Positions 1 through 49,889 of a stretch of DNA of 49,889 bases are shown one piece after another. Both the position numbers and the translations under genes were made by a program. The DNA is from Candidatus Aegiribacteria sp. (GTDB lineage Bacteria; Fermentibacterota; Fermentibacteria; Fermentibacterales; JCC-6), in NCBI GenBank assembly GCA_021108435.1, contig JAIOQY010000134.1:1-49889 (forward strand). The letters are read 5' to 3'. Within the stretch, counting starts at the first letter, position 1; each line of letters opens with the position of its first letter. The notes beneath the pieces were generated by a model that saw only the letters and a program-made list of their open reading frames with translations, did no database searches and was not told the origin of the DNA.

Positions 1-176
1 TAATGATAATCCATGAGACTATGCTAAAATGAAACAGCATTCGCAAATAAACAGATGTATTGAATCAATAAGAGTATGGCTGATAATCCATTGTGGTGAT
101 GTGGCTGCACTGACTAAACGGTCTTTATGAATTCACAGAGAAATATGGGATAATCTGTTCCGTCCGGTCCGGTTCA
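1..176. other. Left-edge non-coding stretch
   Basis: I see no convincing gene, RNA or promoter here. The stretch lies downstream of the minus-strand gene that ends at 215. The short string ATAATCCAT occurs twice, which may be chance. It ends where the 38-base dispersed repeat begins. Confidence 0.4.
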
Positions 177-214
177 ATTGATAAATGTTTAAATGTCAGG
201 CCCGGCCCCGTTTT
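177..214 (-). repeat. 38-base dispersed repeat, copy 1
   Basis: A 38-base stretch is repeated at 1897-1934 in the same orientation with a single mismatch (G200 versus A1920). Read on the minus strand it begins with AAAACGGGGCCGGG and ends with an AT-rich tail. It abuts the TGA stop (215-217) of the minus-strand SUMF-TPR gene. A GC-rich head with an AT-rich tail, placed at gene 3' ends, resembles REP-like repeats mobilised by Y1 (RAYT) transposases. That assignment is inference, and no transposase gene is in the window. Confidence 0.75.
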
Positions 215-1678
215 TCACAGTTGGGCAGCCCGGATGCTGTCTGATTCTGCCTGTTCAAGGTTCCCCAGCTCACGGTATATCTGGCTTCTCACCATATATG
301 CTTCGCCATATTCGGGATTCCGTTCAATGGCAGAGGACATATCCTCGATGGCTCTGTCGTATTGCTCGTTTATGGCATACGCTGATCCCCTTGCGTAGTA
401 GGCTGTGGGAGAGCCGGGATTGTGTACGATTGCCCTGTTGAGATCGGATATCGCCTCATCGAGATTGTCCAGGAAAACGTGTGCTAAACCTCTCTGGAAA
501 TAAATCCCCGGGTAATCGGGGTCGAGTTCTACGACAGTGTTGAAAACCTTTAGAGATTGCTGGTCTTTGCCTGCGTCCGCAAAAACAACACCCATCATCT
601 GGTATGAGCCTGCGTTATCCGGATCGAGTTCAAGGGCTCTGTAAAAATTGGAGAAAGCCTGCTCAGTCTGCCCGTTCCCGTGACGGAATAATCCTCTGTA
701 GAGAAGTGCGTCTATCATGGTGGGATCAAGCTTCAGCGCCCTTCCAAGAAGCTCGATGCCCTCCAGCTCTGATTCGGCATCAATACTGTCTACTCCCGCA
801 TGGAAAAGCAGAACGGAATAGTTCTCGCTGGTTCTTGGAACTCTGACCACACGGAATCCGACACAGGTTGACCAGAGGTCAGGAGACAAACTGCTGCGGA
901 TTCCCGACCTGCAGCCGTTCAGGCTGGTCAGCCAGCTTCCCCCTCGATGTACCCGCCGAAAGTTCATCGCATGGGGCCACTGATCATCGCATGGATAGAG
1001 GAACGGGCTTCCATCCGGTGGAAGATAATCGTAATCAGAGGAGTAACGGTCGAAGCACCATTCGGAAACATTGCCCGCCATGTCGAAAAGCCCCCAGGAA
1101 TTGGCTTCAAGCGAAGCTACCTCACTTGTACCGGATCCAGAGGCAGGAGTTTCTACCCGGATCTGACCGGGTTCATTAACTCTGTAGCAGCAGTAACTGC
1201 TTGCAAGGCTGTCTTGATCGGAATCTCCCCAGAAGAAATCGGTATCGCTTCCCGATCTGCAGGCGTACTCCCATTCCGCTTCACCCGGCAGCCTGTAAAT
1301 GTAACTGGAGTCCAGCGCATTCAATCTATTGATGAATCTTCTGCAATCAAACCAGGATACCGCGTAGACAGGATGATCCGAGCCTTTACCGTACAGACCT
1401 GTCCAGAGGAATGGTATACTGCTTTCCTCAGAACCCATCAGTTCTTTCCACATGCCCTGAGTTACCTCTGTTGACATTATCTCGAAGGAATCGATTTGAA
1501 TAACTCTCTGCGGAACTTCATTAAAGCGTTCACTGCATGAAGTATCTGAACCGATCAGGAAATCTCCTGCGGGTATTGAGACGAAGAGCATTTCCTCCAG
1601 GGGCCCCTCTGAAGTTGCGTTTGTTTCAGAACTCCTTGCTGCCATACAGACCATGAGAATTGTTATGAGCGTTTTCAT
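215..1678 (-). CDS. Secreted SUMF1/FGE-sulfatase-domain protein with C-terminal TPR repeats
   Basis: This is a 487-residue protein. It has an N-terminal signal peptide (about residues 1-18), a SUMF1/formylglycine-generating-enzyme fold (about 30-285), and five or six tetratricopeptide repeats (about 300-487). SUMF signatures are visible: RLPGEAEWEYACR near 129-141, MAGNVSEW near 200-207, GGSW near 246 and GFRVVR near 274. Many SUMF-fold proteins are not sulfatase activators. The cysteine pair of true formylglycine-generating enzymes is not evident, so catalysis is uncertain. The TPRs suggest protein-protein interaction in the cell envelope. GTG codons at 1687 and 1684 also open the frame. I prefer ATG 1678 because AGGTGGTG lies just upstream of it. 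A TATAAT-like -10 (1706-1711) could drive it. The stop directly touches the dispersed repeat. Confidence 0.85.
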   Translation of the reverse strand: MKTLITILMVCMAARSSETNATSEGPLEEMLFVSIPAGDFLIGSDTSCSERFNEVPQRVIQIDSFEIMSTEVTQGMWKELMGSEESSIPFLWTGLYGKGSDHPVYAVSWFDCRRFINRLNALDSSYIYRLPGEAEWEYACRSGSDTDFFWGDSDQDSLASSYCCYRVNEPGQIRVETPASGSGTSEVASLEANSWGLFDMAGNVSEWCFDRYSSDYDYLPPDGSPFLYPCDDQWPHAMNFRRVHRGGSWLTSLNGCRSGIRSSLSPDLWSTCVGFRVVRVPRTSENYSVLLFHAGVDSIDAESELEGIELLGRALKLDPTMIDALLYRGLFRHGNGQTEQAFSNFYRALELDPDNAGSYQMMGVVFADAGKDQQSLKVFNTVVELDPDYPGIYFQRGLAHVFLDNLDEAISDLNRAIVHNPGSPTAYYARGSAYAINEQYDRAIEDMSSAIERNPEYGEAYMVRSQIYRELGNLEQAESDSIRAAQL

Positions 1679-1705
1679 ATTCACCACCTATAAATAATAT
1701 TATTC

Positions 1706-1711
1706 ATTATA
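1706..1711 (-). promoter_or_regulatory. Possible -10 box for the SUMF-TPR gene
   Basis: The minus strand reads TATAAT about 28 bases upstream of the preferred ATG at 1678. No good -35 sits 16-18 bases further upstream, and the surroundings are very AT-rich. This is therefore only a candidate. Confidence 0.3.
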
Positions 1712-1896
1712 TGCATGATAAACAGCAATATAACTTAATGCTATTATAATGAGTGAGTATTCAGCTGGAGTAGTGGGAGTATCTTTTTAAATCGATCGGG
1801 AGTGGCTCAATGTGGAGGAATGCAAGCTTGTATAGGACTGGAATCTGATTGTGCCTTACGATTCAAATGGAGTCGAGCCTGAAGAAGCAGTACTAT

Positions 1897-1934
1897 ATTG
1901 ATAAATGTTTAAATGTCAGACCCGGCCCCGTTTT
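1897..1934 (-). repeat. 38-base dispersed repeat, copy 2, inside the end of a PAS gene
   Basis: This matches the copy at 177-214 in 37 of 38 bases, same orientation. The neighbouring minus-strand gene runs into it. Its last seven codons (NGAGSDI) and its TAA stop (1909-1911) are repeat sequence. The repeat therefore supplies the protein's C-terminus, which points to insertion into, or a deletion junction at, that gene. Confidence 0.8.
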
Positions 1935-3396
1935 GTTTAAATTTGTCCTCAAGGTGCTTATACTCAGTGATATCATTAAAACTTTCCAGGCCTCCGATTA
2001 TTTTTCCGTTTGAGTCTCTAAGAACATCAATATTCTTCGATAGTATGATATCCCTGCCATTGAGATGCACTGTACATTCCTTGCGGTAGACCGGTTTGTC
2101 CACTGTTTTCGAGAAAAGCACGCATTCTTCTTTGCATGTATCACAGTTCAATGCTTCAAGGCAGTACTTTCCTATTACCTCCCGCTTATTCAATCCTGTT
2201 ATGTCTTCAGCCACTTCGTTCCAGGAAGTTATCCGCCTGTTCAAATCCACAGTAAATAGACCGCATGGCATCGTTCGAAGCAGCAGATGTGACCACTTTT
2301 CACTGTCCCGAAGTGCTTTCTCAGTCTTTTTTCGACTGGTTGTATCATGACCCTGAGCTATTGTTGCTTTGATGTTCACGCCGTCATCCTCGTAGATGTT
2401 CGCCGAGTTCCAGATCACGAATTTCACACTTCCATCGCTATGGAGAATTGGTATATCAACCGCTTCCCAGAATCGCCCCCTCAGAGTAGATCCGATCTTT
2501 TTCATTGAATCATTCCGGCTCTCCTCGGGGAATAGTATGGAAAGTTTTTGTCCGATAACCTTGTCTGATTTGCGACCTGCAAGAAGTTCAAAGGCGTGAT
2601 TGAATCTTGTTATGATGAAATTCGGGTCCCAGACTATTATCGGAGCGTTGGCGTAATAGATGAGGTTTTCCAGGTAAGAGCTTGTATTAACGAGTTCTTC
2701 CTGTGTATGCTTGAGATCGCTTATATCGATTAAGGTCAGTATCGTTTTTTCGGTATTTCCTTCCGAGTCATTTATGAACGACACGCCAAAAAGTACAGTT
2801 ATTACTTTTCCATCTCTGGATTTGATCGTAATCGGAACAGGTTTGGGAACTTCACAGCTGATAGCTGTTTTGATAACTTCGAAGGCAAGTGATCTGTCAT
2901 CCGGAATAGACAGCTTCTTGCCCATCTCTATCATTTCTTTCCCGAGAAGCTCGCTCATTTCATAGCCGACCATATTAATAAAAGTCTGGTTGATGAAGAA
3001 CACTCTGCCGTTCCGATCGAGCATGAGAAGCCCGGCGTCCATAGATTTGACTGTATTCGCCACTGTCGCAAGTCGTTCCTGTTCTGCTCTCTTCTTTTTA
3101 TCTATACTGCTTTTAAGAAGCAGAAGGATAAAAATACCAAACCCGAGAATAAAAATCGTCTCGATTGCCGCTTCGCTCAAGTTGACAGGGGTTTGAGGTG
3201 CGCCAAGAATGTAATAAGGAATATCCAGTATTTCATTCAGCCACAGAAATGCAATAATTACAATGATAGCCAGGGTAACGATGGACAGGATTCCGAAGGA
3301 ATGAGGATTCTTTTCTGAAAGAGTTTTTCCTTTTAGCTTCTTCAAGGACTTATCAGATTCCTTACCAGGCTGCTGTGAATTCGTAGTTATTCTCAT
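1909..3396 (-). CDS. Membrane multi-PAS sensor lacking an output domain, probably truncated
   Basis: A 495-residue protein with two predicted membrane helices (about 35-55 and 77-96). Three PAS domains follow at about 113-232, 240-355 and 365-485. The third carries a cysteine-rich insert (CLEALNCDTCKEEC), a pattern often seen in PAS domains placed before sigma-54 activator or kinase modules. After the usual post-PAS linker (ITEYKHLEDKFK) the protein stops. The final seven residues and stop lie inside a dispersed repeat (1897-1934). In related proteins a histidine kinase, AAA+ or cyclase domain would follow, so this looks like a sensor that lost its output domain. It may be a pseudogene or may act by dimerising with another protein. 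The start ATG (3394-3396) gives a basic cytoplasmic N-terminus. Confidence 0.75.
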   Translation of the reverse strand: MRITTNSQQPGKESDKSLKKLKGKTLSEKNPHSFGILSIVTLAIIVIIAFLWLNEILDIPYYILGAPQTPVNLSEAAIETIFILGFGIFILLLLKSSIDKKKRAEQERLATVANTVKSMDAGLLMLDRNGRVFFINQTFINMVGYEMSELLGKEMIEMGKKLSIPDDRSLAFEVIKTAISCEVPKPVPITIKSRDGKVITVLFGVSFINDSEGNTEKTILTLIDISDLKHTQEELVNTSSYLENLIYYANAPIIVWDPNFIITRFNHAFELLAGRKSDKVIGQKLSILFPEESRNDSMKKIGSTLRGRFWEAVDIPILHSDGSVKFVIWNSANIYEDDGVNIKATIAQGHDTTSRKKTEKALRDSEKWSHLLLRTMPCGLFTVDLNRRITSWNEVAEDITGLNKREVIGKYCLEALNCDTCKEECVLFSKTVDKPVYRKECTVHLNGRDIILSKNIDVLRDSNGKIIGGLESFNDITEYKHLEDKFKQNGAGSDI

Positions 3397-3709
3397 GCAA
3401 TATCCTGTTCATAGAAGTGCCCGGTGCTATCAGGAAACCGGATTTCATCATATTGACAACACAACCCCGGGAACACATCTCAACCTTCTAACTAACCGCA
3501 AATCTTTACTATAAGTGACAATACAGGGGACAGACATGTCCTGTCAATTCCATGATTATCTGGTGAGATATGCGGAATAGTACCTGCACAAGACGGGATA
3601 CTCTTCTGCACCCGGGGTAAGTTATTGTATCTTCGTGCGGGAAGGAAAAAACCAATCGCTTTTTCGAGTATTATCCAATCAGGATTGAACGGCACGGAGG
3701 ATTCTTTTA
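3397..3709. other. Divergent intergenic region with a small palindromic repeat
   Basis: These 313 bases separate the minus-strand PAS gene from the plus-strand Gp37/Gp68-like gene, so promoters for both should lie here. I could not fix either one. The clearest structure is a short imperfect palindrome at 3528-3545 (GGACA/TGTCC and overlapping GACAG/CTGTC), preceded by AATACAGGGG. It resembles the tip of a REP-like element. No additional gene is supported. Confidence 0.5.
3528..3545. repeat. Short palindrome, possible REP-type remnant
   Basis: GGACA at 3528-3532 can pair with TGTCC at 3537-3541. Alternatively GACAG at 3529-3533 can pair with CTGTC at 3541-3545. It is isolated in non-coding DNA and may be an old REP-like remnant or a weak operator. 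Confidence 0.4.
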
Positions 3710-4444
3710 GTGACGGTTCTGCGAAGTGAATGGAAGCATGAGATCTGGAACCCCGTAACCGGGTGCAGCCCGGTGAGCGAGGGGTGCGAGCACTGCTATG
3801 CAAGAGGTATTGCCCTGAAGCTTCAGGATATGGGTGTTTTGAAGTACAGAGAGGGTTTCTCAGTGGCGGTCCATGAGGATGCTCTTGGGATACCGTCAGG
3901 GTGGAAGAAACCGCGGCTTGTTTTCGTTACCTCCATGGGTGATCTGATGCACCCTGATGTGCCGGATGATTTTGTACTGCGGGTTTTTGATGTTATGCGG
4001 TGCTGCGACAGGCATGTTTTTCAACTTTTAACGAAGCGTCCCGAGCGAATGGCTGAGCTATCGGGGAGGATATCCTGGCCCGGGAACGTATGGGCAGGGG
4101 CGACAGTGGAGAACAGGGGCGTGTACCATCGCCTGGAGAGCCTTTGCAGAGTAGATGCTGTGATGCGTTTCGTATCATTCGAACCTCTGCTCTCGGATGT
4201 TCGTGATGTTGATCTTAAAGGTATTCACTGGGCTGCGGTTGGCGGTGAGTCCGGGCCTGATGCGAGACCGATGAAGATCGAGTGGGTTCGAGTTCTGCGG
4301 GACATGTGCATTGCCGGGGGGATAGCCTTTTACTTCAAGCAGTGGGGCGGGGAAAACCAGTACTCCGGGGGAAGAACGCTGGACGGCAGGATATGGGACG
4401 AGATGCCTGAGCCTTCGGGGCAGTTGAGGTTGAAAGGTTTATAG
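3710..4444 (+). CDS. Phage Gp37/Gp68-like (DUF5131) family protein
   Basis: A 244-residue protein. Its N-terminus reads WNPVTGCSPVSEGCEHCYA, giving a C-x6-C-x2-C cluster near residues 18-28 that is diagnostic of the Gp37/Gp68 (DUF5131) family. Further family signatures are VFVTSMGDLMHPDV, LLTKRPERM, SFEPLL and the C-terminal FYFKQWGG. The family is found in phages and scattered in bacterial chromosomes, and the cysteine cluster suggests a metal or iron-sulfur centre. Its biochemical role is not settled, so I assign none. The start is GTG at 3710 with GGAGG about ten bases upstream. There are no phage neighbours, so it is probably an isolated acquired gene. It is convergent with the next gene. 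Confidence 0.88.
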   Translation: MTVLRSEWKHEIWNPVTGCSPVSEGCEHCYARGIALKLQDMGVLKYREGFSVAVHEDALGIPSGWKKPRLVFVTSMGDLMHPDVPDDFVLRVFDVMRCCDRHVFQLLTKRPERMAELSGRISWPGNVWAGATVENRGVYHRLESLCRVDAVMRFVSFEPLLSDVRDVDLKGIHWAAVGGESGPDARPMKIEWVRVLRDMCIAGGIAFYFKQWGGENQYSGGRTLDGRIWDEMPEPSGQLRLKGL

Positions 4445-4453
4445 CCTTCATAG

Positions 4454-4507
4454 TAGCACATGCCTGATTAAGTCATATGGAATCAATAAAGAAAATAGTA
4501 TGTGCTA
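4454..4507. repeat. Inverted repeat between convergent genes
   Basis: TAGCACAT (4454-4461) and ATGTGCTA (4500-4507) are perfect 8-base complements, 38 bases apart. A second small hairpin (AGCAA/TTGCT) follows. Neither has a T-tract, so intrinsic termination is doubtful. Both lie between the convergent genes ending at 4444 and 4621 and may act as a processing or termination structure. Confidence 0.4.
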
Positions 4508-4620
4508 ATATAGCAACACCAAATTGCTGTGCTATCTTGACAACACTTACATTTCAGTGGAGGAGCCTGGAGAAGCTATATCTCGATGAAAGACTGCCTG
4601 GCAATTGAAGAAATCCCGGT

Positions 4621-5493
4621 TTACAATAAGCCTGCCTTGATCGAACCCCAGGTGCAGCGGTCAAGCGCTGTCCCGATAATGAACGTGAATTCAACGATAT
4701 TGTAACCGCTGCCGATTGCTTTGTAGCTCCAGAAGATGCTGTTGCGGGAGGAACTGTAACCGAGGCCGGAGGATTTGTACAGGTCATCAGCGGGACAGAG
4801 TGCAGAGCCGAGGAACGAAAGGACTGAACCATCCCAGCTGTAGAAATAGATATTTCCCGCATCCCAGGAAGTTACAGCTATTCCTGTGTCACTTGCATAT
4901 GGGAATGTTGTTATACCGCTCATGAGTGATGATGATGGAACTTCGGGAGTGGAGAGTGTTTCCGAACTGCCGCCGGGCTGGAATCGTATGATGCCGCCTG
5001 ATCGCATTGCTATCCAGTAATTGGTGCCGTCAAAATCCATCCCTCTGCCCATATCACCTGAGGGATCAGCAACAGTACTCCATGTTCCGAAATCATCTTC
5101 AGTGCAGTAGAGGACTGAATCGTAAATGTCGCTGGTATACCAGGCAGGAGAGGAGGTTGAGTTGTTCCAGGCTATTCCGGTGCAGAATTGATTGCCGGAG
5201 TCAAGATCAATGCCGGGGCCGGCTGATCCTCCGATTATCGGGTCAAGACTGTGAATCTTATCAGCAAGGTAATCGACAAACATGACGGTCGCATTACCGC
5301 CGTCCTCATAGATATCTATTCCGAAAGCATATCCTGTCCAGGAGATTTCCCATTCGTTGACCACTGTGAGCGTGATGGTGTTGTCGAATTCCGGATGTGA
5401 AGTGTATGCCCTTGCAGGTATTTCAGAGCATAGGTCACTGGACGCATAAGCAAGGCATGGAATCAGTATCATTAGAAAATATGTCTTCTTCAA
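4621..5493 (-). CDS. Secreted protein of unknown function, propeller-like
   Basis: A 290-residue protein with a short signal peptide (about 1-18). The mature region is rich in Gly, Ser, Asp and aromatic residues, with recurring turns such as GMDFDGTNYW and GIAVTSWDAGN about 45-60 residues apart. This suggests a beta-propeller or similar all-beta fold. No enzyme motif is visible. The protein ends in a compact TWGSIKAGLL tail. The start is TTG at 5493, supported by a strong AGGAGG (5501-5506 on the minus strand) seven bases upstream. I do not recognise the family. The context, downstream of an ABC-F gene on the same strand, gives no functional hint. Confidence 0.7.
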   Translation of the reverse strand: MKKTYFLMILIPCLAYASSDLCSEIPARAYTSHPEFDNTITLTVVNEWEISWTGYAFGIDIYEDGGNATVMFVDYLADKIHSLDPIIGGSAGPGIDLDSGNQFCTGIAWNNSTSSPAWYTSDIYDSVLYCTEDDFGTWSTVADPSGDMGRGMDFDGTNYWIAMRSGGIIRFQPGGSSETLSTPEVPSSSLMSGITTFPYASDTGIAVTSWDAGNIYFYSWDGSVLSFLGSALCPADDLYKSSGLGYSSSRNSIFWSYKAIGSGYNIVEFTFIIGTALDRCTWGSIKAGLL

Positions 5494-5588
5494 AGCAGAA
5501 CCTCCTGAAGATCATTCATCGATTTAATTATGGATTATCGGCAGTACAAGTATATAATTGTAACACTTATATATAATAAATGTGTTCG

Positions 5589-7082
5589 TTATTGTACACT
5601 GACAGACAGTTTTCTGTCTCTGATATTCCACTGAATATCAGTTGTACTATTTAAGAATACTCTGTCATGGCTTACCAGCACCAGCGCGCCTACGTAATCG
5701 TTAAGCGCTTTCTCCAGACATTCTATCGAAGGAAGATCCATGTGGTTCGTAGGTTCGTCCATTATCACGAGCCAGGGTGTCTTCGAAAGCCCAAGCGCCA
5801 GCAGGAGTTTTCTGGATTCCCCAGGGCTTGGCACCGCGGAACTGAGCAGCCTTTCAGGATCGCTTCCAAGCCTTCTTACAATGGTCATTACATGCCCGAG
5901 TTCACTGCGGGAGAGTTCTTTTGCCTCTGTAAGGCAGTGGCTGCACTCATCCGCCGTGATCTCCTGCGGGATCCAGATGATTTTCTCCTCCGGGCAGTTC
6001 AGTTCTGATCTGAGATGGTTCAGAAGTGTGGTTTTTCCCGTTCCATTCCCGCCTGTCAGCGCTATTCTGTCTTCGGATTGAATTACAATCTGCGGATACG
6101 AGAGGATTGCCTCGCCCAGCTGGATATTTCCCCCGGGAAGATCAAGAAGGCAGTTTCTGGTAGAGCCCTCGCCAGACATTTCAACACCGGTGCCGTATAT
6201 CTTTCTGCACGTGATTGATTCCACTTTTTCTTTTGCTCTTTCCGCCCTTGCTGTCGCCTCTCTGCTTCTCTGACCGGCATTCTGGACTCTGCTGGTATAT
6301 TGGGATGGACCATCGTAATTGTACTTGCAGATATCCTTGAAGGATATCCGCTTCCCTGAGAGGTGGGCCTGTACCGTCCTGGCCTGTATCATCTTTCTCC
6401 TGGCGTCCCGCTTCAGCTGATGGTGTTTGGCTTTCGCCTCTACTCTTCTTTTCGAAAGGTGGTTCTGTTTCAAGCGGTCTGCTATGACGGCTGAGGTGTA
6501 GCCTGTTCGGTAAAGCTCTATGCCATCGGGAAAGAACAGGGCGCAGGATGAACAAAGTTCATCCATGGCATGTCTGTCATGACTTACCAGAAGGCCGCAG
6601 CCACGGTATTCCCTCATTGAATTTATCAGAAGGGACCTGCCGTCTGTATCAAGATGGTTGAAAGGCTCGTCCAGGGCCAGAACAGCAGGCCGGGTCCATA
6701 TTGCCGCTGTGATCTGAAGGCGCTTTCGCTCGCCATGTGATAATGTATTCCACCTGTCTCCCCAGTCATCTCCGATCTTATTAATGTCCCTCAGTCTGAT
6801 GGACTCCGAAGACCAGTCGAGGAGGAATTCATCGAGGTAGGGAGGAGGATGATCCGTTCTCTGCGGACAGTAGACGGCAGTCCCGGAAGAAACAACTGTG
6901 CCTTCGTCCGGCGTAAGGAGACCCGTTGCGAGTTTCAGCACTGTAGTTTTACCGCAGCCGTTGGCTCCCGCGAAAGCGGTCCAGCCCGAGTCGAGGTTCA
7001 TGGAGACAGCGGTAACCGCCTGTTGAGTGGAACCGGGATATGTATAGGAAACATCACTGAAACGCAGATATGTATGATACAT
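5589..7082 (-). CDS. ABC-F family ATP-binding protein
   Basis: A 497-residue protein with two fused ABC ATPase domains and no membrane segment. Walker A motifs are GANGCGKTT (about 39-47) and GGNGTGKTT (about 344). Walker B regions are LALDEPFNHLD and LVIMDEPTNHMD. The signature loops are the variants LSHGE and PSPGE. Between the domains (about 200-310) lies a long, highly basic helical linker, the feature by which ABC-F proteins reach into the ribosome. Family members either regulate translation or protect ribosomes from antibiotics bound at the peptidyl-transferase centre. Sequence alone does not say which applies. The ATG at 7082 follows AAAGGA, which is part of a hairpin (see leader), suggesting translational control. 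A protection role is therefore plausible but unproven. Confidence 0.92.
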   Translation of the reverse strand: MYHTYLRFSDVSYTYPGSTQQAVTAVSMNLDSGWTAFAGANGCGKTTVLKLATGLLTPDEGTVVSSGTAVYCPQRTDHPPPYLDEFLLDWSSESIRLRDINKIGDDWGDRWNTLSHGERKRLQITAAIWTRPAVLALDEPFNHLDTDGRSLLINSMREYRGCGLLVSHDRHAMDELCSSCALFFPDGIELYRTGYTSAVIADRLKQNHLSKRRVEAKAKHHQLKRDARRKMIQARTVQAHLSGKRISFKDICKYNYDGPSQYTSRVQNAGQRSREATARAERAKEKVESITCRKIYGTGVEMSGEGSTRNCLLDLPGGNIQLGEAILSYPQIVIQSEDRIALTGGNGTGKTTLLNHLRSELNCPEEKIIWIPQEITADECSHCLTEAKELSRSELGHVMTIVRRLGSDPERLLSSAVPSPGESRKLLLALGLSKTPWLVIMDEPTNHMDLPSIECLEKALNDYVGALVLVSHDRVFLNSTTDIQWNIRDRKLSVSVQ

Positions 7083-7089
7083 GAAAATC

Positions 7090-7137
7090 CTTTCTGAAAA
7101 ACTGCTTTGCGTTGCTGTTTCAGAAAGAAGTGTTCAT
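7090..7137 (-). promoter_or_regulatory. Leader of the ABC-F gene: 5-codon reading frame and RBS-sequestering hairpin
   Basis: On the minus strand a tiny reading frame, ATG at 7137 to TGA at 7120 (MNTSF), is preceded by GGTGGAG. Its 3' half overlaps one arm of a perfect 10-base inverted repeat, CTTTCTGAAA with TTTCAGAAAG (7118-7127 and 7090-7099). The downstream arm overlaps the AAAGGA ribosome-binding site of the ABC-F gene. Pairing would hide that site, and a ribosome stalled on the leader would expose it. This is the arrangement of translational attenuators of ribosome-targeting resistance genes. The mechanism is inferred. Confidence 0.5.
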
Positions 7138-7305
7138 GCTCCACCGTCCTGTATCGGTTAAATGTATTGTCAGATAATATATCAGTATCCGAATCATGGT
7201 GTCTACACAACAGCTTCAGGTGGTGCGGACTACCTGTATCTGGATTCGTTATTTATTATCGATCAGGCTTGTAGGGAATACTGAAATCTTTTGAAAGGGG
7301 AAATC

Positions 7306-7653
7306 ATGAGCAGAATAGTCGGATCCTGCGGTATTGTCTGTACTGAATGCCCTGCATTCATCGCCTGCAGAACCGATGACCAGGCATTGAGGGAAAAGAC
7401 ATCGATAGAGTGGTCGGAAATGTACGGAGCCCCTATTAAAGCAGCCGATATCAACTGCGTTGGCTGCCTGGCCACTGAAGGTGTGCAGATCAGCCACTGC
7501 GCGGAGTGTGATATCCGGGCATGCAGCCAGCAGACCCATCAGCTATCAAATTGCGGGCTCTGCTCCGAATATCCATGTGATAGAATCGAGAAATTCTTCG
7601 AATTCGTTCCATCCTGCAAAGAAGTCCTCGACGAGATAAGTACTTCAAAATAG
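7306..7653 (+). CDS. DUF3795 cysteine-rich protein
   Basis: A 115-residue cytoplasmic protein with about ten cysteines. They are arranged as GSCGIVCTECPAF near the start, NCVGC centrally, HCAECDIRAC, and NCGLCSEYPC toward the end. This is the DUF3795 pattern, and the cysteines probably bind zinc or another metal. No enzymatic role is established for the family. An in-frame TTG at 7291 exists, but ATG 7306 is preferred because AAAGGGG (7294-7300) lies just ahead of it. It is transcribed divergently from the ABC-F gene. Confidence 0.85.
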   Translation: MSRIVGSCGIVCTECPAFIACRTDDQALREKTSIEWSEMYGAPIKAADINCVGCLATEGVQISHCAECDIRACSQQTHQLSNCGLCSEYPCDRIEKFFEFVPSCKEVLDEISTSK

Positions 7654-7705
7654 ATCACGCCGCAGAAGACAGATGCAGGGTGAATCAGCATGAGAGGCTG
7701 GTCAT

Positions 7706-8815
7706 ATGAAACGTGCGATTGCTTCGTTATCCAGTTTCTGTTTCCTTGTGCTTTCCATACTGCTGGCTCCTCTCGCGAGTTCTGAAGCTCAGTCCGTTCT
7801 CCTCGCCGAGAACGTATCTGAATTTACTGTACTCAATAACACAGAAGTACTCTACTGCGATAGCGATGCCAATTTCTTCATCGTAAATACTCAGTCTCCG
7901 GACGAAGCAAGACCCTGGGATCCCGGCTGGGATCCCACATTGAGAGGGTGGGAAGAAGCAACAACACTGGTGCATCTGTGCGCCAGTCCGGATGGACAGT
8001 GGGTTTGCTTTGCCCGGTTCGTCGCGATCCCGGATGATATGCTGCTGCAGGCTGATGAATCTGTTCCATGGCCACTGGCTGTTGTAGTTGCCCCTGTATA
8101 TGGAACAACCGCCTGGCTTGCCGCACTTGCCTGGGAGGTTGGAGGAGGTCCGGGATTCGACTTCACCATGGATTCGATGAACCTTTACGGACAGCCCTTC
8201 GTGTCATCGGAGACCTGTCTGGAGGATTTTCTGGCCTATTTCCGTAGAGATCCTGACCGGGAGCGCGTTGAGGCTTTCTCTATCATTAACCTCCAGAGTG
8301 GTGAAAGGACCGGAAGCGGTCTCTGTTTCAACGATGGATACGTCGCCTGCCCCTATTCGGACCTTGTAGCGGCAGATGACATGTGCATCGGTGTAATAGC
8401 GGACATGTCCACGGAAGAGATTGTATTCGGTGACCCGGTGGATTACTATTATGGCTTCGAAGTAGAGAAGTGGGTTCTGGAAGATGCCATTCTGGTGCGG
8501 AAGGATGGAGAACAGTGCCTGCTTTACGCTGATGGAACTGTTGTTGAGAATCCTGGAGAGAACGACATTAGCGTATACTGCTGGATGCCAGGGGGGGAGT
8601 ATGTATTCTCGACGGATGGTGGAAGAACAGTGTTGTACGGCAACATCGACTGGGATAGCTTTTCATTCAGTGAAGCCCTTATCATGTCGGAGCTTCGTTT
8701 CAGGCTTTCGATATGGGATAAAACACTACCCATGACAGACGGCAGCGGAATAGTTTTTTACAGTTACGAGCTGGAAGGACTTGTTTTTTATCCCGTACCC
8801 GTGAGTGGGGATTAG
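7706..8815 (+). CDS. Secreted protein of unknown function (TolB/WD40-like segments)
   Basis: A 369-residue protein with a clear signal peptide (about 1-28, ending ASSEA). The mature part contains short blades resembling WD40/TolB-like propeller strands, for example TLVHLCASPDGQWVCFARF, YCWMPGGEYVFSTDGGR and MTDGSGIVFYSYE. A hydrophobic stretch around 129-150 (AVVVAPVYGTTAWLAALAW) could be a membrane-associated loop. No catalytic motif is seen. It starts at ATG 7706 and stands alone between small intergenic regions. The family is not recognised. Confidence 0.72.
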   Translation: MKRAIASLSSFCFLVLSILLAPLASSEAQSVLLAENVSEFTVLNNTEVLYCDSDANFFIVNTQSPDEARPWDPGWDPTLRGWEEATTLVHLCASPDGQWVCFARFVAIPDDMLLQADESVPWPLAVVVAPVYGTTAWLAALAWEVGGGPGFDFTMDSMNLYGQPFVSSETCLEDFLAYFRRDPDRERVEAFSIINLQSGERTGSGLCFNDGYVACPYSDLVAADDMCIGVIADMSTEEIVFGDPVDYYYGFEVEKWVLEDAILVRKDGEQCLLYADGTVVENPGENDISVYCWMPGGEYVFSTDGGRTVLYGNIDWDSFSFSEALIMSELRFRLSIWDKTLPMTDGSGIVFYSYELEGLVFYPVPVSGD

Positions 8816-8930
8816 GAGAACAGTTCAGCGACCTGAGTCGAAATGCAAGTTGAGCTTACCGGAGCTGATTCGAGTAAACTAATAATGCGAGCAGCTGTTA
8901 TCCTGTTGGGCGCATAACACAAAGACCGCG

Positions 8931-9710
8931 TCAGTCGAGTATGGTGATATCTCCTGAAATGGTGCTGATCTCAATCGATAAATCTCCATCGCCGAATTCC
9001 GCTGAGCAGCCGACGATATTCTCAGTAATGAGAGCGTTGAATGATTCATCAATACTTATTTCACCTGAGATCGTCTCAATTTCAACTAAAGCGTCAATAC
9101 CCAGGTATAGAGTAATGTTTCCGTTAACGGTTTCAAGTTCAAGATCGTCTTCAAGCGAATTGATGACACACTCGATATTACCGTTCACAAGCTCAGCTAT
9201 TCTGACTCCCGGAGAATCACTGACCTCTATATTTCCGTTAACAGAGCAGACTTCAAGCTCACCGCTGAAGTTTTCAGCATCGATATTACCGTTTACAACC
9301 TCAAGAATAGCTTCGCCTTTTCCACCATCTATGGATACGTTACCGTTAACTGAGGTGAGTTCAATCGTAAGATCGATGTTTTCGGGTATTCTAACTTCGA
9401 AATCCACGCTGCAGTTCGAACATTCACAGTCATCATCGTAATCAACTTCGCAGATAATGCCATTGGACATATTGCTTTCAACGGTAATGAAGCTCAATTC
9501 TTCTTCATTGCTGCATGTAATTGTATAGACAACCTCTACCTGATTAGAATCCCACTCCTCAACATCGATGCTGCCATTAATGGTGAAGATCTCCATCGGG
9601 TTTCCGGATGAGGCTTCTACAGTGATATTTTCCACTGTTGTAACTTGTCCGGCAGTGACTCCGGTAACAAGAACCATGCAGACACTTAGAGATGACAGGA
9701 TATATTTCAT
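8931..9710 (-). CDS. DUF4097-type secreted beta-helix/adhesin-like protein
   Basis: A 259-residue protein with a signal peptide (about 1-21). It then shows regularly spaced repeats of the form VNGN/INGS/ISGE (for example TSVNGNVSID, VVNGNIDAE, CSVNGNIEV, ETVNGNITL, ISTISGDITI) about every 18-22 residues. This is the DUF4097 parallel-strand fold, found in envelope proteins of unknown function and often called putative adhesins. The protein is very acidic. A four-cysteine insert (CEVDYDDDCECSNC) sits near residue 85 and could be metal-binding or disulfide-bonded. Its promoter overlaps a perfect palindrome (9771-9788), so expression is probably controlled by a dimeric repressor or activator. Confidence 0.85.
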   Translation of the reverse strand: MKYILSSLSVCMVLVTGVTAGQVTTVENITVEASSGNPMEIFTINGSIDVEEWDSNQVEVVYTITCSNEEELSFITVESNMSNGIICEVDYDDDCECSNCSVDFEVRIPENIDLTIELTSVNGNVSIDGGKGEAILEVVNGNIDAENFSGELEVCSVNGNIEVSDSPGVRIAELVNGNIECVINSLEDDLELETVNGNITLYLGIDALVEIETISGEISIDESFNALITENIVGCSAEFGDGDLSIEISTISGDITILD

Positions 9711-9748
9711 GACTGGCTCCTTTCAAAGAAATAGCTCTACTGAAACAA

Positions 9749-9776
9749 GATATAAGAATGAATTTCAATATGTCAA
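9749..9776 (-). promoter_or_regulatory. Promoter of the DUF4097 gene
   Basis: On the minus strand a perfect -35 TTGACA (9771-9776) is followed, 16 bases later, by -10 TATATC (9749-9754). Transcription would start near 9742, about 30 bases ahead of the ATG at 9710. The ribosome-binding site AAAGGAG is well placed. Confidence 0.55.
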
Positions 9777-9788
9777 ATGTATTTGACA
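9771..9788. promoter_or_regulatory. Perfect 18-base palindrome, probable operator
   Basis: TGTCAAAT, a two-base GT spacer and ATTTGACA form a perfect 8+8 inverted repeat. It covers the -35 box of the DUF4097 promoter, a position typical of repressor operators. The cognate regulator is unknown and is not adjacent. Confidence 0.6.
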
Positions 9789-9889
9789 ATGGTTGAAATG
9801 CTGGTATGTTAAAAAGTTATTAAAAAATTCCATTTGCTCTTGATCTCCGGAATGGTAATTGCCGCTGGAACTGAATTGATTAGATATTC

Positions 9890-9895
9890 TATAAT
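9890..9895 (+). promoter_or_regulatory. -10 box for the lipoprotein gene at 9929
   Basis: A perfect TATAAT lies 34 bases ahead of the ATG. The -35 region is poor: the best fit is TGGAAC at 9866-9871 with an 18-base spacer. Confidence 0.4.
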
Positions 9896-9928
9896 CAGTT
9901 GTATTTGAAATTACCCGGAAGGAAGAAT

Positions 9929-10576
9929 ATGACGAAGAAAGTTCTGTTTCCGATTGTTGCTTTAAGTGTTTTCACATTTTCTCTTTTAATGGCTTGCAGT
10001 CCTACAGATCCTTTCACGCTGCTTCGGTGTCAGTTCAGGATTGAAAACACCGAGGATTTCGTTATGACCGGGATTCAGCTTGACAGCCTTGAGAATCTTT
10101 CCCCTTCACAGATTGTTTCGGTGCTTTCAACATGGGCATCGGGAAGCTGCCCGGTGGATTTCACATTGAATGTGGGAATTTTCAATCCCAATGATGGTTC
10201 GACCGGACCGGACATCATACCGGCAACGCTTACATCTCTCGTGTGGGATCTATACCTTGATGGTGATTCCGGAGAATCATTTGACACTACATGGGTTGCA
10301 TCCGGTGTCATGGATCAAGCACTTGAAGTTCCCGGGTCGGGCGAGACTGTGATCCTGCCGCTGGATATCAGCATTGACGCGTTTGTAGTCATGGGCGAGA
10401 TGGGGCCACTTGATTTCATAGATCTGGCTCTTGCGATCGGTGGAATCGATTCGGGCATGAGAGATTCAGATCATCTGGGAAGGGTGCTAGTCCAGGCGGT
10501 ACCGACTGTAACAACGCCGTTCGGCCCGATGACGTATACCGGCTCGCTCTGTATTAATCTGGACTGGGTTGATTAG
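9929..10576 (+). CDS. Lipoprotein, LEA14/WHy-like
   Basis: A 215-residue protein with a type II signal peptide: hydrophobic stretch, then lipobox LLMAC, lipidated cysteine near residue 23. After the lipobox comes a domain of about 150 residues containing FRIENTEDFVMTGIQLDSL and FTLNVGIFNPND. This resembles LEA14/WHy-type domains, where NPN motifs are common. Function in such bacterial lipoproteins is unknown. An upstream in-frame start at 9899 would spoil the signal peptide. ATG 9929 has GGAAGGAAG just ahead and fits better. A tRNA gene follows on the same strand. Confidence 0.75.
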   Translation: MTKKVLFPIVALSVFTFSLLMACSPTDPFTLLRCQFRIENTEDFVMTGIQLDSLENLSPSQIVSVLSTWASGSCPVDFTLNVGIFNPNDGSTGPDIIPATLTSLVWDLYLDGDSGESFDTTWVASGVMDQALEVPGSGETVILPLDISIDAFVVMGEMGPLDFIDLALAIGGIDSGMRDSDHLGRVLVQAVPTVTTPFGPMTYTGSLCINLDWVD

Positions 10577-10587
10577 ATATCTTCATC

Positions 10588-10616
10588 TTGCTCTATCTGC
10601 CGTGAATTTGTATTAT
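10588..10616 (+). promoter_or_regulatory. Possible promoter for tRNA-Cys
   Basis: TTGCTC (10588-10593) and TATTAT (10611-10616) are separated by 17 bases and lie 16 bases ahead of the mature tRNA 5' end. The -10 matches five of six consensus positions. The -35 is weak. Confidence 0.35.
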
Positions 10617-10631
10617 TGATCCCCGTTAAAA

Positions 10632-10706
10632 GGCGGCGTAGCCAAGTGGAAAGGCAGTGGACTGCAAATCCACCATTCATCGGTTCAAATCCGATCGCCG
10701 CCTCCA
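10632..10706 (+). tRNA. tRNA-Cys (GCA)
   Basis: A complete cloverleaf. The acceptor stem GGCGGCG pairs with CGCCGCC, the anticodon stem GTGGA/TCCAC encloses CTGCAAA (anticodon GCA), and the T-loop has the GGTTCAAATCC pattern. The discriminator base is U, as expected for tRNA-Cys. CCA (10704-10706) is encoded in the DNA. It lies just upstream of a cysteine-rich redox cluster, which is probably coincidence. Confidence 0.95.
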
Positions 10707-10727
10707 ATTCTTGAACGGCAGGTAGAT

Positions 10728-10871
10728 ATGAATAGAATTCCTTTAGCAATCCGACTGTCTTTGCTTATGGTTGCCATACTTATGTTGGTTTCCGGCTACA
10801 TATGGGGCAATCCGACAGTTATCTGGCAGAAGGCTGCAACTATCTGCCTTGAATGCATCGGGATCGGCTGA
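10728..10871 (+). CDS. Small CD1871A-type membrane protein with a CxxC motif
   Basis: This reading frame encodes 47 residues. One membrane helix (about 8-26) is followed by a short amphipathic region and a C-terminal ATICLECIGIG. The ending CLECIGIG is the hallmark of the CD1871A family of small CxxC proteins, which I recall as neighbours of 4Fe-4S and thioredoxin-like genes. AGGT precedes the ATG. The TGA stop overlaps the ATG of the polyferredoxin gene (TGATG), implying translational coupling. The two cysteines probably sit near the membrane face and may pass electrons or hold a cofactor with the partner proteins. That role is inference. Confidence 0.8.
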   Translation: MNRIPLAIRLSLLMVAILMLVSGYIWGNPTVIWQKAATICLECIGIG

Positions 10872-11743
10872 TGGTGAGAGAGAGATTTCGCCGACTTATT
10901 CAGACTGCTTCACTGGTGTTTTCCAACCTCTATCTGCAGGGCTGGATCAGCGGAACGATATTTACCGGCAAATCGAAGATGTTCTGTGTTCCGGGTCTGC
11001 ACTGTTACTCATGTCCATCAAGTGTACTGGCTTGCCCTGTCGGATCGGTACAGAACATTCTGTCTTCGGAGGGTTTTCTGGGAGGAATTGCTGCCGGAAG
11101 ACCTGATTCTATTATCCTGCTCGGTGTAATAGGTTTCCTCCTGACATTCGGGTTCCTTGCCGGCAGGATTGCCTGTGGCTGGGTTTGTCCATTTGGATTC
11201 CTTCAGGAACTTCTTTACAAGATTCCCTCTCCTAAACTGACCATACCTTCTTCATGGAGAGACGCGAAATACGCTGTTCTTCTTATCTTCGTAGTTCTTT
11301 TCCCGCTGTTTCTCCGATCGATTCCCGGCGCGGGAGGCGATCCCTGGTTCTGCAAGGCAATCTGTCCTTCAGGAACGCTTTTTGCCGGATGGCCTCTTGT
11401 TCTGTTTGACGGGGGAAAGACGTTACAGACCGGATTTTTGTTCTCATGGAAAACCGTTATTCTTGTTTTAGTGCTTCTCTGGTCAATAACCTCGAAACGT
11501 CCTTTCTGCAGAGTACTCTGTCCGCTTGGCGCCATCTGGGGAATTACAGGGAAAGCTTCCGTTTTCAGGATGAGGGTTGATTCCTCCTGTATATCTTGTG
11601 ACAGGTGCAGAACTGTCTGTCCTGTTGATATCGCGATCTACAAAGAACCGAATTCCGCTGAATGTATCAGATGCGGGAAGTGTATCACTGTCTGTCCGGT
11701 CAATGCTGTCCATCATGATATTCGAAAACCGGAGAAAAACTGA
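10871..11743 (+). CDS. Membrane-bound polyferredoxin (NapH/NosR-like 4Fe-4S protein)
   Basis: A 290-residue protein with about four membrane helices. Cysteine clusters seen include CYSCPSSVLACPVG, CGWVCPFGFLQE, CKAICPSG and CRVLCPLGAIWG, all typical of the NapH/RdxA/NosR membrane ferredoxins. A C-terminal pair of 4Fe-4S clusters follows: CISCDRCRTVCPVD and CIRCGKCITVCPVN. Such proteins carry electrons across or along the cytoplasmic membrane. The start at 10871 overlaps the stop of the small CLEC gene. A thioredoxin-like gene follows after two bases. The set looks like a membrane electron relay delivering reducing power to an extracytoplasmic thiol protein. This last step is inferred. Confidence 0.9.
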   Translation: MVRERFRRLIQTASLVFSNLYLQGWISGTIFTGKSKMFCVPGLHCYSCPSSVLACPVGSVQNILSSEGFLGGIAAGRPDSIILLGVIGFLLTFGFLAGRIACGWVCPFGFLQELLYKIPSPKLTIPSSWRDAKYAVLLIFVVLFPLFLRSIPGAGGDPWFCKAICPSGTLFAGWPLVLFDGGKTLQTGFLFSWKTVILVLVLLWSITSKRPFCRVLCPLGAIWGITGKASVFRMRVDSSCISCDRCRTVCPVDIAIYKEPNSAECIRCGKCITVCPVNAVHHDIRKPEKN

Positions 11744-11745
11744 TA

Positions 11746-12558
11746 ATGCTATACTCGAGATTAAGATCATTTCTCTGGATTCCGGTGGTTCTTGTGTTTC
11801 TGATCCCGGTGCTGAAATATGCGGGGAGTAAGAGGGCAGAAGGTGAATCCGTTACTCAGGGCCTGCTTCTGGTCGGAAGGGATGCGCTGGACAGCCTTCT
11901 TTTATCATCTGAAGGCAAACCTGTAATTGTGAATTTCTGGGCGACATGGTGTACACCCTGTGTTGGAGAGCTGCCGCATATTGATGAAGTATATCGTTCG
12001 ATGGAAGGCGAGATCGCCGCGATAGCGGTTGATATTGGTGATCCTGAACTGGAAACTCTGCTGGGGTTCCGTGAGGTGTTCAAACTTTCCATGCCGGTTG
12101 TCTGGCTGAGTGAGAATGATGCTTTCATCCTGAAACAGGAATGGAATCTTGCCGATGTGCTTCCGATAACTCTGATTTATGATGCCTTCGGAAATGAAAT
12201 CCGGAGAGCAGCGGGTATTCGAGATAGGGAGTTTTTCCGGAGTGCTGTATCCGGGGCGATTATTGAGGATACAATATTGATAGAAAATCCCCCCGATCTC
12301 GTACTTCATGTTAATGTTGTCGGATTTGCAACTGACAGTCTTACGGAAATATTGCTTCAGACAGCGATAGAACTTGCCGGTCACGAAGGTGTCGATTACT
12401 TCGACCCATCAGTTTCTTCGGATAGTATGGAGATCGAAGCTCTTTTCCTGCCGAAGACAGGGTATCCCTATGCGCAGCCATGTATAGGGGGAGCTTGCGG
12501 CCGTCCTGCCAGGACGCCTGATGAATTGCTTCAGGCGGTTGAGAACCTCTCCAATTGA
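11746..12558 (+). CDS. Membrane-anchored TlpA/ResA-like thioredoxin with a C-terminal extension
   Basis: A 270-residue protein with an N-terminal membrane anchor (about 9-26). A TlpA-type thioredoxin fold (about 38-175) carries the active site FWATWCTPC, cysteines 69 and 72. The cis-proline region LPITLIYD is present. About 95 further residues follow that ordinary TlpA proteins lack, ending with a second cysteine pair in PCIGGACGRP (Cys246 and Cys251). The protein is presumably a periplasmic thiol-disulfide oxidoreductase. The polyferredoxin and CLEC protein immediately upstream are likely partners. Its stop overlaps the TTG start of the next gene. Confidence 0.88.
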   Translation: MLYSRLRSFLWIPVVLVFLIPVLKYAGSKRAEGESVTQGLLLVGRDALDSLLLSSEGKPVIVNFWATWCTPCVGELPHIDEVYRSMEGEIAAIAVDIGDPELETLLGFREVFKLSMPVVWLSENDAFILKQEWNLADVLPITLIYDAFGNEIRRAAGIRDREFFRSAVSGAIIEDTILIENPPDLVLHVNVVGFATDSLTEILLQTAIELAGHEGVDYFDPSVSSDSMEIEALFLPKTGYPYAQPCIGGACGRPARTPDELLQAVENLSN

Positions 12559-13565
12559 GCCATCCGGCTGTATCGGTTGTACTTCCTTTTCGCAATGCGG
12601 ACAGTTTCCTGAGCGAAGCTCTTGTTTCCATTGCCGGTCAGACGTTTCAGGAATTCGAAGTAATTCTTGTTAACGACAATTCTGATGACACTTCTCCAGC
12701 CATCGCGAAGGACTGTTGCAGGCAGGATCCGAGATTCTGTCTTATCCATTCCAGCGGAAGAGGATTGGTCGACGCGCTGAATTCAGGACTGGCCCGCTCT
12801 CGTGGAGACTGGATAGCAAGAATGGATGCCGATGACATTTCCCTGCCGGAGAGGCTTGAGAAGCAGTTGAATCTCGCTCTATCGGCGGGACCTGAAACGG
12901 TGATATCCTGCCAGGTTGAGAGTTTTCCGGATGATGTTGTGACCAATGGTTACAGGATGTATGAGAGTTGGCTGAATCATTTGATCGAACCGGAGGATAT
13001 AAAGAAGAATCTGTTTGTTGAAAGCCCTGTTCCGCACCCTACAGCCTTCTTCCACAGAGAGGGCATTCTTGCCGCTGGCGGATACCTGGAGAGGGAACTT
13101 CCTGAAGATTACGAATTATGGCTGCGGTTATGGAACCGCGGTTTCAGATTCAGCCGGGTACCGGAAGTGCTTCTCCGATGGAGGGATCATCCTGACAGGT
13201 TCTCCAGAAACAGCAGCTCGTATTCAATGACATCATTTTACAGACTTAAAGCAAAATATCTTGCATATGTGCCATGCATGTCCGCAAAACGGGTTCTTAT
13301 CGCCGGGAGCGGGCAGACCGCGCGAAGGCTGGGGAAGTGCCTGCAGGATGAGGGATTCGAGATAAAAGCTTTCATAGACCCTGATACAGACAGGCAGGGG
13401 CAAACGCTGAGAAACAGGCCTGTAACCGGAACTGCCATTCTCTCGGAATTTCCGGACATTCCAGCTGTAATCGCCACCAGGATACCGGGCGCAGGAGATG
13501 CGGCTCGAGAGTTCCTGAAGGATCTTGGCAGGATTGAGTGGAAAGATTTCGTAGTCTGCTCGTAA
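12555..13565 (+). CDS. Family 2 glycosyltransferase with a C-terminal Rossmann-like domain
   Basis: A 336-residue protein. Residues 1-225 are a GT-A glycosyltransferase family 2 domain: VSVVLPFRNA at the N-terminus, VNDNSDD, the metal-binding ARMDADD near 88-94, and PEDYELWLRLW as the acceptor/catalytic region. Residues about 235-336 form a second domain beginning KRVLIAGSGQTARRLG, with FIDPD and RPVTG following. This resembles the nucleotide-binding N-terminal domain of PglD-type proteins. It probably makes a surface polysaccharide or glycoconjugate, and the sugar is unknown. The only start that fits is TTG at 12555, overlapping the upstream TGA by three bases (TTGA). Confidence 0.85.
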   Translation: MSHPAVSVVLPFRNADSFLSEALVSIAGQTFQEFEVILVNDNSDDTSPAIAKDCCRQDPRFCLIHSSGRGLVDALNSGLARSRGDWIARMDADDISLPERLEKQLNLALSAGPETVISCQVESFPDDVVTNGYRMYESWLNHLIEPEDIKKNLFVESPVPHPTAFFHREGILAAGGYLERELPEDYELWLRLWNRGFRFSRVPEVLLRWRDHPDRFSRNSSSYSMTSFYRLKAKYLAYVPCMSAKRVLIAGSGQTARRLGKCLQDEGFEIKAFIDPDTDRQGQTLRNRPVTGTAILSEFPDIPAVIATRIPGAGDAAREFLKDLGRIEWKDFVVCS

Positions 13566-13626
13566 GGTAGTGCTAAATGATGTTTTTTGGCAGAACTCCG
13601 GTTTCAATCAGTATTGAATTAATAGT

Positions 13627-13648
13627 AAATCCTTCTGAGAGAGGATTT
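13627..13648. repeat. Hairpin downstream of the glycosyltransferase
   Basis: AAATCCT (13627-13633) pairs with AGGATTT (13642-13648) around an eight-base loop. No T-run follows, so it is at best a weak terminator for the operon ending at 13565. Confidence 0.4.
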
Positions 13649-13683
13649 GATTGAATAATCACAGCGATATATTTCACATGATG

Positions 13684-13689
13684 TTGACA
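13684..13689 (+). promoter_or_regulatory. Possible -35 box upstream of the histidine kinase
   Basis: A perfect TTGACA lies about 80 bases ahead of the ATG at 13768, but no good -10 is found at 16-18 bases. The inverted pair TTCACAT/ATGTGAA flanks it and could be a regulator site. Confidence 0.3.
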
Positions 13690-13767
13690 TGAACAACGTA
13701 ATCGACAATTACATTCATATGTGAATCTGTGTATTGAATCAGTTCACTCAGGCAGTTTGGATAAGTC

Positions 13768-15804
13768 ATGAAGATGCAGAACAACAGCAGTAAAGAATAT
13801 TTACTGGATAATCTGTGTCATGATAAAAGCACTTCATATAAGATCATAATTTCAATTACTTTCGGGCTGCTGGGATTCGCTCTTAACTTTTTCCCGGTTG
13901 ATTTCATTTTCTACGGCTCCTATCGCATGAGTTTCCTTTTTGGTCTCGTTTTCCCAATGCTGATAACACTGGCCTGGGGATGGAAGTACGGTCTTCTGTC
14001 CGCGCTTTGCGGCGGCTGTCAGACGATGTGGATACTATGGCTTCCGGGGAGCGGTTACGGACCGCTTGTTTCAGTTCCACCCTTTACTCTCTGGATTGTA
14101 TGGCTTGGGTGGTTTTCGAGCAGAGGGCGGAACGTATACCTGGGTGAAGTTATCTTTCGAGTATTTAACACACTGTTGTTGTATACTGTATTCAGGTGGG
14201 TTTTCACTTTTAATTCACCGCCCGCCAATCTGGAAATGCCTATTGCCGTTGTGAACTCAATTGTTTTCAAGGAAATAGTGAATGGATTCCTCATTCTTTC
14301 TCTGGCACGGGGATTTCTTTATTCAAAAACGGTAAGGGAATTCTTCGGACTGCAGGATACACGAACCGATCCGAGGGTGTACTATGTGTTTCTGAATATT
14401 CTCATTCTGGCGGTAATGCTGACACTCATTCTGCTTGGTGAGAGATTTCTGTGGAGCAGCTGGTCAGCCGAGTTTAGAAACATGGCACGCTTTATTTGCT
14501 CTCTTCTGCTGCTTGTCGCGGGAGCTTTCTGCCTGTACGGCGCTGCCGGTGAGTTCGTCAGAAGGAAGATCGAAGGGGTATTAGAACGCGAGCGCAATCA
14601 GCTGGAGGAAATAGTCAGGGAGCGAACGAGTGAACTTCGGGAGAACCAGACAAGGCTTGCTCAAATCGTGCAGGGATCTTCCATGCCGATAATCGTCATA
14701 GACAGAGATCATATCGTAACACACTGGAACAGAGCCTGCGAAAGATTGACGGGAATTCCCGCAAATGAAATAGTGGGAACGGGAAAACATTGGTCCGCCT
14801 TTTATCCGGAAGAGAGGCCAATTCTGGCGGATATAGTGATTGGAGATTCGCCTGAACTTGAAATTTCAAAGTATTACGGTGACAGCTGCTGGAAATCAGT
14901 CCTTATTGACGGCGCGTATGACGCCGAGAGCTTTTTTCATGATCTGGGCGAGAATGGCAAATGGCTGCATTTCAGCGCGGCGGTGCTTCGCGATTCGCAG
15001 GGGAATATCACCGGAGCAATTGAAACGTTCCAGGATGTCACAGGGAGAAAACAGGCAGAGGAAGAACTGAGGAAAGCGCACGATGAACTTGAGATTCGTG
15101 TAGAGGAAAGAACAGCGGACCTAAATGCCAGCAACAGTGATCTGGAAGCGTTCTCATATTCAGTTTCACATGATCTCAGAGCGCCGCTCAGATCAATTGA
15201 CGGCTTTTCAAAGCTTCTTCTAGAAGAGCACATTCAGGATTTGAATGAACAGGGAATTCATTACCTGGAGAGGGTGCGGGCCGGAGCCCAGAATATGGGT
15301 GCTCTCATTGATGATATGCTGACTCTTTCCCGGCTGGGACGCGAACCGCTTTCAACAGAAACAGTCGGGATGACGACCATTGCGGAAGAAGCTCTTGAAC
15401 TGCTGAGAGATGAATGGAAAGACCGAAAAGTGGATTTCACCTTTCATGATTGTCCGAATATTAATGTCGACCCTGATCTTATGCGTATCGTCCTTGTGAA
15501 TCTCCTGTCCAACGCGCTGAAGTTTTCCAGAAACACTGATTCTGCTATAATAGAATTAGGTCACAGGATTATGGATAATCAAACGGTATTTTTCCTGAGT
15601 GATAACGGCATTGGTTTTAACATGAAATATGCGGACAGGATTTTCGCTCCATTTCAGAGGCTGCACAGGTCTGAGGAGTACGAGGGTTCTGGAATAGGTC
15701 TTTCGAGCGTTAAGAGGATAATCGACAGCCATGGCGGTCGAATATGGATTGAATCAGGTTCCGATTCGGGAACAACAGTCTTTTTTACTATACCAGGGAG
15801 TTAA
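13768..15804 (+). CDS. Membrane histidine kinase (multi-TM, PAS, HisKA, HATPase)
   Basis: A 678-residue protein. The first 275 residues hold about seven membrane helices, a sensory region of unidentified type. A coiled coil, a PAS domain (about 295-440) and the kinase core follow. The H-box is FSYSVSHDLRAPLRS (His near 467). The ATPase shows LVNLLSNALKFS, DNGIGF and GSGIGLSSV. The H-box is of the phytochrome-like type that usually pairs with Rcp1-like response regulators, and exactly such a gene follows two bases downstream. Autophosphorylation and transfer to that regulator are therefore the likely function. The signal is unknown. Confidence 0.93.
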   Translation: MKMQNNSSKEYLLDNLCHDKSTSYKIIISITFGLLGFALNFFPVDFIFYGSYRMSFLFGLVFPMLITLAWGWKYGLLSALCGGCQTMWILWLPGSGYGPLVSVPPFTLWIVWLGWFSSRGRNVYLGEVIFRVFNTLLLYTVFRWVFTFNSPPANLEMPIAVVNSIVFKEIVNGFLILSLARGFLYSKTVREFFGLQDTRTDPRVYYVFLNILILAVMLTLILLGERFLWSSWSAEFRNMARFICSLLLLVAGAFCLYGAAGEFVRRKIEGVLERERNQLEEIVRERTSELRENQTRLAQIVQGSSMPIIVIDRDHIVTHWNRACERLTGIPANEIVGTGKHWSAFYPEERPILADIVIGDSPELEISKYYGDSCWKSVLIDGAYDAESFFHDLGENGKWLHFSAAVLRDSQGNITGAIETFQDVTGRKQAEEELRKAHDELEIRVEERTADLNASNSDLEAFSYSVSHDLRAPLRSIDGFSKLLLEEHIQDLNEQGIHYLERVRAGAQNMGALIDDMLTLSRLGREPLSTETVGMTTIAEEALELLRDEWKDRKVDFTFHDCPNINVDPDLMRIVLVNLLSNALKFSRNTDSAIIELGHRIMDNQTVFFLSDNGIGFNMKYADRIFAPFQRLHRSEEYEGSGIGLSSVKRIIDSHGGRIWIESGSDSGTTVFFTIPGS

Positions 15805-15806
15805 AT

Positions 15807-16244
15807 ATGAATAAGAGAGAAGTTCTGATACTTCTGGTAGAGGACAATCCGGACGATGTGGAACTGACCCTGAAGGCTTTCGAGAAGCACAATCTTGCCA
15901 ACGAGATAATAATCGCGAGGGACGGAGAGGAAGCTCTCAACCTCCTGTTTCCGGAAGATGATAGTGTCTCTGAACCATGTACTCCCGATCTGGTTCTTCT
16001 GGATCTGAAACTGCCTAAAATTGACGGCATGGAAGTCCTCCGCAGGATAAAAAGCGATCCAATAACAAAACTTATTCCAGTTGTGATTCTTACGTCTTCA
16101 AAAGAAGAGAAGGATCTTACCGAGAGCTACCGTCTTTGTGTAAACAGCTATATCAGGAAACCTGTTAATTTCGAGAAGTTCACTGAAGCTATAATTCAAC
16201 TCGGTTTGTACTGGCTTCTGCTGAATGAATCTCCGGTGAGTTAG
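15807..16244 (+). CDS. Rcp1-like single-domain response regulator
   Basis: A 145-residue stand-alone receiver domain. It has the acidic pair in LLVEDNPDD, phosphoacceptor Asp66 in LVLLDLKLP, the conserved Thr in VVILTSS and Lys in YIRKP. The long loop before the phosphorylation site and the C-terminal LGLYWLLLNE are typical of Rcp1-type regulators that partner phytochrome-like kinases. There is no DNA-binding output, so it should act by protein contact or as a phosphate shuttle. It sits between the kinase gene and a REC-PAS-PAS gene in one operon. Confidence 0.93.
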   Translation: MNKREVLILLVEDNPDDVELTLKAFEKHNLANEIIIARDGEEALNLLFPEDDSVSEPCTPDLVLLDLKLPKIDGMEVLRRIKSDPITKLIPVVILTSSKEEKDLTESYRLCVNSYIRKPVNFEKFTEAIIQLGLYWLLLNESPVS

Positions 16245-16254
16245 GAGCAGTATC

Positions 16255-17571
16255 ATGAACGCGAGAACACTTGAATTGCTGATTCTGGAGGATAACATAG
16301 ACGATGCTGAGCTGGCCGTAAAACAGCTTGAAAAGGAAGGATTTGATGTTGAGTACAGCGTTGCGGATACTGAGGATTCATTCAGAGAAGCTATCGACGC
16401 TGACCCTGATCTTATTCTTGCCGATTACAGCCTGCCGGGTTTCAGCTGTCTTGATGCTCTGCGCATACATCAGAATGTCACACCTGATATACCGCTGATA
16501 CTCTTTTCCGGAACCATCGGAGAGGAAAAAGCAGCTGATTGTATAAAGCTCGGTGCTGTCGATTATGTTCTGAAAGATAATCTCGTCAGGCTTGCCCCTG
16601 CTGTACGAAGAGCGCTTGATGAAGCAAGGATTCGCAGGGAAAGAATGAATGCCGAGATGAAGCTGAGGGAAAGCGAGGAGAAGTACAGGCTTACAGTCGA
16701 GAATTCTAATGACGGTATCTGCATTGTGCAGGATGGCAGGATGGTTTTCTTAAATCCTCAGGTTGGTAAACTTCTTGGTTATCCCCGTGGCTCCGGTATC
16801 GATAAACCGTTTATCGATTATTTTCATTCCGATGATCAACAAAGAATAATCGCAGAATATGAGAGGTTCGCGAAAGGTCTGGAAGAACGGCAGAAAATCG
16901 AGACGATATTGATATCTTCGGATGGACGGGAGATCAGTGTTGAACTCAATATCAGTGTTACATCCCACGAGGGCAGCCGTGCAGGTCTTGTATACATTCG
17001 CGAGATAACCGAGCGAAAGAGGATGGAAGACGCGCTTCGGAAGAGCGAGGCTCAGAAACAGGCCCTTCTCGACGGTTCCCCCGATATGATAATCCTGCTG
17101 GATACGGATCTTAAAGTACTCTGGGCCAACAGAACGGCTCTTTCCATGAATCCTGATTCAATCGGTCAATTCTGTTACAAAGCATTCCCCGGAATTGAAG
17201 AGCCCTGCGATGGCTGCCCGATTGTTAAAGCCATTGAAACGGGAGAAAACGAAACAGGTATCGTGTATCAGGAGGCCGTTGAAGGAAAAAGAGGTGAAAG
17301 ATACTGGGAAGATATAGGTGTTCCGATGAAGGACGGGAACGGAAATGTTATCGAGGTTATCAAGATTGCCAGGAACATTACGGATCGGGTAAAAAGGGAA
17401 AAAGATCTTAGAAGAAAAAACGAAGAGCTCGAGAGATTCAATTCACTCGCTGTCGGCAGAGAACTGAAAATGGTGGAGTTGAAACGGGAGATTAACGCAC
17501 TGCTTGAGGAACTTGGCAGAGAACCCGCGTTTAATCTGCCCTCCGGTCATGAAACAGAGGCTTCGAAGTGA
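16255..17571 (+). CDS. REC-PAS-PAS protein without a kinase domain
   Basis: A 438-residue protein. A receiver domain (about 1-125, Asp57 in LILADYSLPG) is followed by two PAS domains (about 140-262 and 270-385). The second PAS contains the Cys-rich signature CYKAFPGIEEPCDGCPI. The C-terminus is a coiled coil with LERFNSLAVGRELKMVELKREI, a tail I recall from PAS proteins that end without an enzymatic domain. It may pass a signal from the upstream kinase to the downstream hybrid kinase by direct contact. Its stop overlaps the GTG start of the hybrid kinase (GTGA). Confidence 0.88.
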   Translation: MNARTLELLILEDNIDDAELAVKQLEKEGFDVEYSVADTEDSFREAIDADPDLILADYSLPGFSCLDALRIHQNVTPDIPLILFSGTIGEEKAADCIKLGAVDYVLKDNLVRLAPAVRRALDEARIRRERMNAEMKLRESEEKYRLTVENSNDGICIVQDGRMVFLNPQVGKLLGYPRGSGIDKPFIDYFHSDDQQRIIAEYERFAKGLEERQKIETILISSDGREISVELNISVTSHEGSRAGLVYIREITERKRMEDALRKSEAQKQALLDGSPDMIILLDTDLKVLWANRTALSMNPDSIGQFCYKAFPGIEEPCDGCPIVKAIETGENETGIVYQEAVEGKRGERYWEDIGVPMKDGNGNVIEVIKIARNITDRVKREKDLRRKNEELERFNSLAVGRELKMVELKREINALLEELGREPAFNLPSGHETEASK

Positions 17572-20500
17572 GAATACGCTCAAAAGTTCTCCTTACAGCC
17601 TTCTTAATAATCATTGCGACGGGATTGTCTGTCATTCTTGTTGTGAGAAGTATCTCGAAAAGCATTCTTGAAGAACAGATGATCGACCATCTCGCCTCCA
17701 TCGCGGAGATCAGGGCAAGATATGTCGATTCTATTCTGAGCGAGTACAGGCAGATCACCGTGCTTGCATCAACAGGAAGTTCTTACATCAATCTTGTTTC
17801 AGGAAAAGAAGAAATGGAAGATGCAATTGAAGCCGTGAACAGAAGGATCAGTGCTGTACTGTTCTCTTACGATGTGATCTCGCGGATAAGGGTGCTTGAC
17901 AGGAACGGCATTGTAATGGCTTCATCTCATTCGGATATCGGAAATGATCTCAGCGGGGATTCACTGTTTATGAATGTTACCGATGGAGGGGTCTATACAG
18001 GTGAACTGCACTTTTCGCGATTTACGGGCAATCCGGTATTAAGTATTTCAGCTCCGATCTACAAATCCGGTGAGTTCCGGGGAGCGATTGTAATTAATTT
18101 TGATGCAGATAAGGAACTGTTTTCTTCTATAACGGACAGGACCGGTCAGGGGGAGACAGGAGAGGTTTATGTAATTGACAGAAACGGTCTTATGCTTACT
18201 CCTTCTTTATACATCGATAACGCTGTTCTGCATGTGGAGGTCGATCTGGAGACAGCGGGGGGTATCGCGGAAACCTGTCGATTCGAGGGCGGAGAACATG
18301 AATCTGTAGCTGTTTTTACAAATAATTACATGGGGAAAGATGTTATCAGCATTCATTCACATGTTTCCGATATTGACTGCATCCTTATAGCTGAAATCAG
18401 CGTTGAAGAAGCCTTCGCTCCTGTTGACAGACTCACTCGAAGCATGCTCATCGTTATGGCTGGAGTGCTTGTTCTGGGTTTATTGCTTTCAGTAGCTGTC
18501 TCATCCAGTCTGGCAAAACCCATCGAGAAGCTGAAAGATGGTGTGGAAGAGATAATGAAGGGAAATCTTGATTGCAAAATCAGGTCAAAAACGAAGGATG
18601 AGACGGGAGAACTCTCAAGAGCATTCAGTGATATGACAGCGGAACTTAAAGAATCAAGAAGCGGACTGGAAGAACATGCCGGAGATCTTGAAAAAAAGAT
18701 ATCTGAAAGAACATTTGAATTGAAGCTGCAGTTTGAAAAAAGTGAGCAGCAGAGGATCGCGACACTCAATTTACTCCAGGATCTGGATGAATCCAGCAGC
18801 AAACTGAGAGATGAAATCAGTGAGAGAAAACGAACGGAAAAAACGCTTGAGCAGAGGGTTTCACACCTTGCAGTGCTCGGGGAAATAGGCCGGAACATCG
18901 CATCAATGCTTGAACTGGATTCGCTACTTACACTTACTGCGTCTCTTATTCACGAGTCATTCGGCTATCAATATGTCTCGATTCTGCTGATTAATCCCGT
19001 TACAGGCAAGCTTGTTATCAGGGCGGGAGCCGGTTTCGATGTCGCGCCGACAAGGGAAATACATCTCAAAATCGGGGAAGACGGTATCTGCGGCCATGTT
19101 GCCTCCACCGGCGAATACCTTCTTGTCGGTGATGTTAAGCTTGATCCTCGATACTTTCTTATAGATGAACTGCCTGGCAGTCGTTCCGAACTGACGGTTC
19201 CTGTCAGCGTAAAAGGCCGGGTAATAGGTGTCCTTGATGTTCAGAGCGATAAGGTAAATGCGTTTGATAAGCAGGATGTGTTCATCATCCGGATTATGGC
19301 CGATCAGGCGGCAATCGCGATTGAGAACGCTCAGCTTTTCGAACGGGCGGCAAAAGATCTGGCCGAGAGAGAAATTGCGGAAAAGGCGCTCGAATCGGAA
19401 AAGGAGATGCTGAGGGTTACATTAAGGTCAATTGGTGACGCAGTCATCGCGGCTGATACTACCGGTGAGATCATTATGATGAACAGGGTTGCTGAAGAAT
19501 TGACAGGATATTTGCAGAATGAAGCTTCAGGAAGAAAACTCACAGACATTTTCCATATTAATGATGAAAGTACGGGAGAACCATGCCGCGACCCTGTAGA
19601 TGAAGTACTGGAATCAATGGATGTTATCAGTTACTCCAATCATAAGATTCTTTCGGACAATAATGGTTCAGAAAGACCAATTGCATACAGTTGTGCTCCC
19701 ATTCAGGACAGGGAAAGCCGGCTGGTCGGCGCTGTTGTTGTTTTCCGCGACATTGCAGAGCATCGCAGGACAGAGGAAGAGCTTCGGAAGACCGCACGGC
19801 TTGAATCGATTGGTATTCTTGCGGGCGGTCTGGCCCATGATTTCAATAATATGCTTTCAGCGATACTTGGAAATATCTCTCTTGCGAAGATGTCACTTGA
19901 CCCCGAAGACAGCGTGTATAAAACATTGACAAAGTCGGAGAACGCGTCCATGCGGGCGAGAGATCTCACTCAGCAGCTTCTTACTTTCTCAAAGGGCGGA
20001 GCGCCTGTCAGGGAGACAACATCCATTGCTGACCTCATCAGTGAGACAGTGAACTTCGCCCTTGGAGGATCAAAATCACGGGGAGAGATATCCATTCGGG
20101 ATAACCTCTGGGCTGTGGATATCGATAGAGGACAGATCAGCGAAGTGTTAAGCAATTTGATAATTAATGCGGATCAGGCAATGCCGGAAGGAGGTGTGAT
20201 TGAAGTCAAGGTAGAGAATGCTGTAATCAATCTGGATGAGATCCCTTCATTACCGGAAGGCAGATATGTAACTATCTCGATCTCGGATAATGGCATCGGG
20301 ATACCCGCAAAACAGCTGGAGAAGATCTTCGATCCATACTTCACAACGAAACAGACAGGAAGTGGTCTTGGTCTTACCATTGTTTATTCCATTCTGAGAA
20401 AACATGACGGATATATTACTGTTGATTCCGAGATCGGAGTTGGGACTGAATTTCTCCTGTACATTCCTGCTTCAGACAGCGATGAACCAGCCGGAACAAA

Positions 20501-20948
20501 ATTAATACAGGAAGCACTTTCCGGTGAAGGAAATATCCTTGTCATGGATGATGATAAAATGGTGTGTGACGTTGCGGGCGGAATGCTCAGGCATCTGGGC
20601 TATAATGTTGATTTCGCTGAGAATGGTGAAGAAGCCCTTGAAAAATACAGAGGAGTGATGGGGAGCAGCGAATCGTTTGATGTGGTTATCATGGATCTGA
20701 CCATTCCGGGAGGAATGGGTGGCAGAAACACGATAGCCATGCTTCTTTCAATGGATCCCGGAGCAAAAGCGATTGTATCAAGCGGTTATTCAGAAGATCC
20801 GGTGATGGCTAACTATGAGAAATTTGGATTCTACGGGTGCATCAAAAAACCCTATCGTGTTGCTGAACTTGGAAGAATACTTATAGAAGTCATGAAAAAA
20901 AATAAAAACAGGGATGATAAGGATACAGGATCTGCTTCAGAAGAATAA
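17568..20948 (+). CDS. Cache-HAMP-GAF-PAS hybrid histidine kinase with receiver domain
   Basis: A 1126-residue membrane protein. Helix 1 spans about 7-27. A dCache-like extracytoplasmic sensor (about 30-285) follows, then helix 2 (about 287-308), HAMP (about 308-360), a coiled coil, GAF (about 431-590) and PAS (about 613-735). HisKA carries LAGGLAHDFNN (His near 757). HATPase (about 848-969) shows ISDNGIGIP and GSGLGLTIV. A C-terminal receiver (about 988-1108, Asp near 1042 in VVIMDLTIPGG) ends the protein. The Cache domain should bind a small extracellular ligand. The start is GTG at 17568, overlapping the preceding stop. It is the last gene of the kinase/regulator operon starting at 13768, and a MITE-like element follows. 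Confidence 0.94.
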   Translation: MRIRSKVLLTAFLIIIATGLSVILVVRSISKSILEEQMIDHLASIAEIRARYVDSILSEYRQITVLASTGSSYINLVSGKEEMEDAIEAVNRRISAVLFSYDVISRIRVLDRNGIVMASSHSDIGNDLSGDSLFMNVTDGGVYTGELHFSRFTGNPVLSISAPIYKSGEFRGAIVINFDADKELFSSITDRTGQGETGEVYVIDRNGLMLTPSLYIDNAVLHVEVDLETAGGIAETCRFEGGEHESVAVFTNNYMGKDVISIHSHVSDIDCILIAEISVEEAFAPVDRLTRSMLIVMAGVLVLGLLLSVAVSSSLAKPIEKLKDGVEEIMKGNLDCKIRSKTKDETGELSRAFSDMTAELKESRSGLEEHAGDLEKKISERTFELKLQFEKSEQQRIATLNLLQDLDESSSKLRDEISERKRTEKTLEQRVSHLAVLGEIGRNIASMLELDSLLTLTASLIHESFGYQYVSILLINPVTGKLVIRAGAGFDVAPTREIHLKIGEDGICGHVASTGEYLLVGDVKLDPRYFLIDELPGSRSELTVPVSVKGRVIGVLDVQSDKVNAFDKQDVFIIRIMADQAAIAIENAQLFERAAKDLAEREIAEKALESEKEMLRVTLRSIGDAVIAADTTGEIIMMNRVAEELTGYLQNEASGRKLTDIFHINDESTGEPCRDPVDEVLESMDVISYSNHKILSDNNGSERPIAYSCAPIQDRESRLVGAVVVFRDIAEHRRTEEELRKTARLESIGILAGGLAHDFNNMLSAILGNISLAKMSLDPEDSVYKTLTKSENASMRARDLTQQLLTFSKGGAPVRETTSIADLISETVNFALGGSKSRGEISIRDNLWAVDIDRGQISEVLSNLIINADQAMPEGGVIEVKVENAVINLDEIPSLPEGRYVTISISDNGIGIPAKQLEKIFDPYFTTKQTGSGLGLTIVYSILRKHDGYITVDSEIGVGTEFLLYIPASDSDEPAGTKLIQEALSGEGNILVMDDDKMVCDVAGGMLRHLGYNVDFAENGEEALEKYRGVMGSSESFDVVIMDLTIPGGMGGRNTIAMLLSMDPGAKAIVSSGYSEDPVMANYEKFGFYGCIKKPYRVAELGRILIEVMKKNKNRDDKDTGSASEE

Positions 20949-21338
20949 CGAATCATTTACACATAGCATTATTATTCTACGGAATAGTATATTCAACATA
21001 ACATAAATCCTGATTCAGTGTTCATGATTTGGACATCGGTGATTTACCCGCACAAATCACCAGCTTGCGTAGCGAAACGTTGCAGATGCTGGTAACTACA
21101 AGGCTTGCGAGTGCAGACTCCACAGTCGTACTTTAACAGTACGTCGAGGACGGATGCATGAGCATAACGAAGTAGGTGCCTGTATATGTGGCGTTGTAGT
21201 AGAAACCAGTATGTTAGGAAACCTGCGGATCCTGGGGAAATCCACAGAAAATTGGTGATTTATGTGGGTTAGGGCTATATTCAGTAGAAGAAAGTTGAAA
21301 GTACACTAAACCGGGATATGATTCAAAGGAGGTCTGAA
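20949..21338. other. Intergenic region holding a MITE-like element
   Basis: About 390 bases between the hybrid kinase and the STAS gene contain no credible protein gene. Most of it is occupied by the inverted-repeat-bounded element at 21038-21269. The remaining 3' part must hold the promoter for the partner-switching genes, but I could not place it with confidence. Confidence 0.6.
21038..21269. mobile_element. MITE-like or structured-RNA element with terminal inverted repeats
   Basis: A 17-base end at 21046-21062 is the inverse of 21253-21269 with two mismatches. The left end also forms its own hairpin, GGTGATTT (21038-21045) with AAATCACC (21054-21061). Inside are further hairpins: ACCAGC/GCTGGT, GAGT/ACTC and CGTACT-TTAAC-AGTACG. 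There is no reading frame for a transposase. A small size, inverted ends and structured interior fit a non-autonomous mobile element, or a structured RNA. The parent family is not recognised. Confidence 0.5.
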
Positions 21339-21680
21339 TTGAAGATCAAGGAAGAGATGAAGGGTGATGTGCTTGTCGTTTCTCTTTCCGGCAAAGTTAT
21401 AGGTGGCCCTGAACTGATGAACGTGAAAACAGTATTTCAGAATGCTGTTAATCATGATATTTCAAAAGTACTGCTTGATCTCGGAAAAGTCACCTGGATG
21501 GATAGTTCAGGACTTGGAGTAATTGTCTCCGGTCATACTACTCTCTCCAGAGCAGGTGGATCTCTCAGGATTCTCAATGCCACCAAGAAAATTCATGAAC
21601 TGTTTATCATTACAAAACTGATCACTATCTTCGAAACTTATAATGATGAGCAGGAAGCGCTGAACAGCTTCGGAGAATAG
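21339..21680 (+). CDS. STAS-domain anti-sigma factor antagonist (RsbV/SpoIIAA-like)
   Basis: A 113-residue single STAS domain. The phosphorylation motif is WMDSSGLG, with the acceptor being one of serines 56-57. SGKVIGG and the ending helix are typical. In partner switching the unphosphorylated form binds and sequesters an RsbW-like kinase. An ATG at 21318 opens the frame earlier. A near-perfect AAAGGAGGT (21325-21333) instead positions TTG 21339 as the start. It is followed two bases later by its presumed kinase and then by the phosphatase. Confidence 0.92.
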   Translation: MKIKEEMKGDVLVVSLSGKVIGGPELMNVKTVFQNAVNHDISKVLLDLGKVTWMDSSGLGVIVSGHTTLSRAGGSLRILNATKKIHELFIITKLITIFETYNDEQEALNSFGE

Positions 21681-21682
21681 CT

Positions 21683-22096
21683 GTGCGAGCAATAGAGATT
21701 CGGCTACCAAGTGAAGTATCCGTTCTGGAGCCTCTTCAGCTTTTTGTCGAGAGTATCGGGAAGTACGCTGGAGTGGATGATGATGAACTGTCTTCACTTT
21801 CAGTTGCGGTTATCGAACTTGTTAAAAACGGAATGGAACACGGGAACGGCAACGATCCTGAGCAGATTGTAACAATCACTATTGATACTTTCCAGAGCAG
21901 GATTCGTTTCTTTATTGATGATGAGGGCATCTGGGAACCCGATATGGCACCGGGATTTAATCCGGGAGAAGGAGAGGAACTTCTTTCTTGCAGAGGACGC
22001 GGAGTTCTGATTGCAAGAAATCTGGCAAAATGGGTGGAATTCGGTCTTACACCTGAGGGAAAAACCAGGGTTACTCTTATTTGGCCTTTGACCTGA
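21683..22096 (+). CDS. RsbW-like anti-sigma kinase (HATPase)
   Basis: A 137-residue GHKL ATPase of the RsbW/SpoIIAB class. The N-box is ELVKNGMEHGNG, the G1 region IDDEGIWEPD, and the lid/G2 region CRGRGVLIARNLA. These kinases phosphorylate the STAS antagonist and bind a target, classically a sigma factor but sometimes another protein. The start is GTG at 21683, two bases after the STAS stop. No sigma gene is adjacent; the nearest, at 44273, is of primary type. The target of this switch is therefore unknown. Confidence 0.9.
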   Translation: MRAIEIRLPSEVSVLEPLQLFVESIGKYAGVDDDELSSLSVAVIELVKNGMEHGNGNDPEQIVTITIDTFQSRIRFFIDDEGIWEPDMAPGFNPGEGEELLSCRGRGVLIARNLAKWVEFGLTPEGKTRVTLIWPLT

Positions 22097-22112
22097 AAGC
22101 AGTTCGAATTCT

Positions 22113-25100
22113 GTGAACAGTTTTAGACTTGCTGCAGTATTCGAAAAAAGGGGTTTCCCCGGCGGGATTCAGGATCTTCTCAGAAGAGACGCAGAGCTGC
22201 TGATTCCTCCAAGATGGGCTGATAATACTGTACTGATCGATCCTGATGCTCTGGTTCCAGATGCACTTCTTCTGATAATCAATGGTCCCCTTTCCACTCA
22301 CATGAGGAACACATACTTCAATTGTTACAGACGCGGGATTCCGATAGCAGGCATATGCTACCTTACAGAACCTGAAGATGATCCTGTAGCGCTCAAGCTT
22401 TCCGATCAGAACCTCTGCTGGTCGTTCTCCTCGGCCGGCTTCGGAAGGGAACTCCTTCGAAATCAGGTTCAGGATTGGCTTCGTGGATTGAATCGAGAGT
22501 CCTTTCCCTTTCCTGAAGGTAAGGAATTGATTCAATCGTACGGAGATATCGATGTTTCGCCTGTAGATCAGGATTCTTACGAATCCGCGAGGGAAGTCCT
22601 GACAAAACGCGGCTTCGTGTGTCTCAGTGGTTCTCTGGGAGCAGGGAAGACCACCATTGCGCGCAGGCTTCTGATAGAGGCAGCCAGGGAGGGTTTGAAT
22701 CCTGTTGAGTTCATAACTCGTGACCTTTATTTCGCAGAAGTAGTTCAGCTTCTTACCGGCCCGGAGGACTGTGCTGTATTCCTGGATATTGATACACTCA
22801 GAAGAATAGTAGATATCTATCCGCTTCGTCTCTGGTCAACAATTCTCACGCTGATGATCAGAGTAACTGAAACAAGGCACAGGCTGATCCTTGCGACATC
22901 TTCACCGGAGATAGCTGTGGTTTTTGACACATATCACGATGCGCATATCAAACTTCCGGAACCTTCGACAAGCAGAAAATGGCGATTGAAACAGGGTCAG
23001 GATGCTCTCAAGTGGTTTCGATCTCAGGGTTCTCTGAAGAAAGCTGGACTTCTGCTGCTTGCAGCGTTTGACCCGGTTGTTCCCGAGGCGGTTTTCAAGA
23101 GCACGCTCTTCAAGTTCTGGGATAGGCTGATTGTACAGGAAGACAGAAAATTTCCATCTACTGAAGAGCTTGAATTACTTTACAGTAATTCTCTTGCAGC
23201 TCAGGGCATAGCGCCTTTCCGAAGGATTTCGGGAAGCGGTGAGGTTTATATAGCGGTCAGCGATTCGATGAAAATGTGGGCAATCGATAACGGAATTCAA
23301 GAACTTCTGAAGAAGGATGCCCCCATTATCCGGGCTTTTGCGGACACGTTAATTGGAAGCTCTGAATCCAGCGTAAGACGGGCAGGATATTTTCTGGCTG
23401 GATTCTATGGAGATCTGTCTGACGAAGTGAGGGCTAAACTTCTTCTGCACATTGCTGCTGAAGAATCCGGGACTGTTCTTACCGATGTTCTCAATACATT
23501 GCTGAGTTCTATTAACAGTGCTGATGAGTCTATTATCGGTATGTACAGGATAATGATGGAAAAGGGCAGTTCCGAAGTCAGGGGATCAGTCGCGGGGACG
23601 CTTTTCAGATCATGGGTAATGGAATCCGCTGAGACAGTTGATCTGGTTAACGCAGCTGCAGAAGACCCCGACCCGCGAGTGAGAGGACAGTTCATTCAGG
23701 GTTTGACATTTCTGGAAATGTCTGAACGTGGATCAAGGATATATAATAAGCTTCTTGAGGATGATTCAATAGAAGTCCGGCAGAATATTCTGTTACACAT
23801 CGGCAGCAAATTTCCCGATCTATCCAGCAGAGAATACGAAGTACTCAATGATGTTCTTGAAAGTGGTGATTCCGGATTACTGCCTCCTCTGATCATAGGG
23901 TTGCTTGACAGAGAACTTGAAGAGTTCAATCAGGAATTCAGTGATCTCCTCTGGGTATTAATGGAACGGCTTCCCGATGGCGGCAGGGGAAGACTTGCCT
24001 GGAGAATCGGAGCGAGATTGAGGTTTTTCAGCAGAGAAGTAAGGAAAACTCTTCGATCCGACCTTTCTGAAAAAGATGTTCTTCCTGTAACCCGCTGCAT
24101 GCTGATGAATTATTCCTCACTTGATGAGGATGAGAAGAAGAACCTCTGGGTTATGATTCACGAGCGCGTAAGCGACAGCAGAGCATTTGCGCACATGGTT
24201 CTGCGGTATTACAGTATTATGGATGAAACAGACAGAAACAATTTGCTCAAGACGGTGCTTGTGTCAGAACGCTATGATGGAAGGGAAGCACTGAGTCAGC
24301 TGATATGCAGGGGACGAACTGATCTGGCAGAGGCTTCCTTTGAACTGATTGAAGAGATTCTTGCTGATGGTGAATTTGAGAAAAGGGCCTTGCTTCCGTT
24401 TTTTGTGCTCTGGAACGGTAATGATCTTGGTGAAAATCAGGAAGAGATCATTTCTGCTTTTTTAACTGATAATTCACCTCTTGTACGAAAATCCCTTGTC
24501 AGGGCAGTTCGTCGTCTTGGAGTACTCACTTCTGATTCAATAAGGGTTCTTGTTCAGCTTTCAGCTGATGAAAAAAGAGCTGTCCGGGCAGCAGCCGGAG
24601 CAGCATTGGGAGAATTCGAGAGCGATGGCACTCATAATCTGAGCAGCGTTCTGATCACCCTTCTTTCTGATGAAGATCCATTTGTCAGGTTGAGTACTCT
24701 TTCCGGTCTCCTGGAGAATGTTCTTCTTTCAGCTGAAAAGCTCCTGCCTGTTGTTTCTGCTGCTCTTGATGATCCTGCTTCGGAAGTAAGGCTGGAAGCG
24801 GTTCAAGGTTTAAGAAGATATCCCGCGATGTGTTCAAAAGGAGATGTTGCCGGAAAACTGGCTGAAAGGCTTGTTGATCCTGACAGAAATGTCCGCATGG
24901 AAGTAGTAGAGCTTGTCACTGAAACTCCTGAACTGCTTGCTTCAAAAGAAGTCAGAAACAGAATGCCTGATATTCTGCTGAACAGGTTATCCACCGGTCA
25001 CGCGATAGCAGAGGAATTGAGCATGGCCAGAAAAATTCAGCTCGATCTGCTGCCGGACAAACCACCAAATCCTGAGAGATATGATATCGAAAGTTATTAC

Positions 25101-25727
25101 AGACCCGCGAGGGAGGTTGGCGGCGATTACTTCGATTTCTTCCATCTGCCGGACCGTAACCTGGGGATAGCCATTGCTGATGTTGCCGGGAAGGGAATTC
25201 CAGCTGCGCTTACCATGGCAGGTCTGAAAGGCAATCTTGAAGCCTATGTTCAGAACATTTATTCAATAAGTGAAATTATGCAGAAGGTTAACGAATCTTC
25301 CGTTCTTGGTGAGGGAGATCTGATTATGACGGGTCTTTTTTACAGCGTACTTGATCTTGATTCAGGTAAGCTCACCTATGTGAATGCCGGACATAATCCA
25401 CCTCTTCTTGTCAGGAGGGAGGGAAGTACAACCTGGCTTGACAGGGGTGGACTCATCCTCGGACTTTCAGACAATGCGGAATACGAGCATGGAACGGATG
25501 AACTCGAACCTGGAGATGTTCTTGTCCTTTATACAGATGGAATCACAGAAGCCATGGACAAATTCAATGTTGAATTAGGTATTGACAGACTGAAACAGGT
25601 AGTTCTGGACAACAGAGACCTTTCAGCTCAGCAGATCGCGGGAGGAATCCTTGAAGCAGTGAATTCCCATTCGGATGGAATACCGCAGGGAGATGATCAG
25701 ACTCTTGTAGTTGTGAAACACAGGTAA
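22113..25727 (+). CDS. P-loop NTPase-HEAT-repeat-PP2C (RsbU-type) phosphatase
   Basis: A 1204-residue protein with four parts. Residues 1-130 are an unassigned alpha/beta domain, with distant similarity in pattern to N-terminal domains of STAND ATPases. Residues about 145-330 hold a P-loop NTPase: Walker A GSLGAGKTT near 173-181, Walker B-like CAVFLDIDTLRR, and sensor-like HRLILATSSPE, close in style to nSTAND-type modules. Residues about 380-960 are helical HEAT-like repeats, with units such as DPDPRVRGQFIQGL and DPASEVRLEAVQGL. Residues about 965-1204 are a SpoIIE/RsbU PP2C phosphatase with REVGGDYFDFF, ADVAGKGIPAAL, LYTDGITEAMD and GDDQTLVVV. It should dephosphorylate the upstream STAS protein. 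The NTPase-HEAT part is presumably the sensor. The start is GTG 22113. Confidence 0.88.
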   Translation: MNSFRLAAVFEKRGFPGGIQDLLRRDAELLIPPRWADNTVLIDPDALVPDALLLIINGPLSTHMRNTYFNCYRRGIPIAGICYLTEPEDDPVALKLSDQNLCWSFSSAGFGRELLRNQVQDWLRGLNRESFPFPEGKELIQSYGDIDVSPVDQDSYESAREVLTKRGFVCLSGSLGAGKTTIARRLLIEAAREGLNPVEFITRDLYFAEVVQLLTGPEDCAVFLDIDTLRRIVDIYPLRLWSTILTLMIRVTETRHRLILATSSPEIAVVFDTYHDAHIKLPEPSTSRKWRLKQGQDALKWFRSQGSLKKAGLLLLAAFDPVVPEAVFKSTLFKFWDRLIVQEDRKFPSTEELELLYSNSLAAQGIAPFRRISGSGEVYIAVSDSMKMWAIDNGIQELLKKDAPIIRAFADTLIGSSESSVRRAGYFLAGFYGDLSDEVRAKLLLHIAAEESGTVLTDVLNTLLSSINSADESIIGMYRIMMEKGSSEVRGSVAGTLFRSWVMESAETVDLVNAAAEDPDPRVRGQFIQGLTFLEMSERGSRIYNKLLEDDSIEVRQNILLHIGSKFPDLSSREYEVLNDVLESGDSGLLPPLIIGLLDRELEEFNQEFSDLLWVLMERLPDGGRGRLAWRIGARLRFFSREVRKTLRSDLSEKDVLPVTRCMLMNYSSLDEDEKKNLWVMIHERVSDSRAFAHMVLRYYSIMDETDRNNLLKTVLVSERYDGREALSQLICRGRTDLAEASFELIEEILADGEFEKRALLPFFVLWNGNDLGENQEEIISAFLTDNSPLVRKSLVRAVRRLGVLTSDSIRVLVQLSADEKRAVRAAAGAALGEFESDGTHNLSSVLITLLSDEDPFVRLSTLSGLLENVLLSAEKLLPVVSAALDDPASEVRLEAVQGLRRYPAMCSKGDVAGKLAERLVDPDRNVRMEVVELVTETPELLASKEVRNRMPDILLNRLSTGHAIAEELSMARKIQLDLLPDKPPNPERYDIESYYRPAREVGGDYFDFFHLPDRNLGIAIADVAGKGIPAALTMAGLKGNLEAYVQNIYSISEIMQKVNESSVLGEGDLIMTGLFYSVLDLDSGKLTYVNAGHNPPLLVRREGSTTWLDRGGLILGLSDNAEYEHGTDELEPGDVLVLYTDGITEAMDKFNVELGIDRLKQVVLDNRDLSAQQIAGGILEAVNSHSDGIPQGDDQTLVVVKHR

Positions 25728-25735
25728 TCAGCATT

Positions 25736-26512
25736 ATGCAGGCAAGAACTCTATTCCTCCTTTCGGATTTCGGAACATCTGATACATACGTCGCTCAGAT
25801 GAAGGCAGCAGTTCTGCGCACTGCTCCTGTCGGGACATCCATTGTAGACCTGACACACGATATCGAAGCCGGTTCAGTGATGGAGGGGGCTTTCCACCTT
25901 TATGCCTCTCTGCAGGCAATTCCTCCCGGTTCCGTTGTTGTAGCTGTTGTTGATCCCGGTGTTGGAACAGAACGGCACGGAATTATCTGCAGGGCTGGCG
26001 GGATATTCTTCGCGGGTCCGGATAACGGAATATTCAGCCTGCTTCCGGTTGATAAGGCATGGAGGCTTCCTCGACTACCCTCTGATTCCTGTGCTACTTT
26101 TCACGGCAGAGATCTGTTTGCGCCTGCTGGAGCGAGACTCCTGATAAATCCGGGATGGGTGAACAGCCTGGAAAGTATTGATCCTGGAATATTGGTTTCA
26201 TTGGAGATCAGACCACCGGAAGAGACTGAGGAAGGCTGTCATGCAACCGTTGCTCATATAGATCGATTCGGGAATGTTGTTTTATGGCTGTCTCCGTCAG
26301 ATGCTGATGGATTCCACCCATCTGAAATCAGGCTGCCAGCAGGTGGAATCGTACCTGTCACCAGGGTAAAAACTTATGGAAACAGACAGGGGTTACTTTT
26401 TCTCGCAGGCAGCCAGGGCTGCATGGAGCTTTCTCTCAGTTGCGGGAGAGCATCCTCCATACTTGGAGTGTCTGCCGGAGACAGAATATTACTGAAAAGG
26501 AGTATCCGTTGA
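25736..26512 (+). CDS. SAM hydroxide adenosyltransferase (DUF62 family)
   Basis: A 258-residue protein of the SAM hydroxide adenosyltransferase/chlorinase/fluorinase superfamily. It shows LLSDFGTSDTYVAQMKA at the N-terminus, VVDPGVGT centrally, GPDNGIFSLLP and HGRDLFAPAGA. Superfamily members use water to split SAM into adenosine and methionine, or in special cases halide. The usual bacterial form is the hydroxide enzyme. Nothing here suggests a halogenase. The gene follows the phosphatase by eight bases, and its TGA overlaps the TTG start of the GH57 gene. Confidence 0.9.
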   Translation: MQARTLFLLSDFGTSDTYVAQMKAAVLRTAPVGTSIVDLTHDIEAGSVMEGAFHLYASLQAIPPGSVVVAVVDPGVGTERHGIICRAGGIFFAGPDNGIFSLLPVDKAWRLPRLPSDSCATFHGRDLFAPAGARLLINPGWVNSLESIDPGILVSLEIRPPEETEEGCHATVAHIDRFGNVVLWLSPSDADGFHPSEIRLPAGGIVPVTRVKTYGNRQGLLFLAGSQGCMELSLSCGRASSILGVSAGDRILLKRSIR

Positions 26513-27642
26513 AATACATCAGTCTTCTGCTTCATCTTTATCAGCCTCCCACACAGGAAGAGTCTGTTGTTATCAGGATTGATAATGAATGCTATAGACC
26601 CTTATCGAAGCTTCTTCTCGAGTCAGGGGCAAAGATTGCTGTGAATATCAACTATTCTCTCACTGAACAGCTTGATAAAACAAGTTCTGAATCTCTTCGG
26701 AATCTTGCTTCCGCAGATGGAATAGAATTCACTGATTCCGGTGCTTACCATCCCATATTCCCGCTGATTAATGAATATGATATAAGAAGACAGCTTCAGC
26801 TGAACAGAGGAGGCAATTCGCGGGTGCTTGGCGCGAATTATAATCCCGAGGGAGTATTTCCTCCCGAAATGGCTTATTCTCCATCACTTGCTCCCCTCCT
26901 TCATGATATGGGATATACCTGGACTGTAACTGACGATGTTCCGTGGGCGTGGACTGGAAGAGCGGTTCCCTGCAGGGCTATCCCTTTCGTTGATGGCCTG
27001 GCAGTTCTGCTCAGAAGCAATTTCTGGAGCAACAGAATCTCATTTCATGGAGATAATGGCAGCGAAATGGCAAATGAGATTATCTCAGGCATGCATGATT
27101 GGTCTGGTGACGAGGACTCCTATCTTCTTATAGCGATGGACGGTGAAACCTTCGGCCATCATAGAAAAGGTACGATTGAAACATTTCTCTCGCTTTTTTT
27201 GTCAAGCATTGAATCATTTGATGAAGTTTCACTTGTAACACCTTCAGAACTTATTCGCAGGTTTCCTTCAGAGGATGCTGCCGTTCCTTCAGGCAGCTGG
27301 TCAACCACTGCGGGGGATATGGAAGCTGGAAAACCATGGCCGCTGTGGGATGATACCGATAACATGGTTCATGTATCCTTGAGAGGGCTTCTTGATAATG
27401 TGAGGAATCTGGCACTCAGATGTAATTCAGACAGGGTTGCCTCTCTGGCAGATAAAATGTTATACTCCTGCCCGTTCTGGTGGGCTTCTACAGATAGATT
27501 TGATGCTGTTCAGGTCCGCCGGGGTTTGCTTGCAATTCTGGAAACAGCTCAGGCGATATTCACCGAGACAGGTGATCGGAAAATGATGGATGATATCATG
27601 TCCGCAGCCTGCAGTATACCGGTTATAACCGGAGAGGATTAA
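26509..27642 (+). CDS. Glycoside hydrolase family 57 protein
   Basis: A 377-residue cytoplasmic protein with the GH57 N-terminal domain. It shows LLLHLYQPP at the start, SGAYHPIFPLI, the nucleophile region VFPPEMAYS (Glu120) and the acid/base region AMDGETFGHH (Asp211). GH57 enzymes act on alpha-glucans as amylases, branching enzymes or 4-alpha-glucanotransferases. The exact substrate is not evident. The C-terminus has the short helical region typical of compact members. An upstream in-frame ATG at 26440 exists, but AAAAGGAG sits correctly for TTG 26509, which overlaps the preceding stop. Confidence 0.87.
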   Translation: MKYISLLLHLYQPPTQEESVVIRIDNECYRPLSKLLLESGAKIAVNINYSLTEQLDKTSSESLRNLASADGIEFTDSGAYHPIFPLINEYDIRRQLQLNRGGNSRVLGANYNPEGVFPPEMAYSPSLAPLLHDMGYTWTVTDDVPWAWTGRAVPCRAIPFVDGLAVLLRSNFWSNRISFHGDNGSEMANEIISGMHDWSGDEDSYLLIAMDGETFGHHRKGTIETFLSLFLSSIESFDEVSLVTPSELIRRFPSEDAAVPSGSWSTTAGDMEAGKPWPLWDDTDNMVHVSLRGLLDNVRNLALRCNSDRVASLADKMLYSCPFWWASTDRFDAVQVRRGLLAILETAQAIFTETGDRKMMDDIMSAACSIPVITGED

Positions 27643-27646
27643 ATTA

Positions 27647-27847
27647 ATGCCCAAGAAGGAAAGAACTTTTGCCGCTAAACTTGCTCACGAAGCCCGAACG
27701 CTTCATAAGGACGAATGTCCTGCGTGTGGAAAAGAACGAGTGGCAGTTGTTTTATACGCTGCAAGATACAATGAAGACGGTAATTGGCGACCACAAAGAC
27801 GAAGAGTCAGAATCTGTGACTGCAACAGGAAAGAAATATACGGCTAA
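27647..27847 (+). CDS. Small cysteine-containing protein, probably zinc-binding
   Basis: A 66-residue, strongly basic protein. The motif CPACG near residue 24 and CDC near 57 could together form a zinc ribbon. It begins four bases after the GH57 stop with GGAGAGGA ahead of the ATG, which supports translation. I do not recognise the family. Its size and charge suggest nucleic-acid or ribosome contact, but that is a guess. Confidence 0.65.
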   Translation: MPKKERTFAAKLAHEARTLHKDECPACGKERVAVVLYAARYNEDGNWRPQRRRVRICDCNRKEIYG

Positions 27848-27871
27848 ATTGATTTGGTAAATTGATCTAGT

Positions 27872-28756
27872 ATGGAAATTGAAGGGGTTCTCTTCCTTGC
27901 CGCTGGATACGGTACCAGGATTGAACCTCTTTCTCTTGTGCGACCTAAAGCACTCCTTCCCTTCGGAAACAGTACTGTTCTTGCTGAACTTGCCCGACAG
28001 ATTTACGCTCTATGTCCTCGAAGAGTAAGAATAAACGCGTCAAGGTGTCCTGAAGTGTTACTGAATGAACTGATATCGGTATGGCCAATTGAGATGTGTT
28101 CAGTATATTTCGAGGAAAGGCCATTGGGTGCGTGCGCAACACTGGCCAGACATGCATCTGCAATGACAGAAGGAACATGGATGATTGTAAATACTGATAT
28201 GATCATCGAAGGTTTCGATGCAGTACAGATGATGGAGTTTCATAAGGAGACCGAATCATCCTGGACTGTTCTAACAGGTTGTTTTCCATCTGAAGGGAGT
28301 TATTCTCCACTTCTTATGGATGAAAACAGATGTTTCGGAACGGGCAGGGGAGATCAGGTTCATTACTGGGGAATCAGTCTTGTTGAGCCTGCTATTCCGT
28401 TGCTTTCACGAAGATGTCAATCATCAGGCCTGTTTTCCGAACTGGCTCCTGCGGCAAAGGATAATGGATATAAGCTCTTCTCATGTAATATGGAAGGTAA
28501 CTGGCTGGATATGGGCAGAATCGACATTGCACGAGAGAATATCCTCTCTGGTGGATCATTTATTCATACAAATGCATGTGTTTCCAGCGATGTTGTGCTT
28601 GAAGGAAACTGGAATATCGGACCGGGATGTATTCTGGCCGGTGGAACAGTCTTGAGAAACAGTGTTATGCTCGAAGGCTCAACACTGGAAAACGGTTGTA
28701 TTGATGAAACCATCCTTCCATGGTTCTGCAGCAGTCGAGACGGAAACATCTTATGA
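27872..28756 (+). CDS. Sugar-1-phosphate nucleotidyltransferase (MurU-like)
   Basis: A 294-residue protein. The nucleotidyltransferase signature LAAGYGTRIEPLSLVRPKALLP opens it, and VNTDMII is the metal/nucleotide site. A left-handed beta-helix region (about 225-280, GCILAGGTVLRNSVMLEGS) ends it. Next to a choline-kinase-like sugar kinase this matches the MurU-AmgK arrangement, in which a kinase makes MurNAc 1-phosphate and MurU makes UDP-MurNAc for peptidoglycan recycling. The substrate is not proved and could be another hexose. Its TGA overlaps the kinase ATG (ATGA). Confidence 0.82.
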   Translation: MEIEGVLFLAAGYGTRIEPLSLVRPKALLPFGNSTVLAELARQIYALCPRRVRINASRCPEVLLNELISVWPIEMCSVYFEERPLGACATLARHASAMTEGTWMIVNTDMIIEGFDAVQMMEFHKETESSWTVLTGCFPSEGSYSPLLMDENRCFGTGRGDQVHYWGISLVEPAIPLLSRRCQSSGLFSELAPAAKDNGYKLFSCNMEGNWLDMGRIDIARENILSGGSFIHTNACVSSDVVLEGNWNIGPGCILAGGTVLRNSVMLEGSTLENGCIDETILPWFCSSRDGNIL

Positions 28757-29754
28757 AAAGAATGACTGCTGAACTTGCCGACTGGCTTCGAAGCAGAATG
28801 GGCGATAATGTCGTAGTAGATAAACTGCATGGTGATGTTTCAGGCAGACTTTTCTGGAGAGTGTTTTCCGGTCAGGACACTCTGATTCTTATGGACAGCG
28901 GCACAATCCCTATATGGCCCTGGCTTGATATTCATGAACTTCTTGCAACCAAAGGTTTTCCAGTTCCATCAGTAATGGACTGCAATACAAAAAAAGGATG
29001 GGTTTTACAGGAGGATCTTGGTGATTTGCGTCTGCTTGATGCTAATGATGATGAGTATGGCGAATACATAGATAATGCTCTTGATCTTCTTTTCCATATG
29101 CAGCGGGAGCTTAACAGCAAATTCTGTTCCGGTTCGATTGCAGGCAGAAGGAGTTTTACACCTGCGTTTTTTATGGCGGAACTGGAGAATACTCTGGAAA
29201 GCCTGTTCTTCAGACTGCTTTCCGTACCAATGGACGATCTTCTTGCGCTGCAGGCAGAAATGAGGATCCTGTGCGGCAAGATCGATGAAGCTACCGTATT
29301 CACTCACAGGGACTTTCATTCCGCTAATCTCATTATCCACGAAAATAGACTGATAATGGTAGACTGGCAGGATGCGCGATTCGGTCCACCTGCATATGAT
29401 CTGGTCAGCCTTCTTCGAGACAGCTACAGAGATATTGGATTATCATGGGAGGACAGGGCCAAGAAGTATGTTCATGCTCAGGGGAACCTTAATATGTTTC
29501 AGGTCGCACGTGCGGCATGTCAGAGGAGTCTAAAAGCAGCAGGAACCTTCAGCAATCAGTACAGGAAAACAGGTGACAGTTCGTTTCTGAGTTATGTTCC
29601 CAGAACTTTCAGATACCTTGGAGATTACGCGAGAATCTGTCCTCAACTCGAGAATCTTGTAGACAGTATTTATAGTACTCTCGACAACTATTTCGGAGAG
29701 ATTGATCTCAGGGATTTCAGATACTCGAACATACCGGGCATACTGGAGAAATGA
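28753..29754 (+). CDS. APH/choline-kinase-like sugar kinase (AmgK-like)
   Basis: A 333-residue kinase of the aminoglycoside phosphotransferase fold. It shows the catalytic loop FTHRDFHSANLII (HxD with Asn) and the metal-binding MVDWQDARFGPPAYDL. HGDVSGRLFWRV near the N-terminus fits the nucleotide-loop region, and LQEDLGD follows. The coupled upstream nucleotidyltransferase suggests an anomeric sugar kinase such as AmgK rather than an antibiotic-modifying enzyme. The start ATG 28753 overlaps the previous stop. In-frame starts further upstream lie inside the neighbour. Confidence 0.82.
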   Translation: MKRMTAELADWLRSRMGDNVVVDKLHGDVSGRLFWRVFSGQDTLILMDSGTIPIWPWLDIHELLATKGFPVPSVMDCNTKKGWVLQEDLGDLRLLDANDDEYGEYIDNALDLLFHMQRELNSKFCSGSIAGRRSFTPAFFMAELENTLESLFFRLLSVPMDDLLALQAEMRILCGKIDEATVFTHRDFHSANLIIHENRLIMVDWQDARFGPPAYDLVSLLRDSYRDIGLSWEDRAKKYVHAQGNLNMFQVARAACQRSLKAAGTFSNQYRKTGDSSFLSYVPRTFRYLGDYARICPQLENLVDSIYSTLDNYFGEIDLRDFRYSNIPGILEK

Positions 29755-29776
29755 TACAAATGAAAAGAAGAGTGAA

Positions 29777-30763
29777 ATGAAAAGGATTCTTACAGGTGAC
29801 AGACCGACAGGTCCTCTGCATCTCGGACATTATGTCGGTTCACTGGAGAACAGAGTAAGGCTTCAGCACGAATACGATACATTCATAGTTATTGCGGATG
29901 TTCAGACACTGTCAACAAATTTTGATCACCCTGAGCATCTTCCGGAAGATGTCAGGCAGGTTGCGCTTGATAACCTCTCCGTTGGTCTTGATCCCGACAG
30001 GGTGAACATTTTTCTGCAGAGCATGGTTCCCCAGATCGCGGAGATAACGGTGTTCTTTTCTATGTTTATTACAGTCAATCGATTGAGGCATAATCCTACG
30101 ATAAAGACTGAAGCAAAGCAGCATGGATTCGAAGAAAACATGACCTACGGCTTTCTTGGATATCCTGTCAGCCAGGCAGCGGATATACTCTTCTGCAGAG
30201 CGGATATCGTTCCTGTAGGTGAGGATCAGCTTCCGGTTGTTGAAGTATCCAGATTCATCGCGAGAAGATTCAATGAACTTTACGATAAGGTTTTTCCGGA
30301 ACCGGAAGGTCTGGAGAGTGAAATCTCAAGACTTGTCGGACTGGATGGACAGGCGAAGATGTCAAAATCTCTGGGAAACTGCATATATCTGAGTGATAAA
30401 TCAGAAGATATCAGAAAAAAACTCATGTCCGCCGTAACCGATCCGGCAAGAATTCACAAAGATGATCCGGGTCACCCGGAAATATGTACGATCTTCTCTT
30501 ACCAGAAAGCATTCAACAGTATTGAGTCAGAGAATATTGAAGAACGCTGCAGAGCGGGAACAATAGGGTGCGTTGGGTGCAAGAAGCGGATGTTTGAAGT
30601 GATCGAGGCTCTTCTTGAGCCAATCCGCGAGCGAAGAATCAGGTTTGAGAAACCGGGTATAGTCGAAGAAATACTCATGTCCGGCACGGAAGCTGCCTGC
30701 AGAGAGGGCGGAAAAACCGTGGAACTCGTCCGAAAAGCCATGCACATCAACTACTTCGACTGA
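29777..30763 (+). CDS. trpS: Tryptophanyl-tRNA synthetase
   Basis: A 328-residue class I aminoacyl-tRNA synthetase. The HIGH-type motif is PTGPLHLGHYVG near residues 9-20, and the KMSKS motif is AKMSKSLGN near 194. The tryptophan-pocket region shows GYPVSQAADILFCRAD and PVGEDQLPVVE. The length fits bacterial TrpRS. ATG 29777 is chosen because the protein then begins MKRILTGDRPTG, the usual family start. The longer frame back to 29702 overlaps the kinase. It is followed by cysS twelve bases later. Confidence 0.96.
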   Translation: MKRILTGDRPTGPLHLGHYVGSLENRVRLQHEYDTFIVIADVQTLSTNFDHPEHLPEDVRQVALDNLSVGLDPDRVNIFLQSMVPQIAEITVFFSMFITVNRLRHNPTIKTEAKQHGFEENMTYGFLGYPVSQAADILFCRADIVPVGEDQLPVVEVSRFIARRFNELYDKVFPEPEGLESEISRLVGLDGQAKMSKSLGNCIYLSDKSEDIRKKLMSAVTDPARIHKDDPGHPEICTIFSYQKAFNSIESENIEERCRAGTIGCVGCKKRMFEVIEALLEPIRERRIRFEKPGIVEEILMSGTEAACREGGKTVELVRKAMHINYFD

Positions 30764-30775
30764 AGGAGTGATCGA

Positions 30776-32206
30776 ATGAATCTTTACAACAGTCTTACGC
30801 GAAAAAAGGAGAAATTCACTCCTCTCAATCCGCCTCATGTCGGAGTCTATGTTTGCGGACCAACGGTATACAGTCACAGTCATCTCGGACATGCAAAAAG
30901 CTATGTTTCTTTTGACATTCTTATTCGTTACCTTCGCCATCTTGGTTACAAAGTACGTTATGTACAGAATATCACAGATGTTGGTCATCTTACCGACAAT
31001 GCCGATGCCGGTTTCGACAAAGTCGAGTTGCAGGCAAGAATTGAAAAACTTGAACCGATGGAAATGACCGAGAAATACACGAAATCGTACTTCGATGACA
31101 TGGATGCGCTTGGAGTACTCAGACCTGATGTGTCCCCAAGAGCTTCAGGGCATATCCCCGAGCAGATAGAACTTATTAATAAACTGATTGAGAACGGGCA
31201 TGCTTACGAGGAAGACGGTTACGTCTACTATTCTGTGACCAGCTTCCCTGAGTATGGAAAACTATCCGGCAGGAAAATCGATAAACTTGTGGCAGGAGCC
31301 AGAGTAGCAGTAGACAAAAGAAAGAGAGATCCAAGGGATTTCGCTCTCTGGAAGAAAGCCGGGAAGGATCACATTCTTAAATGGAATTCTCCGTGGGGCT
31401 GGGGATATCCCGGATGGCATATCGAGTGTTCCGCGATGTCAATGCGCTACATAGGAGAAACGCTGGACATACATGGTGGAGGTCTTGATAATATCTTCCC
31501 TCATCATGAATCGGAAATAGCACAGAGTGAGGGAGCCAATGGGAAACAGTTCGCACGGTTCTGGCTCCATAATAACATGGTTACGGTAGATGGGCAGAAG
31601 ATGGGTAAAAGTCTGGGTAACTTCACTCTCTTGAAGGATATCTTTAAAAAGTTCGATCCCATGGTTATCCGGCTTTACATTCTCAGAAGCCACTACCGGA
31701 GTCCGCTCGATTTCTCCGATCAGGGTCTTGAATCAGCACGAAGCGGACTTGAACGGCTTTCATCATTCAGTGCAAGACTGGGAGCATGTCATGCAGTTAT
31801 CGAAGGAAGACCATCACCTGAAGTAGTTTCTATTGTTGAAAAAACAGTGGCTGATTTCAGTAAGGCGATGGACGATGATATGAATACACCAGGCGCGTTG
31901 GCGGTGATTTTCGATATGGTCCGTTCCGGAAATGCCCTGCTTGACTCGGCGGATACTCCTGCAGACAGAACTCTCCTCAGAGAAATCCTGGATGAGCTTT
32001 CGGGCGATATTCTGGGGCTTGATCTGAAAGGAATCACTTCCGGTTCTGATGTTGAAGAGCTTTGCGGTGTTCTCGCGGAAACACGAGGTGTACTGAGAGA
32101 TAATAAGCTTTTTCAGGCCGCGGACCTCATGCGTGAGAGATTGAACAAGATAGATTATATCGCGAAGGATCTTCCGGACGGAAAAAGCGAAATCATAAAA
32201 CGCTGA
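30776..32206 (+). CDS. cysS: Cysteinyl-tRNA synthetase
   Basis: A 476-residue class I synthetase. It has [20 protein letters not shown] (zinc-binding Cys and the HIGH motif), WHIECSAMS and [10 protein letters not shown] (remaining zinc ligands), and KMGKSLGNF (KMSKS variant) near residue 275. The C-terminal DALR-type helical domain is present and the length is normal. AAGGAG precedes the ATG. It lies in an operon-like run with trpS. The cognate tRNA-Cys is at 10632-10706. Confidence 0.97.
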
Positions 32207-32233
32207 TAACCCCAGGAACTCAGCATTTCTCTT

Positions 32234-32524
32234 CTAAGACAAAGAATCAAGTACGTGTTGAAGAAGAGTTTTTTCATCACTGATATTACTGATGTTTATT
32301 GGCAGTGCTGAAAGAGCGTCAATGTATGCCCTTATTATGGTCGCTTTTGTTATTCTCTGTGATCTGTGCTCGTTGTCGCGGTTCTGGGTTATAGTGCGCG
32401 CAATCCTGGTCAGCAGTTCTTCCTGGTCGGGTCTGACGGGGACAGTTAACCTGACTGAAGGGGCTGAATGCTCCTGAATATCTGAGATATTTGAAATAAA
32501 ACCCGATGTTTTCTTCATTTTCAT
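32234..32524 (-). CDS. Small DNA-binding-like protein (possible ribbon-helix-helix)
   Basis: A 96-residue protein. The central segment SVRLTVPVRPDQEELLTRIA, followed by QRITKATIIRAYIDAL, resembles a ribbon-helix-helix DNA-binding unit: a beta strand, then two helices. The N-terminal 30 residues look disordered. A longer frame starts at 32560. GGAGG five bases ahead of ATG 32524 decides the shorter start. It is convergent with cysS and divergent from the pilus operon. The shared intergenic region has an AACTTC(C)ATA inverted repeat, so it may regulate itself and perhaps the pilus genes. Confidence 0.65.
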   Translation of the reverse strand: MKMKKTSGFISNISDIQEHSAPSVRLTVPVRPDQEELLTRIARTITQNRDNEHRSQRITKATIIRAYIDALSALPINISNISDEKTLLQHVLDSLS

Positions 32525-32579
32525 ACCAACCTCCGAACGGGAAGATATTCCATTTGACATTGCGAGTCAAGCTAAGTAT

Positions 32580-32609
32580 GAACTTCCATAGTTCCATAGT
32601 TATGAAGTT
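32580..32609. promoter_or_regulatory. Inverted repeat upstream of the small DNA-binding-like gene
   Basis: AACTTCCATA and TATGAAGTT form an imperfect inverted repeat around GTTCCATAGT, with TTCCATAG tandemly doubled. It sits between the divergent small regulator and the pilus operon, the expected position for an autoregulatory operator. Three GCAGGGA(C/T)T copies follow at 32621, 32662 and 32672. Confidence 0.4.
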
Positions 32610-32615
32610 AGGGTA

Positions 32616-32644
32616 TTGACGCAGGGACTGAAAGGTTGTAAAGT
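32616..32644 (+). promoter_or_regulatory. Possible promoter of the pilus operon
   Basis: TTGACG (32616-32621) and TAAAGT (32639-32644) are separated by 17 bases and match five and four consensus positions. Transcription would begin near 32651, ahead of the 34-codon frame and pilM-pilN. Confidence 0.35.
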
Positions 32645-32686
32645 TCCAATACGTAGAAATTGCAGGGACTTGCAGGGATTAAAAAG

Positions 32687-32791
32687 ATGAATGATATTAA
32701 ATTTATGAATAATGATATTGCAAAGGTAAAATTAGATCAGTTGAAGTATTATGTTAAACAGGCGGACAGCTACCTGAGGAAGGGAAGATAA
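32687..32791 (+). CDS. Possible 34-residue leader protein of the pilus operon
   Basis: A short frame from ATG 32687 to TAA overlaps the pilM ATG by one base (TAATG). The product is basic and helical, ending LKYYVKQADSYLRKGR. The tight overlap suggests translational coupling to pilM. The upstream ribosome-binding site (AGGGA) is moderate. It may be a true small protein, a coupling leader or chance. Confidence 0.35.
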   Translation: MNDIKFMNNDIAKVKLDQLKYYVKQADSYLRKGR

Positions 32792-34617
32792 TGTTCATCT
32801 TCGGAAAATCAGGCGGGGGAACTGTTGGTCTTGATATCGGCAGCCATTCGATCAAAGTAGTACAACTGACAGGATCAAGTAAATCTGTAACCCTGTCGAA
32901 CTATGCTATACAGGAGCTATCTCCTGGTACTATCGTCGATGGTGAGGTCGTAAACCGCGAACATCTGATAGATACTGTTCACGATGTCGTACGACAGGCA
33001 GGTATTAAAACCAGTAGCAAGAATATACATAGCGCGGTATCCGGAAGAAGTGTAATAGTCCGAAGGATACCAATGGAAAAGATGTCGGAACAGGAAGCCC
33101 GGCAGGCTATCCAGTGGGAAGCTGAACAGCATATCCCATTCAGGATCGATGAAGTCAGCCTTGATTTCAAGATAATCAATCCTGAGATCTCTCCGGGGCA
33201 GATGGAGGTGCTGCTTGTCGCAGCAAAGAAAGAGGTAGTTGACCTTCATCGCGGCATATTACAGGGAGCCGGACTGAAACCATCAACAATAGAACTCGAG
33301 CAGTTTTCGCTGCAGAGGGCATATCAGCACGCTTACAGGCCAACCGGTGATGAGTGTGTCACAATCCTGAACATCGGTGCTGAGGTTACGAACATGGTTG
33401 TAGTTCGAGAGGGTCTTCCCAGTTTCAACCGCGATCTTTCGATAGGCGGATCAAGATTTGTTGAAGCGTTACAGAGATCGCTTGGTCTTGAATACGATGT
33501 TGCCCTGGGTGTTCTCAAGGGTAACGTACCGGATGGGGTTTCTTCAGAAGAAGTACACACCGCGATCGGAAGGGTTATTGAGGAACTGTCTACAAGTATT
33601 AGAAGATCTTTCATTACATACCAGGCTTCGGGCGAGAACACCAGAATAGATAAAATGTACATCAGCGGTGGATGCTCACTTATGCCTGGACTCGCGACAA
33701 TACTCAGTGAGCAGCACGGACTTCCCGTTGAGCATTTCCAGCCGTTCAGGAACATTACGGTTCCAGAAATTGTCATCAGTGATGACAATCTGGATTCCAT
33801 GGGTGCGGTACTTTCAGTATGCATCGGACTTGCACTCCGGGGATATGAAAGCAGTATGGTTGACATCAACATACTTGAACAGCCTGAAGGCAAGAGGAAA
33901 GCTGCTTCCGTAACCCCTTCGTCTGCTGAACCGTCTTCCATACTGACAATTCTTTGTATTGTTCCATATCTTGCTCTTGTTGCCGGTGGAGTAATAGCAT
34001 ATATGGATTATCAGGATCTGAAGACTCAGGAAACGGAACTGAATCAGGAAATTGATCAGATCACAGAACAGATATCACAGCTTGGTTTAAGGCTTGATCA
34101 GCAGGTTGAAGCTGATAGACTGAGAAGTCTGGTTGAAAGAAAACACCAGCAAATACTTGATCTTTCACTCAATCAGAAGTATACGGTCTATATTGTTGAA
34201 TACCTCTGCCGGGCAATCTATCCTGAAGTGATCATTCCGGGTGCCGAGGGTGAAAAGGGTATTTATATTACAAGTCTGATCGTTGGCCCGCGGGAAATCG
34301 GTATCTCCGGTGTAGCCAAAACATGGGGAGATATTATTGAATTTCAGCGTGATGTTGTTGAAATAATGCCGGATGGCCACACACCACTATTCTCGCTTGA
34401 AGATTATGGACAGACTTATACGCTTGCTTCAGAGGCAGGTAGAACTGGAAGCAGAAGATATAATTTTGAGATGACAATTAGCGTGAATCCTTTAGCACTA
34501 TCATCACTGGTTGGTGAATTTGCTGGAGCTTCAAGAGATTTAACCAGCATATTTGCGGACCAGGATGATGATGCAGAATCAGAGGATAATCCTGGAAATG
34601 CAGGGGAGGAATCATGA
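32791..34617 (+). CDS. PilM-PilN fusion, type IV pilus/secretin inner-membrane platform
   Basis: A 608-residue protein. Residues 1-350 are PilM: an actin-like ATPase with GLDIGSHSIKVVQL near 13-26, IQWEAEQHIPF, INIGAEVTNMVVV-type phosphate region and MYISGGCSLMPGL. Near 357 the sequence VDINILEQ matches the short cytoplasmic peptide by which PilN docks onto PilM. It is followed by a membrane helix (about 384-405), a coiled coil (about 410-455) and a PilN periplasmic fold to the C-terminus, with an acidic tail. In most bacteria these are two genes. Here the order PilM-PilN is kept but in one chain. Its TGA overlaps the next ATG. Confidence 0.88.
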   Translation: MFIFGKSGGGTVGLDIGSHSIKVVQLTGSSKSVTLSNYAIQELSPGTIVDGEVVNREHLIDTVHDVVRQAGIKTSSKNIHSAVSGRSVIVRRIPMEKMSEQEARQAIQWEAEQHIPFRIDEVSLDFKIINPEISPGQMEVLLVAAKKEVVDLHRGILQGAGLKPSTIELEQFSLQRAYQHAYRPTGDECVTILNIGAEVTNMVVVREGLPSFNRDLSIGGSRFVEALQRSLGLEYDVALGVLKGNVPDGVSSEEVHTAIGRVIEELSTSIRRSFITYQASGENTRIDKMYISGGCSLMPGLATILSEQHGLPVEHFQPFRNITVPEIVISDDNLDSMGAVLSVCIGLALRGYESSMVDINILEQPEGKRKAASVTPSSAEPSSILTILCIVPYLALVAGGVIAYMDYQDLKTQETELNQEIDQITEQISQLGLRLDQQVEADRLRSLVERKHQQILDLSLNQKYTVYIVEYLCRAIYPEVIIPGAEGEKGIYITSLIVGPREIGISGVAKTWGDIIEFQRDVVEIMPDGHTPLFSLEDYGQTYTLASEAGRTGSRRYNFEMTISVNPLALSSLVGEFAGASRDLTSIFADQDDDAESEDNPGNAGEES

Positions 34618-35048
34618 GGAAACAGACAATATTGGCATCGGGTATACTGCTTGCTATTGCGGTCGCCGGGTGTAATCCTGTCGGTATGGAGGATACAAAA
34701 ATATGGGTGACCGGTACTATCTATGTTGATTCGGCATTCATTCAGCCTGCCGAGGGTATTGGTGTAATTACAGAAGGAACCCAGGAATCCTATGCCGTAG
34801 TAACTGATGCTTCAGGTGAATATGTAATAGAAATTCAGTTATACAATGAAACGGAAGAGGGAGGAGCCGCCGGAGGCAAATCTACGAATGATTCTACTCC
34901 TGGCAGTGCCGTATTCACAGTAACAGCAATCAATGGAGGCATGATATACGAATATGGCGCTGGTGCTGAATTCACTGTTTTCGGTGGTGATACACTGTCA
35001 CTGTATGCAATTGATCTGGCAGATTTCACGCAACCCGATGGGTCTTGA
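34614..35048 (+). CDS. Lipoprotein of the pilus operon, carboxypeptidase-regulatory-like
   Basis: A 144-residue protein with a type II signal peptide, lipobox AVAGC, lipidated Cys20. The rest looks like one immunoglobulin-like carboxypeptidase-regulatory domain: ASGEYVIEIQLY is the characteristic strand-turn-strand. A Gly/Ser-rich loop lies near 84-97. It lies between pilM-pilN and pilO and overlaps pilM-pilN by four bases, so it is co-expressed. PilP is encoded elsewhere in the operon, so this is an extra lipoprotein of unknown function. Confidence 0.75.
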   Translation: MRKQTILASGILLAIAVAGCNPVGMEDTKIWVTGTIYVDSAFIQPAEGIGVITEGTQESYAVVTDASGEYVIEIQLYNETEEGGAAGGKSTNDSTPGSAVFTVTAINGGMIYEYGAGAEFTVFGGDTLSLYAIDLADFTQPDGS

Positions 35049-35090
35049 AAATGACTGCTTTAATAACGGGAGACAGGTAAGGGGGGAGAA

Positions 35091-35648
35091 ATGAATAAAT
35101 ATCTTCGAGACCCCAGGTCTTATATTCTAATATTAGGTGTTCTTCTGGTTGTAGCTTTGATCTACCTCTATCCTCGATCGATATCCGCCGATCTTGTTGA
35201 CAGGATAGAGATCGCCGAACAGAATCTTGAAATGAAGCAGACTGAGCTGATCTCGCTTCAATCAGGTACATCATCTGACATGGCGATAACCGAACAGGAA
35301 ATCAATCTTCTTTCCCAGCAGCTTGCTGAACTCGATAGATATCTTCCACGCAGCTATGATCAGGATGAAGTTCTCGATATGCTGACTGAGAAGGCTGAAA
35401 ACAGCGGGCTTCATATCAAGGTTCTCACTCCGCTGCCTCCCGTTACGCAGGGAGATTACCTGATTTACGGCTGGCAGGTACAAATTTCCGGACGTTTTCA
35501 CAGGCTCGGAGTTTTTCTGGATCAACTTACGCAGCAGATGATGATTACTTCCGTATCCAACCTGTCAGTAATCCAGCAGAAGGCTTCTGATGGAAATTAC
35601 AACAATATGGAGGCGTCTTTCACAGTGTCAGCCTTCGTGCAGCCATAG
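35091..35648 (+). CDS. pilO: PilO-like type IV pilus assembly protein
   Basis: A 185-residue protein. One membrane helix (about 12-30) is followed by a coiled coil (about 40-80) and a small ferredoxin-like periplasmic domain. The domain contains LDRYLPRSYDQDEVLDMLTEKAENSGLHI and FHRLGVFLDQL, both typical of PilO. In the pilus platform PilO pairs with PilN, which here is the C-terminal half of the upstream fusion. GGGGGAG precedes the ATG. Confidence 0.88.
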   Translation: MNKYLRDPRSYILILGVLLVVALIYLYPRSISADLVDRIEIAEQNLEMKQTELISLQSGTSSDMAITEQEINLLSQQLAELDRYLPRSYDQDEVLDMLTEKAENSGLHIKVLTPLPPVTQGDYLIYGWQVQISGRFHRLGVFLDQLTQQMMITSVSNLSVIQQKASDGNYNNMEASFTVSAFVQP

Positions 35649-35666
35649 GAAGGGAGCAGAAGTTTT

Positions 35667-37076
35667 ATGAGTATTTCAAAAGGAACACTCACAGCCCTTC
35701 TAATGACTGCGGGATTGTTCATATTTTCCAGTTGTAACAGTACTGATGATTCAGCAGACATGATGGATCACACAGATACTGCTGTAACAGTTGTATCTCA
35801 TCCGGATATTCATGGCTGGATCGAGCTGAAGCTGTCACAGTCTCCACCTTTGCTTACAGATGCAGGAGCATCTTCAACCTGGCTGCTGTTCGAAGGAGGA
35901 AATCTTCTGGAATTCAGCCTTTCTGATTCCAAATGGAAAGCATATTTCATCGAGGGTATCACAGATATCCTTGATCTGGATATTCTGGGCGAGAACCCGA
36001 TATTTCTTACGGAGAATGAATTGCTCGAGTTCAGTGTTTTCGATTGTGATATAACACATGAAGCGCTGCCGGAAGGATTCAAGCCTGTAGAACTTGAGGT
36101 CCGGAATGGAAACGTGGCAATCCTTGGTGAGACAGGTGCTGTAGCAATAAAGAGTGAAAGTGGATTTGAAGTATTTTCTCCTGATCAGCAACTGGAGCCT
36201 GCAGGAGATCTGCAACTGATCGAGCAGGACTGGATATTCAGGCTTCAGGATAGTGGAATTGCACTGCTGGATCCATCTGTTAATCTCTGGCAATTCGAGG
36301 ATACGCCTGACGGATATGTTCTTGCAGCTTCACAGAGCACACTCTATCTGGGTTCAAATGATGGTATATTTGTTAGAACAGCCGTCGGGGAATGGAGTTT
36401 TCATTCAAGCGGCCATCTTTACTCAGACGGGCTTGTACTGACAGAACAAGGTATTTTTTCAGTGACAGCGCCAGATGAAATCCTGGCTGAATCACCATCA
36501 TTCATTCCCTTGGAACTTATTTCTCTTGATCATTTCAGGGAGCCGTTCTGGGCAATTGATGATCATGGAATGACAGTATTCGCTGAACTGGGATCAGTTG
36601 AAACAAATCTGCCTTACTATGAAACCGAAAGAGTGTCCTGCTCTTTAGCCGGCCAGAACACTGAAGGCATGCAGGGTTCAGCTGAATCGGTCGAGGATAT
36701 GCTACTGTCGGGAAGCGGGACTTTCAGAATATATGAATCCGTTTCCGTCAGACCTGATCCCTTCACCGAATTCTCAGATGAAGGAAGAGATGCAAGACGC
36801 GATCTCAGCAGCATTTCGATTGAGGAATTCAGACTGGTAGGTATCACTCTGGATCCGATAGGTGGAGACCAGGCACTCGTCGAAGACGGAAGTGGAGTTC
36901 CGTACATACTCTACGAGGGTACAGACCTGGCACATAATTCACATGTGGCTGAGATTACCAGTAATGAAGTTATTGTAATTCAGGATGTTATTATTAATTA
37001 TAGCGCGAGAGGTGGAGGGGAGACCTCAATTCCAACCATTTACTCCTTGCGTCTACATGAAGAAGGTGGTTTGTGA
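35667..37076 (+). CDS. PilP-like lipoprotein with a large N-terminal propeller-like extension
   Basis: A 469-residue protein. The lipobox FSSC puts the lipidated cysteine at 23. Residues about 50-340 show repeated short blades (for example GASSTWLLFEGGNLLEFSL, QSTLYLGSNDGIFV), suggesting a beta-propeller. Residues about 352-469 look like PilP: a linker with RRDLSSISIEEFRLVGITLDP, then ALVEDGSGVPYILYEGTDLAHNS and EVIVIQDVI. Ordinary PilP is about 175 residues. PilP joins the PilN-PilO platform to PilQ, which the gene order here fits. The PilP assignment rests on motif pattern and order, the propeller on pattern only. Its stop overlaps the pilQ start. Confidence 0.75.
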   Translation: MSISKGTLTALLMTAGLFIFSSCNSTDDSADMMDHTDTAVTVVSHPDIHGWIELKLSQSPPLLTDAGASSTWLLFEGGNLLEFSLSDSKWKAYFIEGITDILDLDILGENPIFLTENELLEFSVFDCDITHEALPEGFKPVELEVRNGNVAILGETGAVAIKSESGFEVFSPDQQLEPAGDLQLIEQDWIFRLQDSGIALLDPSVNLWQFEDTPDGYVLAASQSTLYLGSNDGIFVRTAVGEWSFHSSGHLYSDGLVLTEQGIFSVTAPDEILAESPSFIPLELISLDHFREPFWAIDDHGMTVFAELGSVETNLPYYETERVSCSLAGQNTEGMQGSAESVEDMLLSGSGTFRIYESVSVRPDPFTEFSDEGRDARRDLSSISIEEFRLVGITLDPIGGDQALVEDGSGVPYILYEGTDLAHNSHVAEITSNEVIVIQDVIINYSARGGGETSIPTIYSLRLHEEGGL

Positions 37077-38827
37077 TGCGTCTGTTTACCGTAAGTAGTC
37101 TTCTGCTGCTTCTGGCAATGCCGGTTGTAGCGTACAGGATTACCGATATTTCGGTAGTGCCCGGCGGCAACGTGACTCTTGTCACAATTACTGCTGATGA
37201 ATCTATCTCATACGAAAGATTCCTACTGACAGATCCCATGAGGATTGTTCTGGATATAGGTGATGCGGTTCATGCACTGCCTTCTATGGACTTTTCAGTC
37301 GGCAGAGGCGGTGTAACATCAATCAGAACCAGTCAGTACAAAGCTCCGCCCGAAGGAATCGTTAGAATTATCATCGATGTCAACGGTGAGTTGCTTAATT
37401 ACAGTGCTTCTCTCAACGACAATCAACTTATCCTTGAAATGAATACAGATCCTTCAGGAATCCCTTTTGCCTCCTGGTCAGCTACTTCGGAGTATGTTGA
37501 ACCTGTCATCACGGGTGGAGATGTCGCTCCACTCTCTTCACCTGCTTCAACAACTTTATCAGGGCAGATTACTTCCAGTTCTGCCAGAGGTGTCAGGATA
37601 AGTGAAAGTCATCGTGAGGTTGATGATGGATTCCCGGTGGAATGGGCCGGATCCGGGGGAAGAAACATTACAATCGATGTGGTTGACGCAAGTCTTCGAA
37701 CTGTTCTCAGATCCATATCTGATGTAAGCGGTTTGAATATCATACTTCCTGAGAATTATACTGCATCTGTAACAGCCAGACTGAAGAATGTCGGCTGGAG
37801 AGATGCCTTGACCGCGATCCTAAATTCTCAGGGACTTGTAGCGAGCATGCAGGGGAATGTACTTCGAGTAATGCCTCGAGACTCTTTCTATGATGAAATC
37901 AATCAGATGGCTACCACTCGCAATGAAAGAGAGAATCTGCAGGATCTTCAAACCGAAGTTTTCGTGATAAGGTATGCCACCGCGGAAAGTATCAACAACG
38001 CGCTCACTACAGCCTTATCCACCAGGGGACAGATATCTGTCGATGACAGGACAAATTCCATCATAATCACGGATATTCCGTACAAGCTTCAGGAAATCGG
38101 GAGACTTCTGCCAATACTCGACAGTCCCACAGCCCAGGTGATGATCGAAGCAAAACTTGTTGAGATCGATGTCGCATACGCGAATGAGATGGGTATTGAC
38201 TGGTCGGTAGGTAACCTGAACAGGTCAAATGATCTCATCCACGGAGGTATGAGTTCTTCAGGGCTTGCTGTTGGAAGCGAAACCGCTTCAATATCCTTTG
38301 GTACGATTACGAATATTCTTGATATTAACGCGGCGCTGACATTCCTCGAAACCAATAATCATGCGCACATTCTGTCTGAACCCAGAATTGCCATAATTGA
38401 CAACATGACGGGTACCGTTATGTCCGGAAAGGAAATTCCGCTTACTCTTCAGGATGCCAGTGGAAATACATATATCTCCATGTACAAGATTGGTGTTGAA
38501 CTGACAGTCACTCCGCACATCAATGCGGACAACAATGTAACACTTGAGCTACAGCCTAGCGTTAGTGAACTGTCAGGTGAAGCAACATCTGCGCAGCAGC
38601 CTATAATCCTGACTCAGAGCGCGAATACAACATTAATGATAGACGATGGCGCCACAGCGGTTATAGGCGGGATAATGAGAAGCAAGCATACTACCGTTAG
38701 AAAAGCAATTCCGCTGCTGGGTCAGATTCCACTGCTTGGAAATCTGCTTTTCTCCTACAACTCTGACCGTATGGATCAGACCGAGCTGGTAATATTCGTA
38801 ACTCCTCACATAATCAGACCGTATTAA
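37073..38827 (+). CDS. pilQ: PilQ outer-membrane secretin
   Basis: A 584-residue protein. It has a signal peptide (about 1-19) and an AMIN-type domain (about 22-122), then a variable linker. A secretin/TonB short N-terminal domain (about 198-265, NITIDVVDASLRTVLRSIS) follows, then a secretin N1 domain (about 290-360, VFVIRYATAESINNAL). The C-terminal secretin pore (about 370-584) shows VMIEAKLVEID, LSEPRIAIIDN, VELTVTPHIN and ELVIFVTPHIIRP. It forms the outer-membrane channel for pilus or pseudopilus export. Only one AMIN domain is seen. The start overlaps the preceding gene by four bases (ATGA). Confidence 0.93.
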   Translation: MMRLFTVSSLLLLLAMPVVAYRITDISVVPGGNVTLVTITADESISYERFLLTDPMRIVLDIGDAVHALPSMDFSVGRGGVTSIRTSQYKAPPEGIVRIIIDVNGELLNYSASLNDNQLILEMNTDPSGIPFASWSATSEYVEPVITGGDVAPLSSPASTTLSGQITSSSARGVRISESHREVDDGFPVEWAGSGGRNITIDVVDASLRTVLRSISDVSGLNIILPENYTASVTARLKNVGWRDALTAILNSQGLVASMQGNVLRVMPRDSFYDEINQMATTRNERENLQDLQTEVFVIRYATAESINNALTTALSTRGQISVDDRTNSIIITDIPYKLQEIGRLLPILDSPTAQVMIEAKLVEIDVAYANEMGIDWSVGNLNRSNDLIHGGMSSSGLAVGSETASISFGTITNILDINAALTFLETNNHAHILSEPRIAIIDNMTGTVMSGKEIPLTLQDASGNTYISMYKIGVELTVTPHINADNNVTLELQPSVSELSGEATSAQQPIILTQSANTTLMIDDGATAVIGGIMRSKHTTVRKAIPLLGQIPLLGNLLFSYNSDRMDQTELVIFVTPHIIRPY

Positions 38828-38839
38828 TAACGGGTCAGA

Positions 38840-39376
38840 TTGATTCGACTGGGGCGGGGAAAGTGGAAAGGACACATTCTCCGCCCTTCTTCCCATTTAT
38901 GCAGGCCTACATCGTCTCTCGTTCGGGGAGCGTTTCTTGATATAGCGGGATTCTCACTCGTCAATCATGCAACTGTATGGGATCTATGCTCCGGCACTGG
39001 AGCAGTAGGGATTGAAGCGTTAAGCTGGGGCGCATCGGAATGTGTATTCGTAGACATAAATCCTCTTGCCGCATCCTTCATATATTCGGCCATTCGCGAA
39101 TTAGGTGCTGCTGCATATACTTTAGTGCTTAAAGGCGACGTTCGGAAATTGGTTCCCAAACTGGATTCGAAACCGGACATAGTCTTCATTGATCCGCCAT
39201 ACGATCATCACAAACTTTACGAATGGATTGACAGTGTAGACTGGAAACGGATTCTATCAGAAGATGGAATGGTATTTGCTGAATGCGGAACTGAAGCAAT
39301 ATTACAGCATGACTGGAAAATGAGGAAATACGGAGGAACTCATCTCATGTGGAAAGTACTAAAAGAAACAGAATGA
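38840..39376 (+). CDS. rsmD: 16S rRNA (guanine966-N2)-methyltransferase
   Basis: A 178-residue Rossmann methyltransferase. It shows RPTSSLVRGAFLDI near the start, the SAM motif WDLCSGTGAVGIEALSWGA, VFVDIN, and the catalytic DPPYD in VFIDPPYDHH. These are RsmD hallmarks. The only sensible start is TTG at 38840. The ribosome-binding site is weak. The stop overlaps the coaD ATG. The RsmD-CoaD pairing is common in bacteria and supports both calls. Confidence 0.93.
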   Translation: MIRLGRGKWKGHILRPSSHLCRPTSSLVRGAFLDIAGFSLVNHATVWDLCSGTGAVGIEALSWGASECVFVDINPLAASFIYSAIRELGAAAYTLVLKGDVRKLVPKLDSKPDIVFIDPPYDHHKLYEWIDSVDWKRILSEDGMVFAECGTEAILQHDWKMRKYGGTHLMWKVLKETE

Positions 39377-39888
39377 ATATTATTTATCCCGGCACATTCG
39401 ATCCCGTAACATTCGGCCATATTGACATTATCAGAAGAGCACTGAACATATTCGATCATATTGAAATAGCAGTAGTAGCGCGATCTTCGAAAGAACTCTG
39501 TTTCCCTGTCGAGGAAAGGGTTAATCTGATGAAGATGGCAATGCTTGAAACGGGAATAGACAGAGTCAGTGTAACATCATTTGATTCTCTTCTTGTCGAT
39601 TACATGAAGAAGACTGATTGCAGGACATTTATCAGGGGATTGAGAGCGAATTCCGATTTTGAGTATGAATTCCAGATGCAGCTGGTTAACAGACGACTGG
39701 CACCGGAGATATCAGGTTTATATCTTATGCCGTCTGAGGAGAACATGTACCTGTCTTCGACAATTGTCAGAGAGATAGCAAGATTCGGTGGTGATCTTTC
39801 AACTATTGTTACAGTAGGTGTAAGAGAAGCTCTTGAGAAAAGATTCGCCCCTTCGGCCGAAAGTAAATCCGACGATTGGATGTACTGA
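39373..39888 (+). CDS. coaD: Phosphopantetheine adenylyltransferase
   Basis: A 171-residue protein with the HIGH-type nucleotidyltransferase motif YPGTFDPVTFGHIDII, the RGLRANSDFEYE substrate loop and YLSSTIVREIARFGGD (ISSTxxR). It catalyses the penultimate step of coenzyme A synthesis. ATG 39373 is chosen for the ATGA overlap with rsmD, giving the family-typical start MNIIYPGTFDP. The 3' end overlaps the aminotransferase start (TGATG). Confidence 0.96.
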   Translation: MNIIYPGTFDPVTFGHIDIIRRALNIFDHIEIAVVARSSKELCFPVEERVNLMKMAMLETGIDRVSVTSFDSLLVDYMKKTDCRTFIRGLRANSDFEYEFQMQLVNRRLAPEISGLYLMPSEENMYLSSTIVREIARFGGDLSTIVTVGVREALEKRFAPSAESKSDDWMY

Positions 39889-41051
39889 TGGATTATTCCA
39901 GAACCGCAATGTCACTCACCCCTTCTGCGACTCTGCAGCTCAGCACGCGGGCCAGGGAACTCAGCCGCGAGGGAAGAGATATCATTTCCCTTTCCGCCGG
40001 ACAGCCGGATTTTCCTACACCGATTCCAATCGCAGAGGCAGGTATTGATGCAATCAGAGAGGGGAAAACAGGATATACAGCAAGCACAGGGATACCTGAG
40101 CTGAAAGAGGCTGTTGCCGCGCAGTATTCCAGAAGAAGAAACGTAAACTGGTTATCATCCAATGTACTTGTGGGATGTGGAGCGAAGCACAATCTTGCCA
40201 ATCTTGTTCGGGCAGCGATTAATCCCGGAGACAGAGTTCTCCTGCCAAGGCCATTCTGGGTAAGCTACCCCGAGATGATCAAAGCTTCAGGCGGAATACC
40301 TGTATTTCCCGAGGGGGGCATGAACGGCTCAGAAATCAGGAAAGCAGCCGAAGAGGGTGCCGTGGGAGTATTTCTTAATTATCCCTCCAATCCCACCGGT
40401 TTTGTTCCCTCCGTCTCCTTCATGAGGGAGATTGCGGATGCGGTTGCTGACACGGACATGTGGGTAATTTCAGATGATATCTATGAAGATCTGGCATATC
40501 TTGATTCCGGTGTGCCGCATATTCTAGATTTCCACCCATTACTCAAAGATCGAACAGCTGTTGTCTCAGGAGTATCCAAAACCTATGCCATGACCGGGTG
40601 GAGAATAGGGTACTCTCTTGCATGCAGCGAATGGACCAGACTTGCCGGAATACTTCAGGCTCACTCAACTTCAAATCCCTGTTCCATTTCTCAGTGGGCA
40701 GCCCTTGCCGCGCTCGAGGGAAAAGCAAACAGGGAAAAAGAAGAAATGCACAAATCTTTCCAAATGAGAAGGGATTTGGTCTGTGAGCTTCTAGCCGGGG
40801 TTGATGGTCTGGAATTCAAAAAGCCGGATGGCGCGTTTTACGTTTTCCCTCGATTGCTCACTGATCCTGAAAAGGCTGACACAAACAGATTCTGCAGCGA
40901 ACTTCTGTTCGAAGAAGGAGTAGCTGTAATACCCGGATCGGCATTTGGAGCTGAAGGGTATATTCGAATTTCCTTTGCGGCTTCTGCGGATGATATCCAA
41001 AGAGGTATACACAGGTTAAGGGAATTCCTGCACAGGAGGTTGAATACATGA
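39888..41051 (+). CDS. Class I aminotransferase (aspartate/aromatic type)
   Basis: A 387-residue PLP enzyme of fold type I. It shows SLSAGQPDFPTP, YTASTGIPELKEAVA, LNYPSNPTG (substrate/PLP Asn) and ISDDIYEDLAY. The Schiff-base lysine lies in VSGVSKTYAMTGWRIGYS (Lys231). The pattern matches the class Ib AspC-like group. Substrate specificity cannot be read with confidence. ATG 39888 overlaps the coaD stop. An alternative ATG at 39876 would add four residues. Confidence 0.9.
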   Translation: MDYSRTAMSLTPSATLQLSTRARELSREGRDIISLSAGQPDFPTPIPIAEAGIDAIREGKTGYTASTGIPELKEAVAAQYSRRRNVNWLSSNVLVGCGAKHNLANLVRAAINPGDRVLLPRPFWVSYPEMIKASGGIPVFPEGGMNGSEIRKAAEEGAVGVFLNYPSNPTGFVPSVSFMREIADAVADTDMWVISDDIYEDLAYLDSGVPHILDFHPLLKDRTAVVSGVSKTYAMTGWRIGYSLACSEWTRLAGILQAHSTSNPCSISQWAALAALEGKANREKEEMHKSFQMRRDLVCELLAGVDGLEFKKPDGAFYVFPRLLTDPEKADTNRFCSELLFEEGVAVIPGSAFGAEGYIRISFAASADDIQRGIHRLREFLHRRLNT

Positions 41052-41470
41052 TTGTTAATTGTCCGGGCTGTAATTGCAAGTATAACATTCCATCAGAGAA
41101 AATTGGTGACTCCCCCAAACGGTTTCGCTGCAGGAAATGTTCTGAAGTATTTATGATTCATCCTCCCAAACCGGAGAAACCTGAAATTCCGCCAATACCG
41201 GTTGAAATGGATGAAAATCTCAAACATGCTATGAGATTCGCGCGGGTTCTTGCCAGTGATATACTTGTCTACAATCGCGAGATCATTGAAAAAGCGAGAG
41301 ATGAGGGAAATCTTCCAGAGGTTATGGAGCGGGAGATCCACAAATCGTGGGAACTCTGGGAGAGCAGGTTTCCAAAGGAGAGTAAAACTGATCCGGGGAT
41401 TTTCAGTAACGCTTTGAATTACTTCCTTGCTGACGGTGAAGAAGTATTCAGAAATCAGACGTATTCCTGA
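41048..41470 (+). CDS. MJ0042-type zinc-ribbon protein
   Basis: A 140-residue protein. The first 40 residues are a zinc ribbon of the MJ0042 type: CPGCNCKYNIP, then FRCRKCSEVF. A proline-rich linker (PPKPEKPEIPPIP) and a helical domain of about 90 residues follow, which I do not recognise. The MJ0042 ribbon often precedes regulatory or envelope domains. It overlaps the aminotransferase by four bases and ends two bases from the convergent isomerase gene. Confidence 0.8.
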   Translation: MIVNCPGCNCKYNIPSEKIGDSPKRFRCRKCSEVFMIHPPKPEKPEIPPIPVEMDENLKHAMRFARVLASDILVYNREIIEKARDEGNLPEVMEREIHKSWELWESRFPKESKTDPGIFSNALNYFLADGEEVFRNQTYS

Positions 41471-41472
41471 TA

Positions 41473-42039
41473 TTACCCTTCTCTTATTCTTTTTAGGATG
41501 ATTCTGAAGATTATGTGACACAGCATAAGATGAACATCTTCGATCTGCTGCATATCTTCGCTGGGTACAATGATTGATTCTGTAGCAACCTTGACAGCTT
41601 CTCCGCCTTCGAAACCGGATAGCAGAATTGAAACAGCGCCTTCGTCGTTCGCGATGCGGAACGCGTTTATCACGTTCGGGCTCATACCGCTTCCAGACAG
41701 TCCGATGACCGCATCACCCTTTTCAACCAGATTTTTCAGCTGTTCTCCAAATGTATTTGTGTAATCTGTATCGTTCGCCCATGCGGTTATCAGCGGTATA
41801 TTGTCGGAAAGGCATATTGCTTTGAATCTTGGTTTATCAGGCGTAACGGTTCCCTTCGCGAGATCACATGTAAAATGGCTGGATGTAGATGCTCCGCCGC
41901 CATTACCGAAAATAAAAACTCTTCCTTCAGAATAGTATGTATTAAGAAGAGTTTTAATAATCTTCTCGATGTCCTCTGAAGGTATTTTAAGAGCAAGTGC
42001 GCTCACCTGATCAAGGTAGGTTCCAATATCTTTCAGCAT
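41473..42039 (-). CDS. SIS-domain sugar isomerase (GmhA-like)
   Basis: A 188-residue SIS-domain protein. FIFGNGGGASTSSHFTCDLAKG gives the SIS/GmhA signature, and IGLSGSGMSPNVINAF and EDVHLMLCHIIF follow. It resembles sedoheptulose 7-phosphate isomerase, first step of the heptose-nucleotide pathway, and has the N-terminal helix of that family. It lies 11 bases downstream of a sugar nucleotidyltransferase, which supports a surface-sugar role. The heptose kinase and phosphatase are not in the window, so the product may be a different sugar. Confidence 0.85.
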   Translation of the reverse strand: MLKDIGTYLDQVSALALKIPSEDIEKIIKTLLNTYYSEGRVFIFGNGGGASTSSHFTCDLAKGTVTPDKPRFKAICLSDNIPLITAWANDTDYTNTFGEQLKNLVEKGDAVIGLSGSGMSPNVINAFRIANDEGAVSILLSGFEGGEAVKVATESIIVPSEDMQQIEDVHLMLCHIIFRIILKRIREG

Positions 42040-42050
42040 ACTGTCTCCAA

Positions 42051-43016
42051 TCAGAATATTGACAGGTATTTGTCGGTTGCTCTGGTTCCTTCATCAACAT
42101 CAGAATCCGGTAGAACCAGAGTGTTTTTTAAAAAGCTGTTGTGTCGGACTTTCGCTCCGGAAAGCACCACACAGTTCTCAAGACAGCATCCATTTTCGAT
42201 AGTTGCTCCTTCCTGCACCCATAATGTACCCATGATCTCAATCTCCGCATACGACTGGCTGTTTTCAATTAAAATCCCATTCTTTATGCAGGAAGGTTTT
42301 ATATACGGTTTCACCTGACCTGAAAGAACTTCATGGCAGGCAATCAGGTAGCTTTTCAGAGACCCTATATCCCTTGTATACCCGCCTGGAGTATCAGCGG
42401 CAAGAATTCTTCCCTCCCTGAGTAATCCGGGAAATACATCCAGTCCGAAATCACTGAAGCTGCCATCCTCGATATGTGATACAGCTGAACTTCTGCAGAT
42501 ATATATCCCGGAATTAGCCATGTTCGATTCAGCAAGTTCAGGAGGAGGTTTTTCTCGGAAACGGGAAATTCTGCCGTCAGGACCGGTAATGACAATCCCT
42601 TTGCTTGAAGGATCACCAGTCGGAGATAGCGCGATTGTGATTTCAGAATTCAATCTGGAGTGAACCTTGAAAAGAGATTCCAGAGGCTGTCTTGTCAGAT
42701 TGTCACCATAAACCACAAGGAATTCGTCTCCCAGAAGCGGTAAAGCCCTTCGAACCGCGCCTGCCGTACCAAGCGGTTCCTCCTCAAGCTGAAAAGATGT
42801 TTTAAGAGGGAGATCAGAGCCTGCAATGAAGTCTCTGATCATTTCCGCCTTCCAGGACCCGTTAACAACTGTTTCAGTAACTCCCAGCTGCGTCAGATGA
42901 AGCAGAATGTCATGAAGCAGAACGAATCCTGTGATTTCTATCAGAGGTTTTGGAATTGCATCCGTTAGAGGCCTGAGCCTGGTTCCCGATCCAGCGCATA
43001 AGACAATTGCTTTCAT
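42051..43016 (-). CDS. NDP-sugar nucleotidyltransferase (HddC-like)
   Basis: A 321-residue protein. LCAGSGTRLRPLTDAIPKPLIEI is the catalytic signature, VVYGDNLTR the metal site, EEEPLGTAGAV the sugar loop and FREKPPPE the second one. A left-handed beta-helix tail (about 245-310) follows. Paired with a GmhA-like isomerase it is most likely to make a GDP-heptose or similar nucleotide sugar. Hexose-1-phosphate guanylyl- or thymidylyltransferase is an alternative. The ATG (43014-43016) overlaps the methyltransferase stop. Confidence 0.82.
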   Translation of the reverse strand: MKAIVLCAGSGTRLRPLTDAIPKPLIEITGFVLLHDILLHLTQLGVTETVVNGSWKAEMIRDFIAGSDLPLKTSFQLEEEPLGTAGAVRRALPLLGDEFLVVYGDNLTRQPLESLFKVHSRLNSEITIALSPTGDPSSKGIVITGPDGRISRFREKPPPELAESNMANSGIYICRSSAVSHIEDGSFSDFGLDVFPGLLREGRILAADTPGGYTRDIGSLKSYLIACHEVLSGQVKPYIKPSCIKNGILIENSQSYAEIEIMGTLWVQEGATIENGCCLENCVVLSGAKVRHNSFLKNTLVLPDSDVDEGTRATDKYLSIF

Positions 43017-44011
43017 TGGTCTGCGTTATCCGGTGATGGAACAGCATATCTGATGATACCGTTTCCGAAACCCGTTAATCTGGCGATCAGGTACAGAAGG
43101 CGCTGAAGCCCCAGGCGAAAGTAAACATAGCGAAAGAACCGCTCAATAATGTTCCCTTTTCCAATGATCGGCGGGTCAACCAGTCTTCTTATCGACCCAT
43201 AATTACCTGATTGTCTTCCGATGATACTGAATCCTGCTTTTCGCAGAAAACCTTCCAGCGATGAGGGCTGGAAGAAATATAGATGTGCCGGAACCGCGTC
43301 CGGCTTTATCGTACCCGGCTTCATACGTTTCAAACGGGCTTCGGCAACTTCTTCCCAGTGGAAGAGTTCCCATGGACACTGAACAACAAGAATTCCGCCG
43401 GGAGCAAGAAGTGATCGAATGCGCCGGAGAGTATCGAATGGGCGGTGAAGGTGCTCGAGTACATCAAGAAGGAGTACTACGTCAAAAGAACCTTCTGGCA
43501 AAGTAACGGATTCCACACTTCCGGTATGGACATTCAGATTTAATTGATCTCGCGAATGGGCCGAAGAAAGAGGGCTTATTTCAATACCGGTAACTTCCCA
43601 GCCATTCGATCGGAGAAAGTCAAGAAGAAATCCATATGCGCACCCGACCTCAAGCAGTCTTCTTCCGCTTGTGCGTTTGATAAGATCGCGGTGCCTGCGC
43701 CTGAAAATCCGGAGGAATGTGTCGTGATACTGCTCAAAAATATTGACGTAGCCCTTGTAACCCACGTCTCCATCTTCGTAATAGGATTTGCTGTACATTT
43801 TTGTAAGTTCGTCCTCTGAAGGACGTTCAGCCAGATAGACAAATCCGCAGTTCCTGCATCTGACAACAGGCCATGTCATCTGGATACTCAGAAGAGAAAA
43901 GCAATTCGAACCACAGAGTTTGCAGTCAGTCTTTTCTCTCGGGAAAGTGCTCCAATCCAGAATTATACCTCTTTCACGCCTGAATATGCTGTCATAATTC
44001 AACAGGTGCAC
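43013..44011 (-). CDS. SAM methyltransferase with an N-terminal zinc ribbon
   Basis: A 332-residue protein. Residues about 25-60 have CKLCGS and VVRCRNCGFVYLAERP, a zinc-binding site common in Methyltransf_23-type proteins of sugar clusters. The methyltransferase core shows LLEVGCAYGFLLD, VTGIEISPLS and VLLLDVLEHLHRPF. The C-terminal third (FFQPSSLEGFLRKAGFSI) is usual for the family. It is probably a sugar or polysaccharide methyltransferase. The start is GTG at 44011. It is the first gene of the three-gene minus-strand sugar cluster. Confidence 0.8.
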   Translation of the reverse strand: MHLLNYDSIFRRERGIILDWSTFPREKTDCKLCGSNCFSLLSIQMTWPVVRCRNCGFVYLAERPSEDELTKMYSKSYYEDGDVGYKGYVNIFEQYHDTFLRIFRRRHRDLIKRTSGRRLLEVGCAYGFLLDFLRSNGWEVTGIEISPLSSAHSRDQLNLNVHTGSVESVTLPEGSFDVVLLLDVLEHLHRPFDTLRRIRSLLAPGGILVVQCPWELFHWEEVAEARLKRMKPGTIKPDAVPAHLYFFQPSSLEGFLRKAGFSIIGRQSGNYGSIRRLVDPPIIGKGNIIERFFRYVYFRLGLQRLLYLIARLTGFGNGIIRYAVPSPDNADQ

Positions 44012-44040
44012 CGGAACCGGTATTCCTGCGGACTTGACAC

Positions 44041-44170
44041 GTCAACCCCTGTGACACTTGACAGGATAAGAATAACGTCGAATATCCAGCAAATCATTTT
44101 GATGAACAACATGCATGATAAAGAATAACAATACCCTGCATGAGAAGGGGTTGACAATTTCCAACCCCTT
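44041..44170. repeat. Inverted-repeat region upstream of the sigma factor
   Basis: A 9-base perfect hairpin (AAGGGGTTG at 44145-44153 with CAACCCCTT at 44162-44170, eight-base loop) stands about 110 bases ahead of the sigma gene. The string GTCAACCCC at 44041-44049 is the inverse of GGGGTTGAC at 44147-44155, bracketing about 115 bases. Several TTGAC strings are embedded. It may be a REP/BIME-like element or a control region. The divergent genes on each side must have promoters here. Confidence 0.55.
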
Positions 44171-44272
44171 GACAGATTACGGTCCTACGCAAAATTTCTG
44201 AAACGTTACGGGAACCATAATGCTTATTCTTAATTATAACATGTGAATCTATTCATTTGAAAGGCGGATGTT

Positions 44273-45115
44273 TTGGCGACCAAGCGAACAGAAGGCAGGT
44301 CACTTGAGCTATACCTGAGAGAAATCGGAAGTAAAGAAACACTATCATCCGCGGAGGAAGCATCGCTCGCAAAACGGATCCGAAAAGGTGAGCAGGAAGC
44401 TCTTAACGAGCTGACAGAGGCTAATCTCAGATTCGTTGTAAGCATTGCAAAACAGTACGCGAACCAGGGTGTTGCGCTGGAAGATCTGATAAACGAGGGG
44501 AATGTAGGGCTTATAAGGGCCGCCAAGGGATTTGATGAGAGTAAGGGCTGCCGCTTCATTACGTATGCTGTCTGGTGGATCAGACAGGCGATCCTGCAAG
44601 CACTTGCAGAGCAATCGAGAATTGTCCGTCTGCCATTGAATCGAGTAGGAGAGCTGTACAAGATGGGGCGGGCTGCGCGCGAACTGGGACATTCACTTGG
44701 AAGAAATCCATCAACAAATGAGATAGCGGATGAGCTGGATGTATCCAGAGATGACGTAGAATGTATGATGTCCATTCACAGCACACATTTATCACTTGAC
44801 AGTCCGGTGTATGAGGGTAGCGACAAGACTTTCCAGGAAATGATCTCTAACGATGATGATGTCCCGCCCGATGAAGCAGTGGTGCTTTCCGCAATGAGGA
44901 GAAGTGTTGCCGGGATGCTTGATATCCTTGACCAGCGCGAAAGAACCATCATACAGCTGTTCTTTGGAATCAATACAGACCGAAGGCATACACTTGCTGA
45001 AATTGGCAGAACCATGGGTATCAGCAGGGAGAGGGTTCGTCAGCTCAAGAACAGAGCTATCTCAAAGCTTAATGATAAATCAGATAATAAAAACCTTCTT
45101 CTTTATCTGAAGTAG
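44273..45115 (+). CDS. Sigma-70 family RNA polymerase sigma factor (RpoD-like, short)
   Basis: A 280-residue sigma factor with regions 1.2, 2, 3 and 4 but no long region 1.1. Region 1.2 reads SLELYLREIG. Region 2 has LRFVVSIAKQYANQGVALEDLINEGNVGL and FITYAVWWIRQAI (promoter melting). Region 4 has HTLAEIGRTMGISRERVRQLK, the -35 recognition helix. This short layout is seen in primary sigma factors of some phyla, but could be an alternative sigma of the RpoD/RpoS type. The start is TTG 44273 after GAAAGGCGG. An ATG nearby is out of frame. Confidence 0.92.
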   Translation: MATKRTEGRSLELYLREIGSKETLSSAEEASLAKRIRKGEQEALNELTEANLRFVVSIAKQYANQGVALEDLINEGNVGLIRAAKGFDESKGCRFITYAVWWIRQAILQALAEQSRIVRLPLNRVGELYKMGRAARELGHSLGRNPSTNEIADELDVSRDDVECMMSIHSTHLSLDSPVYEGSDKTFQEMISNDDDVPPDEAVVLSAMRRSVAGMLDILDQRERTIIQLFFGINTDRRHTLAEIGRTMGISRERVRQLKNRAISKLNDKSDNKNLLLYLK

Positions 45116-45132
45116 CGATTAAGGTTGAGAAG

Positions 45133-46041
45133 ATGCCCTTAGGTACGATACACTGGATACCGCACAAATCCGGCAGAAGAAGTAAACCCTACAATCTGAC
45201 GAGCGTCAAATTCAGGTTGTTCATTCTCATTTCCGCTTTATTTCTTACCGGACTGGCGACGCTGTTTTTCATTATTGGCCGCGAAAATGGCAGGAATCAG
45301 GTCTCTATTGACAGCAAAAGGGAACTTATCCTGCTTCGGGGAGAAGTGTATCAGCTCTCAAGACGGGTAAGAGATCTTACGCTTGATTTTGAGAGAATAC
45401 TAATACGTGAGGAACAGATTCTTGTAGCTGGAGCCGGACTGAATCTGGATTTTTCCGGACTATTTCATAGAGACGACACACCTGTAGAACCTCCCGGAAA
45501 TGATATTTTCAGATATATTGACGATCTGGAAATGGAGGTGCTTCTGGCTGAACGTCTGGCTTCCGCGGAACTGATGGCCTACGATTCACTGGTGAACTTC
45601 TTCATTGAAAGAAAGAGTGAACTGGCTCAAATTCCTACTATCTGGCCAGTTGACGGCATATTTGTGAGTGATTTCGGTCCCAGGATTGATCCGTTCACAG
45701 GTGCGGTTCGATATCATAAGGGCATTGATCTGGCATGTGTCAGCGGCACTCCCATATATGCTCCAGCGGATGGAGTAGTCATTTTCGGTGGATGGACAGG
45801 CGGCTGGGGACTTAATATCGTGGTCAGGCATACTGAGCACGTTTCAACAAGATATGCTCATTGTTCATCATTATGTTCAGTTGCTGGTCAGCGTGTCATG
45901 CGTGGTGATCTTATTGCCAGGGTTGGTTCTACAGGCAGGTCTGTCGCACCGCATCTGCATTACGAAGTACTGATAGACGGAGTACAGGTTGACCCTGAGG
46001 ATTATATAATAAGGGAAGGGCCCCATGCGGCGGTATTCTGA
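45133..46041 (+). CDS. Membrane-anchored M23 (LytM-type) metallopeptidase
   Basis: A 302-residue protein. A membrane helix (about 28-50) is followed by a coiled coil (about 60-100) and a C-terminal M23 peptidase domain. Zinc-site motifs are HKGIDLA and HLHYEV, with RYAHCSS between. These enzymes cut peptide cross-links in peptidoglycan or, when degenerate, activate amidases. All the motif residues visible here are intact, so activity is likely. It follows the sigma gene by 17 bases and overlaps the DUF523 gene by 17. Confidence 0.92.
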   Translation: MPLGTIHWIPHKSGRRSKPYNLTSVKFRLFILISALFLTGLATLFFIIGRENGRNQVSIDSKRELILLRGEVYQLSRRVRDLTLDFERILIREEQILVAGAGLNLDFSGLFHRDDTPVEPPGNDIFRYIDDLEMEVLLAERLASAELMAYDSLVNFFIERKSELAQIPTIWPVDGIFVSDFGPRIDPFTGAVRYHKGIDLACVSGTPIYAPADGVVIFGGWTGGWGLNIVVRHTEHVSTRYAHCSSLCSVAGQRVMRGDLIARVGSTGRSVAPHLHYEVLIDGVQVDPEDYIIREGPHAAVF

Positions 46042-46462
46042 CCGTAATTCGATCCTTGTCAGTGCCTGTCTATGCGGAATTCCGTGCAGATACGACGGAA
46101 AATCCAAACCTGTTGAAAAATATGTGCGTATGCTCAGAAACGGAAAATGTCTTCCATTCTGTCCTGAAAGACTTGGCGGTCTCACTACTCCGAGAGAACC
46201 AGCGGAGATTACAGGGGATGATGGTTTCGCAGTCCTTGACGGCAAGGCGGAAGTACTTCTGCGCGACGTCCCCGGAAAGGTAACATCTTTCTTCCTAAAA
46301 GGCGCTTCTCTGTCCGTCTCACTCGCGAACGCAGTCAAACCATCTATTATCTATCTAAAGGAAAAAAGTCCCTCCTGCGGGCTGCGAAACGGTAAATCAA
46401 TGCCGGGGGTTGCTGCGGCCGCATTGATCAGAGCAGGCTTCAGTGTGGAACCTGCGGATTGA
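46025..46462 (+). CDS. DUF523 family protein
   Basis: A 145-residue protein with ILVSACLCGIPCRYDGKSK, CPERLGGLTTPREPAEI and KEKSPSCG. These are the cysteine-containing signatures of DUF523. The family is widespread and uncharacterised in detail, and conserved cysteines suggest metal or sulfur chemistry. The start ATG 46025 overlaps the M23 gene by 17 bases. Its stop overlaps the TTG of the next gene. Confidence 0.9.
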   Translation: MRRYSDRNSILVSACLCGIPCRYDGKSKPVEKYVRMLRNGKCLPFCPERLGGLTTPREPAEITGDDGFAVLDGKAEVLLRDVPGKVTSFFLKGASLSVSLANAVKPSIIYLKEKSPSCGLRNGKSMPGVAAAALIRAGFSVEPAD

Positions 46463-47217
46463 AACCAGAAGTAGATCTCTGGGAACGGTACGGCCCTTTA
46501 TTCTCAATTGAAGAGAAACTGATATTTCCTCCCGATCATCGTGAACTTCAATTCTATGGTGAGTTGCGAAAACGACATCGGGGAAGTTGCATGGAAATCG
46601 GAGCGGGTGACGGAAGACTGGCCGGTGTTCTGGGTAGTGATTCACTTACAGTAGGACTTGAGCCGTCAGCGTCCATGTTTGAACTCTGGACTCCCGATGA
46701 CCGCGAAAGAGTCCGTTGTATAAGAGGACTGGGACAGCAGCTGCCACTGCTGGAATCCAGCCTTGATTTCATTCTATTTCCATACAATGGAATTCATTGC
46801 ATTCTGGATAGAGATGACCGGAGAAACCTTCTCTCAGAAGTTGCCCGTGTACTTCATCCCCGGGGAAAGTTCTTCGCCGAGACATGTCCCAGATTCGATG
46901 ACAGGGAAGACGAAGAGAATGTTGAGCGATATCATTACCGGAAAGATGGCTTTTCACTTCGTCTTGTGGAGACTGTAAGTCACGACAGAGAAAAGGGAAT
47001 TATATCCTTTGATATGGAATACTCCGGAAGTTCGGTTCCTGAAGGTACTTCATCCATGGTTCTTGAACTCGCGTTGATATCTGCGGGAGAATTTCTGCAT
47101 GACATCAGGGAAGCTGGATTGAATATAGTATCGATCTGGGGGGATTACGATTACTCCCCCTGGGATAAACGGTATTCACCAAGACTTCTGATTCTGGCAG
47201 AGAGGAGCGATACATGA
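46459..47217 (+). CDS. Class I SAM-dependent methyltransferase
   Basis: A 252-residue methyltransferase. The SAM motif is MEIGAGDGRLAG, then TVGLEPSASMFE and LDFILFPYNGIHCILDRDDRRNLL. The post-core strands CPRF and SLRLVETVSHD are consistent. The acceptor is unknown. TTG 46459 overlaps the preceding TGA, and the 3' end overlaps the S41 gene by four bases (ATGA). Confidence 0.82.
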   Translation: MKPEVDLWERYGPLFSIEEKLIFPPDHRELQFYGELRKRHRGSCMEIGAGDGRLAGVLGSDSLTVGLEPSASMFELWTPDDRERVRCIRGLGQQLPLLESSLDFILFPYNGIHCILDRDDRRNLLSEVARVLHPRGKFFAETCPRFDDREDEENVERYHYRKDGFSLRLVETVSHDREKGIISFDMEYSGSSVPEGTSSMVLELALISAGEFLHDIREAGLNIVSIWGDYDYSPWDKRYSPRLLILAERSDT

Positions 47218-49889
47218 TTTTGATGAAGGGTCTCCTGGTTCTAAGTCTGCTTTCAGGCGGGATGTCCGATCTGAGAGAACCCTGCCCATCTCCGGACGGT
47301 GAAACCGTTGCATTCTGCTTCAGAGGAGATATATGGGAAGCTCCGCTAACCGGAGGAACCATGAGATGTCTTGTTCCCGGTGAGAGTATTGAGACTTCTC
47401 CCAGCTATTCTCCGGACGGGGAAAGACTCGCATTCACCAGTGACAGAACCGGCGGGGGAGATATATATGTAATGAATGCCACCGGAGGACAATCAACCCG
47501 TCTGACGTTTCATGCCGGTGAGGATCGTGTACTCTGCTGGAACTCATCAGCTGACTCTATCTATTTCCTCTCGTCAAGAGAAGGCGGAGATGACTGGGTT
47601 TACTCGGTTTCCGTCTCAGGCGGTACTCCGCGACCGGTTGCCAGAGTTGAGACTCAGAATACATGTGTGCTGCCCGGAGGGTTAGCGATTGAAAGAGGAT
47701 TTACCCCCTGGTGGCGAAAGCACTACAGCGGATCGGCCTCCAGGAATATCTGGATCGGCTCCGGAGAAACATGGGAGATCCTGATCGATTCTGAACTCGA
47801 TGAAAAATGGCCCATGTATTCCGCGATTACAGGTGAGATTCTCTTTGTAATGGAAGATTCATCAGGTCATAACGCCATCTGGAGTATTTTTCCGGGGGAA
47901 GAACCGCTTCAAAGAACATTTTTCTCCGAAGGAGATATCACATATCCTGCTATAAGCTCAACCGGCGGAATCGTTGTTTTCGAGTATGAAGGCAGACTGT
48001 TCTCGATGAATGTCCCCGGGTGGTCCGTATCCTTAATCAATATTGACTCAAATACCGATTACCCTTTTCCTATGCAGTATGGAGAGACGGTTGGATACTC
48101 GACCGATTGCTTTGATGTTGACTCGTCCGGTATTCAGATGGCTGTGGTGGGAATTGGCGACCTGTTCGCAGGGCGAATTTCCGACAACAACCTTGAAGAC
48201 ATGATTGAGGTTTATTCCGGTTCCGCCAGAGTCAGGCATCCAGCCTGGAGCCCCGATGGAATGTCTCTGGCCTTCACTCTCGAGTATGATGGTTTAATTG
48301 AGCTGGCACTCGCGAATGCTGAACTGCAGGATACCATTCTGCTTGATTCGGCATTTCCGGATGTTCATATCCTTTCAACCTCCGCGGATGTAGCCACCAG
48401 ACCGGTCTGGTCACCCGATGGAAACAGAATCTCATATCTCGATGGTCCGGGCAGGCTCCATGTGATTGATATAAGAACTGAACAGGATATCACACTTTGC
48501 GGAATCTCGGAAATTTTCCACCACTCCTGGTCACCCGACGGGATGTGGCTTGCCTTCAGTGTGCCTGTACTCGCACACAGGGAGGAAATATTCATTGTAT
48601 CCTCCAGGGGCGGTGAGCCCTTCAATATCAGCCGTCATCCTAACGATGACTTTCAGCCTTTCTGGCCTGAAGACGGTCGGAGGATACTGTACGCAAGCAG
48701 GACGGATGATGGAAATTACTCGATAAAGCAGGTCTGGCTGACAAGAGAGGACTGGGACTGTGACGATGAAGAGCGGGAAGCTCTTCTTGACGATCACCGT
48801 GTTACAGTGGAAATCGAATGGGACGGTCTTCAGAGAAGAACGGAAACTCTATGTACGGTTAAAGGATCCTACGATTTCTATGGAACTTCGCCGGACGGCA
48901 GAATAATAGCTTTTCCAGCCTGGGACAGCAACGACAGAATGGACCTCTGGACAGTTGACTGGAAAGGTGAGTCACTTACGAGATTGACATGGACAGGTGA
49001 AGCTCCCGAAGGTATTCAGATTACCAGCGATGAAGAGATTTACTATCTCGCCATAGGCGGCCTTGTAAGATCGACCTCAGTTAATGGCGGAGCAGGAGGA
49101 GTATTTGGATGGAGAATGCCGGTCTGGCGTTCGATACCTTTGCTTCAGGCGCAGAAATTCGATGAAGCATGGAGACTTCTAAGAGATAACTTCTACGATC
49201 CTGATATGCATCAGGTTGACTGGAACGCAATGCGTTCCAAATATCGCGAAAGAGCCGTATCAAGCATCATAAACGAGGATTTCAATGACGTTGTAAGAAG
49301 GATGCTCGGAGAACTCTCCGCATCGCATCTTGGTATATCCGGATCATGGTATTTTGATTCTTCCCCAAGATCTGGTTCAGTGGGTATAATCCCTGATTAT
49401 GACTGGAACGGTAATGGAATCCGTGTGGATAGTGTAATACCCTATTCCCCTGCCGATCTGGATGGTTCCCTTATTCTTCCGGGTGATATCATTATCTCGA
49501 TTCAAGGTTTTCCAGTGGGAGCAAACGACAATCTCTACAGAGCGCTTCTTCAGAGAAGCGGCAGGGAGACAGGGTTTAATGTGCTCAGAAACAATGAAGC
49601 ACTCGACATAGACATTGAACCGGTTTCCATCTGGAGAATCGAAGATCTCCTGTATGACGAATGGATCGAGAAAAACAGAAGGGAAGTAGCAAGGCTGACT
49701 GATGGGAGAGTGGGTTATCTGCACATTCCATCCATGAGCAGCAGAAGTGTTGATGATTTCCTGATAGATCTGTTCGCTGAAGGTATGAACCGTGATGGAA
49801 TGATTATAGACATCCGTGATAACGGTGGAGGCAATACTCACGATGAGATCATTCGAGAACTGGGACGCCCGGCTTACATGTTTTCACGC
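47214..49889 (+). CDS. Tricorn-like S41 peptidase, 3' end beyond the window
   Basis: At least 892 codons, open to the last base of the window. A signal peptide starts it. WD40/PD40-type propeller repeats fill about residues 20-600, with units such as SPSYSPDGERLAFTSDR and WSPDGNRISYL. Then come the tricorn C1 region FDEAWRLLRDNFYDP with ASHLGI (catalytic-type His), a PDZ-like domain (about 720-800), and the S41 core with GYLHIPSMSS and IIDIRDNGGGNTHDEI. The nucleophilic serine should lie past the edge. Tricorn-type proteases degrade peptides, here probably periplasmic. GAGAGGAG six bases ahead supports ATG 47214. An in-frame ATG at 47223 is the alternative. Confidence 0.88.
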   Translation, partial: MILMKGLLVLSLLSGGMSDLREPCPSPDGETVAFCFRGDIWEAPLTGGTMRCLVPGESIETSPSYSPDGERLAFTSDRTGGGDIYVMNATGGQSTRLTFHAGEDRVLCWNSSADSIYFLSSREGGDDWVYSVSVSGGTPRPVARVETQNTCVLPGGLAIERGFTPWWRKHYSGSASRNIWIGSGETWEILIDSELDEKWPMYSAITGEILFVMEDSSGHNAIWSIFPGEEPLQRTFFSEGDITYPAISSTGGIVVFEYEGRLFSMNVPGWSVSLINIDSNTDYPFPMQYGETVGYSTDCFDVDSSGIQMAVVGIGDLFAGRISDNNLEDMIEVYSGSARVRHPAWSPDGMSLAFTLEYDGLIELALANAELQDTILLDSAFPDVHILSTSADVATRPVWSPDGNRISYLDGPGRLHVIDIRTEQDITLCGISEIFHHSWSPDGMWLAFSVPVLAHREEIFIVSSRGGEPFNISRHPNDDFQPFWPEDGRRILYASRTDDGNYSIKQVWLTREDWDCDDEEREALLDDHRVTVEIEWDGLQRRTETLCTVKGSYDFYGTSPDGRIIAFPAWDSNDRMDLWTVDWKGESLTRLTWTGEAPEGIQITSDEEIYYLAIGGLVRSTSVNGGAGGVFGWRMPVWRSIPLLQAQKFDEAWRLLRDNFYDPDMHQVDWNAMRSKYRERAVSSIINEDFNDVVRRMLGELSASHLGISGSWYFDSSPRSGSVGIIPDYDWNGNGIRVDSVIPYSPADLDGSLILPGDIIISIQGFPVGANDNLYRALLQRSGRETGFNVLRNNEALDIDIEPVSIWRIEDLLYDEWIEKNRREVARLTDGRVGYLHIPSMSSRSVDDFLIDLFAEGMNRDGMIIDIRDNGGGNTHDEIIRELGRPAYMFSR

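Follow-up and report, generated by a model that had tools for sequence, protein, structure and literature searches.

A STAND-type receptor phosphatase as the putative input of a conserved partner-switching module in Fermentibacterota

The RsbU-RsbV-RsbW and SpoIIE-SpoIIAA-SpoIIAB partner switches consist of a PP2C phosphatase, a STAS antagonist with the serine of an MDSSGLG motif, and an RsbW-type kinase, and these components are also encoded at the locus described here. Its phosphatase, a protein of 1204 residues, shares with RsbU a linker helix preceding the PP2C domain. However, the short N-domain of RsbU is here replaced by an input of ~960 residues comprising an alpha/beta domain, a STAND-type NTPase, a winged-helix-like segment, and HEAT repeats, and, in contrast to the RsbU and SpoIIE switches, the operon contains no sigma factor. 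RsbP, RsbZ, OsaC, RssB, and SiaA, with PAS, GAF, HAMP, and receiver inputs, have a homologous PP2C domain and a helical linker, but their sensory parts are unrelated to that of the 1204-residue protein. In large kinase/ATPase/SpoIIE fusions, an AAA_16-type ATPase and a SpoIIE phosphatase are combined in one chain with a Ser/Thr kinase and GAF domains, and a HEAT arm is not known from them. The inputs of described partner-switching phosphatases are PAS, GAF, receiver, HAMP, or RsbU N-domains, and RsbU-type phosphatases are activated from diverse sensors by linker-driven dimerization (PMC12143880). MalT and the STAND immune receptors (NACHT, Avs, and AP-ATPase types) share with the 1204-residue protein a P-loop NTPase, apparently also a winged-helix-like unit after it, and a long C-terminal superstructure-forming repeat. 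For MalT, gating through autoinhibition by ADP and through oligomerization is described (PMC10427625). The 1204-residue protein differs from these STAND proteins by having a regulatory PP2C domain after the repeat arm where they have a DNA-binding, nuclease, or other toxic effector domain located at the far end, and by being kept in one housekeeping locus.

The window, i.e. the whole analyzed stretch of 49,889 nucleotides, belongs to a relative of Candidatus Aegiribacteria in the phylum Fermentibacterota. No cultured model organisms are available for this phylum. The original prediction of three contiguous genes was borne out, as all three ORFs were found on the forward strand in the order STAS antagonist, RsbW-type kinase, and 1204-residue phosphatase (21339–25727). 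The STAS antagonist (113 aa, 21339–21680, forward strand) is of the RsbV/SpoIIAA type, with matches to Pfam STAS (2.1e-13) and to the NCBIfam anti-anti-sigma family TIGR00377 (8.6e-17). The TTG codon at 21339 was favored as start over the first ATG at 21318, because the putative ribosome-binding site AAAGGAGG (21326–21333, forward strand), read from the sequence, lies 5 nt upstream of it and because 32 of 32 orthologues align from the start codon there. Within the MDSSGLG motif, S56 (codon 21504–21506) is the predicted phosphoserine; D55, S56, S57, and G58 are invariant in the 32 orthologues, for which the mean column identity is 80%. No other STAS protein was found in the genome. The second gene (137 aa, 21683–22096, forward strand) encodes a serine kinase/anti-sigma-like switch of the RsbW/SpoIIAB type (HATPase_c_2, 1.7e-16; top NCBIfam matches RsbA/SpoIIAB/RsbW). 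Its ATP-binding motifs are intact, and E45, N49, H53, D80, G82, and R104-G105-R106-G107 show no variation among 32 orthologues. It is the only short, stand-alone RsbW-type kinase among the matches in this genome (G000). An Rfam scan of the leader region gave no match, and no target gene is present within the three-gene operon. An upstream histidine-kinase/receiver cluster (13768–20948) was rejected as part of the module, since among the examined loci only that of the closest relative (L110) has it; at the other loci examined, a glycosyltransferase gene lies immediately 5′ of the STAS gene.

The phosphatase gene (22113–25727, forward strand, like all the segments below) was delimited from its ORF and 30 full-length aligned copies. 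An AlphaFold2 model of residues 5–1204 (mean pLDDT 84.5) shows the blocks in the expected order, i.e. an alpha/beta N-domain, a P-loop domain, a winged-helix-like segment, a continuous helical solenoid, and PP2C. The N-terminal domain (residues 1–130, 22113–22502, pLDDT 90.5), initially listed as unknown, can now be seen to have an alternating alpha/beta, Rossmann-like fold, although a confident family match is still lacking: Pfam gave no match up to E = 1 for the window protein, and the best PDB fold match was at E = 2.5e-3 with a high rmsd. The fold matches include a TIR protein, Rcp1, and MilB, none of them confident; a TIR or deoxyribosyltransferase assignment was rejected as the alignment contains no invariant Glu, and a receiver assignment as the Asp pair typical of receivers is missing near its beginning. 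C-terminal to the NTPase, residues ~305–400 (23025–23312), at the position of the STAND WHD, are modeled as a helix, a strand, two helices, a beta hairpin, and a helix. Pfam returned no family match for this segment, which from its modeled secondary structure appears to form a separate winged-helix-like unit. The solenoid proposed to follow the NTPase is indeed present as an unbroken helical repeat of the HEAT type (Pfam HEAT_2, 8.7e-19, and HEAT), but it begins at about residue 401 rather than 380, because residues ~305–400 are a distinct unit, and it spans ~555 rather than 580 residues (401–955, 23313–24977). The linker helix EELSMARKIQLDLLP (residues 966–981, 25008–25055), mostly invariant or near-invariant among orthologues, lies where RsbU has the linker that was shown to control phosphatase dimerization (PMC12143880). 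The C-terminal domain (residues ~985–1204, 25065–25724) is an RsbU-type PP2C/SpoIIE phosphatase as proposed, with a Pfam SpoIIE match of 1.2e-43 over residues 1013–1203, the acidic metal-binding motifs (GGDYFD, DVAGKG, LYTDG, and GDDQTL) present and conserved, and the PP2C domains of RssB, Rv1364c, SpoIIE, and SiaA as the nearest solved structures.

A domain search for the P-loop fold, named in the original prediction as a possible refutation, returned nSTAND3 instead. The NTPase (residues 145–290, 22545–22982) matches PF20720 at E = 1.3e-11 over residues 151–267, its score of 44.8 bits exceeding the curated cut-off of 27.2, and it retains a Walker A motif, GSLGAGKT (residues 173–180, codons 22629–22652), and a Walker-B-like stretch, CAVFLDIDTLRR (residues 220–231, codons 22770–22805), with VFLDID at 222–227. 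No variation occurs among 31 orthologues at G173, G178, K179, T180, D225, D227, R230, and R231. PF20720 matches all 31 at E ≤ 0.001; however, in distant orthologues the match is shorter and centered on the Walker A region, and near its cut-off the profile also hits unrelated P-loops, so that STAND membership rests on the score in the window's clade and on the domain order. The NTPase is also the region of lowest confidence in the model (pLDDT mostly 60–83). The nSTAND3 match, the HEAT repeats, and the model together support the suggested STAND-like layout. HEAT solenoids frequently serve as scaffolds, and the PDB fold matches of the solenoid include the PP2A scaffold subunit as well as SF3B1. 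The protein could thus be an ordinary RsbU phosphatase on a passive P-loop/HEAT scaffold, placed for instance at the membrane or at a macromolecular complex, with activity set by localization or constitutive and with no nucleotide-gated sensing. We consider this unlikely, because strict conservation of the Walker A and acidic Walker-B-like residues, seen here across 31 orthologues whose identity in the region falls as low as 38%, would be unexpected in a dead NTPase.

Homologues of the phosphatase were identified in 38 of 42 Fermentibacterota genomes, 36 of them by an N-terminal profile and two (G036 and G041) by C-terminal pieces, and the gene is near-universal and single-copy across the phylum. 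The 30 full-length aligned copies are all of 1202–1204 residues with identities down to 41%, and dN/dS is 0.06–0.14 for the whole protein and 0.01–0.29 for any domain; purifying selection acts on each domain, the repeats included. Across the phylum, the three genes share one conserved housekeeping gene order, which in our survey was present in three families wherever the contig extends far enough. In G005 (98% complete), the whole cassette is absent between the same flanking genes, with the glycosyltransferase gene directly followed by the SAM_HAT gene. Since these flanks adjoin and a search of the genome found no STAS or NTPase homologue, the parts of the cassette were lost together.

The combination of a STAND NTPase with superstructure-forming repeats is a layout found in conflict systems (PMC7159879), and PADLOC gave weak, partial matches to HEAT-ARM_XIII (9e-8) and PDC-S73 (8e-4). 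A link to defense had been suggested on the basis of the layout. In such a switch, a product of the phage would be sensed by the HEAT arm, and partner switching would set off an anti-phage response. Defense receptors, however, tend to be mobile and diversifying and to occur sporadically, whereas this gene is near-universal, its neighborhood is fixed, its constant length and the selection on its repeats do not indicate a diversifying sensor, and no match on a plasmid extends over more than about a quarter of the protein, at its phosphatase end. The suggestion was dropped on distribution, synteny, and selection, and we regard it as highly improbable. The protein looks like a core regulatory receptor of the phylum rather than a phage-defense gene, and the data are best explained if it serves a conserved response, physiological or to stress, and has no accessory role in immunity.

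RsbW-type kinases classically bind sigma factors, and a second sigma-70 protein of roughly 410–490 aa is encoded elsewhere in the genome (G000:C170, 15276–16658). The module might be dedicated to regulating an alternative sigma factor, with the kinase sequestering this protein. Within the window's genus, the long sigma factor occurs in 16 of 16 genomes with the module and in none of three without it; however, two of these three are only 61–66% complete, which leaves G005 as the one informative loss, and this is also a smaller genome. In addition, in two genera (g4 and g5) only shorter extra sigma factors and not the long one were found, G023 retains an extra sigma factor without the module, and the long sigma factor gene does not adjoin the module. 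The second sigma-70 factor is thus weakly indicated as the kinase target, and a dedicated regulator of this kind seems doubtful. Equally tentative is a housekeeping, non-immune STAND receptor that would couple a cytoplasmic ligand through partner switching to a dedicated alternative sigma factor as a phylum-wide core regulator.

The operon and the protein families strongly indicate that the phosphatase, the STAS protein, and the kinase act together. We consider it probable that the 1204-residue protein is a STAND-type receptor with nucleotide gating that activates its own PP2C domain to dephosphorylate the STAS protein, upon which the kinase releases its target. At rest, the NTPase-winged-helix block and the HEAT arm would keep PP2C inactive, and the kinase, which would keep S56 of the STAS protein in its phosphorylated state, would bind and inhibit the target. 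A cytoplasmic ligand, probably bound by the N-terminal alpha/beta domain, the HEAT arm, or both, would trigger nucleotide exchange and self-association, bringing the linker helices together so that the PP2C domains pair and become active. The STAS protein would then lose its phosphate and bind up the kinase, and the target would be freed. Nucleotide gating and oligomerization are here proposed by analogy to STAND proteins, and activation through the linker helix by analogy to RsbU.

The output module is thus known, whereas the STAND-type NTPase and HEAT input, standing where PAS, GAF, HAMP, receiver, or RsbT-binding domains would be, is as unusual as the original prediction held and within our limited searches was not met on another partner-switching phosphatase. 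Two other PP2C proteins found in the window's genome by homology search both have GAF domains. Whole-protein matches in at least 18 genomes related to that of the window only at the level of the taxonomic domain were, among the matches listed, all consistent with PP2C alone. A scan of residues 1–420 against genome contigs gave no match outside the phylum, but as it also missed in-phylum orthologues that a later scan recovered from the same collection, this negative has no weight. The phosphatase profile found nothing in five genomes from other taxa in which distant relatives of the STAS protein occur, in a scan that had no positive control. The input slot of a partner switch is here filled by an NLR-like receptor architecture that shares a single chain with its output enzyme, and whether a nucleotide-driven STAND switch activates PP2C via an RsbU-like linker helix becomes a question for one purified protein. 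Because this STAND and HEAT protein behaves as a core gene of its phylum, the layout should not be assigned to defense by default, and its distribution should be checked first.

Three contiguous genes had been predicted and are borne out: on the forward strand of the window, nearly contiguous, lie a STAS antagonist (21339-21680), an RsbV/SpoIIAA-like protein by Pfam and NCBIfam, a kinase assigned by the same databases to the RsbW/SpoIIAB-like family (21683-22096), and the large phosphatase protein (22113-25727). The STAS frame opens with a TTG codon at 21339, preceded by AAAGGAGG; 32 of 32 orthologues have a start codon at the position of this TTG, from which they align. In the large protein, the SpoIIE PP2C, HEAT and nSTAND3 matches each exceed the curated Pfam cut-off, confirming the proposed RsbU-type PP2C, HEAT repeats and P-loop NTPase. 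HEAT and nSTAND3 were each matched in 31/31 orthologues and SpoIIE in 30/31, the sole exception (locus L016) being cut by a contig end inside its phosphatase.

An AlphaFold2 model of residues 5-1204, built from 31 aligned orthologues (mean pLDDT 84.5, pTM 0.67), places an alternating alpha/beta N-domain before the P-loop domain, which is followed by a winged-helix-like unit (residues ~305-400) and an unbroken helical solenoid (residues ~401-955). A short flexible joint then leads to a linker helix, and the PP2C domain completes the chain. Modelled alone, the N-domain reached a pLDDT of 90.5; its best PDB match had an E-value of just 2.5e-3 and a high rmsd, and it is thus described as Rossmann-like without a family assignment. 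Walker A residues G173, G178, K179 and T180 are invariant among the orthologues, and so are D225, D227, R230 and R231 and, further downstream, R288-x-W290-R291. Strong conservation also extends to the PP2C motifs and the linker EELSMARKIQLDLLP.

Among the 42 genomes of the phylum in the set searched, 36 contain the N-terminal 420 residues; G036 and G041 each have a contig that ends within the gene and retains its C-terminal portion, giving 38/42 in all. Two of the remaining four genomes are 61-66% complete; the other two, G005 (98%) and G023 (92%), are both small (1.9 Mb) and likely represent true absences. Named records for the group are Candidatus Aegiribacteria, Sabulitectum and Fermentibacter (Fermentibacteria/Hyd24-12); in Sabulitectum silens (G035) the gene is split over several frames, by either sequencing error or decay. 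The 30 full-length aligned copies measure 1202-1204 aa at identities as low as 41%, with pairwise dN/dS of 0.06-0.14 overall, 0.06-0.19 in the HEAT arm and 0.04-0.11 in PP2C. Neither lengths nor dN/dS gave any sign of repeat expansion or diversification in these copies, unlike in arms-race receptors. The suggested link to defence was not upheld and we consider such a function very improbable, because PADLOC matches to the large protein were just partial, the gene is distributed like a core gene among neighbours that serve metabolism and translation, and published conflict systems pair STAND NTPases with rapidly varying effectors (PMC7159879).

The order STAS-kinase-phosphatase and the surrounding gene order are kept in most loci examined. 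Upstream lie genes for a 225-aa protein, an Fe-S protein, a thioredoxin-like protein and a family 2 glycosyltransferase; downstream follow SAM hydroxide adenosyltransferase, GH57 and a nucleotidyltransferase and, in the loci where these were observed, an APH-like kinase and aminoacyl-tRNA synthetases. In G005 the SAM hydroxide adenosyltransferase gene directly follows the glycosyltransferase gene, and neither STAS nor NTPase homologues were found genome-wide. That the entire cassette has gone while both flanks remain is the strongest argument for the three genes being a working unit, and for the neighbours being independent of it. The G023 contig stops just upstream of the SAM hydroxide adenosyltransferase gene, leaving the junction off the contig, and for this genome the evidence is solely the genome-wide absence of STAS and NTPase proteins. 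The nucleotidyltransferase adjoining an APH-family kinase (27872-29754), an order conserved in several loci, resembles the MurU/AmgK pair of cell-wall sugar recycling. Between glycosyltransferase and STAS, which are adjacent in all other loci examined, a four-gene histidine kinase/receiver/PAS cluster (13768-20948) is present only in the genome of the window and in L110, its closest relative; the cluster therefore looks like a recent insertion. Between this cluster and STAS lies a dispersed intergenic repeat of ~160 bp (21046-21269). A search with this region gives 27 matches in the genome, which are 69-93% identical to the copy used as query; as the repeat is here bounded by 17-nt inverted ends (ACCCGCACAAATCACCA), it may be a MITE-like element. 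An Rfam scan of the repeat gave no match.

At E <= 0.001 no other STAS protein was found in the genome, and the kinase is the only short stand-alone RsbW-type ATPase among the hits, the others lying in longer frames with weak scores. Two proteins of the genome contain sigma region 3. The short one (44273-45115; 280 aa; regions 1.2, 2, 3 and 4) has counterparts in almost every genome of the phylum and, although unusually short, is probably its primary sigma factor. The long one (L089 520-1923, on contig C170; ~467 aa) has a large insertion between the N-terminus and region 2, with close relatives of like length within the genus; in other genera the additional sigma factors are shorter. As a lead only, it could be the kinase target: in the window's genus it occurs in 16/16 genomes with the module and 0/3 without. 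However, just one of these three is near-complete, and the pattern differs in genera g4 and g5.

Text searches of open-access papers found no description of a STAND-HEAT-PP2C phosphatase. Sequence searches beyond the phylum were of limited reach: a scan of a contig collection with residues 1-420 gave no match, an uninformative result because in-phylum copies were missed too, and a profile run without positive control gave none in five genomes of other taxa. Among the matches listed, 18 genomes from other groups have hits that are all consistent with PP2C alone. ATPase-SpoIIE fusions of a different kind exist. Separately, a 448-aa open frame in genome G001 (L100 484-1827, contig C16) joins helix-turn-helix, SpoIIE phosphatase and RsbW-type ATPase in a single chain.

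Based on the operon and family knowledge, signalling from phosphatase to STAS to kinase is very likely. In RsbU, PP2C domains are activated by dimerisation via linker helices, a route thought to be used by diverse sensors (PMC12143880), and the STAND regulator MalT passes from ADP-bound autoinhibition to ligand-induced oligomerisation (PMC10427625). Joining the two suggests, by analogy for the steps between ligand and target, that a putative ligand would trigger nucleotide exchange in the large protein, acting as a STAND-type receptor, and its self-association, whereupon linker helices would pair and switch on PP2C; the STAS protein would then be dephosphorylated and capture the kinase, freeing its putative target.
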